Positions 1 to 64,000 of a stretch of 64,000 nt of DNA are shown piece after piece. The translations under genes were made by a program, and so were the position numbers. The notes under the pieces were generated by a model. That model was not told where the DNA came from, did not search any database, and saw nothing but the letters and a program-made list of their open reading frames with translations. This DNA is from Mariprofundus ferrinatatus (GTDB lineage: Bacteria; Pseudomonadota; Zetaproteobacteria; Mariprofundales; Mariprofundaceae). Within the stretch, counting starts at the first letter, position 1, and each line of letters opens with the position of its first letter. The stretch is from the NCBI RefSeq assembly GCF_002795825.1, contig NZ_CP018800.1, forward strand, positions 1,550,001 to 1,614,000. The letters run 5' to 3'.

Positions 1-1554
1 GTGCAGAAGTTCGTCGATATGGCTTCGGCCAACGGTGTGGATGTATTCCGCGTCTTCGATGCCATGAACGACCTGCGCAACGTACGTACGGCAATCAAAC
101 AGGTGAAGGCCAATAACCGTCACGCCGAAGGCACGATCTGCTACACGACCAGCCCCGTGCACACGCTTGAGTATTTTGTCGATCTCGGTAAAGGGCTTGA
201 GGATATGGGGTGCGACACTTTGGCAATCAAGGATATGGCCGGCCTGCTGACCCCGGTCAACACCCGTGAGTTGATTTCAGCACTTAAAAACGAGGTCTCG
301 ATTCCGCTGCACCTTCATTGCCACGCCACATCCGGCGTTGCCGAGATGGTGCAGTGGGAAGCTGTGCATGCCGGTTGTGACATTATCGACACGGCTATCA
401 GCCCGCTTGCAGGCGGCACCAGCCATCCGGCGACCGAATCGATGGTAGCCGCCTTCGCCGGCACCGAGTACGACACAGGGCTCGATCTGGTGGCACTGCA
501 GGCTGTAGCTGCCCACTTCCGTGAAGTACGCAAGAAATATTCCCGCTTCGAGTCCGATGCCACCCGCATGGATACCCGTGTATTCATCAACCAGATTCCC
601 GGCGGCATGATCTCCAATCTCGCCAACCAGCTCAAAGAGCAGGGTGCACAGGATAAGATGGATGAGGTGCTCGATGAGATTCCTCGCGTGCGCAAGGATT
701 TTGGTTACCCGCCACTGGTCACCCCGACCAGCCAGATCGTCGGCACTCAGGCGGTACTCAATGTCGTTTCGGGCAAGAAGTACAAGGTGATTACCAATGA
801 AACCAAGTCCTATCTCAAGGGGATGTACGGCAAGGCACTCGGCATAATCAACGAGGATGTACGAAAGCTGGCGATTGGCGATGAGGAACCGATTGATGTG
901 CGGCCGGCCGATCTGCTGCAGAATGAGATGGACGCCCTGACCCGGGAAATCGGTGACAAAGCGAAATCGGTGGAGGATGTTCTCTCCTATGCGATGTTTC
1001 CGACCATAGCACTGCAGTTCTTCGAAGAGCGCGAAAGCGGTCATTTCAACCCGGAACCGCTTGAGGCCCCGACAGAACCGGCTGGAGCACACTCAGAGGT
1101 GGTTACAGCACAATCGCTGGCGCCTACCGAGTTCAATATCACCATCCACGGCGAGCAGTACAACATCAAGATCGAGGGCTCCGGCCACAAGAGCGAGGAT
1201 GTGCGTCCGTTCTATGTGAAGGTGGATAACATCCTTGAAGAGGTGATGGTGGAATCGCTCACCGAGGTGGTGCCATCCATCGAGGGAAGGATCGACACCA
1301 GGAAGGCATCCAAAGGCTCTCGCAGGCCTAAAGCGCGGAGTGACAGCGATGTTACCACACCGATGCCGGGTCGCGTGGTGACCGTCAGCGTTGCCGTTGG
1401 CGACCATGTCGAGGCCGGTGATACCGTCATGACAGTCGAGGCGATGAAGATGGAAAATCAGGTGTTTGCACCTGTCTCCGGTACCATCAAGGCAATCCAT
1501 GTCGCCGAGGGTGACAGCGTCAACCCGGACGAGTGTCTGATGGAGATCAGCTAA
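1..1554 (+). CDS. Pyruvate carboxylase subunit B / oxaloacetate decarboxylase alpha-type protein, 5' truncated by window edge
   Basis: Carboxyltransferase plus biotin-carrier subunit that moves CO2 between biotin and pyruvate/oxaloacetate in the cytoplasm. The visible 517 residues carry the metal-binding HLHCHATSG of the TIM-barrel domain (about residue 102-110), the conserved carboxylase domain to about residue 340, a linker, and a C-terminal biotinyl domain with the biotinylated lysine in EAMKMEN (lysine about residue 483). The family is near 600 residues and its N-terminal catalytic motif (DTxxRDxxQSL) is absent, so roughly 80-100 residues lie before base 1; the GTG at base 1 is an internal valine, not a start. 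Whether it acts anaplerotically (with a PycA subunit) or as a decarboxylase cannot be decided here. A strong terminator follows. Confidence 0.93.
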   Translation: MQKFVDMASANGVDVFRVFDAMNDLRNVRTAIKQVKANNRHAEGTICYTTSPVHTLEYFVDLGKGLEDMGCDTLAIKDMAGLLTPVNTRELISALKNEVSIPLHLHCHATSGVAEMVQWEAVHAGCDIIDTAISPLAGGTSHPATESMVAAFAGTEYDTGLDLVALQAVAAHFREVRKKYSRFESDATRMDTRVFINQIPGGMISNLANQLKEQGAQDKMDEVLDEIPRVRKDFGYPPLVTPTSQIVGTQAVLNVVSGKKYKVITNETKSYLKGMYGKALGIINEDVRKLAIGDEEPIDVRPADLLQNEMDALTREIGDKAKSVEDVLSYAMFPTIALQFFEERESGHFNPEPLEAPTEPAGAHSEVVTAQSLAPTEFNITIHGEQYNIKIEGSGHKSEDVRPFYVKVDNILEEVMVESLTEVVPSIEGRIDTRKASKGSRRPKARSDSDVTTPMPGRVVTVSVAVGDHVEAGDTVMTVEAMKMENQVFAPVSGTIKAIHVAEGDSVNPDECLMEIS

Positions 1555-1572
1555 GCTTATCACTCTCAATAT

Positions 1573-1607
1573 ACAGAGAGGCCCGGCATTACCGGGCCTC
1601 TCTGTTT
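1573..1607 (+). terminator. Intrinsic terminator after the carboxylase gene
   Basis: Perfect 14-bp stem (1573-1586 with 1592-1605) around a 5-nt loop, built of acagagaggcccgg and its reverse complement. It starts 18 bases after the stop codon. The T-tract is short (tttct), so efficiency is uncertain. Confidence 0.8.
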
Positions 1608-1754
1608 CTGCCGCGTCGACGCAATACACGACACATCCTTGCAGACGCCGGGTGCCGTAATCGCTGGCCTAGATAACTATTCGCGAAGGAACTCGGTGCC
1701 GACCTGGTGACCGAATCCGATTGAACTGCAGTGAATACTGACTTCCACTAGCCC

Positions 1755-1783
1755 TTGCAAGCGGCAAAAAGATCGCATAGAAA
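1755..1783 (+). promoter_or_regulatory. Possible sigma-70 promoter of the GAF-PAS-GGDEF gene
   Basis: TTGCAA (1755-1760) and TAGAAA (1778-1783) are 17 bp apart and lie about 50 bases before the start codon. Both hexamers match the consensus in four of six positions, so this is a weak prediction. Confidence 0.3.
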
Positions 1784-1834
1784 ATAGGCTTACAGTCGCC
1801 AAATGCACCATTTGCCAGCAATTAGGAGGCGAAA

Positions 1835-3628
1835 ATGGCCAAGAGTGAGCCCATAAATCAACATGAAGAGAACAGCCGTACACTGAGCCGGTTATTCTCG
1901 ATCGCATCTACAAGTGTTGATCAGAATCAGATGCTGCACCTTTTTCTGGATGAACTACTTTCGCTAAGCTGGCTCTCTTTGCAGCCCAAGGCAGGCATTT
2001 TTCTCACTATTAAGCGCCCCGGTGAAAAGCCGGTTCTGAAGCTGGAAGCACAACGCAATTTGGATGACTCCATCATCGACGGCTGTGCCAAAATCAGTTT
2101 TGGTGAATGTCTCTGTGGCAAGGCTGCGTCAACAGGCTCGCCAGTTCATGCTAGCTGTATTAACGAGGGCCACGAAAAAATGTATGCAGACATGCCTCCG
2201 CATGGGCACTACAGCGTACCGATTCTCTCTGGCAAGCACGTACTTGGTGTGCTGGTCCTCTACCTTCCCCACGGCACTGAGTATAATCAGAAACATGTCG
2301 ACTTCCTGACACGCTGCACCTCAGTGCTTTCCCTTACTTTGGAATTAAGAGACAAGGAGCGGAAGCTTCTTGAGGTCAACAGGGAGCTAGCCTTTCAAAA
2401 GGCGACCCTAGATCAGCATGCTATCGTCAGCATTGCGGATGCCGCCGGTGACATTGTCTACGCCAATAGTAAGTTCTGCGAAATCAGTGGTTATCATCAG
2501 GAGGAACTGCTTCATCGGAATCACCGTATTCTGAAGTCTGGGGAACACTCCCAAGCATTCTACGAGAAACTTTGGCAAACTATCGGCTCAGGCAAAGTGT
2601 GGCACGGAGAGATCAAAAACAGACGAAAAGATGGGGGGTACTACTGGGTCAATGCCACAATTGTACCTTTTTTAAACGAGGCAGGCCGACCCTTCCAGTA
2701 CGTTGCCATTCGAACCGATATCACAGAACAAAAGAAGATGCAGGATGACTTATCACAGGCTCAAAAAGTAGCCAATATAGGTAGCTGGAGCCTTAATCTG
2801 ACAAATAATGAACTCAGCTGGTCGGATCAGATCTTTAATATTTTCGGCATTGACCAAAGTGAGTTCGAGGCCAGTTACGAAGGGTTCCTAAGCACCATCC
2901 ACCCAGACGACCTTGATATGGTGGGCCAGCGATACCAGCAGTCGCTCAATAATGATATGCCGTATGACATCATTCACCGCATTATACGAAAAGATAACAA
3001 AGAAGTACGCTGGGTGCATGAGGTATGCGCGCACCAGCGCGACAACAATGGCAATGTAATCCGCTCTGATGGAACAGTGCAGGATATCACGGAACGCAAG
3101 CTTGCTCAGGATGAGATTCAACGCTTGGCAATGACCGACCAGTTAACCGGCATTGCCAATCGCAATCAATTCCACCGTCGTTTTGATGAAATTTTAAAGT
3201 TGGCTCGTCGCGAGAAGAAAGTTGTCATTCTGATGCTGCTTGACCTCGACAGGTTCAAACCTGTTAATGATACCTTTGGCCATCAGGTTGGTGACTCGCT
3301 ACTGAAGCAGGCCGCTGCTATTCTGGCAAAAAATTGCCGTGATACCGATGTCGTTGCGCGTTTGGGTGGCGACGAATTTGCCATCATTCTCGTGCATCCC
3401 GACTCTCGAGATCGCGCATCTGAAATATCCGAGAGAATCATCAGCGAGCTAACCAAGCCATTCACGATAGAGAATCAACAAATCAATATCGGAATCAGTA
3501 TCGGTCTGGCCGCCTATCCAGCCGATGCTGACAATGAAGATAGGCTGATCAATCACGCCGACAAAGCTCTCTACAAAGCCAAGGAAGCAGGACGAAATAC
3601 TTATCGTTTCTACTCAGAAGTATTGTGA
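1835..3628 (+). CDS. GAF-PAS-PAS-GGDEF diguanylate cyclase
   Basis: Likely makes cyclic-di-GMP from two GTP in response to a small-molecule or redox signal. Domains in order: GAF (about 10-165), two PAS domains with PAC tails (about 190-300 and 310-425), and a GGDEF domain (about 430-597). The catalytic motif is canonical GGDEF at 511-515, and an inhibitory RxxD (RDTD) sits five residues before it, so product inhibition is expected. There is no EAL domain and no transmembrane segment; it should be cytosolic. Start supported by AGGAGG at 1824-1829. It ends 4 bp from the convergent small membrane protein gene. The ligand of the GAF/PAS sensors cannot be read from sequence. Confidence 0.93.
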   Translation: MAKSEPINQHEENSRTLSRLFSIASTSVDQNQMLHLFLDELLSLSWLSLQPKAGIFLTIKRPGEKPVLKLEAQRNLDDSIIDGCAKISFGECLCGKAASTGSPVHASCINEGHEKMYADMPPHGHYSVPILSGKHVLGVLVLYLPHGTEYNQKHVDFLTRCTSVLSLTLELRDKERKLLEVNRELAFQKATLDQHAIVSIADAAGDIVYANSKFCEISGYHQEELLHRNHRILKSGEHSQAFYEKLWQTIGSGKVWHGEIKNRRKDGGYYWVNATIVPFLNEAGRPFQYVAIRTDITEQKKMQDDLSQAQKVANIGSWSLNLTNNELSWSDQIFNIFGIDQSEFEASYEGFLSTIHPDDLDMVGQRYQQSLNNDMPYDIIHRIIRKDNKEVRWVHEVCAHQRDNNGNVIRSDGTVQDITERKLAQDEIQRLAMTDQLTGIANRNQFHRRFDEILKLARREKKVVILMLLDLDRFKPVNDTFGHQVGDSLLKQAAAILAKNCRDTDVVARLGGDEFAIILVHPDSRDRASEISERIISELTKPFTIENQQINIGISIGLAAYPADADNEDRLINHADKALYKAKEAGRNTYRFYSEVL

Positions 3629-3632
3629 CCTG

Positions 3633-3845
3633 TTACTCAGTATCGCGCTTCCCACCAAAAAGCAGATTAGAGAAGATAATTCCTGGGCAGATGCCGGTAG
3701 CAGCGGCAAAGAGGAAAAAGATCGCCGGAATATAGAGCAGCCAGTGCGCCGTTCCAAAGCCGGTGAGCCAGATACCTGTCAAGAGAATCGTGCTCACTAC
3801 AAGGAAAAAGAATCGCATCGGTTTTCCGATCAGATATTTTTTCAT
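3633..3845 (-). CDS. Small two-helix membrane protein, DUF2892-like
   Basis: 70-residue inner-membrane protein. Two hydrophobic helices (about 10-31 and 34-57) are followed by a short charged tail, and the second helix contains a GICPG motif reminiscent of the GxCPxY/GICP motif of the YgaP-type DUF2892 transmembrane domain. No catalytic domain is present. Start supported by AGGAGGG directly upstream on the minus strand (about 3849-3855). Function unknown; the family assignment rests on motif resemblance only. It is convergent with the diguanylate cyclase gene and lies downstream of the Rossmann-fold gene on the same strand with a 23-bp gap, so the two may be cotranscribed. Confidence 0.75.
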   Translation of the reverse strand: MKKYLIGKPMRFFFLVVSTILLTGIWLTGFGTAHWLLYIPAIFFLFAAATGICPGIIFSNLLFGGKRDTE

Positions 3846-3868
3846 ACCGCCCTCCTGTTCAGACAGCC

Positions 3869-4636
3869 TTACTTCTGTGCCGCGGCAATGCGGCGCAGGG
3901 TCGGCACCTCCAGCCCCGCCTCATCAGCGATGGCCAGCGCCCGCTCCAGACGTGCCGGTGCCGAACGTCCCATACAGCCATGCTCAGGGTCGCCGTCGAA
4001 TGCTTTCAGCATCCCTTCGATAAGAAATTTTCGGTCGAGCTTCTTGCCGGTGAGGTACTCCTGGATATCGAATACATCGCCAGCTACCGAGCAGGCCAGG
4101 TCATTATGCTCCAACCAGAGCTGGCGCACATTGCCGCCGCACTCCAGTCCCGCGATATTGGTGGTCAGGATATAGAGGTTTTTCAGCACCAGCTCGAACA
4201 GCAGCGACTCGTCACTATCCAGTTCGCGCACCGGGATATCGAGCGTAGCCAGAGCCTCGCGCAACACGCCTGCATTGGGGCCAAAGGCGGGTGATGCGAT
4301 CACCACCTTCGAATCCATCCCCCTCTTCTTCTCGAACCAGACCGAAATGACGGTGGGATTCTCGAAGTCGTACGGCTCCCAGTCGCGCGGTAACAGTTCA
4401 TTCTGCAAAAGCACCAGCCGGTCGCACCATGCATCGGGGATCTGCGCCAGCGTGGAATGCAGATCCTTCTCAGCCACGGCGACCACGACCATCTCCGGCT
4501 CCGGAAAATCATCCGCCACCAGCGTCATATCCATTTCTCGGGTCACAGGAACGACCGGGTAGCCGAGTCTCATAACACCCCGAGCAAACACCGACCCGAT
4601 CTCCCCGATCCCGATCACTATTACTGGTTTATCCAT
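3869..4636 (-). CDS. NAD(P)-binding Rossmann-fold protein (ketopantoate-reductase-like)
   Basis: 256-residue soluble protein with a dinucleotide-binding Rossmann fold at its N-terminus (VIGIGEIGSVFARG near residues 6-20), then a helical C-terminal part, the layout of 6-phosphogluconate/ketopantoate reductase-like proteins. The substrate is not evident, and the sequence is not close enough to PanE or ProC to name it. I set the start at the ATG at 4636, preceded by GGAGGT at 4641-4646; an upstream in-frame ATG at 4663 lacks a ribosome site. Possibly cotranscribed with the small membrane protein gene downstream. Confidence 0.72.
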   Translation of the reverse strand: MDKPVIVIGIGEIGSVFARGVMRLGYPVVPVTREMDMTLVADDFPEPEMVVVAVAEKDLHSTLAQIPDAWCDRLVLLQNELLPRDWEPYDFENPTVISVWFEKKRGMDSKVVIASPAFGPNAGVLREALATLDIPVRELDSDESLLFELVLKNLYILTTNIAGLECGGNVRQLWLEHNDLACSVAGDVFDIQEYLTGKKLDRKFLIEGMLKAFDGDPEHGCMGRSAPARLERALAIADEAGLEVPTLRRIAAAQK

Positions 4637-4717
4637 ACACACCTCCAGACTCTTTGCCGCCAAAGTGTACGCATCTGTGCCTCAGGAAAAAACCACCCGA
4701 ATACAGAACGGGACATT

Positions 4718-4743
4718 AAAAAGGGCGGCCAATGGCCGCCCTT
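4718..4743 (-). terminator. Intrinsic terminator of ettA
   Basis: Ten-bp stem aagggcggcc / ggccgccctt (4721-4730 with 4734-4743) with a 3-nt loop. On the minus strand it ends in a run of five T, just after the ettA stop codon. Confidence 0.85.
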
Positions 4744-4753
4744 GTTGATTTGA

Positions 4754-6424
4754 TCAGACCAGCTTCTTGTACTTGATGCGGTGCGGCTCGGTGGCGTCGT
4801 CACCGAGACGGCGGCGCTTGTCCGCCTCGTAATCCTCGAAGTTGCCCTCGAACCACTCGACATGCCCCTCACCTTCAAATGCAAGCATGTGCGTGGCGAC
4901 ACGGTCGAGAAACCAGCGGTCATGCGAGATCACCACAGCACAACCCGGGAAGTCGAGTAGCGCCTCTTCCAGCGCACGCAGGGTTTCAACATCAAGGTCG
5001 TTGGTAGGCTCATCCAGCAGCAGTACATTGCCACCCGACTTCAGCATCTTGGCCAGATGCACGCGGTTGCGCTCACCGCCGGATAACACGCTCACCTTCT
5101 TCTGCTGATCGCCGCCCTTGAAGTTGAAGCGTCCACAGTAGGCACGGCTCGGCACCTCGACCCTGCCGAGCAGCATTGAATCAGCACCGCCGGAAATCTC
5201 CTCCCAGACGGTCTTGTTGCCGTCGAGCGCATCACGCGACTGGTCGACATAGGAGAGCTGAACCGTCTCGCCGATGGTCAGCGTGCCCGAGTCGGGCTGC
5301 TCCTGGCCGGTGAGCATCCGGAAGAGCGTGGTTTTGCCAGCACCGTTGGCACCGATAATGCCGACAATACCTCCTCTGGGCAGGTTAAAGGAGAGGTTCT
5401 CCACCAGCACCTTGTCACCGAAACCCTTCTTGATTCCTTCAGCCTTGATCACGGTATCGCCCAGACGCTCGGAGACCGGGATATAGATCTGCTTGGTAGC
5501 GTTACGCTCCTGCACCTCGCGGCTTGAGAGGTCATCAAATGCCTTCAAGCGCGCCTTGGACTTGGCATGGCGCCCCTTGGCCCCCTGACGCACCCACTCC
5601 AATTCATGTTTCATCGCCTTCTGGCGTGCAGTCTCCTGCTTCTCCTCAATGGCAAGGCGCTTCTCCTTCTGCTCCAGCCATGATGAGTAGTTGCCCTCGA
5701 ACGGAATACCGCGGCCGCGATCGAGTTCAAGAATCCAGCCGGCTACGTTATCAAGGAAATAACGGTCATGGGTTACTGCCACAACGGTGCCTGAATAGTC
5801 ATGAAGGAAGCGTTCCAGCCAAGCCACCGACTCGGCATCGAGATGGTTGGTCGGCTCATCCAGCAGCAGCATGTCGGGGGCTGAAAGCAGCAGCCTGCAG
5901 AGCGCCACACGGCGGCGTTCGCCACCGGACAGCTTGGTCACATCGGCATCCCATGCAGGCAGACGCAGTGCATCCGCAGCGATCTCCAGCTTGCGATCGA
6001 GATTGTGGCCGTCGGCCGCCTCGATAATTGCTTCGAGTTTGGCCTGCTTGGTGGCAATGGCGTCGAAATCGGCATCGGGATCGGCGTAAGCTGCATAGAC
6101 CGCATCGAGTTCAGCCAGTGCATCCTTGATCGGCTGCACCGCCTCCTCGACATTGCCACGCACATCCTTGGAAGGGTCGAGCTCCGGCTCCTGCGAAAGA
6201 TAACCGATGCGGATACCCGGAGCAGGACGCGCCTCACCGAGAATCTCCGTATCAATACCGGCCATGATCTTGAGCAGTGTCGATTTGCCGGCACCGTTCA
6301 GGCCCAGCACGCCGATTTTCGCACCCGGCAGAAAGGAGAGCCAGATGTCCTTGAGAATCTCTTTCTTGCCGGCAACAACCTTGCCGACCCCCTGCATCGA
6401 ATAGATATACTGATAATCGGCCAT
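4754..6424 (-). CDS. ettA: Energy-dependent translational throttle protein EttA (ABC-F ATPase)
   Basis: Cytosolic ABC-F protein that binds the ribosomal E site and gates entry into elongation according to ATP/ADP ratio. It has two nucleotide-binding domains with Walker [10 protein letters not shown] (about residue 35) and GANGAGKTT, two ABC signatures ([12 protein letters not shown] and [12 protein letters not shown]), Walker [12 protein letters not shown] / [11 protein letters not shown], and a linker of the ABC-F type. At 556 residues it matches E. coli EttA (555). Start set at the ATG at 6424, with GGAGG about 6 bases upstream; an in-frame ATG at 6502 would add 26 residues absent from the family. 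No membrane domain, which excludes a transporter. Confidence 0.95.
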
Positions 6425-6664
6425 GATGAGCCTCCGGAAAAAATGTCCGCGCAAGCTATGGGTTAAGCAGAACGATTCAAGCCAGAGTGTGGTATCAGGC
6501 ACCTGTCCCGGGACTATAAGAGTATGTTCTTTCTGATATATACCGCGTGCCGTTACTGTTTTCTGTTATTTTGACAATCGAAAACAGCCCGATGCACAAC
6601 GCCACGCTTCCTGATCGGACTCCTCTAGCAAGGCTGTAGATACCGAACCGACTGCTGAAAGACT

Positions 6665-7024
6665 CTACATATCACATCTTACGATTGCATCCGCTACGGC
6701 TATGAGTTGCTCGGGGTTAAACGGCTTGGACAAAAAGTGGCAGGGATCTGTTCTAACTGCTCCATCTTTTCCCTCATAGCCGGAAATAACCACGAACTTT
6801 TGATTCGGAAATTTCTCTCGAACTTCTTCAATCAGTTCATAGCCGTTCATCCTGGGCATCCGGACATCAGTGATTATCGCAACCGGGGAGATGTAGCTGT
6901 CACTGTTTACATAATCGAGATATTCAAACGGGCAGGAGAAAGCCTTGCCGCCATATCCGGCGACATCGAGCAACTCAACAATGAGCTCACGAACGTGCTC
7001 GTTATCATCTACAACATGAAACAT
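6665..7024 (-). CDS. Stand-alone response regulator receiver (CheY-like)
   Basis: 119-residue single receiver domain. The acidic pocket D6-D7, phosphoacceptor D53 (in TDVRMPRMNG) and the conserved lysine in LSKPF are all present, so phosphotransfer should work. There is no output domain; it probably acts by protein contact or as a phosphate sink. No adjacent kinase gene: the nearest histidine kinase is the hybrid kinase at about 8.2-11.3 kb on the same strand, with an SDR gene between. The ribosome-binding site is poor (a G-rich patch about 14 bases from the ATG), and an in-frame stop just upstream rules out a longer protein. Confidence 0.85.
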   Translation of the reverse strand: MFHVVDDNEHVRELIVELLDVAGYGGKAFSCPFEYLDYVNSDSYISPVAIITDVRMPRMNGYELIEEVREKFPNQKFVVISGYEGKDGAVRTDPCHFLSKPFNPEQLIAVADAIVRCDM

Positions 7025-7121
7025 ATTATATTTTTTAGCCCCACCTGTTGAATCTGCAAACCATATGCAAAGTGTGTATTTGTTTCATTTATTCGAATCT
7101 TGAATCGAAACTGTAACAGTA

Positions 7122-7223
7122 TTAATTCATCGTTCCTTTAGAGCGGTTCGTCCCTGCAACAAACCTGATGTACCCCACGATGGCGATAAGAACCACAGTA
7201 AATACGAAAAAGAAGATCAACAT
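7122..7223 (-). CDS. Possible 33-residue membrane peptide
   Basis: The only coding candidate in the 394-base gap between the receiver gene and the SDR gene. The reading frame gives MLIFFFVFTVVLIAIVGYIR followed by a short polar tail, i.e. one strongly hydrophobic helix with a positive cytoplasmic end, typical of small inner-membrane proteins. No convincing Shine-Dalgarno precedes the ATG, and the frame stays open for at least 13 codons upstream, so the start is uncertain. The rest of the gap shows nothing I can interpret. Low confidence. Confidence 0.35.
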   Translation of the reverse strand: MLIFFFVFTVVLIAIVGYIRFVAGTNRSKGTMN

Positions 7224-7418
7224 GATCGCAGCCCCATAATATCTATTTATCGGCACCAGACTCGATTTCTGTAGTGAGAAATATCTCCATGGATCAAAAG
7301 CAGTGTTTCGATTCAGCCGCCCCTCGCAAGATCAGTATCGGCTTCGAATTCGCAGCGCATATCAGAGGATGTGCTTTTCGGAAGCTATCGTTACTATGCC
7401 GCAGGCAGGGGGAATCAG

Positions 7419-8159
7419 ATGTCAGAATTCAAAGATAGAATCATTATGGTAACCGGCGCATCCGATGGTATCGGCCAGCAGGTTGCGGCGGCATTGGGTG
7501 AAGCAGGTGCCAACGTGATTGCATTGGGACGCAACGAAGAGGGTTTGCAGTTGACAATGGAGCGCATCGAGTCACTGGGCGGGCGCTGCCTCTGCATCCC
7601 TTTCGACCTCCATGATTTCGATAATTACGGCAAACTGTTCCTCGCCCTGAAAGATCAGATTCCGCATCTCGACGGGCTGGTGCACTGCGCCGGCGAGATC
7701 GAGCGCTGCACGCCGATGCAGTATGTGAAAACGAAGGATTTCAGGAAAATGCTCGATATCCATCTCACGGCACCGAACATGCTGACCCAGATCATGCTGC
7801 CGTTACTCAAGCGCGCCCCTTCCGCATCGATCATCTTTACCACGTGCGAAATGGTTTCCGAGGATAAGGCCAACTGGCACGGCTACGGACTGGCCAAACG
7901 TGCGCTGGCCTATGCTGCAGCCATGTGGCAGATGGAACATCCCGAAAAACCTTACCGGTTCAATACGCTAAATCCGGGGCGTGTCCGCACCAAGCTGTTC
8001 AAGCGCACCTACGGCGGCGAACATCCGGATATGGTGCCGGAAGCGGCAACCGTGGTTCCCGCCTATCTCTACCTGTTGTCGGACGACTCTAAAGAGATGC
8101 GTGGACAGACCCTGCATGCCCGCGACCTGATCGGCTCATCTCCCGAGCAGCCCAGCTAG
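7419..8159 (+). CDS. SDR-family oxidoreductase (YciK-like) with Cys at the catalytic Ser position
   Basis: 246-residue classical short-chain dehydrogenase: cofactor motif TGASDGIG near the N-terminus, and the YxxxK pair as YGLAK. The order and spacing resemble the YciK-type SDRs of proteobacteria (KANW before the tyrosine). Thirteen residues before the catalytic Tyr, where the catalytic Ser normally sits, there is Cys (FTTCE), with two Thr just before it; the usual NNAG is HCAG. It may therefore be weakly active or use Thr/Cys. Start chosen at 7419 with AGGGGG upstream; an in-frame ATG at 7371 adds 16 unlikely residues. Convergent with the histidine kinase gene. Confidence 0.85.
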   Translation: MSEFKDRIIMVTGASDGIGQQVAAALGEAGANVIALGRNEEGLQLTMERIESLGGRCLCIPFDLHDFDNYGKLFLALKDQIPHLDGLVHCAGEIERCTPMQYVKTKDFRKMLDIHLTAPNMLTQIMLPLLKRAPSASIIFTTCEMVSEDKANWHGYGLAKRALAYAAAMWQMEHPEKPYRFNTLNPGRVRTKLFKRTYGGEHPDMVPEAATVVPAYLYLLSDDSKEMRGQTLHARDLIGSSPEQPS

Positions 8160-8162
8160 GCC

Positions 8163-8180
8163 TGTCAGGCTTTCCTGACA
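8163..8180. repeat. Hairpin at convergent gene ends
   Basis: Perfect 7-bp inverted repeat tgtcagg / cctgaca with a 4-nt loop, straddling the stop codon of the histidine kinase and starting 4 bases after the SDR stop. There is no T-run on either side, so it is not a clear terminator. Confidence 0.4.
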
Positions 8181-11100
8181 TCCTGCTCAACCCCTTCGAG
8201 CAGCAGCAGTGCGGCGTCGAAATCGTAACCGTCGAGATACTTTTTCATGCGCGGAAGTTTCGCAGCAATGGCTGTATTGGCCAGCACAGCCTCAAGCTCA
8301 CCAAGCAGATCCACCGCATCACCGTTATAATCCTCAAGCATAGCACGCATGCGTGCGAGTACGGCATCGGCCTGCTCACGGTCAAACTCACCACTGAGCT
8401 CGGCCTCAACGGCCTCCTCCTGACCTTCGGGAAACTCCGGCTCGATCTCCGCCTGCTCTCCCCCGATCCCGCTACTTATTGATGTAATGACCTCTGCCAT
8501 ACTTTTTTCAACACTGGAATAATCATCTTCTGCTATCGTGCCACCATCCTGAAGCAGCCCCTCCAGACGAGCTGCCTCAGCATGTAACGTTTTAGCACCG
8601 ATATTACCCGCCACACCCTTGAGCGAATGCATCAACCGGATCGCTTTCTCACCATCACCGCCAGCCATTGCCTGTCGAAGCTCGGCAATCACATCTCCCT
8701 GACTCTCAACAAACTTGCCGAGAATGTTGCGGTAATGCTGCGGATCGCCACCTACACGCCTTAGACCATCGGCCGTATCGATACCCTCAAACTTCGGCAG
8801 GCCACCCCCTTCTATACTCTGGCTGATCCCCGATTCACCAAGCCGGAAGCTGCTGATCCACTTCTCCAGCTTGGAGTAGAGGTCTGCAGGATCAATCGGT
8901 TTGGCAATATGATCGTTCATGCCAGCCTCAAAACAGTCTCGCACATCTGAAGGCAGCACGTTGGCCGTCATGGCGATGATCGGCAAATCGGCAAACGCCG
9001 GTTCCGAGCGGATAATACGCGTTGCCTCAAGGCCATCCATGACCGGCATCTGCATATCCATCAGTACCCCATCAAAGCTGTCACTGCGTACAGCATCGAT
9101 AGCCTCCTGACCGTTATGGGCCACAAACAGGCTTACACCGGCCCGCATCAACAGCCCTTCGGCCACCATCTGGTTAATCGGGTTATCCTCGACCAGCAGT
9201 AGCCTTGCGCCATGCAGGCTCACACTCTTGCCTGCGCTCTTCTCCTGCTCCTGCGTCTGTTCACTTACATTATTGTAACCGAATACGGATACGATCGACT
9301 CCAGAATCGAGGAGGCAGTCACGGGTTTTAACAGCGTTATCGCAAACCCTGCCGCCCTGGCATCTTCATCAGAAATGCTCTGTCCGTAGTTGGCAGTCAG
9401 GATGACCGGTGGAAACGCTTTTACTCTGGCTGCCTTCTTAATCAGGCCCAGTGTTTCAAGACCCTGTGTCTCTTCCAGTGTCCAATCAACAATCATCAAA
9501 CCATATGGATCATCAGCCGCTTTAAGTTCTTTGGCTGCCTCTTTCACAGTCGAGACACACTCCGGTCGCATGCCGAAGCTTTCGATAAAGCGTGAGAGAA
9601 TGAGCTTGGATGTAGGATTATCATCGACAACCAGAGTACGTAGCCTCTGCAGTTCGTGGGGAACATCGAATGTTTGTGATTCACTCTCCTTTGCTGCCTC
9701 AAACCGGGCAGTGAAATAGAAGCTGCTACCCTTGCCTTCAACGCTGTCCAGGCCGATCTCACCGTGCATCATCTCAACCAGCTGCTTGCAGATGGCAAGA
9801 CCGAGGCCCGTACCTCCGAAGCGGCGGGTAATCGAGCTGTCGGCCTGGGTAAATGCCTGGAATAGCCTGGACTGCTGCTCCTCGGTAAGACCGATGCCGG
9901 TATCGGTCACGGTAAAACGGATCAAATGGCCGGAAACATCGGACTGCTGCAGGCGGGCACAAACGATAACCTGCCCCTCTTCGGTAAATTTAACCGCATT
10001 GTTCACCAGGTTCAGAAGCACCTGGCCAAGCCGGTGCGGATCTCCATTCAGCCGAGGCATATGCGGAGGGAAATCGATCAGGAAGTCGAGTCCCTTCTCA
10101 CTGGCGCGTACACCACCGATACTGGCGAGATTGTGCATCACCTCATCCATTTCAAAATCGATCCGATCCAGCTCCATTTTATGCGCCTCGATCTTGGAGA
10201 AATCAAGAATGTCATTGATAATGGAGAGCAGCACCTCGGATGCCTCAAGCGTTTTCGTCAGGTAGTTGCGCTGCTGTTTGTCGGTTTCACGATCTAGCGT
10301 CAGGTGGGTCAGCCCGATCACGGCATTCATCGGCGTACGGATCTCATGGCTCATATTGGCCAGGAACTCGCTTTTTGACTGCGTGGCGGCAATGGCCTTG
10401 TCACGCGCCTCGGCAAGCTCCCTGGTGCGAATCTCGACCTGCTCCTCCAGCAACAGGCTGTGATCTTCCAGCTTGGCATAGGATTCGCGAAGGCTGGCTG
10501 CCATCTCCTCCAGCGAGGATACAAGCACACCGATCTCATCATTGGTCCTTGTGCTGATATGCGGCGTGGCATCGAAATCACCATTGGCGATCTCATGGGA
10601 AAAGGCCACCAGTTGCCTAATCGGACGCGTCCACATGCCAGCCAGAAAGTAGACCAGAATCGAGCCAACGAACAGAAAAAGCAGCGCTGTCAGTGTTGCC
10701 TGCAGTACCAGGTTATTGATCTCTTCCGCGACATAGGCCTCCGACTCTTTCAGCGACTGGTTCAGCTCCTGCAGTGAAAACCCGAGACGGAGAACGCCCC
10801 ACTGCTCACCCTCTATCCGGATCGGCACGATCGATTCCATAAAGGCCAGATCACCAACGACAAAGTCGTGTTTGATGCTCCCGGTCTGACTAACTGCAAA
10901 TTCGGATGCATGCCCCCTGAGAATCTCCTGCCTGATTTCACTGCTCAGATTGGGGCCAAACGCAATTTTGGGCTGATCCTCCTGCATCAGGATCACATAT
11001 TTAAGATCATCAACATCGCGCACCAGTTCACTGACATACTGGTAGGCAAGCGACAATCGAAAGGTTGCGACAAGATCGGTCAGATGGCCGGCCATCTGCA

Positions 11101-11311
11101 CAGATGCCCTGTCCGCTTTTTTATCCATCTGTGCCTTGAGGAAAGATGTGTGAGCATCAAGCGACTTTTTCATGACTTCTTTCTGGCTGGCTACCTGCAG
11201 CACAGTCAGCAGCGATACAATTGCGACGATGGTGCCGGCCCCGGCTATCATCAGCTTCCAGCGGATGCCTTTACGCATGGAGAGATTGCTCTTCAACTCG
11301 GTTTCATTCAT
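8165..11311 (-). CDS. BarA-like hybrid sensor histidine kinase (HAMP-HisKA-HATPase-REC-REC-Hpt)
   Basis: 1048-residue inner-membrane phosphorelay kinase. Order: TM1 (about 18-42), a periplasmic sensor of about 160 residues, TM2 (about 200-226), HAMP, HisKA with phosphoacceptor H322 in NMSHEIRTPMN, HATPase, a first receiver (D609 in IVDWTLE), a second receiver (D752 in LMDMQMPVMDG), an Hpt domain with H895 in MHSLKG, and a C-terminal helical tail. All phosphorelay residues are present. The first receiver is more divergent. Start at the ATG at 11311 with AAGGA 8 bases upstream (the GTG two codons earlier is less likely). The partner regulator is not obvious; the orphan receiver at 6.7-7.0 kb is one candidate. 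Confidence 0.94.
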   Translation of the reverse strand: MNETELKSNLSMRKGIRWKLMIAGAGTIVAIVSLLTVLQVASQKEVMKKSLDAHTSFLKAQMDKKADRASVQMAGHLTDLVATFRLSLAYQYVSELVRDVDDLKYVILMQEDQPKIAFGPNLSSEIRQEILRGHASEFAVSQTGSIKHDFVVGDLAFMESIVPIRIEGEQWGVLRLGFSLQELNQSLKESEAYVAEEINNLVLQATLTALLFLFVGSILVYFLAGMWTRPIRQLVAFSHEIANGDFDATPHISTRTNDEIGVLVSSLEEMAASLRESYAKLEDHSLLLEEQVEIRTRELAEARDKAIAATQSKSEFLANMSHEIRTPMNAVIGLTHLTLDRETDKQQRNYLTKTLEASEVLLSIINDILDFSKIEAHKMELDRIDFEMDEVMHNLASIGGVRASEKGLDFLIDFPPHMPRLNGDPHRLGQVLLNLVNNAVKFTEEGQVIVCARLQQSDVSGHLIRFTVTDTGIGLTEEQQSRLFQAFTQADSSITRRFGGTGLGLAICKQLVEMMHGEIGLDSVEGKGSSFYFTARFEAAKESESQTFDVPHELQRLRTLVVDDNPTSKLILSRFIESFGMRPECVSTVKEAAKELKAADDPYGLMIVDWTLEETQGLETLGLIKKAARVKAFPPVILTANYGQSISDEDARAAGFAITLLKPVTASSILESIVSVFGYNNVSEQTQEQEKSAGKSVSLHGARLLLVEDNPINQMVAEGLLMRAGVSLFVAHNGQEAIDAVRSDSFDGVLMDMQMPVMDGLEATRIIRSEPAFADLPIIAMTANVLPSDVRDCFEAGMNDHIAKPIDPADLYSKLEKWISSFRLGESGISQSIEGGGLPKFEGIDTADGLRRVGGDPQHYRNILGKFVESQGDVIAELRQAMAGGDGEKAIRLMHSLKGVAGNIGAKTLHAEAARLEGLLQDGGTIAEDDYSSVEKSMAEVITSISSGIGGEQAEIEPEFPEGQEEAVEAELSGEFDREQADAVLARMRAMLEDYNGDAVDLLGELEAVLANTAIAAKLPRMKKYLDGYDFDAALLLLEGVEQDVRKA

Positions 11312-11434
11312 CGACACAATCCTTATACGACTTGACCACCATTGCCGGCAATGCAGGTCTGAATCTCATCCAATGCTATGGCAGACGTCACAAACAAGCT
11401 AGGCTGCAACATACGATCAGGTTAGCATTGCCCC

Positions 11435-12376
11435 ATGTCAAATACACCTGATCTTTCCGTCTCCTTTGCCGGCCTTACGCTTCAGACTCCGCTCGTCCTG
11501 CTTTCTGGCTGTGTTGGCTTCGGAGAAGAGTACACCCGTGTCGAGGGCTGGGACAATCGTGACATCGGCGCCGTCATCCTCAAGGGAACCACGGTGGAGC
11601 CGCGCATGGGAAATGCACCACACCGCGTTTACGAGACCCCGTCCGGCATGCTAAATGCGATCGGGCTACAGAATCCGGGTGCCCGTTACGTGGTGGAGCA
11701 TATTCTTCCCGGACTGCCACATCACGAAACCCAGTTCTGGGCCAATGCAAACGGCACTTCACCCGAAGAGTATGCCGAGGTGGCACGCATTTTTGATGAT
11801 TCACCGGTCACGGCAATCGAGATCAATATCTCCTGCCCCAACGTTAAGGCGGGGGGTGTCCATTTCGGCAACGATCCCTGCATGGCAGCCCGTGTCGTTG
11901 AGGCGATGCGCCCGATGACAAAGAAGCCTCTGATCACCAAACTCTCACCCAACAGTGCCGATATCGCTGAAACCGCACGGCTGGTCATTGAGGCGGGCAG
12001 TGACGGACTCTCTGTGATCAATACGCTGGTCGGCATGGCGGTGGATATCGAGAAACGCAAACCGGTCATCGACAATATCTCCGGCGGTCTCTCGGGACCC
12101 GCTATCAAGCCGGTGGCTCTCTGGAAGATTCACCAGACACGCGCCATTGCAGCAAAACAGAGCATCCCTATTCTCGGCCAGGGAGGCATTACCTGTGCCA
12201 GGGATGCCATTGAATTTGCAGTTGTAGGCTCTGATGCCATCGGCATCGGCACCGGACTCTTCTACGATCCCCTGATGTGCGGAAAATTGCTTGATGGCCT
12301 CTCCGAATACCTGCAGCGCCACGGCCTTGCCTCCTATTCAGAGCTTGTAGGAAGCCTTGTTACTAAAAACGGTTAA
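11435..12376 (+). CDS. pyrD: Dihydroorotate dehydrogenase, class 1B type
   Basis: Oxidises dihydroorotate to orotate in pyrimidine synthesis. The 313-residue FMN TIM-barrel has the class 1 catalytic cysteine, C134 in INISCPNVK, instead of the serine of class 2 enzymes. It also has the phosphate/FMN-binding ends VINTLVGM and GQGGI. Class 1B enzymes normally work with the iron-sulfur/FAD subunit PyrK, which is not in this window. Divergent from the histidine kinase gene. Its last 20 bases overlap the start of the downstream nuclease gene. Confidence 0.93.
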   Translation: MSNTPDLSVSFAGLTLQTPLVLLSGCVGFGEEYTRVEGWDNRDIGAVILKGTTVEPRMGNAPHRVYETPSGMLNAIGLQNPGARYVVEHILPGLPHHETQFWANANGTSPEEYAEVARIFDDSPVTAIEINISCPNVKAGGVHFGNDPCMAARVVEAMRPMTKKPLITKLSPNSADIAETARLVIEAGSDGLSVINTLVGMAVDIEKRKPVIDNISGGLSGPAIKPVALWKIHQTRAIAAKQSIPILGQGGITCARDAIEFAVVGSDAIGIGTGLFYDPLMCGKLLDGLSEYLQRHGLASYSELVGSLVTKNG

Positions 12377-13100
12377 CACGCTTGTCGCGCTGCTGCTATT
12401 CGCAGCAGGCAGCGCGCATGCCGGCACCCTCTCGGTTGTCAGTCAGTCACGATGGGTGGAGGTCGACAAAGTATTCGACGGCGACACCTTCCGCACCACA
12501 ACTGGTGAAAAAATTCGCCTGCTCGGCATCAACACCCCCGAAGTGGCCCACAACGAAGAGCCCGGACAGCCACTCGGTGGCGAGGCAAAACGACTTCTTG
12601 AACAGCTGATATCCGGCAAAACGGTTCGTCTTAAAACCGATCGGGACATGAAAGACAGTTATGATCGCACCCTGGCCCAGATTTACTTGCGAAATGGCAT
12701 CTGGATAAACGAACAGCTTCTGCGCAGTGGCATGGCCCACGTTTACACCTTCGCTCCAAATTTCAGGTGGAGTGAAAGGCTTCTGAAAGCGGAAGCAGAG
12801 GCACGCAATGCCAGACGCGGCATCTGGAAAACCGACACCTTCGCTGTTCTTGATGCCGACAATGTCACAGACAGGCATATCGGCCAGTTCCACCTGATTC
12901 GCGGTGAAGCCAAAACGGTAGAGAAGTGGCGGTTTCAGCTTGGAAAGCTGACCGTCACAGTGCCGCGAAGCAGCAGAAAGTGGTTCAGGGCATCGAGTAT
13001 TGTGGAGCAGGGACAACTCGTCATGGTGCGGGGAAAAATACGCACTTCATCTAATGGCGGACTATTTCTAGCTTTGCACTCCCCCTACGATCTGGAATAG
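12357..13100 (+). CDS. Secreted thermonuclease-family protein (SNase domain)
   Basis: 247-residue exported nuclease. Signal peptide of about 22 residues ending GSAHA, then a staphylococcal-nuclease-like domain with the calcium/catalytic residues in place: D41 and D43 (VFDGDT), R54 and E62 (IRLLGINTPE), and a later Arg in YDRTLAQIYL. A further C-terminal region (about 170-247) is OB-like and of unknown role. The start is a TTG inside the end of pyrD, with AGGAA 4 bases upstream, so translation is probably coupled to pyrD termination. It should cleave DNA/RNA in the periplasm or outside the cell. Confidence 0.85.
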   Translation: MLLKTVNTLVALLLFAAGSAHAGTLSVVSQSRWVEVDKVFDGDTFRTTTGEKIRLLGINTPEVAHNEEPGQPLGGEAKRLLEQLISGKTVRLKTDRDMKDSYDRTLAQIYLRNGIWINEQLLRSGMAHVYTFAPNFRWSERLLKAEAEARNARRGIWKTDTFAVLDADNVTDRHIGQFHLIRGEAKTVEKWRFQLGKLTVTVPRSSRKWFRASSIVEQGQLVMVRGKIRTSSNGGLFLALHSPYDLE

Positions 13101-13150
13101 TATGACTCAACCCAGCCCCGTTCACGCATGAAATATCAGGAGGCCTAAAG

Positions 13151-14605
13151 ATGAAATTCAACCACATCGTCCTGACAGTTCTGATATGCCTGCTCTCTGC
13201 CTGTGCAACCAATCCAGCCACAGGCCAGCAGGACTTCGTCATGATGACGGAGGAGGAGGAACTGGCCATCGGTAAACAGGTGTTTGCCGAGATGAGAAAA
13301 AACATGGTCCTGCTTCCTGATTCCGATCCGCTGGCCAGGTATGTCGACTCGGTCGGACAGAGAGTTGCCGCCACGGCAGATCGCAAGGATCTCTTTTTCC
13401 GCTTCCATGTCGTTGATGACGACACCATTAATGCATTCGCGCTGCCCGGCGGTTATATCTTCATCCATCGTGGGCTGATCAACCACATGAACAATGAAGC
13501 GGAACTGGCTGCCGTGCTGGGGCATGAGGCGGGCCATGTCACCGCCCGCCACTCGGTGCAGCAGATTTCCAAGGCTCGCGCCTATCAGACAGGCATGATG
13601 ATCACCTCAATCTTTGTTCCGATTCCGCAAGCTGCCGGAATGGTCAGTGATCTGATGGCCACTGCCATCTTGCAGGGATATGGCCGAGATGCCGAACTGC
13701 AATCCGATGAGCTGTCGATCCGTTACCTGACCAGGGCCGGTTACGATCCGAAAGCGACGATCGGCATTCTGAAAACATTGAAACGGCTGGATGATATCGA
13801 CACCAAAGAGAGGACCGATGCAGGCGAAAAGGTCGAGAAATATCACGGCGCATTCGCTTCGCACCCTGAAACATCCCAGCGTATTGAAGAGGCTATCGCC
13901 AATGCTTCCGCACTGCAGGGTCGCACCGGCATGGTCAACAGGGAAGCACTGCTGGCCGCAGTCGATGGGTATGCCTATGGCGACAGTGCCGAACAGGGTG
14001 CGGTAGTCGGGCGCCGCTTCCTGCATCCGGAGCTGGGCATTCAGCTTGCCTTTCCAAAGGATTGGGTGATCACCAACTCTCCCATGGCACTGACAGCCCG
14101 TATCCGGCAGAAGGATGTCTATTTTATGCTCACCATGAATGAGATGCAGAAGCGGCTGACGGCTGAAGAGATTGTGAAAAGAATGTTCACCGACAGACAT
14201 ATCCTCAAGCTTGAGAAGGGTGTTCGAAGCGGTATGCCATATGCGCACGGGCAGGTTCGTCAGTCTGCTCCCAAGGTCAGTCAGGCCATGATTGATGCAC
14301 ATGTCTTTATTGACGGCAGAAAGGCTTACATGCTTTCGATGTGGAGCGATCGCGATCAGTTTAACAACTATGTCGACCAGTTCAGTCAGATTGCCAACAG
14401 TTTCCGCCGCTACGACAAAGTCAAAGACGGGGATATTCCGAAGATTACAATTTACAAGTGGAAGGCAGGCGATTCATGGCAAAGTCTGGCAGCACAGCGA
14501 AACAATCTGCTCGGCCGCTTTACCGCTGAAAAGCTGGCTGCGCTCAATGGCTTGGGCGTAGATGAAAAACCGGCTCCGGGCACCCTGATCAAGAGTGTAA
14601 AATAG
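13151..14605 (+). CDS. Lipoprotein M48-family metalloprotease (BepA/YfgC-like N-terminus)
   Basis: 484-residue periplasmic, membrane-anchored zinc protease. Signal peptide with lipobox LLSAC (lipidated Cys 17), M48 catalytic domain with HEAGH at 125-129 and a downstream glutamate in QSDELS as third ligand, then a C-terminal extension replacing the BepA TPR domain. The last 45 residues (YKWKAGDSWQSLA...) look like a LysM-type repeat that could bind peptidoglycan. Such enzymes degrade misassembled outer-membrane proteins; that role is inferred from the family. AGGAGG lies 7 bases before the ATG. Its stop is 9 bases from the convergent hydrolase stop. Confidence 0.9.
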   Translation: MKFNHIVLTVLICLLSACATNPATGQQDFVMMTEEEELAIGKQVFAEMRKNMVLLPDSDPLARYVDSVGQRVAATADRKDLFFRFHVVDDDTINAFALPGGYIFIHRGLINHMNNEAELAAVLGHEAGHVTARHSVQQISKARAYQTGMMITSIFVPIPQAAGMVSDLMATAILQGYGRDAELQSDELSIRYLTRAGYDPKATIGILKTLKRLDDIDTKERTDAGEKVEKYHGAFASHPETSQRIEEAIANASALQGRTGMVNREALLAAVDGYAYGDSAEQGAVVGRRFLHPELGIQLAFPKDWVITNSPMALTARIRQKDVYFMLTMNEMQKRLTAEEIVKRMFTDRHILKLEKGVRSGMPYAHGQVRQSAPKVSQAMIDAHVFIDGRKAYMLSMWSDRDQFNNYVDQFSQIANSFRRYDKVKDGDIPKITIYKWKAGDSWQSLAAQRNNLLGRFTAEKLAALNGLGVDEKPAPGTLIKSVK

Positions 14606-14614
14606 GAGAGAGGT

Positions 14615-15244
14615 CTAATGATTGCCGAAGGCATCCTTGAGCAGCGCTTCGGTCATCTGCGGCATGTGGTTCGGAAAAAAGTGTCCCGCCCCTTCAATGG
14701 CATAAAAGTGGATGTGCGGTTTACCCCTTACACTGGTCCTGACCCGTTCAAACGGGACGATCTCGTCATCGGTTCCTGAAATCACCGTTACCGGGCGCGT
14801 CTCACCCCGCATAAATGCGAATGACCAGTAGTTTACTGCCGGTGCAACGGCAAACATATGGCATACGCGGCTATCCGTTCTCGCCGCCTGAAGCCCTGCA
14901 TAACATCCAAACGAAAAACCGGCCAGCCAGAGGGCTTCATCAGGATGCATCTGAGATATCCACTCAAGTGCCGCCCTGGCATCATCAGCTTCACCACGAC
15001 CCTCGTCCCACGCTCCTTCAGACTCCTCGACACCGCGGAAATTGAAACGCAGCACGGAGCACCCCTGCCCCTCAAAGGCGCGGGCCATCCAGTAGACAAC
15101 CTTGTTGCGCATTGTGCCGCCAAATTGCGGATGCGGGTGGCAGACCACGACCGCTGGCTTCCCCTCTTCTCCAGGATGATAAAGTGCCTGCAGACCCCCG
15201 ACAGGTCCGGGGATCGTGATTTTTCTATGCTGGTGCGAACTCAC
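14615..15244 (-). CDS. Alpha/beta hydrolase (serine hydrolase, CHPHPxxGG type)
   Basis: 209-residue cytosolic alpha/beta hydrolase. The oxyanion segment CHPHPQFGGTMRNK, the nucleophile elbow GFSFG, the acid in SGTDDEIVP and the histidine in GAGHFF are all visible, so a full catalytic triad is present. Substrate unknown; this subfamily is common in proteobacteria. It starts with GTG, which overlaps the stop of the upstream ArsC-like gene by 4 bases (GTGA), indicating translational coupling in a two-gene operon. Confidence 0.88.
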   Translation of the reverse strand: MSSHQHRKITIPGPVGGLQALYHPGEEGKPAVVVCHPHPQFGGTMRNKVVYWMARAFEGQGCSVLRFNFRGVEESEGAWDEGRGEADDARAALEWISQMHPDEALWLAGFSFGCYAGLQAARTDSRVCHMFAVAPAVNYWSFAFMRGETRPVTVISGTDDEIVPFERVRTSVRGKPHIHFYAIEGAGHFFPNHMPQMTEALLKDAFGNH

Positions 15245-15585
15245 TGAAAGATTTCACTATAGCGCTGCTCAGAGAAGCCCACCTCTATTCGTTTACCAAC
15301 AACAAGAACAGGTCGTTTGATCATTGAGGGAAACTCCTGCATCAACGCGACTGCACGCACCTCATCGAGATCAGCTTTAGCTGCATCCGGCAGCTTACGC
15401 CAGGTAAGTCCGCGCCGGTTAAGCAGTGGCTCCCAGCCCACCCTCTCCACCCATCCAGAAAGCCGGGCAGCATCCACCCCCTCCTTTTTATAATCATGGA
15501 AGGTGTAATCGACAGCATGCTCATGCAGCCATTTGCGCGCCTTTTTCATGCTATCGCAATTGGGAATGCCGTAGAGGTTAATCAT
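15241..15585 (-). CDS. ArsC/Spx-family reductase-like protein (YffB type)
   Basis: 114-residue thioredoxin-fold protein of the ArsC superfamily, closest in layout to YffB. It opens with YGIPNCDSMKKARKWL, which retains the N-terminal CX-type cysteine near residue 10, and later has RPVLV. It lacks the extra cysteines of plasmid arsenate reductases, so a general thiol/glutathione-dependent role is more likely than arsenate reduction. First gene of a two-gene operon with the hydrolase (4-bp overlap). Confidence 0.87.
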   Translation of the reverse strand: MINLYGIPNCDSMKKARKWLHEHAVDYTFHDYKKEGVDAARLSGWVERVGWEPLLNRRGLTWRKLPDAAKADLDEVRAVALMQEFPSMIKRPVLVVGKRIEVGFSEQRYSEIFQ

Positions 15586-15613
15586 CTATACTCCTTGATA
15601 ATGAGGGGAAGTT

Positions 15614-16210
15614 TCAGTCCGTCTGTTCGCGGATAAAGGCAAAGAATTCGATGGAGCCTTCGCTGTTTAGCGGCGTGACCACCATCTCGACATTAAACTC
15701 GAAACCGTCGCGATGCAGTGCCTGAGTCCGCATCGGCTTATAAAGCCAGGAACCGATATTATTCTCCAGATACTGGCGCATGCCACGCCGATGCTCTTCA
15801 CGCATACGCTCCGGAATTATGGTCTCAAGCGGTTTGCCGATAATCTTTTGACGTGGCCAGCCGAACAGAATTTCGGCACTGCGGTTCCACTCAATGATAT
15901 TCCCACCTTCATCAGCGCTGACATAGGCATCGTAGCTGCGGTCGATAATTTCCTGCAACCGCTCGCTCTTCTTCTGCAACCGCGTCTGGAGGGATTTTTG
16001 CCGGCCAAATGCGCGCTGTGCGAAAAAGCCGAAGCCGATCAGGGTTGAGGAAATCATCAAGCGCATCCAGGTTTCATTGGCATCGCCACTGAGCAGGTTT
16101 TCCAGAAAACTCTCATCGCCATAGACAATAACATGCAGCAGTGCCTCAGCGGGCCAGAACAGCACCGCCAATATAACTCCCAATCCGCTAAAGCCAATCC
16201 GTTGCAGCAT
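15614..16210 (-). CDS. Membrane-anchored PAS-domain protein without output domain
   Basis: 198-residue protein with two hydrophobic N-terminal helices (about 5-25 and 50-67), a short coiled segment, and one PAS domain (about 80-198) containing the typical WNRSAEILFGW and IPERMREEHRRGM motifs. No kinase, cyclase or methyl-accepting domain follows, so it must signal through a partner or act as a sensor subunit. Start set at the ATG at 16210 with GGAGG upstream; the TTG four codons earlier is inside the ribosome-binding site. It lies 28 bases downstream of nothing on its strand, and is followed closely by the ArsC-like gene. Confidence 0.82.
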   Translation of the reverse strand: MLQRIGFSGLGVILAVLFWPAEALLHVIVYGDESFLENLLSGDANETWMRLMISSTLIGFGFFAQRAFGRQKSLQTRLQKKSERLQEIIDRSYDAYVSADEGGNIIEWNRSAEILFGWPRQKIIGKPLETIIPERMREEHRRGMRQYLENNIGSWLYKPMRTQALHRDGFEFNVEMVVTPLNSEGSIEFFAFIREQTD

Positions 16211-16280
16211 CAATCCTCCCAATCAGGCAACATGCCTGACCGCGCCTTCCATGGCCCGGGTCGGATAATATGAACCTCTG

Positions 16281-17096
16281 TTAATCCTCATGCAACGCAA
16301 ACTGTGAGAAGAGCTGTGCAGTTGTCTCATCCTGATCCAGATAGAGCGTGCACAGATGCATGTCGAGAGCATTCCCTATATCCCCGGTCAGAATGGTGTC
16401 AAAGCCAGAGCCGCCAATCAAGCGCAAGCGGGTTGTGAGAAAGAGGTAATCGACTGCCCTGTCGGCAAGCAGGGTGCGGTGCACTTTAGGGCCTGCGATC
16501 ATGTAGGCGCTGCGATAACCAAGCCCTGATAGCGCGGCTTTCAACTCTGTGCCTGATACCTCGGCACTCTCCATAACAATCACTTCGGCCCCTGCCTCTT
16601 CCAGCGGGACAACTTTCGAGCCATCGGCATCTATGCCGGTGAAGATCAGAATCCGTCGTCCGGCCAATGTTTCCAGCGAAGCTACAGGAATATCAAGGCT
16701 ATTAGAGAGAATAGCCACAGCGGGCTGAGGTTTGAGCCCGTTCTGCTCTCGCCATTGCACAAGATCGGCATACTCAGGCTCCTGCCCCACCGGCAGCAGA
16801 TCCTGAGCTTTGCCCTGATCCAGCTGCCTGAAATAGCGGGCTGAGGTAATCATGACATCGCACTGTGCAGCCAGCTCCTGATAGAGGCGCCAGTCGCGTT
16901 TGTTGATGATGGCTGAGGGAACCTCGGTGTCGTGCTCGTGATCGAGTGTCAGTGAAATGCGTCCATCCAGACTGGCGATGTAGTTCGAGTAGATCAGCAG
17001 ATCTCCGTCGGCAGCCTGCCTGTGCAGGTTCAATCCGAGGTAAAGCCCCTTCAGGTCGCACATCCGCTGCCCTGGGTACAGCTGCAACAGGCTCAC
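16281..17096 (-). CDS. RibD C-terminal-domain-like reductase (dihydrofolate reductase fold)
   Basis: 271-residue soluble protein of the RibD_C family. Motifs: YSNYIASLDGRI near the N-terminus, TSARYFRQL, and GPKVHRTLL followed by the family C-terminal strand with LRLIGG. The deaminase domain of true RibD is absent, so it is an NADPH-dependent reductase-like paralogue of unknown substrate. I place the start at a GTG at 17096, preceded by GGAG with a 7-base gap; the frame remains open to an ATG at 17171, which would add 25 residues with no ribosome site. Divergent from the YjbQ gene. Confidence 0.78.
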   Translation of the reverse strand: MSLLQLYPGQRMCDLKGLYLGLNLHRQAADGDLLIYSNYIASLDGRISLTLDHEHDTEVPSAIINKRDWRLYQELAAQCDVMITSARYFRQLDQGKAQDLLPVGQEPEYADLVQWREQNGLKPQPAVAILSNSLDIPVASLETLAGRRILIFTGIDADGSKVVPLEEAGAEVIVMESAEVSGTELKAALSGLGYRSAYMIAGPKVHRTLLADRAVDYLFLTTRLRLIGGSGFDTILTGDIGNALDMHLCTLYLDQDETTAQLFSQFALHED

Positions 17097-17137
17097 TCGG
17101 ATACTCCGCGGCGGGATATAATCGTGGCATTCATAAA

Positions 17138-17164
17138 ATGACACTCTCCATATTGGACTATAAT
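17138..17164 (+). promoter_or_regulatory. Possible promoter for the yjbQ-ykvA pair
   Basis: A perfect TATAAT (17159-17164) lies 35 bases before the yjbQ start, with ATGACA (17138-17143, five of six) upstream at a short 15-bp spacing. A second TATAAT occurs at 17117-17122. The short spacer lowers confidence. Confidence 0.4.
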
Positions 17165-17198
17165 ATGGCAAAGGAAGAAACTTGTTTCAGGAGAAGGC

Positions 17199-17612
17199 AT
17201 GCGCTCTACGATTCAGATCTCCAGCGATCGCCGTGAGCAGCTGGTTGATATCACACATCAGGTTGAGGCCATGGTGCACGAATCAGGCATCAAAAACGGT
17301 ATCGTTACCGTCTATGCACAGGGAGCAACCTGCGCCATAATGATTCAGGAGAACTGGGATGAGAGTGTGCAGGGTGATGTGGTTCACCTGCTGCAGAAAC
17401 TGATCCCCAGGGGGATCTGGCTGCACGATCAGCAGGATGGCAACGGCGACTCGCACCTCAAGGCGGGGCTTGTCGGCCCCTCGGAAACCATTCCGCTGAT
17501 CGATGGGCGTCTTGGCCTGTCGCGCTGGCAGAATATCTTCTTCTGCGAGTTTGATGGTCCCCGTAAGAGCCGCTCGATTGTCTGCACCATTATCGAAGAT
17601 GGAGAGGCGTAA
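17199..17612 (+). CDS. YjbQ family protein (UPF0047)
   Basis: 137-residue soluble protein of the YjbQ/UPF0047 family. The signature [20 protein letters not shown]-like block is present (about residues 88-107), with the conserved histidine and the [10 protein letters not shown] that follows. Family members form a small trimer with a putative active site and can weakly substitute for thiamine phosphate synthase in E. coli; the true substrate is not settled. AGGAG lies 5 bases before the ATG. The stop lies inside the start of the YkvA-domain gene. Confidence 0.88.
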
Positions 17613-17991
17613 TATAAGAGCCCGGCTGCGGGCATGGGCTGGCGAACTCAAAACCAACCTGCAGGCACTCTATCTTGCTGCCCGACATCCTGAAACACCA
17701 TGGCTGGCCGGCATGATTGCCGCCGCGGTTGTCGCCTATGCACTCTCACCCATTGATCTGATTCCAGATTTCATCCCGGTGATCGGTTACCTTGATGACC
17801 TGCTGCTGGTATCTGCCGGCATCTGGCTCGCCATATACCTGATCCCAGACCATGTCTGGAAAGCGTGTCGTGATGAGGCGATCCGTAATCCGATACGGCT
17901 GCCAAAAAACAGGAGCGCGGCAGTTTTCGTGGTTCTTTTCTGGATACTGCTACTCGCCCTCTTGCTGTCACTCCTGCTGCACTCCGAATAA
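17599..17991 (+). CDS. YkvA/DUF1232 membrane protein
   Basis: 130-residue inner-membrane protein. The DUF1232 core is clear: a first helix beginning near residue 36, the signature [21 protein letters not shown], then further hydrophobic segments and a terminal helix. Function of the family is unknown. I start it at the ATG at 17599, which overlaps the end of yjbQ by 14 bases; longer in-frame starts would lie deep in yjbQ. Likely cotranscribed and translationally coupled with yjbQ. Confidence 0.82.
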
Positions 17992-18049
17992 CCGGCATCG
18001 CGCTTATCTGCTGCTGTATCAACCCGGCACAGAGCCCCAAATATCCCAG

Positions 18050-18079
18050 TTGACACTGTGATTTTTTTGACCCTACAGT
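18050..18079 (+). promoter_or_regulatory. Sigma-70-like promoter of the acidic lipoprotein gene
   Basis: Consensus TTGACA (18050-18055) is followed after 18 bp by TACAGT (18074-18079), 60 bases before the start codon. The region between it and the gene contains a short G/C-rich palindrome (cctccccgtggggg). Confidence 0.5.
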
Positions 18080-18138
18080 GCGGCCTCCCCGTGGGGGAAT
18101 TATTTGGCGTACACGCGCCCTTCAAGGACACAAAAGAT

Positions 18139-18423
18139 ATGAATAAGCTCCACCTGTTGGTACTCGCTGCTGTTGCGGCCATGACACTGTCTGCCTGCAG
18201 CGGAAACAATGACGCAAGCAGTACCGCTCCTGCATCAGAAGCTGTAGCTGAAGCACCTGCGGCAGTAGAAACTTCTGCAGCAGCTGATGAAGCCGATGCT
18301 GCTGTTACTGAAGAGGCAATCCCGGCTGATGAAGAAGCAGCCCCGGCTGATGAAGAGGCAGCCCCTGAGGAAGCACCCGAGAGCAATGGTGACACCCCAG
18401 TGGAAGATAACTCCAACGTATAA
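18139..18423 (+). CDS. Small acidic, Ala/Glu-rich lipoprotein
   Basis: 94-residue lipoprotein: signal peptide, lipobox TLSAC (lipidated Cys near residue 20), and a low-complexity mature part made almost only of Ala, Glu, Pro, Asp and Ser. It includes two tandem copies of a PADEEAA unit, so slippage or recombination could vary its length. Strongly negatively charged; probably extended. No family recognised. Start at the ATG at 18139, with AAGGA upstream; an in-frame ATG at 18058 overlaps the promoter. It has its own promoter and terminator, so it is monocistronic. Confidence 0.8.
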   Translation: MNKLHLLVLAAVAAMTLSACSGNNDASSTAPASEAVAEAPAAVETSAAADEADAAVTEEAIPADEEAAPADEEAAPEEAPESNGDTPVEDNSNV

Positions 18424-18434
18424 AAAAACAGACT

Positions 18435-18460
18435 GGGCCCGGTTGATCCGGGCCCTTTCA
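18435..18460 (+). terminator. Intrinsic terminator of the acidic lipoprotein gene
   Basis: Eight-bp G/C-only stem gggcccgg / ccgggccc (18435-18442 with 18448-18455) with a 5-nt loop, followed by TTTCATTT, 11 bases after the stop. Confidence 0.85.
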
Positions 18461-18530
18461 TTTCCGGCATACGATGCCGGCAAGGGTAGTCAGCCCCGGT
18501 TCATTTCAAGCTCTGATGCATTGTGATTAC

Positions 18531-19133
18531 TCACCAGAACCATCCGCCACGATCCAGGTCATTTTGGCACTGTTTGAGCTGGGCACTGTAGATCGAGGCC
18601 TTCGCCTTCACCTTCTTGGCCACCTGAATCAGCCACGGTTTTCTATTATAGGTTTTGCGTTTCCAGCCGCCGTGTCCTTCGTGATAGGCAAGGTACTGGT
18701 TGTAGGCATCCCATTTGGAGATTCCGAGTGTTTTATAGGAGTAGTTGCCATACCAGCCGATAAAGTCGGTGGCATCCTCGAAATCATCGCGATCGGCTCC
18801 CCAGCTGCCAGCCTTATCCTTGTACCAATCCCAGGTATCATCCTTCACCTGCGCATAACCGTAGGCATCGGATTTGCGACCAAATGGAATAAAGCCGAGC
18901 AGATAATCCCTAGGGGCCTTGGCATCAGCGCGGAAACGGGACTCCTGCCAGATAATTGCCAGCTGCACGTGTACCGGCACGCCCCACTTCTTGAATGAGT
19001 CGTAACTGTACTCGTACCAGTCATCCTTTTCTTTGAATATGGCGCAGGCATTATCAACATTTCTCGGTGGTCCGCTGGCACAGGCTGCCAGCGAAAAGAG
19101 GCATGCGATCAGCAGCAGCCTTGCAGCCGGCAT
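18531..19133 (-). CDS. Lipoprotein lytic transglycosylase (SLT fold)
   Basis: 200-residue outer-membrane-type lipoprotein. Signal peptide with lipobox LAAC (lipidated C18), then a lysozyme-like SLT domain with catalytic Glu64 in IIWQESRFR, the GYAQ motif (YGYAQVKDDTW) and the NYxxYHEG-type C-terminal motif (NQYLAYHEGHGGW). Expected to cleave peptidoglycan glycan strands. This resembles a short proteobacterial 'transglycosylase SLT domain' subfamily rather than MltA-F. Its ATG lies 2 bases after the stop of the large FAD/Fe-S oxidoreductase gene, so it is the second gene of that operon. Confidence 0.88.
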   Translation of the reverse strand: MPAARLLLIACLFSLAACASGPPRNVDNACAIFKEKDDWYEYSYDSFKKWGVPVHVQLAIIWQESRFRADAKAPRDYLLGFIPFGRKSDAYGYAQVKDDTWDWYKDKAGSWGADRDDFEDATDFIGWYGNYSYKTLGISKWDAYNQYLAYHEGHGGWKRKTYNRKPWLIQVAKKVKAKASIYSAQLKQCQNDLDRGGWFW

Positions 19134-19135
19134 GA

Positions 19136-22100
19136 TTACATTAGTACGCGGTCAATGCCGCCGCTCTTCACCTTCTTAATGAACTGCTTCTGCCACTCTT
19201 CACCATGCAGATGGCGGGCCAGTTCAATGACGATGTAGTCGGCTTGCACTCCGCTCTGCCCCTCCAGTCTCGAGAGGCCCTGCAGACACGACGGGCAGGA
19301 GGTAAGCACCTTCTGCTCCCCTTTGCCGGGCAACTGGGCGCGCGCGAGCTCCATCTGCTCTTCCTTGCGGGTGCGGATCTTGCCGGCAATAGCCGGATGC
19401 GCCACCGCCATGGTGCCCGCTTCGCCGCAACACTCTTCCGATTTCACCGCATCCTGACCCAGCAGCGACTCAATCGCCGCCTTGCTGCCGTGACGTTTCA
19501 GCGGAGAGTGGCAAGGCACGTGATACATGTATTCTGCACCGCTTACTCGCTCGGTTTTCACACCCTGCTCCATCAGGTATTCGTGGATATCAATCAGTGG
19601 TGCCCCGGGGAAAACCTGCTCCAGTTCATACTTGGTCAACTGGTCGTAACAGGTACCACAGGAAACAATCACCGCCTCGAAATCGAGATAGGAGAGCGCA
19701 TTGCGGATCCTGTGAAACTGCACCCTGTTGTCGTATGAAATCTTGTCACCCTGCTCATGGTCGCCGCTGGCCGTTGATGGGTAACCACAACAGAGATAGG
19801 AGGGAGGAAGCACCACATTGACGCCGAGATCGAAAAGCATCGCCTGTGTAGCCAACCCAACCTCTGAGAATAGTCGCTCCGAGCCACAGCCGGGGAAGTA
19901 GAATACCGCCCGTCCATTGGCCTTGTTGGGATCGCGAAGAACCGGAATCATGTTCTTGTCGCTCGACTCGATACCGAGCCGCTGGCGTGCAGTGCCAGCC
20001 TTGAGAGCCGGTAGTGGCCGTTCAATAAAATTAATCACCTGGGCCTGTACGCCTTCGAGGTTACGGCTCGCTGCCGGAGTATTACGCACCAGCCCGCTCA
20101 TTCTGCCCAGCCTGTTAAGCATGCGATGGCCCGAATAACCCCAGCGAATCACAGTCTCGCGCATAAAGCGGACGGCATTGGGGTTCTGCAGGGTAAGGAA
20201 CATCAACGAGAGCTTCGAACCGAGGTTCATCTTCGCCTGCCCCTTGGATTTCAGCAGCGCGCGCATGTTTTCGGTGACATGGCCGAAATCGATATTGACC
20301 GGACACGGTGTTTCGCACTTGTGGCAGATTGTGCAGTGATCGGCCAGATCCTGCATGCCGGAGAACTGCTCGAACGAGATTCCCGATCCGGTCTGCGACT
20401 CGTAAAGAAATGCCTCGATCATCGCACCGGTCGCCTGAATCTTGTTGCGAGGGCTGTAAAGCATATTGGCGCGCGGAAAATGCGTATTGCAGACAGGCTT
20501 GCACTTTCCACAGCGCAGGCAGGGTGAGATTTCATCGGAGAGCTCGGTCAGATCCGCCGCCTCAAGAATCATCGACTCCATCTTCAGCAGGTTGAAACTC
20601 GGCGTATAGCTAAGCTGCAGATCTGTATCGGGCATCAGCTTACCGCGGTTAAAGAGGTGATCGGGATCGACGCGCTTGAGGTAATCAGCCGTCTCCTTCA
20701 GCAACTCCCTGTCCATGTATTCAAGCTTGGTGATGCCTATTCCGTGCTCACCGGAGATCACGCCACCGAGCTCCACCGCCTTGGCCATCACCTTCTCCAC
20801 CACACGGTGCGCCTTCTTCATCATGGGGTAATCGTTCGAGTTGACCGGAATATTGGTATGTACGTTACCATCGCCTGCGTGCATATGGGTGGCGACCACA
20901 ATTCGGCCCGAAAGCGCCTGCTTATGCGCCTTCTTCACGCCTTCGGTCAGCGATTCATGGCCCCGCAGCATGTCGCAGAGTGGCCCCTCCACCTCATTGC
21001 GATAGGAGATGCGCTTGGCACCGCGCTGGATCACCCGAAAAAGAGATTCATTGCGCTTGTATTCGATCCCCTCAAGAAGATGCGCCACCTCTTTGGCCGG
21101 CTCATCCAGTTTTTTCAGAAGGCGACACCAGTTCTCACGCGTTGTGGCGATCAGTTTCAGGCAGCCGTCCAGCTTTTCGGTCAGGTATGGATCATCATCC
21201 AGATCCAGGTCGCTTGTCTCCAGCCGGTTGCCGCTGATGCGGTCACGGGCATTGTGAAGATAGGCGGCAATCGACTCCAGCGCCTCCTTCTTGTTGGTGA
21301 TCGAGTTCTCGATATTCAAATGTTCAACGTAATCGTTGTACTCGGAGAGGCGATCGAGAGGAATCACCACATCTTCATTGAGTTTGAAGGCCCGAGTGTG
21401 GCGTGCGATAGCTGCCATACGGCCACGATCGCCCCAGAAGCGTTTACGGTCGGCAGGTGTAATGGCCACAAAGCCTTCGCCATTGCCCTTGGAGGTAATG
21501 CGGCAGATATCGGCGCAGGCACTGCCGACAGCAGCCTCATCATCACCGGAAACGTCGATCAGCAGGACAACACGTGGCGCCTCTCGACGGGTCGATTTGG
21601 AGATATACTCTATCGCCTTGACATACTTTTCGTCGAAATGTTCGAGCCCTTCCAGATGGGCTTCCGGCAATCCATCAACATGGTGTTTGATATCGACCAT
21701 CGCTTTGGTCGCATCGGAGAGCTCCTGACCGAAAAATTCACAGCAGACGGTACGCGTGACCGCAAACGGACGATGCAGTACGAATGTCGCTTCAACAATC
21801 AGCCCGTCAGTACCCTCTTTCTGGATACCGGGAAGACCACCCATTGCCTTGCGCGTAACATCCTTGCCGAGACCCTCCTTCCGGAATACCGAACCGGGAA
21901 GCAGCAGCTTCTCTTCGCTGATCCTGTGGCCGGATATCGAATCGGTATGCACGAGGTGAAACTCCACCTCCTTCTCGGTATGCACCTTGCCCATATTGTG
22001 GTTCATGCGGGTAACCTCAAGCCAGTTACCCTCTGCGGTCACCATCTTCCAGCTGAGCAGGTTATCGACACAGGTTCCCCATATCACTGCATGTTTGCCG

Positions 22101-22945
22101 CCGGCATTGGAGGCGACATTACCACCGATGGTGCAAGCCCATAGACTGGTCGGATCGGTAGCAAACACATTGGGGAGACTCGCCTCCATCACCTTGCCTG
22201 TAACCGCACCAGCACCTGCCTTGATCGTGGCTACTTTACCCATCTTACCGACATCATTTGTTTCGACATCACCGATAAAATCCAGTTTTTCCAGGTTGAT
22301 CATTACCGCATTATTGGAGAGCGGTACCGAGCCGCCACAGAGGCCTGTACCGCCGCCACGTGGAATGACCACCAGCTCCAGTTCGGCGACCGCACGGATC
22401 AATCCCGGGATCTCATCGGCCGAATCGGGGGTTAACACACAGAACGGTGCATGGTGACGCCAATCGGTGGCATCAGTGGCATGATGGGTCAGCGTAAACG
22501 CATCGAAATGAACATTGTTCGGGTGGGTGTGTCTGGCAAAAGCACGGCGAGCCTTTTTTCGTTTGACCGGCTCCTGGTCGAACCATGTATAAAAATCTTC
22601 CAGCATACGGCCGGTGCAGGCCGCCACCTTCTGGGCACGCGGATTGTCCGAAGCACCCTTGGTGATGCGCGCCAGTCGGTCGTAATGGCGCTGATGCATC
22701 TGCTGGCGCCGTTTCTGGTTATTCAGAAGGTCGTTACGCAGAAACACATTGCGCTCCACCACCCAGAGGTCGCCGAGAATCTCGAACAGCATACGGGCGG
22801 AACGGCCGGTACGCCGCTGGGTACGCAGCACATTCAGATCATCCCATGCATCCTCGCCCAAAAAGCGGATGACAATTTCCCGATCTGAATATGAGGTGTA
22901 GTTGTAAGGTATCTCGCGGATATTCTCGGACAAACAGTACTCCAT
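19136..22945 (-). CDS. Fused FAD-linked oxidase and Fe-S (CCG-domain) oxidoreductase
   Basis: 1269-residue fusion. An N-terminal DUF3683-type region (about 1-150) is followed by a PCMH FAD-binding domain (IPRGGGTGLCGGSVPL near residue 190), a vanillyl-alcohol-oxidase-type C-terminal domain ending in SGEHGIGITK, two 4Fe-4S motifs (CLRCGKCKPVC and CTICHKCETPC), and two cysteine-rich CCG domains (PGCGSER...LCCGYP and CHSP...ECCGEAG). This unites what GlcD/Dld and GlcF/LldE do in separate subunits: 2-hydroxyacid (lactate or glycolate type) oxidation with electrons passed through Fe-S centres, probably to quinone. Substrate unknown. The start has no good ribosome site. Confidence 0.9.
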   Translation of the reverse strand: MEYCLSENIREIPYNYTSYSDREIVIRFLGEDAWDDLNVLRTQRRTGRSARMLFEILGDLWVVERNVFLRNDLLNNQKRRQQMHQRHYDRLARITKGASDNPRAQKVAACTGRMLEDFYTWFDQEPVKRKKARRAFARHTHPNNVHFDAFTLTHHATDATDWRHHAPFCVLTPDSADEIPGLIRAVAELELVVIPRGGGTGLCGGSVPLSNNAVMINLEKLDFIGDVETNDVGKMGKVATIKAGAGAVTGKVMEASLPNVFATDPTSLWACTIGGNVASNAGGKHAVIWGTCVDNLLSWKMVTAEGNWLEVTRMNHNMGKVHTEKEVEFHLVHTDSISGHRISEEKLLLPGSVFRKEGLGKDVTRKAMGGLPGIQKEGTDGLIVEATFVLHRPFAVTRTVCCEFFGQELSDATKAMVDIKHHVDGLPEAHLEGLEHFDEKYVKAIEYISKSTRREAPRVVLLIDVSGDDEAAVGSACADICRITSKGNGEGFVAITPADRKRFWGDRGRMAAIARHTRAFKLNEDVVIPLDRLSEYNDYVEHLNIENSITNKKEALESIAAYLHNARDRISGNRLETSDLDLDDDPYLTEKLDGCLKLIATTRENWCRLLKKLDEPAKEVAHLLEGIEYKRNESLFRVIQRGAKRISYRNEVEGPLCDMLRGHESLTEGVKKAHKQALSGRIVVATHMHAGDGNVHTNIPVNSNDYPMMKKAHRVVEKVMAKAVELGGVISGEHGIGITKLEYMDRELLKETADYLKRVDPDHLFNRGKLMPDTDLQLSYTPSFNLLKMESMILEAADLTELSDEISPCLRCGKCKPVCNTHFPRANMLYSPRNKIQATGAMIEAFLYESQTGSGISFEQFSGMQDLADHCTICHKCETPCPVNIDFGHVTENMRALLKSKGQAKMNLGSKLSLMFLTLQNPNAVRFMRETVIRWGYSGHRMLNRLGRMSGLVRNTPAASRNLEGVQAQVINFIERPLPALKAGTARQRLGIESSDKNMIPVLRDPNKANGRAVFYFPGCGSERLFSEVGLATQAMLFDLGVNVVLPPSYLCCGYPSTASGDHEQGDKISYDNRVQFHRIRNALSYLDFEAVIVSCGTCYDQLTKYELEQVFPGAPLIDIHEYLMEQGVKTERVSGAEYMYHVPCHSPLKRHGSKAAIESLLGQDAVKSEECCGEAGTMAVAHPAIAGKIRTRKEEQMELARAQLPGKGEQKVLTSCPSCLQGLSRLEGQSGVQADYIVIELARHLHGEEWQKQFIKKVKSGGIDRVLM

Positions 22946-23144
22946 GTGTTCGGCGTTCAGCTCTGACGCGCACGCAGCATAATGGTGACAGGAGATGAAT
23001 AAAACCTTAATTCACAATAAATGCCTGTTTGGGCCACCCCGAATCGCACAGAGGAGAGCAGGGAGTTCTGCCGAACAGCTCTGTTTTCAATGTATCCCGG
23101 GGCGGTTACCATGGCGGCCAATCGGTCATTTGGAGTGATTATTT

Positions 23145-23342
23145 ATGAAAAAGAGTACCCGGGTTATGGACATTATTATTTTCGGCGTCTGCCTGTTCGG
23201 CGTCCTGATACTGTTTGAATACCGGGCTGAGGCTGGCGACAAGATACTGTGGGGGCTTGGCATACCACTTGCCATCATCGGCGTTTTCTTCGGCTTCAGG
23301 GCCGCCAATCCCGATCTTGTTCCCGGCAAAGGGGATGACTGA
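23145..23342 (+). CDS. Small two-helix membrane protein
   Basis: 65-residue protein with two hydrophobic helices (about 8-25 and 34-53) and charged ends; GGAG lies about 12 bases before the ATG. I do not recognise a family. It stands alone between the divergent FAD/Fe-S gene and the PPK2 gene, 83 bases upstream of the latter on the same strand, so it could be the first gene of the PPK2 transcript. Confidence 0.65.
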   Translation: MKKSTRVMDIIIFGVCLFGVLILFEYRAEAGDKILWGLGIPLAIIGVFFGFRAANPDLVPGKGDD

Positions 23343-23425
23343 ACCAATAAGTCACACGCTGAGTCGCTATCATTGATTCGCCAGAATCATTCGATATAAT
23401 GCCAAGTCCTTTAGGAGGGCTTGCC

Positions 23426-24346
23426 ATGACAACCGCTAAAACACAGGAAGAGAATAATGTCCTGGAGTTAAACAAGGAGCCGAAAGCGGCTGCGAAAGCG
23501 CTGGATGAGAAGCTGGATCTCTCATCGAAAGCGGCCCTCCTGCAAAGTTTCAAGAGCGGTGAATATCCGTACAAAGAGAAACTGAAAAATGCCGATTACG
23601 AGGAAGAGAAAAACAAGCTGCAGATCGAACTTCTGAAGATGCAGAACTGGGTTCGTGATTCAGGCCAGAAGATTGTCATGATCTTCGAAGGGCGCGATGC
23701 CGCCGGCAAGGGCGGCACCATCAAACGTATTAATGAACACCTCAATCCTCGTCACGCCCATGTTGTTGCACTGGAAAAACCGAATGACCGCGAGCAGGGA
23801 CAGTGGTATTTCCAACGCTACATTCAACACCTGCCAACCGAGGGCGAAATCGTGCTCTTCGACCGCTCCTGGTATAACCGTGCCGGTGTTGAGCGGGTGA
23901 TGAACTTCTGCTCGCCCACCGATTACCTGGAATTCATGCGCCAGACCCCTGAACTGGAGCGCCTGATGGTTCGCAGCGGCATCAAACTTTTCAAATTCTG
24001 GTTCTCCGTATCGCGTGATGAGCAGCTGCGCCGTTTCCAGTCTCGCAAGCAGGATCCTCTCAAACAGTGGAAGCTGAGCCCTGTCGACATCGCTTCGCTG
24101 GACAAGTGGGATGACTATTCAGAAGCGAAAGAGGCTATGTTCTTCTATACCGACACCGCCGATGCTCCATGGACCGTGATCAAGTCGAATGACAAAAAGC
24201 GTGCCCGCATCAACTGTATGCGCTACATACTTAACAGCCTGCCCTACCCTGACAAAGATCCGGAAGTGGTTCTTCCACCCGATCCGAAACTGGTGGGAAG
24301 TGCCGCCGAACTGTTCAGCAAAGACGCTCTGCCATCGTCATTTTAA
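23426..24346 (+). CDS. ppk2: Polyphosphate kinase 2 family protein
   Basis: 306-residue soluble kinase that transfers phosphate between inorganic polyphosphate and a nucleoside diphosphate (ADP/GDP). Walker A is FEGRDAAGKGGTIKR (about residues 89-103), Walker B is LFDRSWYNRAGVE, and the lid region contains the basic block (QSRKQDPLKQWKLS). Length and layout fit single-domain class I PPK2. The first 60 residues form the family's N-terminal extension. Start at 23426 with AGGAGG 8 bases upstream. The enzyme may regenerate ATP from polyphosphate or store phosphate. A small helical gene follows after 23 bases. Confidence 0.93.
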   Translation: MTTAKTQEENNVLELNKEPKAAAKALDEKLDLSSKAALLQSFKSGEYPYKEKLKNADYEEEKNKLQIELLKMQNWVRDSGQKIVMIFEGRDAAGKGGTIKRINEHLNPRHAHVVALEKPNDREQGQWYFQRYIQHLPTEGEIVLFDRSWYNRAGVERVMNFCSPTDYLEFMRQTPELERLMVRSGIKLFKFWFSVSRDEQLRRFQSRKQDPLKQWKLSPVDIASLDKWDDYSEAKEAMFFYTDTADAPWTVIKSNDKKRARINCMRYILNSLPYPDKDPEVVLPPDPKLVGSAAELFSKDALPSSF

Positions 24347-24369
24347 TCGGAAGTATCGGGAGAACATTT

Positions 24370-24585
24370 ATGGAATCCAGCCAGTCAAAACATGCACACC
24401 ATGTTGTTAAATCGTTCAAGAAAATAATTCCGGACGATGCCAGCTCAATCCTGAGCGCCGAGCATTACGAAGAGCTGGCCCTGCTGATTGAAGCAGCAAT
24501 CGACTCTGCACTGGTGGATCAGCTGGAGGCGGCATCCAATATCGCTAAAAAGGCGGCCAAAGAGATCAAGGCACTGGGACGCTGA
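24370..24585 (+). CDS. Small helical protein downstream of ppk2
   Basis: 71-residue soluble, largely helical and acidic/amphipathic protein with a His pair near the N-terminus (HAHHVVKSFKKIIPDD). No family recognised. GGGAG lies about 8 bases before the ATG, and the gene begins 23 bases after ppk2, so both are probably one transcript; a role with polyphosphate or the kinase is only suggested by position. Its stop codon lies in one arm of an inverted repeat shared with the convergent gene. Confidence 0.7.
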   Translation: MESSQSKHAHHVVKSFKKIIPDDASSILSAEHYEELALLIEAAIDSALVDQLEAASNIAKKAAKEIKALGR

Positions 24586-24619
24586 TTCAAGCCTGAAAAG
24601 CGTACCGCCTTTGAATCAG
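24582..24619. repeat. Inverted repeat spanning the stops of two convergent genes
   Basis: Arms ctgattcaa (24582-24590) and ttgaatcag (24611-24619) are perfect complements separated by 20 bases. Each arm contains the stop codon of one of the two convergent genes. There is no T-run, so it may be a weak bidirectional transcript-end structure. Confidence 0.45.
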
Positions 24620-25248
24620 TAGGTCAGCAGCGGTGTCTGGTGAATATACTCGGGATGCTCCAGTTCTCCCAGCATGAAATGGGCAACATCTTTACGCGAG
24701 ATCTTTCCCGCCTTAACGCCCGTCAGGTCGGTTAACACGCGATAGTTACCTGTTTTGGCTGTTCTGGTCAGCAGTGCAGGGCGAATAATGGTCCAGTCGC
24801 AATCGCTTGCCCGGATGATCTCCTCCTGACGGTTCTTATCGTCATATAGATGTTTCAGCAAAACCGGACGCGTCACTTTGTCGTAAAGAAAACCACCATG
24901 GCCTTCGCTATCGCCTGCGCCGATTCCGGTTACCGCCAGCAGCCGTTTGACCCCGGCACGCTTCATGCCGCTCAGAACATTCCTGCTCCCTTCAGAGAAG
25001 AGGTTGACCGGTTTGCTGGATGGAACCATACCCACGGTAATGCACACGGCATCCTGCCCGACGCATGCCCCCTCAACGATCTTACGGGTATGGATATCCC
25101 CCTGTCGCACCTTCAGCCGTTTATGCGGGTGGTCGTCGAATACCGACTTGTCACGCATTAAAGCCGTTACATAGTGTCCTGCATCAATTGCCTGTTTCAC
25201 CAGTTCCAGGCCGATGCCGCGCGATGCGCCAATGATCAGGATTTTCAT
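24616..25248 (-). CDS. NmrA/SDR-a5-like NAD(P)-binding protein
   Basis: 210-residue atypical SDR with the N-terminal NAD(P) motif MKILIIGASRGIGLELV, then VRQGDIHT and VTGIGAGDSEGHGGF. The YxxxK pair is not obvious, as in the NAD(P)H-binding (NmrA/SDR_a5) group whose members sense or reduce unknown substrates. Start at the ATG at 25248 with AGGAG 5 bases upstream; the upstream in-frame extension (to 25326) runs into the rpsT terminator and has no ribosome site. Confidence 0.82.
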   Translation of the reverse strand: MKILIIGASRGIGLELVKQAIDAGHYVTALMRDKSVFDDHPHKRLKVRQGDIHTRKIVEGACVGQDAVCITVGMVPSSKPVNLFSEGSRNVLSGMKRAGVKRLLAVTGIGAGDSEGHGGFLYDKVTRPVLLKHLYDDKNRQEEIIRASDCDWTIIRPALLTRTAKTGNYRVLTDLTGVKAGKISRKDVAHFMLGELEHPEYIHQTPLLTY

Positions 25249-25303
25249 TCGCTCTCCTAAACTCCATTCCGGATTCCGCTGAACGAACCCTACATTATCA
25301 GGA

Positions 25304-25343
25304 ACAAAAAAAAGCCCGCCGGACAAATAGTCGGACGGGCTTT
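25304..25343 (-). terminator. Intrinsic terminator of rpsT
   Basis: An A/T-flanked stem of about 12 bp (aaagcccgccgga with tcggacgggcttt, one bulged A) ends in eight T on the minus strand (plus-strand a-run at 25306-25313), 20 bases after the rpsT stop. Confidence 0.85.
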
Positions 25344-25363
25344 AGAAAATCGGATGCGCGCTA

Positions 25364-25627
25364 TCAGGCGATCGCTTTAACCTTTGCATTCAGGCGGGAG
25401 ACGCGACGGGCTGCCTGATTGGAATGAATCTGGTTCTTGCGGCCGGCACGATCGATCAGCGAAGTAGCCTCACGCAGTGCAACAGTTGCGTTCTCTTTGT
25501 CGCCGGCATCAACAGCAGCCAGTACCTTCTTGATTGCAGTACGCATAGAAGATTTCTGCGTGCGGTTCTGCAGACGTTTTTTCTGATCCTGTCGTGCACG
25601 TTTCAGTGCAGATGCATGGTTTGCCAC
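25364..25627 (-). CDS. rpsT: 30S ribosomal protein S20
   Basis: 87 residues, the normal S20 length. It begins (M)ANHASALKRARQ and continues with the basic helical bundle (KKRLQNRTQKSSMRTAIKK) that binds 16S rRNA, ending with the conserved NQAARRVSRLNAKV. The start is GTG at 25627, preceded by AAGGAG at 9 bases, which fixes the N-terminus on the family consensus. S20 of E. coli is also started at a rare codon and autoregulated through it; whether that holds here is not known. Monocistronic, with its own terminator. Confidence 0.96.
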   Translation of the reverse strand: MANHASALKRARQDQKKRLQNRTQKSSMRTAIKKVLAAVDAGDKENATVALREATSLIDRAGRKNQIHSNQAARRVSRLNAKVKAIA

Positions 25628-25808
25628 GTTTACTTGCTCCTTGCAGCCTCTCAACTGCCCTTGATATGGGCGCGGAACAATACCGTTTCGCACTAGACTG
25701 TCAACTGATTACTTGCTGATAAAGCGGGTGCACAAAATGAAAAATGGGTCTATGCTCGCCACTGTAATGCAGACGCATTATGGAAAGTTTCGATTGTTAG
25801 GGGGAATC

Positions 25809-26258
25809 ATGAAAGTTTCAGATGTAATGTCTCGGGGCAGTCTAACCTGCAAGGCAGGCGACTCGTTGCACGATGCAACGCAAAAAATGGTTATGCGCCG
25901 CTGTGGCTCGCTGCCTGTGGTTGATGACAAAGATGAGAGCAAGCTGATCGGCATCGTCACCATTCGCGACACCATGCTGCCGCTGTATCCGAATTTCGGC
26001 GAGTATATCCATGACGCAAAAACCGCTCGCGATTTCGAGGATATGGAAGAAAATTATAAGCGTGTCATGTGCATGAAGATCAGGGATGTCATGACACCCG
26101 ATCCGATGACCGTCGCCTCCGACACTCCGGTGCTGAAAGCAGCTTCTTATATGGGCCTGAAGAACCTGCGTCGAATCCCGGTTGTCGATGATGGCAAGCT
26201 TGTCGGCATGATCAGCATTGGTGATATCAACCGTGGCATGTTTATCCATAACGGCTGA
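25809..26258 (+). CDS. Tandem CBS-domain protein
   Basis: 149-residue soluble protein consisting only of two CBS domains (about 1-65 and 85-149), which usually bind adenosyl ligands such as AMP, ATP or S-adenosylmethionine. KVSDVMS and KIRDVMTPDP open the two repeats, and each ends with the family RRCGSLPVVDD or RRIPVVDD signature. No enzyme or channel domain is attached. Start at 25809 with AGGGGG upstream. Followed by a terminator, so monocistronic. Confidence 0.9.
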   Translation: MKVSDVMSRGSLTCKAGDSLHDATQKMVMRRCGSLPVVDDKDESKLIGIVTIRDTMLPLYPNFGEYIHDAKTARDFEDMEENYKRVMCMKIRDVMTPDPMTVASDTPVLKAASYMGLKNLRRIPVVDDGKLVGMISIGDINRGMFIHNG

Positions 26259-26281
26259 TTTTTTTGTTGCTGCACAACTTT

Positions 26282-26313
26282 CAGGCCCCGGCTTTTGTCG
26301 GGGCCTGTTTTGT
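26282..26313 (+). terminator. Intrinsic terminator after the CBS-domain gene
   Basis: Nine-bp stem caggccccg / cggggcctg (26282-26290 with 26299-26307) with an 8-nt loop, followed by TTTTGTTT, 24 bases after the stop. Confidence 0.85.
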
Positions 26314-26332
26314 TTAAAGGTAAGGATTAAAC

Positions 26333-27832
26333 ATGGAACAGCTCCCTGACCATATCCGCCCTTTTTTCGAGCCTGCCATCTATCCGCATCCGGCAGCGCA
26401 TATCGAGATGATCCAGACCCATATCTCGTGGGTGATCCTGGCCGGTGACTACGCCTATAAATTCAAGAAACCGGTCGACTTCGGCTTTCTTGATTTCACC
26501 ACACTCGCCAAACGCAAATATTTCTGTGAACGGGAGCTGGAGCTCAATCGCAGGATCTCGCCGGAAATCTATATCGATACCGTTCCGGTCAGCGAAGAGC
26601 ACGGTAACTATTCATTCGGGGAGCGTGGAAACATTGTCGATTACTGCCTGAAAATGCGCCGTTTCTCCCAGAATGACCTGCTCGATCAAAGACTTGCATC
26701 AGACAGCTTCAATGCAGCATGGATGGACCGGCTCGCTGCCGATACCGCAGAATTTCATGCCGAGTCCGAACCCAATTACGATATCGATCATATCGGGCTG
26801 CTCAGATCCCATATCGAAACGAACCTGAATTCAGCATCAAGGCATCTGGAGAGCGGTTTGAACAGGCAGACGATCGAAGTCTTAATGCAATTTGCAGAAG
26901 AGGAGCTGCCACCACTGCAGCACTTGCTTGAAATTCGTCAGCGTAAAGGATGCATTCGCCACTGCCATGGCGATCTGCATATGAAAAATATCACCCTGAT
27001 TGATGATCGCCCGCGCCTGTTCGACTGTATTGAGTTCAATGATGACTTTGCCACCATCGATACCATGAATGATGTGGCATTCCTGATCATGGATTGCGAT
27101 GCCCACGGAAGAGCCGATCTGGGCATGCGCTTTCTCTCCCGTTACCTTGAGTTTTCGGGTGATTACGATGGTCTTGAACTACTGCCGCTCTACCTCTTCT
27201 ACCGCGCCTCGGTACGCGGCAAGGTAGCCTGCCTGCTGGCTGATGAACTGGATGGCCCTCAGCGTCAGGCACAACTTGACGAAGCGGCAAAATATTTTGA
27301 CCTGGCCCTGCAATACACCGAATCACGCAGGGGCAACCTGTTCGCAGTCGCCGGCCTCTCCGGTAGCGGCAAGAGCCACCTGGCGCTCATCGGCTGTGGC
27401 ATTGAGCGCGCGGTCATCATTCGCAGCGATGCCACACGCAAACGGATTGCCCCGCTATACCCTGAGCTGGAGCTCTACAGCCGGGAGATGCATATACTCA
27501 CCTACAGGGCCATGTTTGCTGCTGCCAATACCGCCCTTGATGCGGGCTTCCCGGTCATCCTCGATGCAACATTTATCCATCCTGATTCACGCCGGCGGCT
27601 TAAAGCACTCGCCGATACCTGTGACACACCACCCTACTTCTACTGGCTGGATATAGAGCCCTCCCTGTTAAGGGAGAGAATCAAAGCGCGCCAGCAGCAA
27701 ACCAGCGACATCTCCGATGCAGACCTGCATGTACTCGCACTGCAACTTGCAGAATATCGCCGACCAGATGAGGCGTGGGTTCATTTTCTCGGTTCAAGCA
27801 ACAGCTGGCCACAAACGCCCCTTCTGCTTTAA
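26333..27832 (+). CDS. Fused aminoglycoside-phosphotransferase-like and P-loop kinase-like protein
   Basis: 499-residue two-domain protein. The N-terminal APH/choline-kinase-like domain shows HGDLHMKNI (catalytic Asp about residue 213) and the metal aspartate in LFDCIEFND. The C-terminal domain (about 335-499) is an AAA_33-type P-loop kinase with Walker A GLSGSGKSH. This fixed fusion occurs in many proteobacteria and its substrate is unknown; the two ATP-binding modules suggest a phosphotransfer reaction on a small molecule rather than antibiotic resistance. AAGGTAAGGA precedes the ATG. Stands downstream of the CBS gene, separated by a terminator. Confidence 0.87.
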   Translation: MEQLPDHIRPFFEPAIYPHPAAHIEMIQTHISWVILAGDYAYKFKKPVDFGFLDFTTLAKRKYFCERELELNRRISPEIYIDTVPVSEEHGNYSFGERGNIVDYCLKMRRFSQNDLLDQRLASDSFNAAWMDRLAADTAEFHAESEPNYDIDHIGLLRSHIETNLNSASRHLESGLNRQTIEVLMQFAEEELPPLQHLLEIRQRKGCIRHCHGDLHMKNITLIDDRPRLFDCIEFNDDFATIDTMNDVAFLIMDCDAHGRADLGMRFLSRYLEFSGDYDGLELLPLYLFYRASVRGKVACLLADELDGPQRQAQLDEAAKYFDLALQYTESRRGNLFAVAGLSGSGKSHLALIGCGIERAVIIRSDATRKRIAPLYPELELYSREMHILTYRAMFAAANTALDAGFPVILDATFIHPDSRRRLKALADTCDTPPYFYWLDIEPSLLRERIKARQQQTSDISDADLHVLALQLAEYRRPDEAWVHFLGSSNSWPQTPLLL

Positions 27833-27939
27833 AACGCCTTGTTGCATGCGGGACAAGCAATTGTGACAGGTCTTACATCCAGCAATCACCCCTCCATTAT
27901 GATCGCACCCAGCCAGACAGGTTATACAAGGAGGAGAGC

Positions 27940-28038
27940 ATGGTTGAATTCAAGAATCTGATGAAACACCCGATGGTCGCGGGCACCATTCTCTATCTTG
28001 CTGTTTTCATCACCCACGCGCCAACCGGGGCAATCTGA
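27940..28038 (+). CDS. 32-residue membrane peptide with strong ribosome-binding site
   Basis: Short gene starting MVEFKNLMKHPMVAG and ending in one hydrophobic helix (TILYLAVFITHAP). The ATG is preceded by AAGGAGGAG at the ideal spacing (ending 4 bases before it), which is better than most genes in the window. It stands between the APH/kinase fusion and an SpoIIAA-like gene, in a gap of 290 bases with no other signal. No family recognised. It is likely an inner-membrane peptide; a regulatory role on a membrane protein is common for such peptides but is not shown here. Confidence 0.6.
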   Translation: MVEFKNLMKHPMVAGTILYLAVFITHAPTGAI

Positions 28039-28122
28039 CTGGCAGCTCCCATTTTCTGGTCTATACTATATTTCAAGACAACTGAAGGGACGTGATGCGC
28101 GTATGCATTACAATGGGATGAG

Positions 28123-28524
28123 ATGACCGCCAAACACTACGTTGATCGAGAGCACAGAGTGATTATTACCACCTGGGACGGCCACGTGTCAGACCAGGAT
28201 CTCATTGCTGCGCTCAGCAGTTACCTGCAGGAGTACCGGTGCGACAGCGAATACCACAACTACGACGAGCTGCTCGACTTCAGTCACGCCGCCGAAATCA
28301 ACCTGACAACAAAAGGGATCATTGAGCTCAGCAAGCTCTCTCATCAATCGGATGTCGAGGGGGTACAGACCAGGCTCGCCATCATTGCAACCTCACCGCT
28401 CACCTTTGGCCTTGCCAGAATGTATGTCGCCTATCGGAACCTGCTTTCCAGCAGCAAGATCATGAAAGTGGTGAAAACCAAGGATGATGCGTTCACCTGG
28501 CTCAGAACCCCTGTTGAATCGTAA
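28123..28524 (+). CDS. Hypothetical protein with SpoIIAA-like layout
   Basis: 133-residue soluble protein. The pattern of an N-terminal beta-rich segment (RVIITTWDGHVSDQDLIAAL), a DELLDFSHAAEINLT strand, and a conserved-looking helix before KMVKTKDDAFTWL is that of the SpoIIAA/STAS-like fold seen in many proteobacterial hypotheticals, including the final 'AFTWL' helix. I cannot name a family with certainty. Its ribosome site is weak (GGGATGAG). No partner gene is evident, and it is convergent with phoH-like. Confidence 0.6.
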   Translation: MTAKHYVDREHRVIITTWDGHVSDQDLIAALSSYLQEYRCDSEYHNYDELLDFSHAAEINLTTKGIIELSKLSHQSDVEGVQTRLAIIATSPLTFGLARMYVAYRNLLSSSKIMKVVKTKDDAFTWLRTPVES

Positions 28525-28552
28525 AGTCCCGGGTAATATCCAGCTCGCCCTG

Positions 28553-29920
28553 TTAAAGAACTTCGACAGCCTTGGCGGCAAGCCTTGACCTTTCACTCGC
28601 CTTCAGTGCGATATGTCCGGCATGCTCCCAGCCGGCAAAGGCTGACACTGCAAGCGTAAGGCCATTGGTGTGCGCGGTGAGATATGGCGTATCGATCTGT
28701 GCATTGTTACCCAGCAGGATAATTTTCGAATCTTCACCCATACGCGTTACAATCGTTTTCATCTGGTGCGGCGTCAGGTTCTGCGCCTCATCTACAATCA
28801 GCCATGTCTTCGTAAAAGTTCGCCCTCGTGCGAAGGAGAGTGCGGCAATCTCGATCCGGTGCTGGCCCAGGACATCGCCGATATTCTGGGCTTCATCGCC
28901 AAGCAGGATGGAGAGGTTGTCGGTAATTGCACCCATCCACGGCTCCAGTTTTTCACGCTCGGTACCCGGAAGGAAGCCGATATCCTGCCCCATAGGAACG
29001 GTGGCGCGGGTAACCAGAATCTTCTCATACAAGCCCATATCCAGCGTCTGATGCAGACCTGCTGCAAGCGCCAGCAGGGTTTTACCGGAACCGGCAAGCC
29101 CCAGCATCGCGACCAGATCGAGCTCGGCATCCATCAACAGGTTCATCGCCATGTTCTGCTCAAGGTTTCTGGCCTGAATGCCCCAGATGGCATGCCGCTC
29201 TGTACGGTATGAGGTGATATCGCACAGATGTACCCTGCGATTCTCATCGATCTGGGTGCAATGCATGGCAATTTCGCGCTCACCGGGAAGAACCACGAAT
29301 GATTTAAGAAATGGCATATCCATCCCTTCAGGCCAGGTAACCACAAAGTGATTGCCGCGGTCATGCTCCAGCATCTCCATTCCTTCAGCCATTGCCGTCC
29401 AGACCTCTTCATCCAGACGAACCTTGCCGCTTGGCAGAATGGAGAGATCGCTGATCACACGATCGGAGCGGTAATCTTCAGTTTTCAGCCCGAGAGCACG
29501 CGCTTTGACACGCAGATTGATATCCTTGGATACCAGAATGACCTGACGATCAGGATGCTCCTGCTTTACCGACAGGCAGACCGCGATAATCCGGTTATCA
29601 CCACCACCTCTGGCCAGAGACTCCGGCAACAGGTCCAGCGCCTTCTGGTGAGACATTTCAAAAAAGAGCCTGCCGCCTCCAGGCAACTCACACCCTTTTG
29701 AAAGGTCATCGCACGCCTCACTCAACTCATCGAGCTGGCGTGAAGCCTCGCGCACATTTCGGGCCAGTTCATCCAGACCCTTCTTCACCTTATCCATCTC
29801 TTCGAGCACCACAATCGGCAGCACAACATCATGCTCATCGAAGTGTTGCAGGGAATTCGGGTCGTGCACCAGCACATTGGTATCAAGAATGTAGATCTTG
29901 CGTTGCTGTATATCGATCAA
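28553..29920 (-). CDS. PhoH family protein with N-terminal PIN domain
   Basis: 455-residue fusion of a PIN nuclease domain (about 1-150; acidic residues in LDTNVLVHDP, and further on DNRIIAV and SKDINLRVKA) and a PhoH-type ATPase domain with Walker A GLAGSGKT (K280) and Walker B LIVDEAQN. This is the PhoH2 layout, proposed to couple RNA unwinding and cleavage. The motif LLGNNAQID replaces the usual LLGNxxQID, still conserved. Likely cytoplasmic. The start ATG lies 53 bases from a divergent GlyCys tRNA block promoter. Confidence 0.93.
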   Translation of the reverse strand: MIDIQQRKIYILDTNVLVHDPNSLQHFDEHDVVLPIVVLEEMDKVKKGLDELARNVREASRQLDELSEACDDLSKGCELPGGGRLFFEMSHQKALDLLPESLARGGGDNRIIAVCLSVKQEHPDRQVILVSKDINLRVKARALGLKTEDYRSDRVISDLSILPSGKVRLDEEVWTAMAEGMEMLEHDRGNHFVVTWPEGMDMPFLKSFVVLPGEREIAMHCTQIDENRRVHLCDITSYRTERHAIWGIQARNLEQNMAMNLLMDAELDLVAMLGLAGSGKTLLALAAGLHQTLDMGLYEKILVTRATVPMGQDIGFLPGTEREKLEPWMGAITDNLSILLGDEAQNIGDVLGQHRIEIAALSFARGRTFTKTWLIVDEAQNLTPHQMKTIVTRMGEDSKIILLGNNAQIDTPYLTAHTNGLTLAVSAFAGWEHAGHIALKASERSRLAAKAVEVL

Positions 29921-30052
29921 GAGACATCTCCCGGTAGTTGGTTATGGATATTGCTGGATAAGATCAGGGCCTGACACATCGGGTGGATATCGTCATATCG
30001 ACTGCAGGCCATGAGATACAATCTGATCTACTTTCATCCCGAAAGTCAATGC

Positions 30053-30080
30053 TTGACACCACCCGATCATTCGCCATTAT
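30053..30080 (+). promoter_or_regulatory. Promoter of the first tRNA-Gly/tRNA-Cys unit
   Basis: Consensus TTGACA (30053-30058), 16-bp spacer, CATTAT (30075-30080), then a G/C-rich discriminator before the tRNA at 30092. The same hexamers and spacing occur at the second unit, which supports function. The G/C-rich discriminator is typical of stringently controlled stable-RNA promoters. Confidence 0.75.
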
Positions 30081-30091
30081 TCGCGCCGTTC

Positions 30092-30167
30092 GCGGGTATA
30101 GCTCAGTTGGTAGAGCGCGACCTTGCCAAGGTCGAGGTCACCGGTTCGAGCCCGGTTACCCGCTCCA
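30092..30167 (+). tRNA. tRNA-Gly(GCC), copy 1
   Basis: 76-base cloverleaf: acceptor arms gcgggta / tacccgc, T-loop ggttcgagcc, anticodon loop ttGCCaa, and an encoded 3' CCA. Reads GGC/GGT. Identical to the copy at 30410. Confidence 0.97.
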
Positions 30168-30174
30168 GATTAAA

Positions 30175-30199
30175 GGGGGGCAGCGCCCCCCTTTTTTTT
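30175..30199 (+). terminator. Intrinsic terminator between tRNA-Gly and tRNA-Cys of unit 1
   Basis: Six-G/six-C stem (30175-30180 with 30186-30191) with loop cagcg followed by eight T. It lies inside the tRNA pair, so transcripts from the unit-1 promoter should mostly end after tRNA-Gly. Confidence 0.85.
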
Positions 30200-30215
30200 C
30201 TTCATGGTTGATAAC

Positions 30216-30290
30216 GGCAGGGTGGCTCAGTGGTACGGCGGAGGACTGCAAATCCTTTATTCGCGAGTTCGATTCTCGCCCCTGCCTCCA
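30216..30290 (+). tRNA. tRNA-Cys(GCA), copy 1
   Basis: 75-base cloverleaf with acceptor arms ggcaggg / ccctgcc, U discriminator (a cysteine identity element), anticodon loop ctGCAaa and encoded CCA. Identical to the copy at 30527. It sits downstream of a terminator. Confidence 0.96.
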
Positions 30291-30370
30291 ACCAATCCAT
30301 CGGATCGAAACAGAAACCTTATCACTGGCAAATCAGACCCTGCATTTTCACTGTAAAACCACGATCCCCT

Positions 30371-30398
30371 TTGACAACGCCTGAACAGAAGGCAATAT
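30371..30398 (+). promoter_or_regulatory. Promoter of the second tRNA-Gly/tRNA-Cys unit
   Basis: TTGACA (30371-30376), 16-bp spacer, CAATAT (30393-30398), then a C-rich discriminator before the tRNA at 30410. Hexamers and spacing match the unit-1 promoter although the spacer sequence differs. Confidence 0.75.
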
Positions 30399-30409
30399 TC
30401 GCCCTCTTC

Positions 30410-30485
30410 GCGGGTATAGCTCAGTTGGTAGAGCGCGACCTTGCCAAGGTCGAGGTCACCGGTTCGAGCCCGGTTACCCGCTCCA
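30410..30485 (+). tRNA. tRNA-Gly(GCC), copy 2
   Basis: Identical to the copy at 30092-30167, including the encoded CCA. In this unit the linker to tRNA-Cys lacks a strong terminator. Confidence 0.97.
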
Positions 30486-30526
30486 GGTTTAAAAGGGATA
30501 ATCCCCTTATGTAAGTGGTTGATAAC

Positions 30527-30601
30527 GGCAGGGTGGCTCAGTGGTACGGCGGAGGACTGCAAATCCTTTATTCGCGAGTTCGATTCTCGCCCCTGCCTCC
30601 A
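30527..30601 (+). tRNA. tRNA-Cys(GCA), copy 2
   Basis: Identical to the copy at 30216-30290. It ends 18 bases before the stop codon of the convergent glnE gene; no strong terminator is visible between them. Confidence 0.96.
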
Positions 30602-30619
30602 ACCAATCTCTTGAAAAGT

Positions 30620-33349
30620 TCAGGTGACAAGTAAGCGATTGTAAGCTGCGCGAACCCTCTGCATGCGATCTTTCAGCGCATCAGGCGTGGTGATGGCGGC
30701 ATGACGGCGCATCGTCTCCCACTCGGTCGCCTCCGCTCTGTTGGGAAGTTTTCCGATAGAGCGCCAAAGCTCCACCCGCAATGCATTCTCCATCTGGCGG
30801 TAATCGAGATAGCTATCGGCCAGCCAGCCACCCTCCTCTCTCCAGGCAGCCGGCGCGCAGTCCGGAATGTCACGCAGAACATCGATCGTCCTGCGCGCAG
30901 CTCCTCCAAATGCCAGCCTGGCATACTGTGCCAGAAACTCGATATCGACGAGGCCGCCTTCATCCTGTTTCAGGTTGATGATCTCATCAGATCTGCTGGA
31001 GAGGTGTTCAACCATCTTGCTGCGCATCTCCAATACATCGGCTGCCAGCGCTTTTCGATCCCGAGGCTTGTTCAATACCTCAGCAACAACGGATTCCACT
31101 GCCGCCTTTGCATCCTGGGGGCCAGCCGCCGCCCTGGATCTGCAGAGCGCCTGGTGCTCCCATGTCTGCGCTTCACCCAGCTGATAGTCATGGAAGCCCT
31201 TCAGACTGGTCACCAGCACGCCGCTACTGCCCGATGGCCGAAGCCTGGCATCGAATTCAAAACCGGCACCAAACGGTGGCGCTGCTGTCAGGTACTGGAT
31301 CGCCCTGCGACCGATACGCTGGGCATGCTCACCGAAACTCCGTTTACCGCACATCTCTCCGGGATTGTCATGCACCAGCACAAACACCATATCGAGATCG
31401 GAAACCAGCCCCATCTCATGCGATCCGTGTTTACCCATCGCCAATGCCACGAACGGGAAATCCTTAGGTAAATCCATCTGAGAAAGGCAGAGGCGAATCA
31501 CTGCAGACGTTGCAGCATCAGCCATATCTGCCATCCATCCGCCGACAGTCATTGCATCTGCCGTATGCGCATCCACTGCCAGAGCACAGAGAAGGCGCGC
31601 CCGATCCACCCAGCGCCCGATATCGGCCAGAGCCTGTTCGATATCATCAAATTGATCCAGTGAATCAAGGCCGGCACAGATATCCCTGATATCCGCTTCG
31701 CTATGCTCGGTCATCAGCGGCCACTCCAGCCAGGAAGGGTCTTTTACAATGTGGTCAGCAAGATACCGGCTGGCCGAAAGCACACCGATCAGCCAATCCA
31801 GCGCACCCTGATGCGTGGCCAGAAGATCGATCCAGGTCGCACGCCCTGAAACCGAACGGATAAGGTCTGCAAACGCTTCAAGCGCTGTAACACCATTTTC
31901 ATCATCAAGCCATTTCGGCATCGCCTGATCAAGGATACGGCTCACCTGGGCTCTGCTCCGTTCTGGAAGCAGCCCTCGTAACAGCCATGCATCAACCCTC
32001 TCAAGCGCCAGCAGCATACGATCACGATCCTCATCAGAGCGACCTTGCAGCCCCTCATTTGCGCCGGAGAGCCAGTCCCTCTCCTTCTGCTCTTCGCCGA
32101 CCGGTTTCACAAACTTGCCGAATGCGCTCTCAACAATGGCGGCGTGGTGCACCATCTGCTGCTCAATATCCGCAATGCCGGTCGCGGTACTCAGGTAATC
32201 GGCATAATCATCAGGCAATTTATGGGTCTGCTCGCCACGACGGGACTGAATCGCGTGCTCGATACGGCGCCAGAAGCGGTAGGCCGCTTTCAATTCGCTT
32301 ACATCCTCTTCTGCAATCACACCCGCATCCATCAGCCGATCGATCGCCTGCATGCTTGGTTGAATCCTCAGATCCTTGTTGCGTCCGGCATGCAGCAGCT
32401 GCATCGACTGGATGATGAATTCGATCTCGCGTATGCCGCCCCTGCCGCGCTTCACATCATAACCCGGGGCAATACCGCCAGAACCTGCCTGGCCATCAAT
32501 ACGCCGCTTCATCTCCGCCAGTGCTGCCACCGTGGTATAATCGAGGTAACGTCTGAATATAAAGGGTGCAATACCCTCGATAAAGGCGTCACCCAGCTGC
32601 ATATCTCCGGCCACGGGACGCGCCTTGATCAACATTGCCCGCTCCCAGGTCTGGCCATATTCAAGATAGTGGGAAAGGGTTGCTTCAAGGTGCTGGACTA
32701 TGGCGGATCCGTCGCCGCCCGGCCGCAGACGCATATCCACCGGCCAGACAATGCCGTCCGCAGTACGTTCGCTCATCAGGCGAATCAGCATGCGTGAGAG
32801 ATGCATGTAATATTCAGGAGCAGGAATCGATTGTCGCCCGCCCACCGTATTACCGTTGCCCTGCCATATAAAGAGCGGATCGACATCCGAGCCGAGATTC
32901 AACTCACGGCCGCCGAGTTTACCAAGCCCTATCACACAGAAAGAGCCTCCTTCAACATGGCCGTAACGGGGTGCGATCAGGCGTTCTGCCATCCTTACCG
33001 CCTCGCCCATAAGCCCTGACGCAAGGTCGGCGATGGCTCGGCAGGAGATATCCATGTCACCCCGCAGACCCATTTCCCACCAGATCAGGTGGCGGTGCCC
33101 GCGATGCTTGCAGCGGCGCAAATGAGACATGCAGGCAACCAGATCGCTGCTCTGGCTTGGCGGCACCCATGTCTCTCCGGCATCCGGCAGCACTGCCTCT
33201 TCAAGCGGCCTGAACAACAGCCTGCACTCCTCCTCTCCGGCACTGCGCATCAGCTGCGAGAACTGGGGGGAAATGTTAAACAGGCGCCGTACATCGCCAT
33301 GCAGGTTTTCAGGTACATACTGGAGGATGGAATCGATCTGCTCACTCAT
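30620..33349 (-). CDS. glnE: Bifunctional glutamine synthetase adenylyltransferase/adenylyl-removing enzyme
   Basis: 909-residue enzyme (E. coli GlnE 946) with two nucleotidyltransferase domains, one adenylylating and one removing AMP from glutamine synthetase. Motifs: GLGKLGGRELNLGSDVDPLF for the N-terminal domain and AMGKHGSHEMGLVSDLDMVF for the C-terminal domain, with the GlnD_UR_UTase-type helical linkers between. Its substrate GlnA and its effector GlnB lie 0.5-2.3 kb upstream on the same strand, so the regulatory triad is clustered. Start at the ATG at 33349; a TTG 7 codons earlier has a ribosome-site-like GAGGA too close to be used. Confidence 0.93.
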   Translation of the reverse strand: MSEQIDSILQYVPENLHGDVRRLFNISPQFSQLMRSAGEEECRLLFRPLEEAVLPDAGETWVPPSQSSDLVACMSHLRRCKHRGHRHLIWWEMGLRGDMDISCRAIADLASGLMGEAVRMAERLIAPRYGHVEGGSFCVIGLGKLGGRELNLGSDVDPLFIWQGNGNTVGGRQSIPAPEYYMHLSRMLIRLMSERTADGIVWPVDMRLRPGGDGSAIVQHLEATLSHYLEYGQTWERAMLIKARPVAGDMQLGDAFIEGIAPFIFRRYLDYTTVAALAEMKRRIDGQAGSGGIAPGYDVKRGRGGIREIEFIIQSMQLLHAGRNKDLRIQPSMQAIDRLMDAGVIAEEDVSELKAAYRFWRRIEHAIQSRRGEQTHKLPDDYADYLSTATGIADIEQQMVHHAAIVESAFGKFVKPVGEEQKERDWLSGANEGLQGRSDEDRDRMLLALERVDAWLLRGLLPERSRAQVSRILDQAMPKWLDDENGVTALEAFADLIRSVSGRATWIDLLATHQGALDWLIGVLSASRYLADHIVKDPSWLEWPLMTEHSEADIRDICAGLDSLDQFDDIEQALADIGRWVDRARLLCALAVDAHTADAMTVGGWMADMADAATSAVIRLCLSQMDLPKDFPFVALAMGKHGSHEMGLVSDLDMVFVLVHDNPGEMCGKRSFGEHAQRIGRRAIQYLTAAPPFGAGFEFDARLRPSGSSGVLVTSLKGFHDYQLGEAQTWEHQALCRSRAAAGPQDAKAAVESVVAEVLNKPRDRKALAADVLEMRSKMVEHLSSRSDEIINLKQDEGGLVDIEFLAQYARLAFGGAARRTIDVLRDIPDCAPAAWREEGGWLADSYLDYRQMENALRVELWRSIGKLPNRAEATEWETMRRHAAITTPDALKDRMQRVRAAYNRLLVT

Positions 33350-33503
33350 TGCATAACTATACCTGTTCAATCCTCAGAGTGAAAACCTTCAGAGAGGCTG
33401 GGAGTGATTCCCTTAATTTCTTCTCAAGCGGACCGATAGAGAGAGTAAAGGATCAGACAGAGACGCTCCGGACTGATCCAACAAACAGAATGGAGGACCA
33501 GTT

Positions 33504-33728
33504 ATGCAGCAGCAGATCGTTAAAGTAACCGGTATTTCCAATTTCGGAAGACGCTGGTCAAATAAAATGGGAAACCCCTGGAATGTACGGAGAGTGGCCG
33601 ATCACGTCCTGTTTTCCACCAGGCCCGGTCCGTGGATACTTATCGAGCGCAACCATTTTCAGCGCTGGGTCAATCTGCATGCGGACCAGAACTTTCTAAT
33701 CAAGTGGAGTGATCCGCAAACCCACTGA
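33504..33728 (+). CDS. Small hypothetical protein between glnE and glnA
   Basis: 74-residue soluble protein, basic and rich in aromatic residues (five Trp), e.g. FGRRWSNKMGNPWNVRR and GPWILIERNHFQRW. No family recognised. GGAGGA precedes the ATG by 8 bases, and it ends just before a bidirectional terminator. It is divergent from glnE and convergent with glnA. A role in nitrogen control is only suggested by position. Confidence 0.68.
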   Translation: MQQQIVKVTGISNFGRRWSNKMGNPWNVRRVADHVLFSTRPGPWILIERNHFQRWVNLHADQNFLIKWSDPQTH

Positions 33729-33740
33729 ACCCTTCATCGC

Positions 33741-33778
33741 CAATAAAAAAGGCCGCCCATGGGGCGGCCTTTTTATTG
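33741..33778. terminator. Bidirectional terminator between the small ORF and glnA
   Basis: Eight-bp stem ggccgccc / gggcggcc (33751-33758 with 33762-33769) framed by six A and five T, giving a T-tract in both directions. Serves the small gene on plus and glnA on minus. Confidence 0.9.
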
Positions 33779-33793
33779 TTTCCGGAAATGGAA

Positions 33794-35227
33794 TTATACT
33801 GAGTAGTACAGTTCAAATTCCTTCGGATGCGGACGCATACGAACTTCATTGAGCTCTTCCATCTTCAGTTCGATGTAGGCATCGATCATGTCGTCATCCA
33901 TGACACCGCCGACTTTCAGGAAGTCACGATCTGCATCCAGCGCTTTCAGAGCCTCTTCCAGACCACCGCAGACGGTTGGAATCTTCTTGCCCTCTTCCGG
34001 TGGAAGATCGTAGAGATTCTTATCTGCAGCTTCGCCCGGATCGATCTTGTTGGCCACACCGTCCAGACCAGCCAGCATCATGGCAGTGAATGCCAGGTAC
34101 GGGTTGGCGGTGCAGTCCGGGAAGCGAACCTCGATGCGGCGAGCCGGATCGGAGTTTACAACCGGGATACGGATAGAGGCGGAACGGTTACGGTTGGAGT
34201 AAGCCAGCATAACCGGTGCTTCAAAGCCCGGAACCAGACGCTTGTAGGAGTTGGTAGAGGCATTGGTGATCGCATTCAGTGCCTTGGCATGCTTGATGAT
34301 ACCACCGATGTACCAGAGCGCTTCCTGTGAGAGGTTGGCATACTTGTCGCCTGCGAACAGGTTCTTGCCATTCAGCCACAGGGACTGGTGCACGTGCATG
34401 GCAGTGCCGTTGTCGCCGTAGATCGGCTTAGGCATGAAGGTTGCAGTCTTACCGTGGGCATGGGCTACGTTGTGCACAACATACTTGTACCACTGAACCT
34501 CATCCGCCTTCTGGATCAACTCAGCGAATTTCATCGCCAACTCACACTGACCGGCAGTAGCAACTTCATGATGATGCGCTTCCATATGAATACCGAGATC
34601 GGACATCACCAGGGACATGTCGTTACGAATCTCGTGCAGTGAGTCGATTGGGGGAACCGGGAAGTAACCGCCTTTCACACGTGGACGGTGACCTGAGTTA
34701 CGCATCAGACCTTCAGAGGTGTCGGCAAAGTTCTTGTTGGAGTTCCAGGCGGCCTCTTCGGATTCGATCTGGTAGCCACAGCTACCCATCTCGTTGCTGA
34801 AGGTTACACCGTCAAAAATGAAGAACTCCAGTTCAGGACCGAAGTATGCGGTATCGGCGATACCGGCTGAACGGATGTAGTTCAGTGCGCGCTGGGCAAT
34901 CTGACGCGGGCAGCGGTTATACTCCTGGCCGGTAATCGGATCGATCACCTGAGCAACCAGCACCAGCGTGGAAGACTCGAAGAATGGATCGATATTCGCA
35001 CTTGTCGGATCAGGAATCAGCGCCATGTCTGAATTATTAATATCACACCAGCCGGCAACGGATGAGCCGTCGAAGGCGAAACCGTCTTCGAATGAATCTT
35101 CACTCAACTGATGAATTGGATAGGTAACGTGCTGCCACTTGCCGCGCGTATCGGTAAAACGTACGTCGACAAACTCGCACTCGTTCTCTTCGATCATGTC
35201 GAAGACTTTTTTGATTGCGTCACTCAC
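33794..35227 (-). CDS. glnA: Glutamine synthetase type I, adenylylation-regulated
   Basis: 477-residue dodecameric enzyme making glutamine from glutamate, ammonia and ATP. Signatures: DGSSVAGW near residue 52, the ATP-binding [16 protein letters not shown] (as [16 protein letters not shown]), and the adenylylation site NLYDLPPEE with Tyr406, so it is GlnE-regulated class I-beta. The start is GTG, preceded by AGGAG at 8 bases. glnB lies 93 bases upstream on the same strand. I found no sigma-54 promoter (TGGCAC-N5-TTGCA) in the gap, so transcription may come from further upstream. Confidence 0.96.
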
Positions 35228-35320
35228 AACTATTTCTCCTGTTCAATTAGAAAGTCCCACCCGGTAAAATGAGAAGCGCGACTTTGTCACAAGCCGCACA
35301 AAAAGGCAATCGCCTGAGAA

Positions 35321-35701
<381 letters not shown>

Positions 35702-35717
35702 CTAATCATCCTGCAGT

Positions 35718-37331
35718 TTATTTCTCCCACTCATAAAAGTGGTGTGTGATCGGGTAACGACGATCGCGGCCAAAGGCACGTTCGGTAATTTTCACACCCG
35801 GTGGCGCCTGCCTGCGCTTGTACTCCGCCAGCTGCAGCATACGTACCACACGCTCAACTTCCGCCCGATTATAACCTCGCGCAGCAATTTCATCCACGCC
35901 CAGCCGCTCCTCGATATTCGCCTTCAGGATTGCATCGAGCACCTCGTAATCGGGCAGTGAGTCGGAATCCTTCTGATCGGGGCGAAGCTCCGCCGATGGA
36001 GGCTTGCTAATTGTATTCCACGGAATCACCTCTTCACTCCGGTTGATCCAGCGGGAAAGTTCAAAGGCCTGTGTCTTATAGACATCCTTGAGAACGGCGA
36101 AGCCACCGGCCATATCGCCGTAGAGGGTGGCATATCCAACCGCCATCTCCGACTTGTTGCCGGTAGTCAGCAGCATGCGCCCGGTTTTATTGGAGATCGC
36201 CATCAGCAGCAAACCCCGGATGCGCGCCTGGATGTTCTCCTCGGTCACATCCGCTTCACTCTTGCCCCATTCGGCAAAGGTGTCGGCCAAAATATCTTCA
36301 GCGGCAGATACTCCTGAGGCAATCGGCAGTGTAACCGCTTCAATGCCAAGATTGGCGACCAGGGCTTCGGCATCCGAAATCGAGTGATCACTCGAATAAC
36401 GTGAGGGAAGCAGCACACCCAGTACATTCTCAGCGCCAAGCGCCTGCACAGCGATCACCGCAGTCAGTGCCGAATCAATACCGCCCGAGAGGCCGATCAC
36501 CACCTGTCTGCATCCATTGCGGTGTACGTAGTCGCGCACCCCCATCACCAGTGCCCTGTGCACCTGCTCAATGGCTTCAGGAAGCGGGCTTATGATCCTC
36601 CCCTCCTCTGATTCGGTATCGACAGTGCCGACCCAGCTCTCGAACAGGGGGGCACGCAGAACCAGATCTCCTGCACCATCCACCACATGGGAGCCGCCAT
36701 CAAATACGATCTCATCCTGGCCACCCACCGGATTCACATAGACAAGCGGCACGCCGAATTGCATTGCCCGGCGTCTGACCAGCGCTTCGCGCTCCAGCTG
36801 CTTATTGGTATGAAAAGGGGAAGCATTGAGATTGACCCATAGGTCACAATCCATTTCGGCCTGCCGCCTGGCCAGATCGTCGTGCCAAAGGTCCTCACAG
36901 ATGCCAACGCCAATCCTGTGGCCGTTCACCTCCACAACCGCATTCGTGCCATTGCCTGCGGAGAAATACCGCTGCTCATCGAAAACGCCGTAGTTGGGCA
37001 ATCGCTGTTTGTCATAAACACCCAGCAGTTTGCCGTTCTGCGCCAACAGCACCGAGTTGCGCAGCGACTCTCCGTCACGACGGGGGGCACCAAATACAGC
37101 GCATACGGCAGATGTGCCTGCAATCACCTGCCCAACCGCTTTATCCACGGCGATCATAAATGCCGGTCGTTTGAGAAGGTCTTCAGGCGGATAGCCGGTA
37201 ACAGTCAATTCCGGGAAAACAGCCAGATCGCACCCTTGATGCTCAGCCTCCCGCAACGCCTCATGTATCAGGCGGACATTACCCTCAAGATCACCGACTC
37301 TGGGGGCTATCTGGGCAATCAACAGCTTCAT
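35718..37331 (-). CDS. nadE: Glutamine-dependent NAD+ synthetase
   Basis: 537-residue two-domain enzyme that converts deamido-NAD to NAD using glutamine. The N-terminal carbon-nitrogen hydrolase domain has the Glu-Lys-Cys triad (VFPELTVTGYP, DKQRLPNY, GICEDLW), the C-terminal synthetase domain has the ATP pyrophosphatase loop SGGIDSALT and LLTTGNKSEMAVGYAT. The start ATG overlaps the queA stop by 4 bases (ATGA), so it is translationally coupled to queA. Upstream of glnB on the same strand: the shared substrate glutamine makes the neighbourhood sensible. Confidence 0.94.
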   Translation of the reverse strand: MKLLIAQIAPRVGDLEGNVRLIHEALREAEHQGCDLAVFPELTVTGYPPEDLLKRPAFMIAVDKAVGQVIAGTSAVCAVFGAPRRDGESLRNSVLLAQNGKLLGVYDKQRLPNYGVFDEQRYFSAGNGTNAVVEVNGHRIGVGICEDLWHDDLARRQAEMDCDLWVNLNASPFHTNKQLEREALVRRRAMQFGVPLVYVNPVGGQDEIVFDGGSHVVDGAGDLVLRAPLFESWVGTVDTESEEGRIISPLPEAIEQVHRALVMGVRDYVHRNGCRQVVIGLSGGIDSALTAVIAVQALGAENVLGVLLPSRYSSDHSISDAEALVANLGIEAVTLPIASGVSAAEDILADTFAEWGKSEADVTEENIQARIRGLLLMAISNKTGRMLLTTGNKSEMAVGYATLYGDMAGGFAVLKDVYKTQAFELSRWINRSEEVIPWNTISKPPSAELRPDQKDSDSLPDYEVLDAILKANIEERLGVDEIAARGYNRAEVERVVRMLQLAEYKRRQAPPGVKITERAFGRDRRYPITHHFYEWEK

Positions 37332-38362
37332 GCGTCAGACAACTTCGGCACGAACATCGCATCGCCATAGGAGTAGAAGCGGTAACCGGACTCCCTTGCA
37401 TGGGTGTAGGCATCCAGCACCCTTGCACGACCGGCAAGTGCGGCCACCAGCATGATCAGGGTCGATTTCGGCAAATGAAAATTGGTCAGCAGTGCGTCCA
37501 CAGTGCGGAAATGGTAACCGGGATAGATAAAGATGGAAGTACGCCCCGCACCTGCTTTCAGCTCCCCTGCAGCGGAGGCAGCCTCCAGCGTACGCAGGGA
37601 GGTGGTACCCACAGCCACGATACGTCGCCCCTCCGCCTTGGCACGATTGACTGTCTCGGCCGTCTGCTCGGGCACAATATACGCCTCTTCATGCATCACA
37701 TGGCTGTTCACATCATCAACCTGAACCGGCTGAAAGGTGCCTGGGCCGACATGCAGTGTCACATGGGCAAAGGTTGCTCCCGCCTGCTGCATGGCCGCCA
37801 TCAACTCTGAAGTCAGATGCAGCCCGGCAGTTGGCGCCGCCACAGCGCCGGCATGCCTGGCAAACACGGTCTGGTAACGTTCACGGTCCTCCCGGGAATC
37901 AGGCCTGTCAATATAGGGGGGAAGCGGCATGTGACCATGCGATTCAATGGCGGCCGGCACATCATCGGCACACAACAGCACCTCAACATTCTTGCCATCA
38001 CGCGTGAGCACCTCAGCACTGAAACTGTCTGAAAACACAACGATGGTGCCCGGCTTCAGCGGCTTGTTCGATTTACCCCAGGCGAGCCAGACATTGTTCT
38101 CGCCGGCAGGCTCCAGCAGCAGTATCTCCACCCTGCCGCCGCTCGGCTTATTGCCAACCAGCCGGGCGGGAATCACGCGGGTATCGTTCAGCACCCAGAC
38201 ATCACCCGGCTTCACCAGCAGCGGAAGATCGCGGATCATTGAGTCGACAAGCGCGCCGCCATCTTCGGGGATACAGAGAAGGCGCGAGGCATCACGTGCC
38301 TCTAACGGCCTTTTGGCTATTAGATATTCCGGAAGCTCGAAATCGAAATCGCTGACCTGCAT
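37328..38362 (-). CDS. queA: S-adenosylmethionine:tRNA ribosyltransferase-isomerase
   Basis: 344-residue enzyme that transfers and rearranges the ribosyl moiety of SAM onto 7-aminomethyl-deazaguanine in tRNA, giving epoxyqueuosine. Family motifs: DFDFELPEYLIAKRPLEARD at the N-terminus, AAPTAGLHLT in the middle and NFHLPKSTLIMLVAALAG near the C-terminus. Its ribosome site is weak. The stop overlaps the nadE start by 4 bases. tRNA-Tyr, -His, -Asn and -Asp, its substrates, are not in this window. Confidence 0.95.
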   Translation of the reverse strand: MQVSDFDFELPEYLIAKRPLEARDASRLLCIPEDGGALVDSMIRDLPLLVKPGDVWVLNDTRVIPARLVGNKPSGGRVEILLLEPAGENNVWLAWGKSNKPLKPGTIVVFSDSFSAEVLTRDGKNVEVLLCADDVPAAIESHGHMPLPPYIDRPDSREDRERYQTVFARHAGAVAAPTAGLHLTSELMAAMQQAGATFAHVTLHVGPGTFQPVQVDDVNSHVMHEEAYIVPEQTAETVNRAKAEGRRIVAVGTTSLRTLEAASAAGELKAGAGRTSIFIYPGYHFRTVDALLTNFHLPKSTLIMLVAALAGRARVLDAYTHARESGYRFYSYGDAMFVPKLSDA

Positions 38363-38478
38363 GCGGCGGACTCTAGTGCGGATTTTCTAATAGAACAGAC
38401 TCGAATCACCCGGCAGCAGGAGGCGTCACCCAGAAGCCGTCCCGGCCATGAAGCCGCTACGCCTGCTGCGTGATCCGA

Positions 38479-39144
38479 TCAGAGGCTAACGACGCCTGCA
38501 GGTGTACCCATCAGAACGATGTCAGCCCCCTGATGCGAGAAGATACCGTTGGTAACCACGCCCGGAATACTGTTGAGGTGATCCTCCATCTTACGGGCCT
38601 CATAAATCTTAAGGTCATGCACATCGATAATGATGTTACCGTTATCGGTCGTGAAACCTTCACGCAATACAGGCCTGCCGCCTAGCTTGGCCGCCTCAAA
38701 TGCAACCAGCTCACGCGCCATCGGAATCACCTCGATCGGCAGCGGAAATGCGCCCAGATACTCGACCTTTTTGCTCTCATCAACGATACAGATGAACTGT
38801 GAAGAGGCTGCCGCGACGATCTTCTCGCGCGTCAGGGCACCGCCCCCGCCCTTGGTCAGGTTGCGCTCAGGATCGAATTCGTCTGCGCCATCAATATAGA
38901 CGGACAAAGTATCCACCCTCGTCAGGGCATCATTGAGGTCGAGAACCGGAATTCCGTGCCCGGCCAACCGTTCCGCAGTGGCGTCGGAGCTTGCGACTGC
39001 GCCGAGAATTTCATCCTTCATACCCGCCAGCGCATCAATAAACATATTGGCGGTAGAGCCGGTACCAACACCGACAATCGTACCCGGCTTCACATATGCC
39101 AGCGCTGCTTCAGCTACTTTCCGTTTCATTTCGTCCTGGGTCAT
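38479..39144 (-). CDS. rpiA: Ribose-5-phosphate isomerase A
   Basis: 221-residue cytosolic enzyme of the pentose phosphate/Calvin pathways, interconverting ribose-5-phosphate and ribulose-5-phosphate. Motifs: [16 protein letters not shown], the catalytic [18 protein letters not shown] with the catalytic Lys. Length fits E. coli RpiA (219). AGGAGG lies 5 bases before the ATG. A gap of 117 bases separates it from queA; direction is the same, but cotranscription is unclear. Confidence 0.95.
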
Positions 39145-39259
39145 CCATCCCTCCTCTTAAAACTCGAACAGCAATCTAACGGCTTCGCGGAGTTTCGGCA
39201 AAGGCAGGCAGCTTCACAACCCATTTGCTGTAATCGCCTCCAGCCCCTAACCTGCCGCC

Positions 39260-39991
39260 ATGCTGGAATCCATAGTTATGAGCGACGTTGTCCTGAGTGC
39301 ACTGGTACTGTTCGGTATCCTGCAACTGGCCTGGTTCTCGGTCATGATGCTGCGCCGCGGCATTGCACCGGACACCATCCAGCACGCCATCCCCCCGCTG
39401 CTGGCGATCTGGGTTCTGATGTGGCCGGTCTATACGGACAGCCGCTGGCTCTGGATCGGGGTTGCCCTTCTGGCGCTTCTCAGTCTCGCTGCCGTCACGG
39501 TGAACTCCCCTTTCTGGCAGCATCTGCGGGCGGCCTGGACATGGAGCCCTGATGCGGATGATCTGGGTATGGATATCTACTTCCGCCCCAACCTGCCTCC
39601 ACTGACCCAGGCTATCGCCTCAATATTCATCGCCGCGTTATGGTTTCAGGCGATACCTGAATTCGGGTTCGGGCTGGCCCTCTGTTTCTGCCTGGCATTT
39701 CCTGCTGCAGCCCTCATTGACCGCTTCGGAAGCGTTAAATTCAATTTCCGCAGGCTGGGCTTTCCGGCCCACCCCAGCCAGACGCTCGCCGGCCATCTGA
39801 TTCTGATTGCGGCCTGCACCATCCTGCTCTGCTGGAGCCTGCATGTTTACCACGGCACGGATTGGCAGATACTTTTCATTGCCACTTTGATCGCGGCCAT
39901 GACCACCTCAGCGAGCCGCGCGGTGGTTCCGGGGCGCTGGAATGCACCGGCTGCGATGTTTACTACCGGTGCCGTGATGTGGCTGCTATAA
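39260..39991 (+). CDS. Polytopic membrane protein of unknown function
   Basis: 243-residue integral membrane protein with about seven hydrophobic helices (around 7-30, 42-58, 64-80, 115-131, 135-150, 170-190, 200-240). The C-terminal part (RRLGFPAHPSQTLAGH...AMTTSASRAVVPGRWN) has a loose resemblance to the CTP-dependent lipid kinase/cytidylyltransferase-like membrane families, but no motif is decisive. ATG at 39260 or at 39278 may be the start; neither has a strong ribosome site. Divergent from rpiA and upstream of the cNMP-binding gene, with a 140-base gap. Confidence 0.72.
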   Translation: MLESIVMSDVVLSALVLFGILQLAWFSVMMLRRGIAPDTIQHAIPPLLAIWVLMWPVYTDSRWLWIGVALLALLSLAAVTVNSPFWQHLRAAWTWSPDADDLGMDIYFRPNLPPLTQAIASIFIAALWFQAIPEFGFGLALCFCLAFPAAALIDRFGSVKFNFRRLGFPAHPSQTLAGHLILIAACTILLCWSLHVYHGTDWQILFIATLIAAMTTSASRAVVPGRWNAPAAMFTTGAVMWLL

Positions 39992-40131
39992 TCAGGCTGC
40001 AGTCAGGGCCTGTGCATTGGTGATTAATCTCACTGAAGGAAGAGTGCTAAAGGTCAGCGTACGCAACATAAAAGGTATGGCACAGCGCATGAAAACAGTG
40101 GTGTGCAGAGATGGTTTCACAGGAGAAACAG

Positions 40132-40701
40132 ATGGCAATTGATATTTCATGGCTGGAAAAGAACATACTGAAAAGAGAGGTCACGGCGGCTGAACGCAGC
40201 GCCCTTGACTGCATAACCGTCTCCAACTTTTCTGCCGGAGAGAAGATCATTACCGAGGGGCAGGCCGGTGGCACGCTAGAGATCATGCGCTCCGGCAAGG
40301 CCAAGGTTGAGGATAATAACCGCTACGAGGGCCGCGTCATTCTCGCCGAGATCGAATCCGGAACCATTTTCGGCGAACTCAGCTTCCTGAACAGCAAGCG
40401 CAAGAGTGCCGACGTAACCGCCCTCGAAGATTGCGTGGTTTACGATCTTAAACAGGAAGATTTCACCGAACTGATGAAGAATCATCATGAACTGGCCTAC
40501 ACCATCCTTACCGCCATCATGGATCGCCAGACCAGTATCATTATGTCCCAGCGCGTCACGCTCGCACCGCTGCTGCGCAACCTGAAAGAGAAGGCCAAGA
40601 AGCTGCCGCTGTTTATCAAGGTGGCCCCGGTTGTCTTTATCATCCTATATATACTGGCCTTCTTCTACATCTCCTACAAAGACTTCGATTACAGCAACTA
40701 A
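40132..40701 (+). CDS. Cyclic-nucleotide-binding domain protein with C-terminal membrane anchor
   Basis: 189-residue protein: a cNMP-binding fold (about 25-145) and a C-terminal hydrophobic helix (about 163-183) followed by a short tail, so it is tethered to the inner membrane with the sensor in the cytoplasm. The phosphate-binding cassette reads FGELSFLNSKRKSADVTA: the Glu is kept, but the Arg that contacts the cyclic phosphate is replaced by Lys, so the ligand may differ from cAMP or be weak. No DNA-binding or channel domain is attached. Start at 40132 with AGGAG; a class III cyclase and a CpdA-type phosphodiesterase lie 3-5 kb downstream. Confidence 0.86.
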   Translation: MAIDISWLEKNILKREVTAAERSALDCITVSNFSAGEKIITEGQAGGTLEIMRSGKAKVEDNNRYEGRVILAEIESGTIFGELSFLNSKRKSADVTALEDCVVYDLKQEDFTELMKNHHELAYTILTAIMDRQTSIIMSQRVTLAPLLRNLKEKAKKLPLFIKVAPVVFIILYILAFFYISYKDFDYSN

Positions 40702-40732
40702 AGCGACGGGATAAACCCATGAAACGATGAAA

Positions 40733-40766
40733 AAACGGGCGCACTGGCTGCGCCCGTTTCTGTTTT
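40733..40766 (+). terminator. Intrinsic terminator after the cNMP-binding gene
   Basis: Eleven-bp stem aaacgggcgca / tgcgcccgttt (40733-40743 with 40749-40759) with a 5-nt loop, followed by CTGTTTTT. Confidence 0.85.
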
Positions 40767-40853
40767 TCTGCCTGCATCAACTTCACGAAGGGCTGCTTCC
40801 GGCCAGTTTCGGTCATTCAATTATCAGGTATAACGCTTCACATCACCAGCAGC

Positions 40854-40887
40854 AAAAAAGCAGCGCGGGGAACGCGCGGCGCTTTTT
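40854..40887. terminator. Likely bidirectional terminator before the GNAT gene
   Basis: G/C-rich imperfect hairpin (agcgcggggaacgcgcggcgc) between an A-run (40854-40859) and a T-run (40883-40887). It would end transcripts of the minus-strand GNAT gene and reinforce the previous terminator. Confidence 0.6.
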
Positions 40888-40922
40888 CTGTCCGGGTGCA
40901 TGTGATTATTATGTTTTTTTGG

Positions 40923-41459
40923 TTACCAATAGACGGGGTCAATGAATTCCTTAACGCACAGGGGACGTTTACTGATAGTAGGAATTGGCTCTCCCGTTAA
41001 AGACTGCCCAAGCCAGCCAAAAGGCATTGAGAGCTTTAGCGGAGCCTTAATTACATTTTCTGAAAGCGCCTGAAACCCTACCTTTGAATAAAAGGATGGA
41101 TCTCCATATGTAACAGCAACATTAGCAGCGCGCCTTTTCAGTTCATCAAGCCCGTAATTGATTAAAGCCTGACCGATTCCTTTGCCCTGATGTTCAGCGC
41201 TCACTGCAACTGGGGCGAGCATGTAAACCAGAATAGGCTTACTAAAATGAAGGCGAGTGAAAAAAATACAACCGATGAGTGTTTCATCTTCGTATGCGCC
41301 GATACAGATTATTTCTTTATTGTCGATGTTTGATGCCAACTGTAAAGAAAGGCTGCCAATCAATTTTCCTTCCTTTTCGCCCTCTGATGAGGTGAATACA
41401 GAAGTGAATAGCTCTTCTACCTCTTTTTGTTTTGATTTGTCCAAGATTCGATGAATCAT
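40923..41459 (-). CDS. GNAT family N-acetyltransferase
   Basis: 178-residue acetyl-CoA-dependent transferase of unknown substrate. The acetyl-CoA-binding motif A is VSAEHQGKGIGQALI (about 88-102), followed by YGDPSFYSKVGF. The gene uses clearly more A/T-rich codons (many AAA, GAA, ATT, TTT) than the flanking rsgA or rpiA genes, as do the next two minus-strand genes, suggesting transfer from elsewhere. AAGG lies about 6 bases before the ATG. A toxin role is not supported: no antitoxin-like partner is next to it. Confidence 0.9.
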   Translation of the reverse strand: MIHRILDKSKQKEVEELFTSVFTSSEGEKEGKLIGSLSLQLASNIDNKEIICIGAYEDETLIGCIFFTRLHFSKPILVYMLAPVAVSAEHQGKGIGQALINYGLDELKRRAANVAVTYGDPSFYSKVGFQALSENVIKAPLKLSMPFGWLGQSLTGEPIPTISKRPLCVKEFIDPVYW

Positions 41460-41564
41460 GCCTTACCTTTCAAGATTTCTGCTCTTATCGTTTTGGAATA
41501 TAACATATATTAGACACCATTTTGGTGACTATTCTGACTTGGTGAAGCTGGCGAGGTCGAGTGT

Positions 41565-41577
41565 CTGTTGCTGGCCG
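41565..41577 (+). repeat. Short dispersed repeat (ctgYtKctggccg) in the accessory patch
   Basis: ctgttgctggccg, related to the copies at 42056-42071 and 43795-43810. It lies in the 137-base gap between the GNAT and DUF1801 genes, which otherwise shows no coding signal. Confidence 0.35.
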
Positions 41578-41596
41578 AGAGCTGTCATTCATAGCC

Positions 41597-41965
41597 TTAG
41601 CTGTTTATCGATAGCTCTAATGCCTGTTTAACAAAAGACGCTACTTTCTTGGCCTCAATATCAGCCAAGCCGTGGATTTTTATATGGCGGCGAAACTTAC
41701 CACCTCCCTCCAGTATGTTGCTTGGATCATCCAAGCTGGCTCCGAAAGAAAATTCGAACGAGACATGGTTTTTGTAAGCGAAGATACCTCCAAAATCCCT
41801 TTCTAGAGAGAGCATTATGCCGCCATACATCATTCGCTCATTGATATTCGAATCAGTCTGGAATACGACTTTGCGAAGTTTCTCTATGATATCTGATTTA
41901 TCAGGATCGCTGACAATAATATCGTCCAGAAAACTCTGAACCTGTTCATTATTTGAACTTGTCAT
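41597..41965 (-). CDS. DUF1801 domain protein
   Basis: 122-residue soluble protein of the DUF1801 (YdhG-like) family: the motif MMYGGIMLSLERDFGGIFAYKNHVSFEF matches the family core (Y-G.P.f and K.H.sl.f), shortened by neighbours, and the C-terminal HIKIHGLADIEAKKVASFVKQAL fits. Function of the family is unknown (some members bind small ligands). Start at 41965 with GGAGGG; the in-frame ATG at 42019 adds unlikely residues. A/T-rich like its neighbours. Confidence 0.8.
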   Translation of the reverse strand: MTSSNNEQVQSFLDDIIVSDPDKSDIIEKLRKVVFQTDSNINERMMYGGIMLSLERDFGGIFAYKNHVSFEFSFGASLDDPSNILEGGGKFRRHIKIHGLADIEAKKVASFVKQALELSINS

Positions 41966-42055
41966 TGCTTCCCTCCGGTTGATTGAGTTGCGACTAAATA
42001 TGGTGAACTGAAAAACCATCCTGTTTCAGCCTACTTTAGCATGATATACAAATGC

Positions 42056-42084
42056 CTGCTTCTGGCCGTTCTAAGACGGTCAGA
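42056..42084 (+). repeat. Short dispersed repeat with hairpin
   Basis: ctgcttctggccgttc (42056-42071) followed by a near-perfect 9-bp hairpin (tctggccgt with acggtcaga, loop of 6). Related to copies at 41565 and, inverted, at 43795. Non-coding. Confidence 0.45.
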
Positions 42085-42100
42085 ATGCTAGAGCGCTAGT

Positions 42101-42138
42101 CTCAATCCAGTGGCACCCAGATTTGTCCGGACTGGGGA
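42101..42138 (+). repeat. Direct repeat, left copy, flanking the cysteine-rich gene
   Basis: 38-base element; its last 23 bases are identical to those of the copy at 42559-42596, and the first 15 are about two-thirds identical. It contains the pair cccag / ctggg. Similarity continues for about 20 more bases: after a 7-base variable stretch both copies have actcgaac, which on the minus strand reads gttcgagt, like a tRNA T-arm. Confidence 0.75.
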
Positions 42139-42217
42139 ACCTTGAGTCACTCGAACCAACTGAGTTGAATGACTACTTGCGGCCATAATTAGATTTAAAT
42201 GTTACTGAATTGGGAGT

Positions 42218-42427
42218 TTATACCCTACCCTTTGCTTCATGGTAGTAGATGCAGCCAAGCGCACACACATCTTCTTTCTTTGCGTATGGGTGACTACTCC
42301 TTTCAAGCTCAATGCCATGGTTGTTGCATAATGTGTCTTCTACTTCCCAGCAGCGCATGGGCGCCTTCAGTCTATACATTGGGCAATCTACATTGTGACA
42401 ACCTAAGTACTCATAGCATTGTTCCAT
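42218..42427 (-). CDS. Small cysteine-rich protein (two-CW-like)
   Basis: 69-residue protein with eight cysteines in a regular pattern (CYEYLGC, DCPMY, RCWEVEDTLC, VCALGCIYY) and one CW pair. The arrangement recalls the two-CW and related metal- or disulfide-binding domains found in proteobacterial redox sensors, but I cannot prove that. Start at 42427 with GGAG 7 bases upstream. No signal peptide, so cytosolic if the cysteines bind a metal. It is flanked by two direct repeats and has a Fur-like site upstream. Confidence 0.75.
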   Translation of the reverse strand: MEQCYEYLGCHNVDCPMYRLKAPMRCWEVEDTLCNNHGIELERSSHPYAKKEDVCALGCIYYHEAKGRV

Positions 42428-42482
42428 GTCTTTCTCCAATCGACTTCTAACTAAACAAATAGCTCCTTATCATTATTATTGT

Positions 42483-42501
42483 AGCAATGATAATCGTTAA
42501 T
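42483..42501 (-). promoter_or_regulatory. Fur-box-like sequence upstream of the cysteine-rich gene
   Basis: AATGATAATCGTTA (42486-42499) matches the core 14 bases of the classical Fur box in 13 positions; the outer bases do not match. It lies about 60-75 bases upstream of the minus-strand start, where a promoter would be expected. A/T-rich DNA makes chance matches easier, so this needs testing. Confidence 0.4.
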
Positions 42502-42558
42502 TTGAAGAGATGGCTGCATCTGACTGGTTTGAGATAGTCAAAAGTTGATAGGAATCAC

Positions 42559-42596
42559 CTCATTCCAATAGTGCCCAGATTTGTCCGGACTGGGGA
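42559..42596 (+). repeat. Direct repeat, right copy, flanking the cysteine-rich gene
   Basis: Same orientation as the copy at 42101-42138, 458 bases away. Similarity extends into actcgaac (42608-42615) after a 7-base variable stretch, as in the left copy. Together they bracket one gene and its promoter region. Confidence 0.75.
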
Positions 42597-42706
42597 GCCA
42601 GGCAGGACTCGAACGAATGGCCGAGATTGCTCCCTGATGACCTGCAGGAGTCAGCCACCATTGGACATGAAAGCCCTGCATGGCTCTATCTGTTCACATG
42701 GCGCGG

Positions 42707-43741
42707 TTATTTTTTACCTGACTTAGACTTTTTGTAGGCATGTATGTAACGCCCGAACTCCCTCTCTTTCGCCCTTTTCTCCGCCAGGGTGGCGGCATTC
42801 AGCTCCTGCTCTTTCATCAGCTTCAGGTAATTGGCAAGGCGCCGCCCATCCAGATCCCCTGATTCAATTGCAGCACGGACGGCACATCCGGGCTCATTCT
42901 CATGCTGGCAGTTCTTAAACCTGCACTGCCCGGCAAGCTCACCGATTTCGCGGAAGGTTTCATCGACCCCCTGCTCGCAGCCGGCCAGTTGAAGTTCCCG
43001 CATACCAGGCGTATCGAGCAGAAGTCCGCCCGAGGGGAGCATGTGAATGGATCGCGATGTCGTGGCGTGGCGACCCTTTGCATCATCTTCCCGGATAGAA
43101 CTGGTATGTTGGACATGCTCTCCAAGCAGGGTGTTGATCAGTGTTGATTTGCCAACACCGGACGAGCCAAGAAAGGCGAGTGTTTTCCCTTCTGCGCACC
43201 AGGCATCCAGCTTGCGCACACTGTCCGAATCAAGGCTGTTCACGGCAACTGTTTCAAGAAACCGATCCATCGCATTTATCTGTTCTATGTATTGATCCGG
43301 ATCTTCGCAGGTATCAAGTTTTGTCAGGATAATTACAGGCTCAACGCCTGCCTCATTGGCCAACGCCAGGTAGCGTTCAATACGATTGAGGTTGAAATCC
43401 TGATTCATGGAGCTGACGATAAACACCGTATCGATATTGGAAGCAATCAATTGAGTTGAAACCTTCGTGCCGGCGGCCTTGCGGGAAAAAAGCGAAAGCC
43501 TCTCGAGCAGACGGATAAATTTTCCCGATGCGTCGAGTACAACCCAGTCGCCGACCGCGAACGCAGGCATACCTTTAGAGATATGAATCGATCTCCTGCC
43601 CTCTGAAGTCTGCACATGGATTACGCCTCTTTCCTGCGAGATCACTCGCCCCATTGTGGCGCTTTCCCACTCCTCAAGCGTGAGCTGTTGCTGGTAATAT
43701 GGCTTCCAACCCAACTGAATCAGTGCACTGACATCTGGCAA
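42707..43741 (-). CDS. rsgA: Ribosome biogenesis GTPase RsgA
   Basis: 344-residue circularly permuted GTPase that helps mature the 30S subunit. Order G4 (TKLDTC) - G1 (GSSGVGKST) - G3 (DTPGM) is typical of the permuted YjeQ/RsgA family, preceded by an OB fold and followed by a zinc-binding motif CRFKNCQHENEPGC. Start set at a TTG at 43741, with AGGAGG 5 bases upstream; the longer TTG at 43780 would add 13 residues. It is on the minus strand, downstream of the accessory patch on its own strand, and is of normal base composition. Confidence 0.93.
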   Translation of the reverse strand: MPDVSALIQLGWKPYYQQQLTLEEWESATMGRVISQERGVIHVQTSEGRRSIHISKGMPAFAVGDWVVLDASGKFIRLLERLSLFSRKAAGTKVSTQLIASNIDTVFIVSSMNQDFNLNRIERYLALANEAGVEPVIILTKLDTCEDPDQYIEQINAMDRFLETVAVNSLDSDSVRKLDAWCAEGKTLAFLGSSGVGKSTLINTLLGEHVQHTSSIREDDAKGRHATTSRSIHMLPSGGLLLDTPGMRELQLAGCEQGVDETFREIGELAGQCRFKNCQHENEPGCAVRAAIESGDLDGRRLANYLKLMKEQELNAATLAEKRAKEREFGRYIHAYKKSKSGKK

Positions 43742-43794
43742 AACAACCTCCTGAAACCCTATCTGCACACTACCGGGCAACCCTTAGTTGCCGA

Positions 43795-43810
43795 ATGGCC
43801 GGAAGCAGCA
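43795..43810 (-). repeat. Third copy of the short dispersed repeat, inverted
   Basis: Minus strand reads ctgcttccggccattc, 14 of 16 bases identical to the copy at 42056-42071. Lies in the 94-base gap between rsgA and the phosphodiesterase gene. Confidence 0.4.
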
Positions 43811-43835
43811 GCTCACACCTATGCCAATCAGATGA

Positions 43836-44627
43836 TCAATAGGGTTCGATGTTGTTCAGGTCCGGTGGAATAAACCCGTTAATGCGCTCCACCGCTGTCT
43901 GAATCTGGCCATTATCCATCAACCTTATCCAGCGATAGCCCGGGGAGATATCATCCATGCCGAAATCATCACTCCTGCGTTTAAACTGGATACATGTCGA
44001 TGGGGATCCGAGCACCCGAACCCCGTCATGGAAAGTATCGAATGCCTGATGAATATGCCCGGCAAGGATTACCCTGACCTGCGGAAAATCAGCAATCAGT
44101 TCCCAAAACTCATCCCTGTTCTCAAGCCCGATGGCATCCAGCCAGCGACTGCCCACATCGAGCGGAGGATGATGCAGTGCGATCAGCGTGTGCTTGTCAC
44201 CACCGGTCTGCAGCAGCGCACGCAAACGGTTGAGCTCACTGAGACGCAAGAATCCGGCAATGCTTCCCGGCCTGTGCGAATTGAGCGTAATCACCTGCCA
44301 GTGCTCAAGCTGCAGATGGTCGCTATAAACGGAGTGCTCTTCCAGGGCCGGGATCAGCGACGCCTTGAGAACGGAAATATTGGCATGGTTGCCGGGAGAG
44401 ATCATCACAGGCACACGCCATGGAAGCATCTCAGCCACCTTCCGATACGTGGCAGCAGCCTCATCCTGCGCCATGTCGCCTCCGAGCACGACCGCATCGG
44501 GATTGGGGAAGCGATCATGTGCAGCCTTAAGCACAGACGCATAGCTGTCACGTGGACGCACCCCTTTCAACTCGCCAGCCGGATCTTCATAGAGATGCGA
44601 ATCAGAGATGTGCAACAGCAGGCTCAC
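43836..44627 (-). CDS. Metallophosphoesterase, CpdA-type 3',5'-cyclic nucleotide phosphodiesterase
   Basis: 263-residue calcineurin-like enzyme. All metal-binding motifs of the class III cNMP phosphodiesterases are present: ISDSHL, VLGGDM, SPGNHAN, HHPP and AGHIHQ. The spacing fits CpdA, which hydrolyses cAMP in proteobacteria; I leave the symbol empty because the substrate depends on the cyclase upstream. The start is GTG, overlapping the stop of the cyclase gene by 4 bases (GTGA). Thus the enzyme that makes and the one that destroys a cyclic nucleotide are translated from one message. Confidence 0.9.
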   Translation of the reverse strand: MSLLLHISDSHLYEDPAGELKGVRPRDSYASVLKAAHDRFPNPDAVVLGGDMAQDEAAATYRKVAEMLPWRVPVMISPGNHANISVLKASLIPALEEHSVYSDHLQLEHWQVITLNSHRPGSIAGFLRLSELNRLRALLQTGGDKHTLIALHHPPLDVGSRWLDAIGLENRDEFWELIADFPQVRVILAGHIHQAFDTFHDGVRVLGSPSTCIQFKRRSDDFGMDDISPGYRWIRLMDNGQIQTAVERINGFIPPDLNNIEPY

Positions 44628-46042
44628 TGCCCCACCTCCGTGAGAAGCCTGCTAACAAAAGCCTCCGCCTCCTCCGGCATATAACTCACCCGGACATGCA
44701 CCCTGTATGGGTCATCTGAACGGGAGGGCATCGTTTTGACATATAACTCGGATATGCCATCCGGCAGTATCACCTTCAGGCTGGTAAGCGGCGTGCTCTC
44801 CTTCTCTAGCTGCATCTCGAACACCGAATGGCTCAGCCTGAGTATTTTCCCACCAAACGGTTCGCGTGCAAACTTGCCCTCAAGCCGGCACACCTGCACA
44901 TCCAGCGGGTAAGCGGGCTCGACCAATGGCTCATCGACTTTTTCCGGCAGCAGCAACGGTTCATCCCCATAAACACCGCCGATGTCGAAGATGGTCATCT
45001 CCTCGCTGATACCCTTCGGTGTTACCTTCAGCTCATCGTCGATGCGCACCTCAACCGCACAAGCATCGCGCGTCTCTTCGGAAATCAGGATCTGCCCCCC
45101 TACGGTATAGGACTCGATCCTCGATGCGGTATTCACCACCCTGCCGACCACGGCGTACTTACTGCGCTTTTTCGAGCCGATATTGCCGACGATGGCTGCA
45201 CCGCTGTTGATTCCGATTCCCATCTGCAGTGCCGGATACCCAAGCTCCACGTATCGCCCGTTCACCCTCTCCATCGTCTGCTGCATCTCCACCGCACAGC
45301 GCACCGCTCGCAGCGCGTCATCCTCACGCTCAATCGGTGCGCCGAAGATGGCCAGGATGGCATCGCCGATAAACTCATCGATGGTGCCCATATGTTTCTG
45401 GATCACCTCGGTCATCTCACCGAGATAGATATTGATCATATCGACCACGGTTTCGGCGGGCAGCCGCTCCCCGATCGAGGTAAAGCCCCTGAGATCGGAC
45501 ATCAGTACGGTCACATCACGCTTTTCACCACCAAGCTTCAGGCCGTGCGGCGAATCGATCAGGCTGTCGACAATCTCCTCTGAAAGGTAACGACCGAAGG
45601 TGTCGCGAATAAACCGGTAAGCGGATCTGAGCTTCAGGTGGGTTCGCACCCGCGCATGCACGATCGCGGGCGTGATCGGTTTATTGATATAATCGACAGC
45701 CCCCACTTCAAAGCCCTGAACTTCGTCGCGGGTCTCATTCATCGCAGTCACGAAGATCACCGGAATCCCCTCGCTGCGCGGGCTCTCCTTCAATCGCCTG
45801 CACACTTCGTAGCCATCCATGCCCGGCATCATGATATCGAGAAGGATCAGATCGGGCGGTGAATCAGAGAAGCAGAGTTTCAGTGCCTGCTCTCCGTTGA
45901 TCGCCACCTTGACCTTATATTCCGACCGCAAAATACCGCGTAACACATCAATATTCTCAGGGGTGTCATCAACAACCAGAATGGTTGCCTTCTCCTGCTC
46001 CGGCGCCATCACCGTTGCAGCGCTATCCGATTGGTCGCTCAT
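44624..46042 (-). CDS. Response regulator with class III nucleotide cyclase and C-terminal PilZ-like domain
   Basis: 472-residue soluble protein. Receiver domain (D69 acceptor, K121), then a class III cyclase (about 170-340) with both metal aspartates (D183 in MSDLRGF, D227 in FIGDAIL) and the transition-state residues N304 and R308 (VVNTASRIE). The purine-specifying lysine and aspartate/threonine are replaced by E223 and A297, so adenylate versus guanylate specificity is unclear. The C-terminal 90 residues (GGKILRLSHSVFEMQL... VRVSYMPEEA) look like a PilZ fold without its RxxxR and DxSxxG motifs. A kinase must phosphorylate it; none is adjacent. Overlaps the phosphodiesterase gene. Confidence 0.9.
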   Translation of the reverse strand: MSDQSDSAATVMAPEQEKATILVVDDTPENIDVLRGILRSEYKVKVAINGEQALKLCFSDSPPDLILLDIMMPGMDGYEVCRRLKESPRSEGIPVIFVTAMNETRDEVQGFEVGAVDYINKPITPAIVHARVRTHLKLRSAYRFIRDTFGRYLSEEIVDSLIDSPHGLKLGGEKRDVTVLMSDLRGFTSIGERLPAETVVDMINIYLGEMTEVIQKHMGTIDEFIGDAILAIFGAPIEREDDALRAVRCAVEMQQTMERVNGRYVELGYPALQMGIGINSGAAIVGNIGSKKRSKYAVVGRVVNTASRIESYTVGGQILISEETRDACAVEVRIDDELKVTPKGISEEMTIFDIGGVYGDEPLLLPEKVDEPLVEPAYPLDVQVCRLEGKFAREPFGGKILRLSHSVFEMQLEKESTPLTSLKVILPDGISELYVKTMPSRSDDPYRVHVRVSYMPEEAEAFVSRLLTEVGQ

Positions 46043-46132
46043 GCCGACAATATATACACGAACCGTCAGCAGTTACACCCATTTGAACAACCTTAAGATG
46101 ACATTTAACCGCAGGTTCATAGAGTTCACAGA

Positions 46133-46969
46133 ATGCAGACGAATAACAGCCAACTCATCCAGACCGCACTTGCCGAAGATGCCGCCTTCAACGACCTGAC
46201 AGGCATGGCCACTATCGCTGCGGATGCGGTTGGCAGCGCCCGTATCAGCGCCAAGGCATCGGGCACACTCTCGGGCATCACCCTTGCCGACGAGGTGTTT
46301 GCCACTGTTGATGCCGCAATCGGCCGCAACTGGCATCGCAATGATTCTGAGCAGGTGAATGCCGGGGATATTATCTGTGAACTCACCGGCCCGCTTCGCG
46401 CCCTGCTGGCTGCCGAACGCACGGCGCTCAACTTCCTGCAGCACCTCTCAGGCATTGCCACCGCCACCCGTGCTTTTGTCGAGGCGGTAAACGGCACCGG
46501 CTGCAAAGTGGCCGATACGCGCAAAACGACGCCGGGGCTGCGCCGGCTTGAAAAACAGGCAGTGCTTCACGGTGGCGGCATCAACCACCGCATTGACCTT
46601 GAGAGCGGCATGCTGATCAAGGAGAATCATATCGAGGCGTGCGGCTCGATCAGCAGTGCGATTCGCGCCTGCAGGGAAGAGAGCAGCGGCATCTGGGTCG
46701 AGGTTGAGTGCGAAACCATGGATGAGGTAGAGGAGGCGGTATCTGCCCTCCCGGACATTATCCTGCTCGACAACATGACTCCTGAAACCGTTGCTGTTGC
46801 CCGCACTCTCGTGCCCGCATCAATCATCCTCGAGGCCTCAGGCAACATCACCCTTGCCAACGCCCGCAGCTATGCCGAAACCGGCATCGACCGCATCGCC
46901 ATCGGCGCCATTACCCACTCGGCCCCTGCGCTCGACCTCTCCATGCGCATTACCGGCAGACAGTCGTGA
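46133..46969 (+). CDS. nadC: Nicotinate-nucleotide pyrophosphorylase (carboxylating)
   Basis: 278-residue enzyme converting quinolinate and PRPP to nicotinate mononucleotide in NAD synthesis. Signatures: LNFLQHLSGIAT, the substrate loop ADTRKTTPGLR, HGGGINHRIDLE and the C-terminal TGIDRIAIGAITHS. Its ribosome site is weak. The stop codon overlaps the birA start by 4 bases. nadE, the last step of the same pathway, is at 35.7-37.3 kb on the other strand. Divergent from the cyclase gene across a 90-base gap. Confidence 0.95.
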   Translation: MQTNNSQLIQTALAEDAAFNDLTGMATIAADAVGSARISAKASGTLSGITLADEVFATVDAAIGRNWHRNDSEQVNAGDIICELTGPLRALLAAERTALNFLQHLSGIATATRAFVEAVNGTGCKVADTRKTTPGLRRLEKQAVLHGGGINHRIDLESGMLIKENHIEACGSISSAIRACREESSGIWVEVECETMDEVEEAVSALPDIILLDNMTPETVAVARTLVPASIILEASGNITLANARSYAETGIDRIAIGAITHSAPALDLSMRITGRQS

Positions 46970-47925
46970 ACGCTGTCCGCGAAAAGATTCTGGCAAGGCT
47001 TGATGCAAGTCCGGAACCGGTCTCCGGAGACATGCTTGCCAAAGAGCTGGGGCTGTCGCGCACCGGCATCTGGAAACATATCGAACAGCTTCGCAAGAGT
47101 GGTGCAGATATCGTGGCCCACTCGGGACAGGGGTATTCGCTTGCATCGGAAGTGTTCAGCAGCGGCGTGCTGGCTGGACGCTGTAACGGAAAGCGGATAG
47201 GCCGCCAGATCCTGGTACTCGACGAGACCGATTCAACCAACCGCGATGCCATGGCTGAGGCGGAAAAAGGGGCTGAAGAGGGACTGGTCATAATTTCACG
47301 GCGGCAGCGTGCCGGCAAAGGGCGCCTCGGGCGCCGCTGGCATACCGTGGCCGATTCGCTCGCATGCAGCGTACTGCTTCGCCCCGACCTGCCGCCGGAA
47401 CAGGTGCCGCAACTCTCGCTGCTCACCTCGGTTGCCCTGCATGACGGACTGGGTGATTTCGCGCAGGATCTTCGCATCAAGTGGCCGAACGACATTCTTC
47501 ATCGCAATGCCAAACTGGCCGGTATTCTCACCGAGATGCGCGCCGAACCGGGGCGCGTTCATTCGGTCGTGCTCGGCTTCGGCATCAACCTCGGGGCCCC
47601 CGTCGAGGGGTGGCCCTCCGACATCACCCAGAGAGCCACCGACCTCTTCACCATATCCGGCAGCAGAGCATCGCGGCTCGATGTCGCTGCTGCAGTGATC
47701 AATGCGCTGGACTACTGGTACGACATCTATCTGGAGCAGGGTTTTGCCCCCGTTCATGCCGCCTGGTGGCGAGCGCATGCCGCATCAGGACAGAAGGTGC
47801 GCGTCCACAACGGCAAAGATTACATCGATGGCATCGCCACGGCGCTGGATCAGGATGGCGCCCTGCTGCTGAAGACAATCCGCGGCACAGAGCGCATCAT
47901 TGCGGGCGACCTGGAGTTAAGATGA
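46966..47925 (+). CDS. birA: Bifunctional biotin-protein ligase / biotin repressor
   Basis: 319-residue protein: N-terminal winged helix (about 1-65, LAKELGLSRTGIWKHIEQL) typical of a repressor, a central ligase domain with the biotinyl-AMP loop (RRQRAGKGRLGRRW) and KWPNDI, and a C-terminal SH3-like domain. It would biotinylate the carboxylase subunit at the left edge of this window and may repress biotin genes. The glycine-rich loop reads AGKGRLGR, close to the usual GRGRxGR. GTG start, 4-bp overlap with nadC, and 4-bp overlap with coaX (ATGA). Confidence 0.94.
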   Translation: MNAVREKILARLDASPEPVSGDMLAKELGLSRTGIWKHIEQLRKSGADIVAHSGQGYSLASEVFSSGVLAGRCNGKRIGRQILVLDETDSTNRDAMAEAEKGAEEGLVIISRRQRAGKGRLGRRWHTVADSLACSVLLRPDLPPEQVPQLSLLTSVALHDGLGDFAQDLRIKWPNDILHRNAKLAGILTEMRAEPGRVHSVVLGFGINLGAPVEGWPSDITQRATDLFTISGSRASRLDVAAAVINALDYWYDIYLEQGFAPVHAAWWRAHAASGQKVRVHNGKDYIDGIATALDQDGALLLKTIRGTERIIAGDLELR

Positions 47926-48728
47926 GCAAATATCCACCAGACAGACAGCGGCTGCTTGTTGCTGACATCGGCAATACTCAGATGGTGTTCGGCCTCTATG
48001 AGGGTCAGGAGCTGCTCACCCACTGGCGTCTTTCCAGCCAGCGGCAGATGACACCCGATGAACTTGCCTGGCAGCTGCATGGCATGTTCGAGCAGTCCGG
48101 TCAGGCTGCCAGCGATATTGACGGCATTCTGGTCGCAAGTGTGGTCCCCCACCTGGATGGCACGCTTAAGGTGGCCTGCCAGCGCACCTTCGCCAGGAGC
48201 CCTGCTTTTGTCGGTTCATCCGAGGTCAGAACGGGGATGGCGGTCGACTATAAAAACCCGCGCGAGGTGGGTGCCGATCGCATCGTCAATGCGATTGCGG
48301 CAAGGGAATCGTTCGGTGCGCCGGTAATCGTACTCGACTGCGGTACCGCCACCACCTTCGATATCGTTTCACCCTCCGGCCACTATGCAGGCGGCCTTAT
48401 CCTGCCGGGCATTGAGATTTCACTGAAAGCGCTTTGCGAACGTGCGGCCAAACTGCCCGAGGTATCCGTAAGCAAAAGCAAAGCCCTGATTGCCCGCGAT
48501 ACCGCCAGCAGCATGCAGGCAGGCAGCTACTGGGGAGCGGTGGAAAGTTATGCCGGCATCATCAGAAGGCTTCGCGAAGAGCCCGGTTACGGGGATGCTC
48601 CGATTGTAGCGACGGGCGGACTGATAACGCTGCTTAAAGAGGATCTTCCTGAGATCAACCATATTGACCCGTACCTGACCCTTGCAGGGCTGCAGCTGCT
48701 CGGCGCACGTCACTTTTCAGTGGGTTAA
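47922..48728 (+). CDS. coaX: Type III pantothenate kinase
   Basis: 268-residue kinase for the first step of CoA synthesis; type III enzymes are insensitive to CoA feedback and require a monovalent cation. Motifs: DIGNTQMVFGLY at the N-terminus, GADRIVNA and DCGTATTFD, then GGLILPGIEISL. The ATG overlaps the birA stop by 4 bases, so nadC-birA-coaX is one translationally linked operon of cofactor genes. GGAG about 8 bases upstream. Confidence 0.95.
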   Translation: MSKYPPDRQRLLVADIGNTQMVFGLYEGQELLTHWRLSSQRQMTPDELAWQLHGMFEQSGQAASDIDGILVASVVPHLDGTLKVACQRTFARSPAFVGSSEVRTGMAVDYKNPREVGADRIVNAIAARESFGAPVIVLDCGTATTFDIVSPSGHYAGGLILPGIEISLKALCERAAKLPEVSVSKSKALIARDTASSMQAGSYWGAVESYAGIIRRLREEPGYGDAPIVATGGLITLLKEDLPEINHIDPYLTLAGLQLLGARHFSVG

Positions 48729-48735
48729 CAGAGGG

Positions 48736-50124
48736 ATGGCGAAATCGATATTTGTCTGCCAAAGCTGCGGTGCAGAACATCGCAAATGGATAGGCCAGTG
48801 CCCCGATTGCGGCGACTGGAACAGCATCAGTGAGCAGGTGATAGAGGCCGGCCTGAAACGAACCGGCGGTAAAGGCAAAGCACTTGCCACATCACCGATC
48901 ACCAGCATCAACCGCGAATCGAACCCGCGTCGCTCCTCACGCATTGAAGAGCTGGACCGGGTTCTGGGGGGCGGAATTGTGCCGGGTTCCGCCGTCCTGA
49001 TCGGAGGTGACCCGGGCATCGGAAAATCGACCCTGCTGCTGCAGGCAGCGGCCAGACTGGCGGCTCATGGCAACAGACCGGTACTCTATATTACCGGCGA
49101 GGAGTCGATCACGCAGGTGCACCTGCGCGGCGAACGTATCGAATCGATGCATGAGAACCTGCTGCTGGTTTCCGCATGCGAACTGGAATCGATGCTGGCG
49201 ACTATCGGTGAAGTCAAACCGGAAACGGTGATCGTCGACTCCATCCAGACCACGGTAAGCAATCGCCTGAGCAGTGCGCCCGGCACGGTTTCACAGGTGC
49301 GCGACTGTGCTGCAGCCCTGATCCAGAATGCCAAACAGACAGGCCATGCCCTGATCCTGGTCGGACATGTGACCAAGGAGGGGGCGCTGGCGGGCCCGCG
49401 CGTGCTCGAGCACATGGTGGATGCGGTGATCTATTTCGAAGGGGATCGCGGCCACGCCCATAGAATTCTGAGAACGGTTAAAAACCGTTTTGGTCCGGCA
49501 GGCGAGATCGGCGTTTTTGAAATGACCGACCGCGGCCTGATCGGCATCCGCGACGCCTCGCGCCTTTTTCTTGCCGAACGCAGCACCGACACCCCCGGCT
49601 CCGTCGTGCTTGCCTGCATGGAGGGAACACGCCCATTGCTGGTGGAGGTGCAGGCACTGGTTGCGCCAACGGTCTACTCCACACCAAAGCGCTCAGCGGT
49701 CGGCCTCGATACAGGCCGTGTCGCCATGCTCACTGCCGTGCTGGAGCGGCGCATCGGGATACCGCTCTCGCAGCACGATGTTTACGTCAACATTGCCGGC
49801 GGCGCCCGCATTGCCGAGCCTGCTGCCGATCTTGCCGTGCTGCTGGCCATGGTCTCTGCATTTCAGGAGCGGCCTGTGGCTGATGATGTGGCGCTGTTCG
49901 GCGAAGTCGGCCTGACTGGTGAGGTTCGCCCGGTCGGGCAGCCGGAGTCTCGGGCAAGGGAGGCGGCAAACCTGGGCTTCACGCATCTGCTGCTGCCCGG
50001 GGAAAATCACCAGAGGGTGCAGAAGGCAAATATCATTGCTAACATGCGCGGCGAAAGCGGTTCCCCACTCCGGCTGTCAGCGGTCAGACACCTGTCTGAC
50101 GCAGTACAGAAACTGTTGACCTGA
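48736..50124 (+). CDS. radA: DNA repair protein RadA
   Basis: 462-residue branch-migration helicase that processes recombination intermediates. N-terminal zinc finger (CQSCGAEHRKWIGQCPDC), RecA-like ATPase with Walker A GDPGIGKST, the RadA-specific KNRFG motif, and a C-terminal Lon-like domain. Length equals the family norm (460). Start at 48736 with AGAGGG; the gene begins 7 bases after coaX, so it is likely in the same transcript. Confidence 0.95.
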   Translation: MAKSIFVCQSCGAEHRKWIGQCPDCGDWNSISEQVIEAGLKRTGGKGKALATSPITSINRESNPRRSSRIEELDRVLGGGIVPGSAVLIGGDPGIGKSTLLLQAAARLAAHGNRPVLYITGEESITQVHLRGERIESMHENLLLVSACELESMLATIGEVKPETVIVDSIQTTVSNRLSSAPGTVSQVRDCAAALIQNAKQTGHALILVGHVTKEGALAGPRVLEHMVDAVIYFEGDRGHAHRILRTVKNRFGPAGEIGVFEMTDRGLIGIRDASRLFLAERSTDTPGSVVLACMEGTRPLLVEVQALVAPTVYSTPKRSAVGLDTGRVAMLTAVLERRIGIPLSQHDVYVNIAGGARIAEPAADLAVLLAMVSAFQERPVADDVALFGEVGLTGEVRPVGQPESRAREAANLGFTHLLLPGENHQRVQKANIIANMRGESGSPLRLSAVRHLSDAVQKLLT

Positions 50125-50158
50125 AAGGATTTCGGGTGCGGATTAATAGAGGACAACA

Positions 50159-50755
50159 TTGAATTTTGTTGATTATATTCTGATTGCAATTGTCGGCCTC
50201 TCGATGGTCCTGTCGCTTTGGCGCGGATTTGTTCGCGAAGTGATCTCTCTGATCGGGCTTGTCCTGGCATTTCTGGCCGCCAGCCGCCTCTCCGGCCAGA
50301 CCGGAGATTTCCTCGGTCAGTGGATCGGCAATGCAACCGTCGCAGACATTGCCGGCTTCGCCCTCGTTTTTATTATTGTTATGATTCTGGTCGGACTGAT
50401 CGGCGCGATTATCCGCCGGCTGGTTGATCTGGCTGCACTCACCGCAACAGACCGTACGCTCGGAATCTTTTTCGGTGCCGCCCGCGGCATGCTGCTGATC
50501 GCGCTCGCATTTCTGGTCTACACATCCTACAGCAAGCCCGATGCGCCCTGGCTGAAACAGAGCATGCTCAGCCCCTACGCCATTGAACTGGGTGAAATGC
50601 TCGGTGGCGTGATCCCTGAAGGTTACCCTTTCTCGAGACAGGGAGCAGCGAAAAAAGCAGCTCCGCAGAACAGCAGCGCCCGTCTGACGGATGTTGCAAT
50701 TCCGGTTAAAGACAAGGAAGCTTTGAAAGCCATTCTGGAAAACAGTACACAATGA
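50159..50755 (+). CDS. cvpA: CvpA family membrane protein
   Basis: 198-residue inner-membrane protein with about four helices (around 4-23, 29-47, 63-85, 104-123) and a soluble C-terminal tail, the CvpA layout. In E. coli cvpA stands directly before purF, exactly as here (7-base gap), which supports the name. The exact role (colicin V production, envelope function) is not known. TTG start with AGGA upstream. Confidence 0.88.
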   Translation: MNFVDYILIAIVGLSMVLSLWRGFVREVISLIGLVLAFLAASRLSGQTGDFLGQWIGNATVADIAGFALVFIIVMILVGLIGAIIRRLVDLAALTATDRTLGIFFGAARGMLLIALAFLVYTSYSKPDAPWLKQSMLSPYAIELGEMLGGVIPEGYPFSRQGAAKKAAPQNSSARLTDVAIPVKDKEALKAILENSTQ

Positions 50756-50762
50756 GGCATCT

Positions 50763-52193
50763 ATGAGCGTTGAATGCGACAAGAACGATCATTTCCACGA
50801 CGAGTGCGGTGTATTCGGCGTGTTCGATCACCCCGAGGCGGCCAACCTTACCTACCTCGGTCTCTACTCGCAGCAGCACCGCGGCCAGGAGTCTGCCGGC
50901 ATGGTCTGCACCGACGGCCACAGCTTCCACACCCATCGCGGCATGGGGCTTGTTGCTGACATCTTCCACAAATCCGAGATCAAGGAACTTAAGGGCAGAC
51001 ATGGTATCGGCCATGTGCGCTACTCCACTTCCGGTGACTCAGGCCTGCGCAACTGTCAGCCCTTCTCATATGAATATGCCCATGGCGGCATCGCCATGTG
51101 CCATAACGGCAACATCGTCAATGCCCCTGATCTGCGCAAAGAGCTTGAGAAAAACGGCTCGATCTTCCAGTCCACCTCTGATACCGAGGTGCTGATTCAC
51201 CTGGTAGCGCGCAGTCAGGCAGCCACCATGCCTGAACGCCTGATCGAAGCAGTCAGGCAGCTGGCCGGCGGCTTCTCGCTGCTGGTGCTGGTGGAGAAAC
51301 GACTGGTAGGCGTTCGCGACCGTGACGGCATCCGCCCACTGGTGCTCGGCAAACTGGACGACTCCTGGGTGCTGGCATCGGAGACCTGTGCATTCGACCT
51401 GATCGGCGCCAAATATGTGCGCGATATTGAACCGGGCGAGATGGTTGTTATTGAGGATACCGGCCTGACAAGCTACCGGCCATTTGGCCCATGCAAGCCG
51501 CACTTCTGTGTCTTCGAATATGTCTATTTTGCTCGCCCTGACTCCACGCTTGAGGGCATCAATGTCTACAAGGCAAGGTATAAAATCGGCATGGAACTGG
51601 CGAAAGAGTCACCCGCCGAGGCAGATATCGTTGTTCCCGTTCCTGACTCCGGTGTTCCGCCTGCTATGGGCTTCGCTGAAGCTTCCGGCATCCCCTTCCA
51701 GATGGGGCTGATCCGCAACCACTATGTCGGCCGCACGTTTATCGAACCCAAACAGTCGATCCGCAACTTTGGCGTAAAACTGAAGCTGAACCCCAACCGC
51801 GAACTTATCGCCGGCAAACGCGTGGTTCTGGTGGATGACTCTATTGTTCGCGGCACGACCAGCCGAAAGATTGTCGAGATGGTACGCGCCGCAGGTGCTG
51901 CTGAAATTCACATGCGCATCTCCAGCCCGCCGACCAAATACTCCTGCTTCTACGGCGTCGACACACCGGATGCCGATGAACTGATGGCCAACAAAATGGA
52001 TCTGGAAGAGATGCGCAAGGCGATCGGCGCCGACTCGCTCGCCTTTGTCAGCTTCGAAGGCATGTACAATGCAGTTGGCAAGCCCCGTGAGGCACACTGC
52101 GATGCCTGCTTCTCGGGTGACTATCCCGTACCGATTGAGGGGCCACGCTCACCACAGCTTTCACTGTTGAAGATTCATAACAAGAAGCAATGA
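50763..52193 (+). CDS. purF: Amidophosphoribosyltransferase
   Basis: 476-residue enzyme making phosphoribosylamine from PRPP and glutamine, the first step of purine synthesis. The glutaminase nucleophile is C15 (DECGVFGV); the first 14 residues are a propeptide that must be removed. The PRPP-binding motif VVLVDDSIVRGTTSRK is intact, as are LYSQQHRGQESAGM and GHVRYSTSGD. The four cysteines expected for the [4Fe-4S] cluster type appear to be present at the C-terminus (CFYG, HCDACF). Overlaps the lipase gene by 4 bases. Confidence 0.96.
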   Translation: MSVECDKNDHFHDECGVFGVFDHPEAANLTYLGLYSQQHRGQESAGMVCTDGHSFHTHRGMGLVADIFHKSEIKELKGRHGIGHVRYSTSGDSGLRNCQPFSYEYAHGGIAMCHNGNIVNAPDLRKELEKNGSIFQSTSDTEVLIHLVARSQAATMPERLIEAVRQLAGGFSLLVLVEKRLVGVRDRDGIRPLVLGKLDDSWVLASETCAFDLIGAKYVRDIEPGEMVVIEDTGLTSYRPFGPCKPHFCVFEYVYFARPDSTLEGINVYKARYKIGMELAKESPAEADIVVPVPDSGVPPAMGFAEASGIPFQMGLIRNHYVGRTFIEPKQSIRNFGVKLKLNPNRELIAGKRVVLVDDSIVRGTTSRKIVEMVRAAGAAEIHMRISSPPTKYSCFYGVDTPDADELMANKMDLEEMRKAIGADSLAFVSFEGMYNAVGKPREAHCDACFSGDYPVPIEGPRSPQLSLLKIHNKKQ

Positions 52194-52927
52194 GTTCACG
52201 ACCAACGGTCGTACTGATTCATGGCCTGTTTGGTTTCAGAAAACTCCTCTGGTCAGAATATTTTCAGGGCGTACGCCCGCTGCTTGAAAGCATGGGGATG
52301 CGCGTCATCGCACCACGACTGCCATGGGCGGGAAGCGTTGAGGCACGTGGCAACTCTCTTGCCCGCCAACTGCAACAGGAAGCGGGAGCACTGCACCTGG
52401 TTGCCCACTCCATGGGCGGAATTGATGCCCGTTTCTGGATAAGCCGGCTTGGTGGCGGTGAGAAAGTGGCAAGCCTGACAACGCTGGCTTCGCCTCACCA
52501 CGGCTCCTCTGCTGCAGACCACATCTGCCGCCATATATCCCCGTTTCGAATCTTTGCCGGCATCCGCTGCCTGACTATGAAAAAGATGGCGCATTTCAAC
52601 AGCACCACTCCCGATCAGCCGCATATCATCTATCGCAGCTACACTGCAAAGCGGCCGCTGCATGAGCAACCGTGGATAGTCCGCCGTTATGGCCGCTGTA
52701 TTCAGCAGCATGAGGGTGACAACGACAGTCAGGTTTCCGTTACTTCGGGACAGTGGGGAGATCATATCGCCACACTCCCCTGCGACCATTTTGAACTGAT
52801 CCGGCGCAACTTCTGGTTCAACCCCTTCAGAAAGCGGACGCCATTCGATATGCTCCCTGTATATCGCGATATCGGCGAATGGATCAAAGCGGAGAGCGCT
52901 GCAAAGAAGGAGAGAGCATGTTTGTAA
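52190..52927 (+). CDS. Alpha/beta-hydrolase lipase-like protein
   Basis: 245-residue lipase of the class 2/LipA-like fold: oxyanion strand VVLIHGLFGF, nucleophile elbow AHSMGGIDAR with Ser about 79, catalytic Asp in EGDNDSQVS and His in CDHFELI. No signal peptide, so a cytosolic esterase or a secreted enzyme exported by other means; substrate unknown. The ATG overlaps the purF stop by 4 bases, making it part of that operon, although a purine link is not evident. Resembles the lipases of several marine proteobacteria. Confidence 0.83.
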   Translation: MSSRPTVVLIHGLFGFRKLLWSEYFQGVRPLLESMGMRVIAPRLPWAGSVEARGNSLARQLQQEAGALHLVAHSMGGIDARFWISRLGGGEKVASLTTLASPHHGSSAADHICRHISPFRIFAGIRCLTMKKMAHFNSTTPDQPHIIYRSYTAKRPLHEQPWIVRRYGRCIQQHEGDNDSQVSVTSGQWGDHIATLPCDHFELIRRNFWFNPFRKRTPFDMLPVYRDIGEWIKAESAAKKERACL

Positions 52928-53232
52928 CCATGAATCGCTTCACAATCGATCCCGAACACTGGCCAGCCTTTGAGGCGCGTTTCAGGGAGCGCGCGGGCCT
53001 TGTCGATGGCGAACCGGGATTTATCCGTAACGCTGTATTAAGGCCAGAATCTGATACGACAAATCAGCATGTGGTGATGACCATGTGGGAGTCCCGCTCA
53101 GCCTTTGAAGCATGGACCAGGTCGGAGGCCTTCCGCAAAGCACATGAAAAGGCCGGGCAGACACCGCCAGCATGGTTTATCGCCCCCTCGAAACTGGAGA
53201 TGTTTGAATCGGTAACAGACTCAGGCGGTTAA
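52918..53232 (+). CDS. IsdG-like heme-degrading / antibiotic-biosynthesis monooxygenase
   Basis: 104-residue ABM-fold protein. The three residues that define IsdG/IsdI heme oxygenases are conserved at equivalent positions: N6 (MNRF), W66 (FEAW) and H76 (KAHEK). This suggests it opens heme and releases iron, unlike the many ABM proteins without these residues. Start at 52918 with AAGGAGAG; it overlaps the end of the lipase gene by 10 bases. The partner heme transporter is not in the window. Confidence 0.85.
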   Translation: MFVTMNRFTIDPEHWPAFEARFRERAGLVDGEPGFIRNAVLRPESDTTNQHVVMTMWESRSAFEAWTRSEAFRKAHEKAGQTPPAWFIAPSKLEMFESVTDSGG

Positions 53233-53241
53233 TTCAGCGGC

Positions 53242-53736
53242 TTAATCACTATCCGGCTCCAGATAGATATAGGTGAAGCCGAGTGTTGCTCCGACCCCCT
53301 TGTTCCGGACTCTGATCGGCTGCAGGGAAACAGTTCCGTCATCCTTCTCAATCGGGGCGATATCCCCAACCGTTGCACCGAAGGTGGTAACGCTGCCTCT
53401 GGCACCGGAATATTTTCCTGCCAGCTGGTTCGTGTTCTGTTTGAAATGATCGGCAAGAACCGAATAAACCAGAACCGAACCTTTCTTGAAAGTAACATCA
53501 AGACCAAAACCGATTCCGGTTTCTCCCTTATATCGCTCGACAGCCCCTTCTGAGGTCGACTTGAATTCACAACGGATATCCCTGGTTGAATGAATCAGCA
53601 GATTGATTCCGGTGTGAGGCAGGATGGTACAGGTCAGCGTTCCGACCTGTTTAGAGGGGGCATCGGGATGCGCCGCCAGTGCAGGGGATGAGAGTATCAT
53701 CAAGCTGGTCAGCAAAACAGCAGACAACGGATTCAT
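53242..53736 (-). CDS. DUF992 family secreted protein
   Basis: 164-residue exported protein of unknown function: signal peptide (about 1-21, ALAA), then a beta-rich domain with VGTLTCTI, TRDIRCEF, ERYKGETGIGFGLDV and the terminal TLGFTYIYLE, matching the DUF992 pattern common in alpha- and other proteobacteria. Start at 53736 with GGAGGT. Convergent with the monooxygenase gene (9-base gap). Confidence 0.82.
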   Translation of the reverse strand: MNPLSAVLLTSLMILSSPALAAHPDAPSKQVGTLTCTILPHTGINLLIHSTRDIRCEFKSTSEGAVERYKGETGIGFGLDVTFKKGSVLVYSVLADHFKQNTNQLAGKYSGARGSVTTFGATVGDIAPIEKDDGTVSLQPIRVRNKGVGATLGFTYIYLEPDSD

Positions 53737-53805
53737 GGTGACCTCCAGTTGCGGCAAAAGGCAGCACCGCAGCAGATTCATTATAGCAGCATGCCACCCT
53801 GGCCG

Positions 53806-54420
53806 CTACAGCGCCCCGGATTCCGCCATCCTCCGGTACACCGCCTCGGCCATAAGCCGATAGCCCTCAGCGTTGGGATGAATTGCATCGGATTTCAGTG
53901 ATCTGGATGATAGCAGCTCTGCCAGAATGGAATCTTCAAGCGGAAGGTGCATCTCTTCAGAAATCGCGCTGTAAAACTCTGGAACAGAAAGCAGGATGCC
54001 CGGTTCCGGCACAGCTATCAGCAATACCGGAATACCGCGCTGCCGTGCCTCTTCAATCATACTGCGCAGATTGGCCGATGCCTGCGCTTTCCCCTTTTTC
54101 CTGATCAGGTCATTGCCGCCGTGGCAGAGAATCAGCAGCTCCGGACGCAGATCATCAAGCACGCCGGGCAAGCGCTTGAGCCCATCCTCAGTCACCTCGC
54201 CCGGCACACCTGCATTGACAACCCTGTGGCCGGTCAGGTTCCCAAGAATCGCCGGATAGGCCTCGTCCCGCCTTGCACCCGTTCCGTAGGTAAGACTATC
54301 ACCGAATGCCAGAATCACCGCTCCGGGGGACAGCTTTGGCAACTCCGGCTGCGAGGAACAGGAGAGCAACAGCAGTGATGCCAACAGGCCATACAGAGTT
54401 CGCTGAATCAATAACGCCAT
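53806..54420 (-). CDS. SGNH/GDSL lipoprotein esterase (TesA-like)
   Basis: 204-residue lipoprotein with lipobox LLSC (lipidated C21), and an SGNH hydrolase domain with the GDS motif (FGDSLTYGTG), the conserved Gly, GGND, and DAIHPN. Arylesterase or lysophospholipase-like activity at the outer membrane is likely. There is no clear ribosome site. The neighbours on the minus strand are other envelope proteins. Not in an obvious operon. Confidence 0.88.
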   Translation of the reverse strand: MALLIQRTLYGLLASLLLLSCSSQPELPKLSPGAVILAFGDSLTYGTGARRDEAYPAILGNLTGHRVVNAGVPGEVTEDGLKRLPGVLDDLRPELLILCHGGNDLIRKKGKAQASANLRSMIEEARQRGIPVLLIAVPEPGILLSVPEFYSAISEEMHLPLEDSILAELLSSRSLKSDAIHPNAEGYRLMAEAVYRRMAESGAL

Positions 54421-54482
54421 AAGGTAATGATAGCCGCTCCTGACTCAGCTAGCACCCTTCTCTGTTTCCTGGCAATGGCGGG

Positions 54483-55424
54483 CTACTCGGAGGTTTTCTC
54501 CTGCTGTTCCTGAACCGGTGCCATATCCGTCACGCTACTACTGGCAGGCTCATCCGAAAGGGTCGCGGCCTCTTCTGCTACCGCAACCTCCGGCTTCGTC
54601 TGTGGTTCTGAAGCCACTTCTGATTCCGGGCTAACCTGCAACGTCGAAACGGACGCTTCCGGCGTGGCTTGCGATGCTTCAACGGCAGCTGCTTTTACCT
54701 CAGACTCCTCTGCTGCAACATCTTGCGCCACGCTTGCCGCTGCCGGCACTACAAACAGGCTCTGGTATGCCCACCCTTCCCGACCATCAGCCAGACGGAT
54801 GTTATGCCATCCCCATTTGGCCTCCAGTTCGGTAACCACATCCCCTTTTTTCAACTGGGTGATCACATCCGCCCCTCCGCTCGGGCCACTTCTGACATTG
54901 CCGAACGAAAGCACCACCGTGAGCTTTTTAGCCTGGACTGCTGCGACTACCGGCTCCTCAGCTCTCGCCTTCTCCTCTGCCGGAGGTGCAGCAGATACCG
55001 CTTCTGCTTGGCTGGCTTCCGGAGTATCTGCCAACCTCTTTTCAGCCCTTGGGGGCTGCTCTCCCGCCAGCCAAAGAACGCCTGCCAATACGCCTGCCAC
55101 CACAATCGCAGCGACTGCCTGAATGGCCTTGGAACCTCCCCTGCCAGAGGCTCTGTTTTCGTTCAGCTCTTCGATATTATACACATTGAAGCGACTTTCC
55201 CGTGAGGGCTCTTCATTGACGGCCACGGCAGCCTCATCATGGACTTTATGCAGCTTATCCAGAAAGTCATCCAGCCGCTGCTGTTGCCCCTCATCCTCAT
55301 CCCCGGCGACCAGCTCCTGCTTCTCTCTCGAAATGAATTCATCAAGACGAGTGTTCAGATGCCTCTTAGATTCCTCTTCCATACCATCACCGTTGTCAGC
55401 CATCGGTCTCTTTTCTGCACTCAT
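54483..55424 (-). CDS. Membrane-anchored SH3b-domain protein with low-complexity tail
   Basis: 313-residue protein: an acidic N-terminal cytoplasmic part (about 1-95), one transmembrane helix (about 101-121), a periplasmic bacterial SH3 domain (about 170-226, FGNVRSGPSGGADV...GWAYQSLFVV) and a long Ala/Glu/Val-rich C-terminal tail. SH3b domains often bind peptidoglycan. The tail is low-complexity and probably disordered. No family name. GAGGT precedes the ATG. Confidence 0.85.
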   Translation of the reverse strand: MSAEKRPMADNGDGMEEESKRHLNTRLDEFISREKQELVAGDEDEGQQQRLDDFLDKLHKVHDEAAVAVNEEPSRESRFNVYNIEELNENRASGRGGSKAIQAVAAIVVAGVLAGVLWLAGEQPPRAEKRLADTPEASQAEAVSAAPPAEEKARAEEPVVAAVQAKKLTVVLSFGNVRSGPSGGADVITQLKKGDVVTELEAKWGWHNIRLADGREGWAYQSLFVVPAAASVAQDVAAEESEVKAAAVEASQATPEASVSTLQVSPESEVASEPQTKPEVAVAEEAATLSDEPASSSVTDMAPVQEQQEKTSE

Positions 55425-55533
55425 GCCACTACCTCACAGCAAAATTCAGTGCAGAGCCTATGCGGGGCCAAATCACATTTCTGTGACCTGCCCCATGTTG
55501 TAAATTCTTACTGTCGTGTCTGGAAACAGGGCT

Positions 55534-56079
55534 TTAACGCAACGTTTGCTGCCCCGGATCAGGATAGCGCTGCGACCATTCGTAGCTGTCCTCGCTCACT
55601 GCAGACCAGTAGAGATCACCCGAATACCGCCAGCCATCAAGAACAATGCCTGTTTCGAAAGCCGCCCCTTTGGCGCTCACCACCACCGAGTTATGTTCAC
55701 GCAGATCACTGCCCAGATTGGCTACCGCGTAGAAGAAATCAAAACGGGTCGAGTTCAGGCTTAGTAACTTTTTCAGCAGGTCATCGGCCCACTGGTAGCA
55801 GAGGCCACGCTCCCTGAAGCCGAAATTAACCAGCAGATTATGCATGCGCGGCGGGCCGAAAATTTCATACTTTTCGGCCAGTTCAAGGGAGTAGTGAACC
55901 GCTGTGCGTGCAACAATAACTGCAGCCTGTCGATCTATGGCGCGATCCAGCAACAGAAGATCAGCGGTCAACGCATCGATCTTCTGCTGTTCCGCACCCT
56001 GTGAAACCGGCTTATGAGCAGAGCAACCGGCAAGTGTAAAGGCAAGCAAAACCACTGCTATGGTGAACACCCTGTTCAA
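55534..56079 (-). CDS. Lipoprotein with candidate Cys-His-Asp (papain-like) catalytic set
   Basis: 181-residue lipoprotein of unknown family: lipobox LAGC (lipidated C19), a helical N-terminal half, then GLCYQWADDL (C94), REHNSVVV (H129) and VLDGWR (D148). The order Cys-His-Asp with these neighbours (aromatic after Cys, VVV after His) resembles NlpC/transglutaminase-like papain folds. I infer a cell-surface cysteine peptidase or transferase. The start is TTG at 56079, with AGGAGG 9 bases upstream; an in-frame start at 56115 lacks a site. Divergent from gatC. Confidence 0.72.
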   Translation of the reverse strand: MNRVFTIAVVLLAFTLAGCSAHKPVSQGAEQQKIDALTADLLLLDRAIDRQAAVIVARTAVHYSLELAEKYEIFGPPRMHNLLVNFGFRERGLCYQWADDLLKKLLSLNSTRFDFFYAVANLGSDLREHNSVVVSAKGAAFETGIVLDGWRYSGDLYWSAVSEDSYEWSQRYPDPGQQTLR

Positions 56080-56204
56080 CTGAAACACCCTCCTGATTCG
56101 GTGACCATGCCGCAATACTAGCAGATTCTGCGGCTAAGCTTACCGGTGGAGTAAGAACCTGATTTTGGCTATGCTTCGCAGCGATTTCAGAGAGAGGCAA
56201 AAGT

Positions 56205-56483
56205 ATGGAAATTGACGTAAGAAAAGTAGCGATGCTTTCACGCATTCGCCTGACCGATGACGAGGCCGCCGAGCTCGGTCCGCAGCTGACCAGTATTATT
56301 GGCTATGTGGAGCACCTGAGCGGCGTCGATACCGATGGCATCGAGCCGACCGCACACCCCCACGATGTCGCCATACCGCAGCGCGCAGATGTTGTAACCA
56401 ACAGCAACCGCCGTGATGAACTGCAGGCCCCTGCTCCTAAAACCGAATCAGGACTTTATGTTGTCCCAAAGGTGATCGAATAA
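56205..56483 (+). CDS. gatC: Aspartyl/glutamyl-tRNA amidotransferase subunit C
   Basis: 92-residue small subunit of the GatCAB amidotransferase that converts Glu-tRNA(Gln) and/or Asp-tRNA(Asn) to the amide form. Motifs: KVAMLSRIRLTDDEAAELGPQL and GVDTDGIEPTAHP, both typical. First gene of gatC-gatA-gatB; GAGAGG ribosome site. The stop overlaps the gatA start by one base. Confidence 0.95.
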   Translation: MEIDVRKVAMLSRIRLTDDEAAELGPQLTSIIGYVEHLSGVDTDGIEPTAHPHDVAIPQRADVVTNSNRRDELQAPAPKTESGLYVVPKVIE

Positions 56484-57949
56484 TGCCATTTACCTCCCTT
56501 TCCGAACTGAAAACGAAGCTTGATAGCGGCGAAACGACTGCTGTTGATCTGGCCAAACTTTACCTTGGCCGCATTGATACCTATAACGAAACGCTCAATG
56601 CCTTTGTCGATATCGATGCCAAGCATGTACTTGAACAGGCCGAGGCCTCTGATGCCTACCGCACCAAACATGGCCCCCGTCCACTGGAAGGGCTGCCGAT
56701 TGCCATCAAGGATATCTTCTGTACACAGGACGGGCCTACCCAGTGCTGCTCAAACATTCTGCGCGGTTACCATGCCCCCTACGATGCACATGTAATCACC
56801 AGGCTGAAAGCGGCCGGTGCCGTGCTGGTCGGCAAGACCAATATGGATGAATTTGCCATGGGCTCATCCACTGAAACCTCCGCCTTCGGCATCTGTCGCA
56901 ATCCCTGGGATACCGACCGTATTCCGGGCGGCTCATCAGGCGGCTCCGCTGCAGCTGTAGCCGCGGGCCTTGCCCCGGCAGCGCTTGGCACAGATACCGG
57001 TGGTTCAATCCGCCAGCCCGCCTCTATCTGCGGCATTACAGGACTTAAACCAACCTACGGCCGCGTCTCCCGCCGCGGCATCATCGCCTTCGCCTCTTCC
57101 CTTGATCAGGCAGGGCCAATGACGCGCACAGTAAAAGACTCCGCCATGATCACAGCAGCGATCTCCGGCCACGATTCGATGGACTCCACCTCGGTTACCG
57201 ATGCTCCAAGTGTCGACTGGCTGGGCGCCTGCGACAAAACAGATATGAAGGGAATAAAGATCGGTAAGCCTAAAGAGTATTTTATCGATGGTATGGATGC
57301 GGATGTTCGCGCCTCAATCGAAGCTGCACTGGCCAAGTGTGAAGAGCTCGGTGCCGAGATTATCGACATCTCGCTTCCGCATACCGAAGCGGCTGTGGCA
57401 GCTTACTATGTCATCGCACCTAGTGAGGCATCGGCCAACCTGTCTCGTTACGATGGTGTTCGATTTGGCCATCGCTGCAAGGATCCTGAGGATCTGCTCG
57501 ACATGTACACCCGCAGCCGCGATGAAGGTTTCGGCTCTGAGGTCAAACGACGCATTCTTACCGGCACCTTTGCACTCTCATCCGGTTATTATGACGCCTA
57601 CTACATCAAGGCGCAGCGCGTGCGCACGCTGATCCGTCAGGATTTCATCAACGCCTTTGAAAAGGTTGATCTGATTGCCACACCGACCAGCCCGATCACC
57701 GCCTTCAAGCTGGGCGAAAAGACGGATGACCCGCTGACCATGTACCTCGCCGATATCTTTACTATTGCCGTCAATCTGGCGGGGCTGCCGGGGCTCTCGC
57801 AGCCGTGTGGCTTTGTTGACGGGCTTCCTGTCGGGTTGCAGTGGATTGCACCGGCATGGCGCGAGGATCTGATTCTCGGGGCTGCATCGGCATATGAAGG
57901 TGCCACCGACTGGCTCAGGGTCCCGGCAGGTTTTGGAGGTGAAGCATGA
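56483..57949 (+). CDS. gatA: Aspartyl/glutamyl-tRNA amidotransferase subunit A
   Basis: 488-residue amidase subunit that releases ammonia from glutamine. The amidase signature with Lys (GLPIAIKD), cis-Ser ([13 protein letters not shown]) and nucleophile Ser region ([14 protein letters not shown]) is complete. It delivers ammonia to GatB. Overlaps gatC by 1 base and gatB by 4 bases, so the three subunits are made in equal ratio. Confidence 0.96.
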
Positions 57950-59376
57950 GTTGGGAAGTTGTTATCGGACTCGAGGTTCACGTTCAGGTCAACACCAAGA
58001 CCAAGCTCTTCTGCGGATGCTCCACCGAATTCGGTGCCGACCCCAACACTCAGACCTGCCCGGTCTGTCTCGGCATGCCGGGGCAGCTGCCGGTTCTGAA
58101 TATGGAGGCGGCTACCAAGTCGGTCCTGACCGGGCTTGCGATTAATGCCCGCATCAATCTTGAGTCGAAATTCGATCGCAAAAACTATTTCTATCCGGAT
58201 CTTCCGAAGGGCTACCAGATTTCGCAGTTCCCGCTGCCGATCGTCGAGCACGGCTATCTTGATATCCCGGTCAAGGATGGCGAGAAACGTATCGGCATCA
58301 CCCGCATCCACATGGAAGAGGATGCCGGAAAATCCATGCACGAAGGGCTGGACGGGGTTTCTCACATCGACCTCAACCGCTCCGGCGTGCCGCTGATGGA
58401 GATTGTATCAGAACCTGATATGCGCTCTGCGGATGAAGCGATCGCCTACCTTAAACAACTGCATCAGCTGGTCTGCTTCCTTGATGTCTCTGATGCCAAT
58501 ATGGAGAAGGGGCAGTTCCGCTGTGACGCAAATGTATCAGTCCGCCGCCCGGGTGAACCGCTCGGTACTCGTGCCGAACTGAAAAACCTCAACTCTTTCC
58601 GCTTTATCAAACAGGCGATCGAGTATGAAGTGAATCGCCAGATCGAACTGATCGAAGATGGTGGTAAAGTGGTGCAGGAGACCCGCCTCTTCGATCCGAA
58701 CAAGGGCGAATCACGCTCCATGCGTGGCAAGGAGGAGGCGCACGACTACCGCTACTTCCCCGAGCCTGATCTGCCGCCGCTGCGTATTTCTCAGGCAGAG
58801 GTCGATGCGATCCGCGCCGGCATGCCTGAGCTTCCAGGGCAGCTGCGCAACCGTTTCGAAACAGAATACGGCCTCTCCTCCTACGACGCCGATGTGCTGA
58901 CCCAGACACGCGAACTGGCCTCATGGTATGAATCACTGGTTGCAGCCCACCCGGCCGATCCGAAACGCTGTGCCAACTGGATGGCCAATGAGCTGCTCGG
59001 ACGCCTGAAAGAGGCGGGTAAGGAGATCACCGAGTCGCCGGTATCTCCAAGCCGTCTGGCTGGCCTTCTGGAGCGTATCGCCGACAACACCATTAACGGA
59101 AAAACTGCTAAAGATGTACTCGATGCCATGATGGCCTCAAAGGACTCCGCTGATGAGATCATCGAAGCCAAGGGGCTTAAGCAGGTGACCGATACCGGTG
59201 CAATCGACACGATCATCAAAGAGATCATGGATGCCAATCCGGATCAGGTGGCCGGTTATCGCGCCGGCAAGGATAAGCTGCTCGGCTTCTTTGTCGGTCA
59301 GGTGATGAAGGCTTCTCGTGGCAAGGCCAATCCGGGAGTGGTCAATCAGCGTCTGATAGAACTGCTTCAAGGCTGA
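57946..59376 (+). CDS. gatB: Aspartyl/glutamyl-tRNA amidotransferase subunit B
   Basis: 476-residue tRNA-binding and kinase subunit. N-terminal zinc-ligand region (FCGCSTEFG and [10 protein letters not shown]), the conserved [18 protein letters not shown], VxxxHxEED (as IHMEEDAGK), and C-terminal Yqey/GatB domain ending [16 protein letters not shown] ribosome site. Presence of GatCAB implies that Gln-tRNA and/or Asn-tRNA are formed by the indirect route here; glnS/asnS cannot be checked in this window. Confidence 0.96.
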
Positions 59377-59384
59377 TTCGTTTA

Positions 59385-62000
59385 GTGACCAGGAAAGTGC
59401 GCAGGATAGCTATAGCCGGCGCACTTCTGCTTGTCGTTACGATTACGCTGCTTATCCGGCTCAATATTGAGAGCATCAACGGCCATGTGCAGCGCGAAAT
59501 GGAGAGCTATAGTGATGCCGGCCTGCAAGCAGAAAAGGCTTCGCTCTCTTTTCTGCATGGTATCGGACTGAGACTGGATCAGGTGACGCTTAAGCAGGAG
59601 CACTACAGGGTTAATGCCGGTCACATGAATATCGGCATCCGCTTGCTGCCGCTGCTGCTCGGGAAGATCGAGGTCGATACTCTGGATATCCACGATGCCG
59701 TGATTCAAGTACAACCGAGAGCGCTGCAACCGACTTCCACTGCGGTCTCTTCGCTGCCATTTGAACGCATCAACCTGGTTCGATGCCAGATTCGCACCTT
59801 TGATGACGAAGACCTGCTGAACAATCTGCATCTGGAGCTGAGAAACATTGGTGCCAACAGGGAAACCTTGTGGGAACTGCAGGCCAAACAGGACGGCCAC
59901 TCGGTTGGTGGGCATGGACGGCTGAACTTCTACAACGGCGAGATTTCAACTGGTTTCGGCAAACTTAAATTCGATCGCGTGCCGGCCACCCGGCTGCGCA
60001 CAGTCACGCCAAAGTCGGTCTTCGCCTGGTTTGAAGGGTCTCCGGGGAAAATCAGCGGCTCACTGACACTCGACATTACCCGCAACCAGACATGGGCGGT
60101 TTTCGGTGAATTGACCCTTCTGGAGGAGAGCGGCGACCCCCCGCTAAGACTGCGCGGCAAGCTTGAGCATCCCGAAGCAGGCGTACTGATCTGGCACGAC
60201 AGCTTCATCCATTTCAATGAGACTGCGGTGATCGCGATCAATGGCGAGTGCCGGAAGGATGCGTGCGAAACGGGTCTCGATGCCAACAACATCGAACTGG
60301 AAACATGGTTCCCGCTTGTGCCGGAATCTGTCTCCTTCCACCAACAGATCAGCGGCCTGACCGATATCAATGCCTTCGTTCAGTGGAGTGCTCAGGGGTG
60401 GGACAGCAGCGCAGCCTTCCGACTGAAAGATGCCTCGTTCCTGCACAAAGAGCAGCAGTACCCGCTACCGGAGATTGAGATGCAAACCGCTGAGTTGCGG
60501 GGCGACAGCAAAAGCTGGCTGGCCAGAGTACTTCTCACTTCGCCAAAGGCTAAAGGGGAGCTTTCGATTGAAAGCATGCAGCTACAATCCGGGAAAAAGG
60601 AGATGCGTATTCAGGCAAGTGATGTCGAAGCGCCGCTCTGGGAGCCACTTGCCAACCTTCTGCTCAGTTCGCTGGAGATCGAGCCGCAACTTGATGCCAA
60701 AGGCATGATGAATGGAAGCATTGAACTGCAGCAGCATATCAGCGGCAAAATCCTGAGAATGGATCTTGATGCGAAACAGGCATCCCTCTCTTATCCATCT
60801 CTGTTCGACAAACCCGCCAATATCGATGCTGCCTGCAATGTGGAGTTGAGGTGGCCGAAGGTTGAAAATATTCCGGACGTCATCACGCTGAGAGAGTGCA
60901 CTCTGGACAACTCATCACTGCAGGTGGCGCGATGGTTGAACACAAAGAATCACAAAATCGAAGTTGAGGGGCTTCACCTCCATTTCGATCAGCTGCACAA
61001 CCATGCTGTGTTGTTACCCGGCGGACTGAGCGAATACCGTGGCGACGTCGAAGGCAGTGGCAAAACTGCCTGGAGTAAGGGTTCAGAGAAAGATATCAAC
61101 TGGTTCGACCAGATGAGCGGAAACTTGAAGCTGAATGCGTTCGGAACACCCGAGTGGCACTACAGTGGCTCAGTCACAGCCACAAACGGGCTGTTGAAAT
61201 CATCACAACTGCTACTCAAAGGAACTTATGGAGAGTCAGAACTGCAGGGCGAGGTGAACTTCGCCAGAAATGCCGGCGATGTCGATGTCCTAGATGCATC
61301 GCTCGATTTCAACGCGCTTCCGCCTCTTCCCTCTTTTCTCGACGGGTTGAACATCCGCGGCCGTATCCACAAAGGCGAAGTTGCTCTGCTGGGCAACCGT
61401 ATCCGCGCCATACACGGCTACTACCGCGTCCACAAAGGTAGTATTGCACTGGAGAATGTTCAGGGTTCGCTTGCCAACGGTCATCTTATCTCATCCAAAC
61501 TGGAGATCATCCCGGCATCGGGAAGTTATGGTATTGCTGGCGTGGTTCGCCTGAAAGCTATCCAAATAGAGCAACTGGGTGGTGTGAAACCACTGCTGCA
61601 GGCCGATTTGAAAGGAAGGCTTCATGCCAACATCGAACTGCATGGGAAACTGCCCGAGTTAAATGCGCAAAGCTGGCTGCAGAGCAACGGTGATATCCTG
61701 ATCTATAGCGGAGAATGGAACAGGCAGAGCGAAGCCGACACACTGAGCGAGCATCTCGGCATTAAAAAGCCCGAACGAATCTCGCACGCATTCAAGCAAT
61801 TCGGCTTCCGCTTCCGCATCAATGAACATCAGACAGAGATCAGCAACCTGATGCTCGATTACAATGGCGTCAGGCTTCTCGGCAAAGCGGAAATCGCCAT
61901 GGATGGCGCTACATCCGGCGCAGTGCAGAGCAAAGATAAGGCGAAAACCTACTCACTCGGAGGCAACTGGCCGCTACTTTCGTGGCAGCTGCTGCAGTAA
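59385..62000 (+). CDS. AsmA/YdbH-like envelope protein
   Basis: 871-residue protein with one N-terminal transmembrane helix (about 8-26) and a long, almost entirely beta-strand periplasmic part, without signal-peptidase site. The layout, the repeated strand pattern and the final region (LKGRLHANIELHGKL...NLMLDYNGVRLLGKAEI) are those of the AsmA/YdbH/TamB group, thought to move phospholipids between membranes. Subfamily not certain. GTG start, weak ribosome site, 8 bases after gatB, so it may be cotranscribed with gatCAB. Confidence 0.8.
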   Translation: MTRKVRRIAIAGALLLVVTITLLIRLNIESINGHVQREMESYSDAGLQAEKASLSFLHGIGLRLDQVTLKQEHYRVNAGHMNIGIRLLPLLLGKIEVDTLDIHDAVIQVQPRALQPTSTAVSSLPFERINLVRCQIRTFDDEDLLNNLHLELRNIGANRETLWELQAKQDGHSVGGHGRLNFYNGEISTGFGKLKFDRVPATRLRTVTPKSVFAWFEGSPGKISGSLTLDITRNQTWAVFGELTLLEESGDPPLRLRGKLEHPEAGVLIWHDSFIHFNETAVIAINGECRKDACETGLDANNIELETWFPLVPESVSFHQQISGLTDINAFVQWSAQGWDSSAAFRLKDASFLHKEQQYPLPEIEMQTAELRGDSKSWLARVLLTSPKAKGELSIESMQLQSGKKEMRIQASDVEAPLWEPLANLLLSSLEIEPQLDAKGMMNGSIELQQHISGKILRMDLDAKQASLSYPSLFDKPANIDAACNVELRWPKVENIPDVITLRECTLDNSSLQVARWLNTKNHKIEVEGLHLHFDQLHNHAVLLPGGLSEYRGDVEGSGKTAWSKGSEKDINWFDQMSGNLKLNAFGTPEWHYSGSVTATNGLLKSSQLLLKGTYGESELQGEVNFARNAGDVDVLDASLDFNALPPLPSFLDGLNIRGRIHKGEVALLGNRIRAIHGYYRVHKGSIALENVQGSLANGHLISSKLEIIPASGSYGIAGVVRLKAIQIEQLGGVKPLLQADLKGRLHANIELHGKLPELNAQSWLQSNGDILIYSGEWNRQSEADTLSEHLGIKKPERISHAFKQFGFRFRINEHQTEISNLMLDYNGVRLLGKAEIAMDGATSGAVQSKDKAKTYSLGGNWPLLSWQLLQ

Positions 62001-62060
62001 GGCAACGGGCTCGCGAAGCCACTTGAGCATTCCCGTTTCCGTGGCATCATTAAGGGTATT

Positions 62061-63263
62061 ATGAGAAGACTTTCCAATCGCGTTCAACAGGTTAAACCAT
62101 CCGCCACACTGGCGATCACAGCCAAGGCTGCAGAAATGAGGGCTGCCGGAAAAAGTGTGATTTCACTCTCCGTTGGCGAACCCGATTTCGAAACGCCGAA
62201 GGCTGCCCGTGAAGCAGGCATAGCGGCGATCAACTCCGGATTCACACGCTACACTGCAGTGGCGGGCATCCCTGAATTGCGCAAGGCAGTTGCCGAAAAG
62301 TTCAAGCGGGACAACGATCTCGACTACTCACCTGAAGATATTATGGTCTCCACCGGCGGCAAACAGTGTATCTTCAACCTGCTGATGGCGGTGATGAACC
62401 CCGGTGACCGTGCCATTATTCCCGCCCCCTACTGGGTCTCTTATCCGGATATGGTGAAACTGGCAGAGGGAACTCCGGTAATCGTCAACACGACAGCGGA
62501 GAACAGCTTCAAGATAACCGGAGCGCAGCTGGAAGAGGTGCTCTGCGAGAATAGCAAAGTACTCTTCCTGAACTCCCCCTCTAACCCGACAGGCATGGCC
62601 TATACGGCGGAAGAGCTGGCCGATATCGGCAGGGTCGTTCGTAAATATCCCGACCTGATTGTTGCGACTGACGACATGTATGAAAAGATCCTTTTTGATG
62701 GCAAGAAGTTCGCCACGTTTGCGCAGGTCAACCCGGACCTGAAGGATCAGACTGTCACTCTCAATGGTGTATCCAAGGCCTACTGCATGACCGGCTGGCG
62801 TATCGGCTTCTGTGCAGGCCCTTCCGTCATCATCAAGGCGATGGGCAAGATTCAGGGGCAGAGCACCTCAAACCCCAACTCGATTGCCCAGAAGGCGGCC
62901 CTGGCTGCCCTGACAGGCCCGACCGATGAGCTTGATGAGATGGTCCGCACCTATGAGACCCGTCGCACCTGGCTGGTAGAGGCAATCAATGCCATCCCCG
63001 GCATGCATGCCATCATGCCTGATGGTGCATTTTATGTTTTCCCCTCAGTGGACGGCTGGATCGGGAAAACCACGCCAAGCGGAATCACATTGAGTGATGA
63101 TGTGAAGGTGTGTGAGTGGTTACTGGAAGAGGCCGGTGTTGCACTGGTGCCGGGCACCGAGTTCGGTTCCCCGGGACACATTCGCTTCTCCTATGCCGTC
63201 AGCCAGGAGGTGCTTGAGGATGCTGTTAACCGTATCGCTAAAGCAGCCACCACACTCAGCTAG
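62061..63263 (+). CDS. Aspartate aminotransferase (class I, subgroup Ib)
   Basis: 400-residue PLP-dependent transaminase of fold type I. The PLP-binding Lys is K239 in GVSKAYCMTGWRIG; other motifs are VGEPDFETP, NSPSNPTGMAY and the PLP-phosphate Arg in RIGF. Interconverts aspartate/2-oxoglutarate with oxaloacetate/glutamate; subgroup Ib enzymes may also act on prephenate, which sequence alone cannot decide. Follows the AsmA-like gene by 60 bases; a strong terminator follows it. Confidence 0.93.
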   Translation: MRRLSNRVQQVKPSATLAITAKAAEMRAAGKSVISLSVGEPDFETPKAAREAGIAAINSGFTRYTAVAGIPELRKAVAEKFKRDNDLDYSPEDIMVSTGGKQCIFNLLMAVMNPGDRAIIPAPYWVSYPDMVKLAEGTPVIVNTTAENSFKITGAQLEEVLCENSKVLFLNSPSNPTGMAYTAEELADIGRVVRKYPDLIVATDDMYEKILFDGKKFATFAQVNPDLKDQTVTLNGVSKAYCMTGWRIGFCAGPSVIIKAMGKIQGQSTSNPNSIAQKAALAALTGPTDELDEMVRTYETRRTWLVEAINAIPGMHAIMPDGAFYVFPSVDGWIGKTTPSGITLSDDVKVCEWLLEEAGVALVPGTEFGSPGHIRFSYAVSQEVLEDAVNRIAKAATTLS

Positions 63264-63280
63264 TTGATACCTGAACCATT

Positions 63281-63309
63281 AAAAAGGAGACCAAATGGTC
63301 TCCTTTTTT
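63281..63309 (+). terminator. Intrinsic terminator after the aspartate aminotransferase gene
   Basis: Thirteen-bp perfect stem aaaaaggagacca / tggtctccttttt (63281-63293 with 63296-63308) with a 2-nt loop. The A/T-rich base of the stem gives a T-run in both directions, so it may also end the convergent channel gene. Confidence 0.9.
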
Positions 63310-63359
63310 ATTTTGATGTTTAAGTGCTTCACTGGTCATGCGACAAAGACAAAGGCCTG

Positions 63360-64000
63360 TTACTTCTGATCCGATTCGCGATCCACAGCGTCATCCTCAA
63401 CAGCGATAGCAGATACCTTCATCTGGCGCCTGCCGTACTCATTCAGGAACACGGTCAGGTTAGCCACCAGCAGCGAGTAGATGATGATTCCGAAAACCAT
63501 GGTCATCACGGCCACCACACGGCCACCAGCAGTGATTGGAACGATATCGCCGTAACCAACGGTCGTAATGGTCACAAAAGCCCACCAGAGCGCATCGGAG
63601 AGTTCGCCGAATTGCGGATTATGTCCATGCTCGAGAGAAAAAGTGACTGCGCCGAAAACAAAGACCAGACCGAAAAGCGTCGCCATCGCCGCGGGAAGGC
63701 TTTCACCCGAGAGCACCAGCAGACGCAACAGCCGCTCCTTGTTGGAGCGGATCAATGCACCGATCTTCAATGCCGGTAGCAGGTGGGCTATACGCAGGGC
63801 CATCAGCATTCGCAGCAGCGGCGATGAAAGCAGAACCACCAGCAGCAGGTCGAACCAGTTGGATTTCATCCATGTTCTGCGATCCTCAGCCACCCACCAG
63901 CGGGTGAAGAACATCACCACAAACAGAATCAGAACCGCCATCAGCCCCCATTCAGGCAGACCCTCGATAAAGGAGAGGGCAACTGCTGCAATCGTCGCCG
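63360..64000 (-). CDS. Voltage-gated-type potassium channel, 5' truncated at window edge
   Basis: Inner-membrane cation channel. The pore selectivity filter TTVGYGD is canonical for K+, followed by an inner helix (VVAVMTMVFGIIIYSLLVANL). Upstream lies an S4-like segment with spaced Arg/Lys (RMLMALRIAHLLPALKIGALIR), which would sense voltage. The frame stays open to base 64000 without a start that fits: the ATG at 63941 is probably internal, since about 20 further hydrophobic codons precede it. S1-S2 should lie beyond the window. The C-terminus is short and acidic, without an RCK domain. Confidence 0.9.
   Translation of the reverse strand, partial: ATIAAVALSFIEGLPEWGLMAVLILFVVMFFTRWWVAEDRRTWMKSNWFDLLLVVLLSSPLLRMLMALRIAHLLPALKIGALIRSNKERLLRLLVLSGESLPAAMATLFGLVFVFGAVTFSLEHGHNPQFGELSDALWWAFVTITTVGYGDIVPITAGGRVVAVMTMVFGIIIYSLLVANLTVFLNEYGRRQMKVSAIAVEDDAVDRESDQK

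Follow-up and report, generated by a model that had tools for sequence, protein, structure and literature searches.

Integrons and CALINs are arrays of small AT-rich gene modules with one recombination site each, and some of these arrays are orphans without an enzyme. The SCC and ECC cassette chromosomes are driven by large serine recombinases (LSRs; CcrA, CcrB or CcrC) and form composite islands with several attR-type sites in tandem. ECC elements have att sites of about 50 bp with dyad symmetry and several attR sites per island (PMC6222049), and SCC elements occur both as composite tandem islands and as pseudo-SCC elements without ccr (PMC6243372). Serine integrases act on attP and attB sites composed of half-sites about a central dinucleotide (PMC3783163). 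The locus described here, from the zetaproteobacterium Mariprofundus ferrinatatus, is a variant of the LSR cassette-chromosome type of island, and SCC/ECC is the closest known system. No description of serine-recombinase gene-cassette arrays like these was found in the open-licence papers searched.

The locus lies in a window of 64,000 nucleotides (G000:C1:1550001-1614000) from a complete genome of 2.30 Mb. A repeat search of the window gave a single family of direct repeats, 59 nt long and 78% identical, at 42101-42159 and 42559-42617, with a spacing of 458. The 23-nt stretch CCCAGATTTGTCCGGACTGGGGA is identical between the two copies. This confirms the direct repeat with 23 identical bases reported at 42101 and 42559 in a sequence-only reading of the window: the 22-nt repeat core occurs only twice, even with up to three mismatches allowed, and 0.00 occurrences are expected by chance (100 shuffles). 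Both copies also contain the tail ACTCGAAC, which in reverse complement (GTTCGAGT) reads as the T-loop of tRNA-Asn. In the same genome there is a clear third copy at 284314, and a profile search detected the repeat at 627241 and fragments at 1110959, 232516 and 320245. The repeat is therefore low-copy and dispersed, and is not limited to the cysteine-rich gene between the two window copies.

Read on the minus strand, each copy consists of an arm b (GTTCGAGTCCTGC..), a core GGCTCCCC and an arm p (GACAAATCTGGGCACC..TTGG). The b half GTTCGAGTCCTGC matches the 3′ end of tRNA-Asn, and the p half GACAAAtCTGGGCACC matches an arm found beside LSR genes in two relatives (G011 and G017). It is very probable that each repeat is a hybrid att site of an LSR, with the structure b·core·p of an attR-type junction. 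In the first repeat (w1), the p half-site or element arm, TCCGGACAAATCTGGGTGCCACTGG, occupies 42107-42131 on the minus strand, with a p-arm score of 35.5 out of a possible 40.4. It is followed by the core at 42132-42139, with the predicted crossover dinucleotide TC at 42138/42137, and by a diverged tRNA-Asn-like b half-site, GTTCGAGTGACTCAAGG, at 42140-42156 (b-arm score 15.1, maximum 28.4). The same b-arm variant also ends the orthologous module in G011 (L087:10170-10186). The second repeat (w2), also on the minus strand, scores higher in both arms: its p half-site TCCGGACAAATCTGGGCACTATTGG at 42565-42589 scores 39.4 of 40.4, its core lies at 42590-42597 with the predicted TC at 42596/42595, and its b half-site GTTCGAGTCCTGCCTGG at 42598-42614 scores 26.7 of 28.4 and is identical to the tRNA-Asn 3′ end over its first 13 nt. 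The tRNA-Asn gene of the same genome has the 3′ end GTTCGAGTCCTGCTCGGGGAGCCA, which is the same as that of the G017 tRNA-Asn, and is unoccupied.

The same p arm is present in 26 b·p sites. When these were aligned, the first position of the central dinucleotide was T in all 26 and the second was C in 25, and TC is also the centre of palindromic b·b sites. A second form of the site is found in relatives, with the core inverted relative to the arms (GTTCGAGTCCTGC-TTGGGGAGCCA-GTTCGGGACAAA..). Two such forms are what palindromic arms around an asymmetric core must produce: with b·core·b as attB and p·core·p as attP, insertion creates two junctions, one of each form. An intact attP (p·p) was absent from all assembled sequences scanned.

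These half-sites bear on whether the repeat might be a non-mobile dispersed intergenic element of the REP, ERIC or MITE kind, or a tRNA fragment that flanks a gene by chance. The copies are indeed intergenic and partly tRNA-Asn-like, and carry on the p side an extension of about 60 nt whose GGCCG...GGTCA motif may itself be a distinct dispersed repeat. Against this, two independent half-sites occur in the combinations b·b, b·p and p·b, at a spacing that hardly varies, they are linked to LSR genes, and an exact pair of empty and occupied sites exists (see below). The repeat is also present in only a few copies per genome and is missing from most relatives; profile matches were obtained in 14 of the 78 genomes of the class, and the core is present in a Zetaproteobacteria MAG. 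It is thus neither carried by all relatives nor a common background repeat, two outcomes that would have spoken against the sequence-only reading, and we regard a non-mobile origin as highly improbable.

Other origins of the repeat were considered and rejected. The 3′ end of the genome's own tmRNA does not match it, no Rfam family was credible, and p-arm matches in IMG/VR lay inside unrelated ORFs (terminase-like), with no LSR relative confirmed there. No credible plasmid or phage copies of the repeat were found.

In some copies the p arm is lengthened by a conserved insert of about 70 nt (GGATAAATCATCAGGATAGATGATTT...GGGTGAAnnCCATGGGTGGCCTGAATGACAAAACTGGGCACC), at L158:7391-7511, L160:6230-6325, L162:6020-6132 (position 232520 of the window's own genome) and L087:9665-9760; the insert had no Rfam match in L158, L160 or L162. 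In addition, many copies are prolonged on their p and b sides by motifs of a family CCGnTTTTGGCCGnTCTAAGACGGTCA / GGCCGGAAGCTGCC. This family is present at 42063-42100 and recurs near the island ends, at approximately 40790-40830 and 43790-43810, and may represent an independent repeat dispersed in these genomes.

The LSR genes beside the p arm encode P0001 in G011 and P0002 in G017, which are 82% identical and contain Resolvase, Recombinase and Zn-ribbon domains. Each of the two genes ends inside a b·core·p site, with the inverted-core form at the 3′ end of the gene. In G017 an intact tRNA-Asn supplies the b arm with its 3′ end, and the LSR gene runs into this tRNA. The proposal that the repeats are a tRNA-derived attachment site is therefore supported, both by the b arm itself and by the position of the G017 recombinase against an intact tRNA-Asn. 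This link between LSR and att sites was seen in G011 and G017 only. The window's own genome contains neither a PF07508 LSR nor a homologue of P0001, so the array is at present either an orphan or reliant on an LSR acting in trans.

The best NCBIfam match of P0001 is CcrB (1.7e-45), although at 155.7 bits it falls well under the equivalog cut-off of 900. Among solved structures, those of SPbeta YokA and the TP901-1 integrase are closest to P0001, and it shares its domain layout with phage-type serine integrases (A118/LI, TP901-1, SPbeta YokA), as the sites share with theirs attP and attB half-sites and a central dinucleotide. Unlike phage integration, however, small elements here lack an integrase of their own and b·p sites stand in tandem; no phage genes were seen near the att sites. 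The composite islands with tandem attR-type sites resemble SCC/ECC, whereas the targets are the tRNA-Asn 3′ end and dispersed noncoding, intergenic palindromes rather than rlmH, the modules may consist of a single gene (0.46-4 kb), and the system is found in a Gram-negative zetaproteobacterium.

A gene for a Rep_trans-like replication protein (a weak match, below the cut-off) adjoins the LSR gene in G011 (L087:14284-15930) and in G017 (L166:1134-2401); the autonomous element may therefore be a small replicon in integrated form.

If the repeats are hybrid sites, empty palindromic b·core·b (attB) sites are predicted. The first three were encountered by half-site scanning, before any pattern search. 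A search with a fixed pattern gave 10 palindromic b·b sites in 6 of the 78 genomes, and the reversed control pattern gave none. One example is GTTCGAGTCCTGCACGGCTCCCCATGCAGGACTCGAAC in G011; none of the ten is a tRNA. An occupied site and its empty counterpart could be compared at the pan locus, where G011 and the window's own genome align over the left flank (own positions 1-5628 and 6486-6666) and the right flank (own positions 7199-8446). Between the flanks G011 has 8.1 kb, consisting of a cysteine-rich gene, a GGDEF gene and then a 6-kb element with a histidine kinase, a Rep-like gene and the LSR gene; the window's own genome has 0.5 kb, with a cysteine-rich paralogue. When the G011 flanks were joined at the two cores of the 6-kb element, the product corresponded to the own-genome sequence without a gap at the junction, and aligned to it with a score of 153, versus 92 and 87 for the unjoined flanks. 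The 6-kb LSR element of G011 is therefore exactly absent from the window's own genome at this locus.

Other loci gave less complete pairs. In G011, an empty b·b site comes after the gene that borders the window insertion on its left; this pair is weaker, because G011 is rearranged beyond that point. At the DinB locus the b·b site is empty in G011, while G020 has an AriAB (PARIS) gene in an element flanked by a site on either side; the outer flanks are rearranged. At the leuD locus a site occupies the same position in G015 and G001, but the cargo differs.

The repeats in the window bound a module that also occurs elsewhere. Its gene, at 42218-42439 on the minus strand, encodes a cysteine-rich protein of 73 amino acids (69 from the ATG at 42427). 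The protein is 90-92% identical to the G011 copy, has 7 cysteines that are invariant across 7 homologues, and could not be placed in a Pfam or NCBIfam family; some of its homologues in relatives lie away from any recognisable site. The segment 42063-42582 is 92% identical to L087:9746-10263 of G011, which is a different locus, as against roughly 75% in the core DNA of both genomes. The G011 homology begins, at the w2 end, with the core itself, once a difference of about 70 nt in the length of the G011 p arm is allowed for. From this recurrence and its edge at the core it follows that the gene moves together with its upstream region and one b·p site, and that the repeats bound a 458-bp module. 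On the basis of the G011 homology, the mobile module runs from core to core on the minus strand, in the order p(w2), cysteine-rich gene, b(w1), at 42138-42595. The idea of a cassette-like unit is thus borne out by the second occurrence of the gene with one repeat, at 92% identity, and the module appears to be one unit of a tandem array.

The module is part of a larger insertion. On the p side of w1 lies a DUF1801 gene (41597-42019, minus strand; PF08818, 1.6e-15) in a segment of low GC content (42%), the probable cargo of the next module, followed by a gene for a GNAT acetyltransferase (40923-41459, minus strand; PF13508, 1.6e-10), which is probably cargo and lies within the same insertion. 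In G015, G020, G019 and G016, matches to window positions 40695 and 43840 adjoin each other. The flanking genes are thus neighbours in four relatives, and the DNA from about 40.77 to 43.84 kb is inserted. The whole insertion (40770-43835, no strand assigned, ends approximate) comprises the GNAT gene, the DUF1801 gene, w1, the cysteine-rich gene, w2 and a second rsgA gene. Half-site scans of both outer ends gave no clear site.

The second rsgA (42707-43780) appears to have been acquired; another rsgA homologue lies at position 2163440 of the genome. Within the genus, orthologues with 77-78% identity were found only in G020 and G003, in unrelated surroundings. These loci were rejected as orthologous empty sites for that reason, and rsgA was recognised as part of the insertion.

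Cargo lies on the p side of the sites. At 29 sites the p side is AT-richer, with a GC content of 42.3% versus 50.3% (Wilcoxon 2.4e-6, a test that is not fully independent because some of the sites are related). The cargo, some of it for anti-virus defence, comprises the PARIS gene AriAB (5e-109) and Abi-alpha/PDC-S47 (3e-54), both in related arrays, PDC-S60 (1e-27), GGDEF and PAS signalling proteins, GNAT and DUF1801. Tandem sites are found, besides w1 and w2, in G011 (L087, 10195 and 11671, with 17686) and in G036 (L096). Elements of 1.2-4 kb that are bounded by a pair of sites and contain cargo genes but no LSR are present in G020, G017, G036, G003 and G001, and most of the arrays found carry no LSR.

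With its small AT-rich genes, a repeat of the same orientation after each of them, and no enzyme in some arrays, the system has a layout like that of integrons and CALINs, and the sequence-only reading had proposed a search for attC-like folding. No integron attC was found. No RYYYAAC...GTTRRRY pair spans either repeat, so the core boxes are missing, and single-strand folds were weak, mostly no better than those of shuffled sequences (one of seven copies reached a z of -2.3). Tyrosine recombinase (PF00589) genes of the window's own genome are far from all repeat copies, and cargo orientation is not constant, the GGDEF gene in G011 being reversed. The sites are double-stranded palindromic half-sites and the recombinase is of the serine, not the tyrosine, type; an integron-type cassette with attC sites and a tyrosine integrase is extremely unlikely.

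In the mechanism that we propose, a CcrB-like LSR would recognise two kinds of half-site: b, present at the tRNA-Asn 3′ end and in the dispersed palindromic attB sites, and p, the attP arm of the element. Crossover at the near-invariant central TC of the core, between attB (b·core·b) and attP (p·core·p), would give the two hybrid junction forms. A circle carrying b·p and inserted into b·b would yield b·b plus b·p, with the target regenerated, and arrays would grow as circular b·p cassettes recombine with b·b or b·p sites. Insertion by an LSR at b·b sites is strongly supported by the sequence comparisons. We infer that a P0001-type LSR would be the catalyst, and that arrays would grow by recombination of circular b·p cassettes.

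Textbook LSRs do not recombine attL- or attR-type sites with attB or with each other (PMC3783163), and standard LSR directionality gives no account of the tandem layout b·p [module] b·p. Array growth would therefore need relaxed specificity, an accessory factor or homologous recombination. An alternative accepts the same att-site identification and differs only on how the arrays formed: whole LSR elements inserted side by side and were then mostly deleted, leaving genuine att remnants in passive tandem, and modules spread by homologous recombination without a cassette mechanism. We give this a little less than an even chance. It would explain why the window's own genome and most arrays have no LSR, it agrees with the normal rejection of attR by attR, and ECC elements likewise have multiple attR sites (16/32; PMC6222049). 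It accounts less readily for the same 458-bp module at different loci in two species with its edge at the core, and for the recurrence of LSR-less paired elements in five genomes. Independent movement of the modules as cassettes is much less certain than the identity of the att sites, and we would place it between doubtful and evenly balanced. Still more tentative, and in our estimate rather unlikely, is a full serine-recombinase counterpart of the integron, in which single-gene b·p circles would enter b·b sites and regenerate them, arrays of defence and other genes would grow at dispersed palindromic attB sites, and the LSR would be supplied from elsewhere.

With the att sites identified in this way, a puzzling repeat is tied to a concrete enzyme and target. 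The islands would form an SCC-like modular system in iron-oxidising Zetaproteobacteria, with modules down to a single gene; PARIS (AriAB), Abi-alpha and one more candidate defence gene are among the cargo. Should the LSR be able to recombine b·b with b·p, this would be a second, chemically different bacterial route to gene-cassette arrays. The system also offers a defined LSR together with matching attB and attP halves and attB sites that are naturally dispersed, all open to direct testing in a laboratory strain.

Two further features were observed. A tandemly duplicated tRNA-Gly(GCC)/tRNA-Cys(GCA) pair lies in the window at 30092-30601. A second LSR family, with about 50-70% identity among its members, is found beside PAS histidine-kinase genes at G003:C4:321265 (L107), G011:1125598 (L111) and G003:C4:624568 (L112); the kinase reading frame is interrupted at its conserved H-box ...TLVGGIAHDF in L107 and L112, as though the second LSR targeted this motif.
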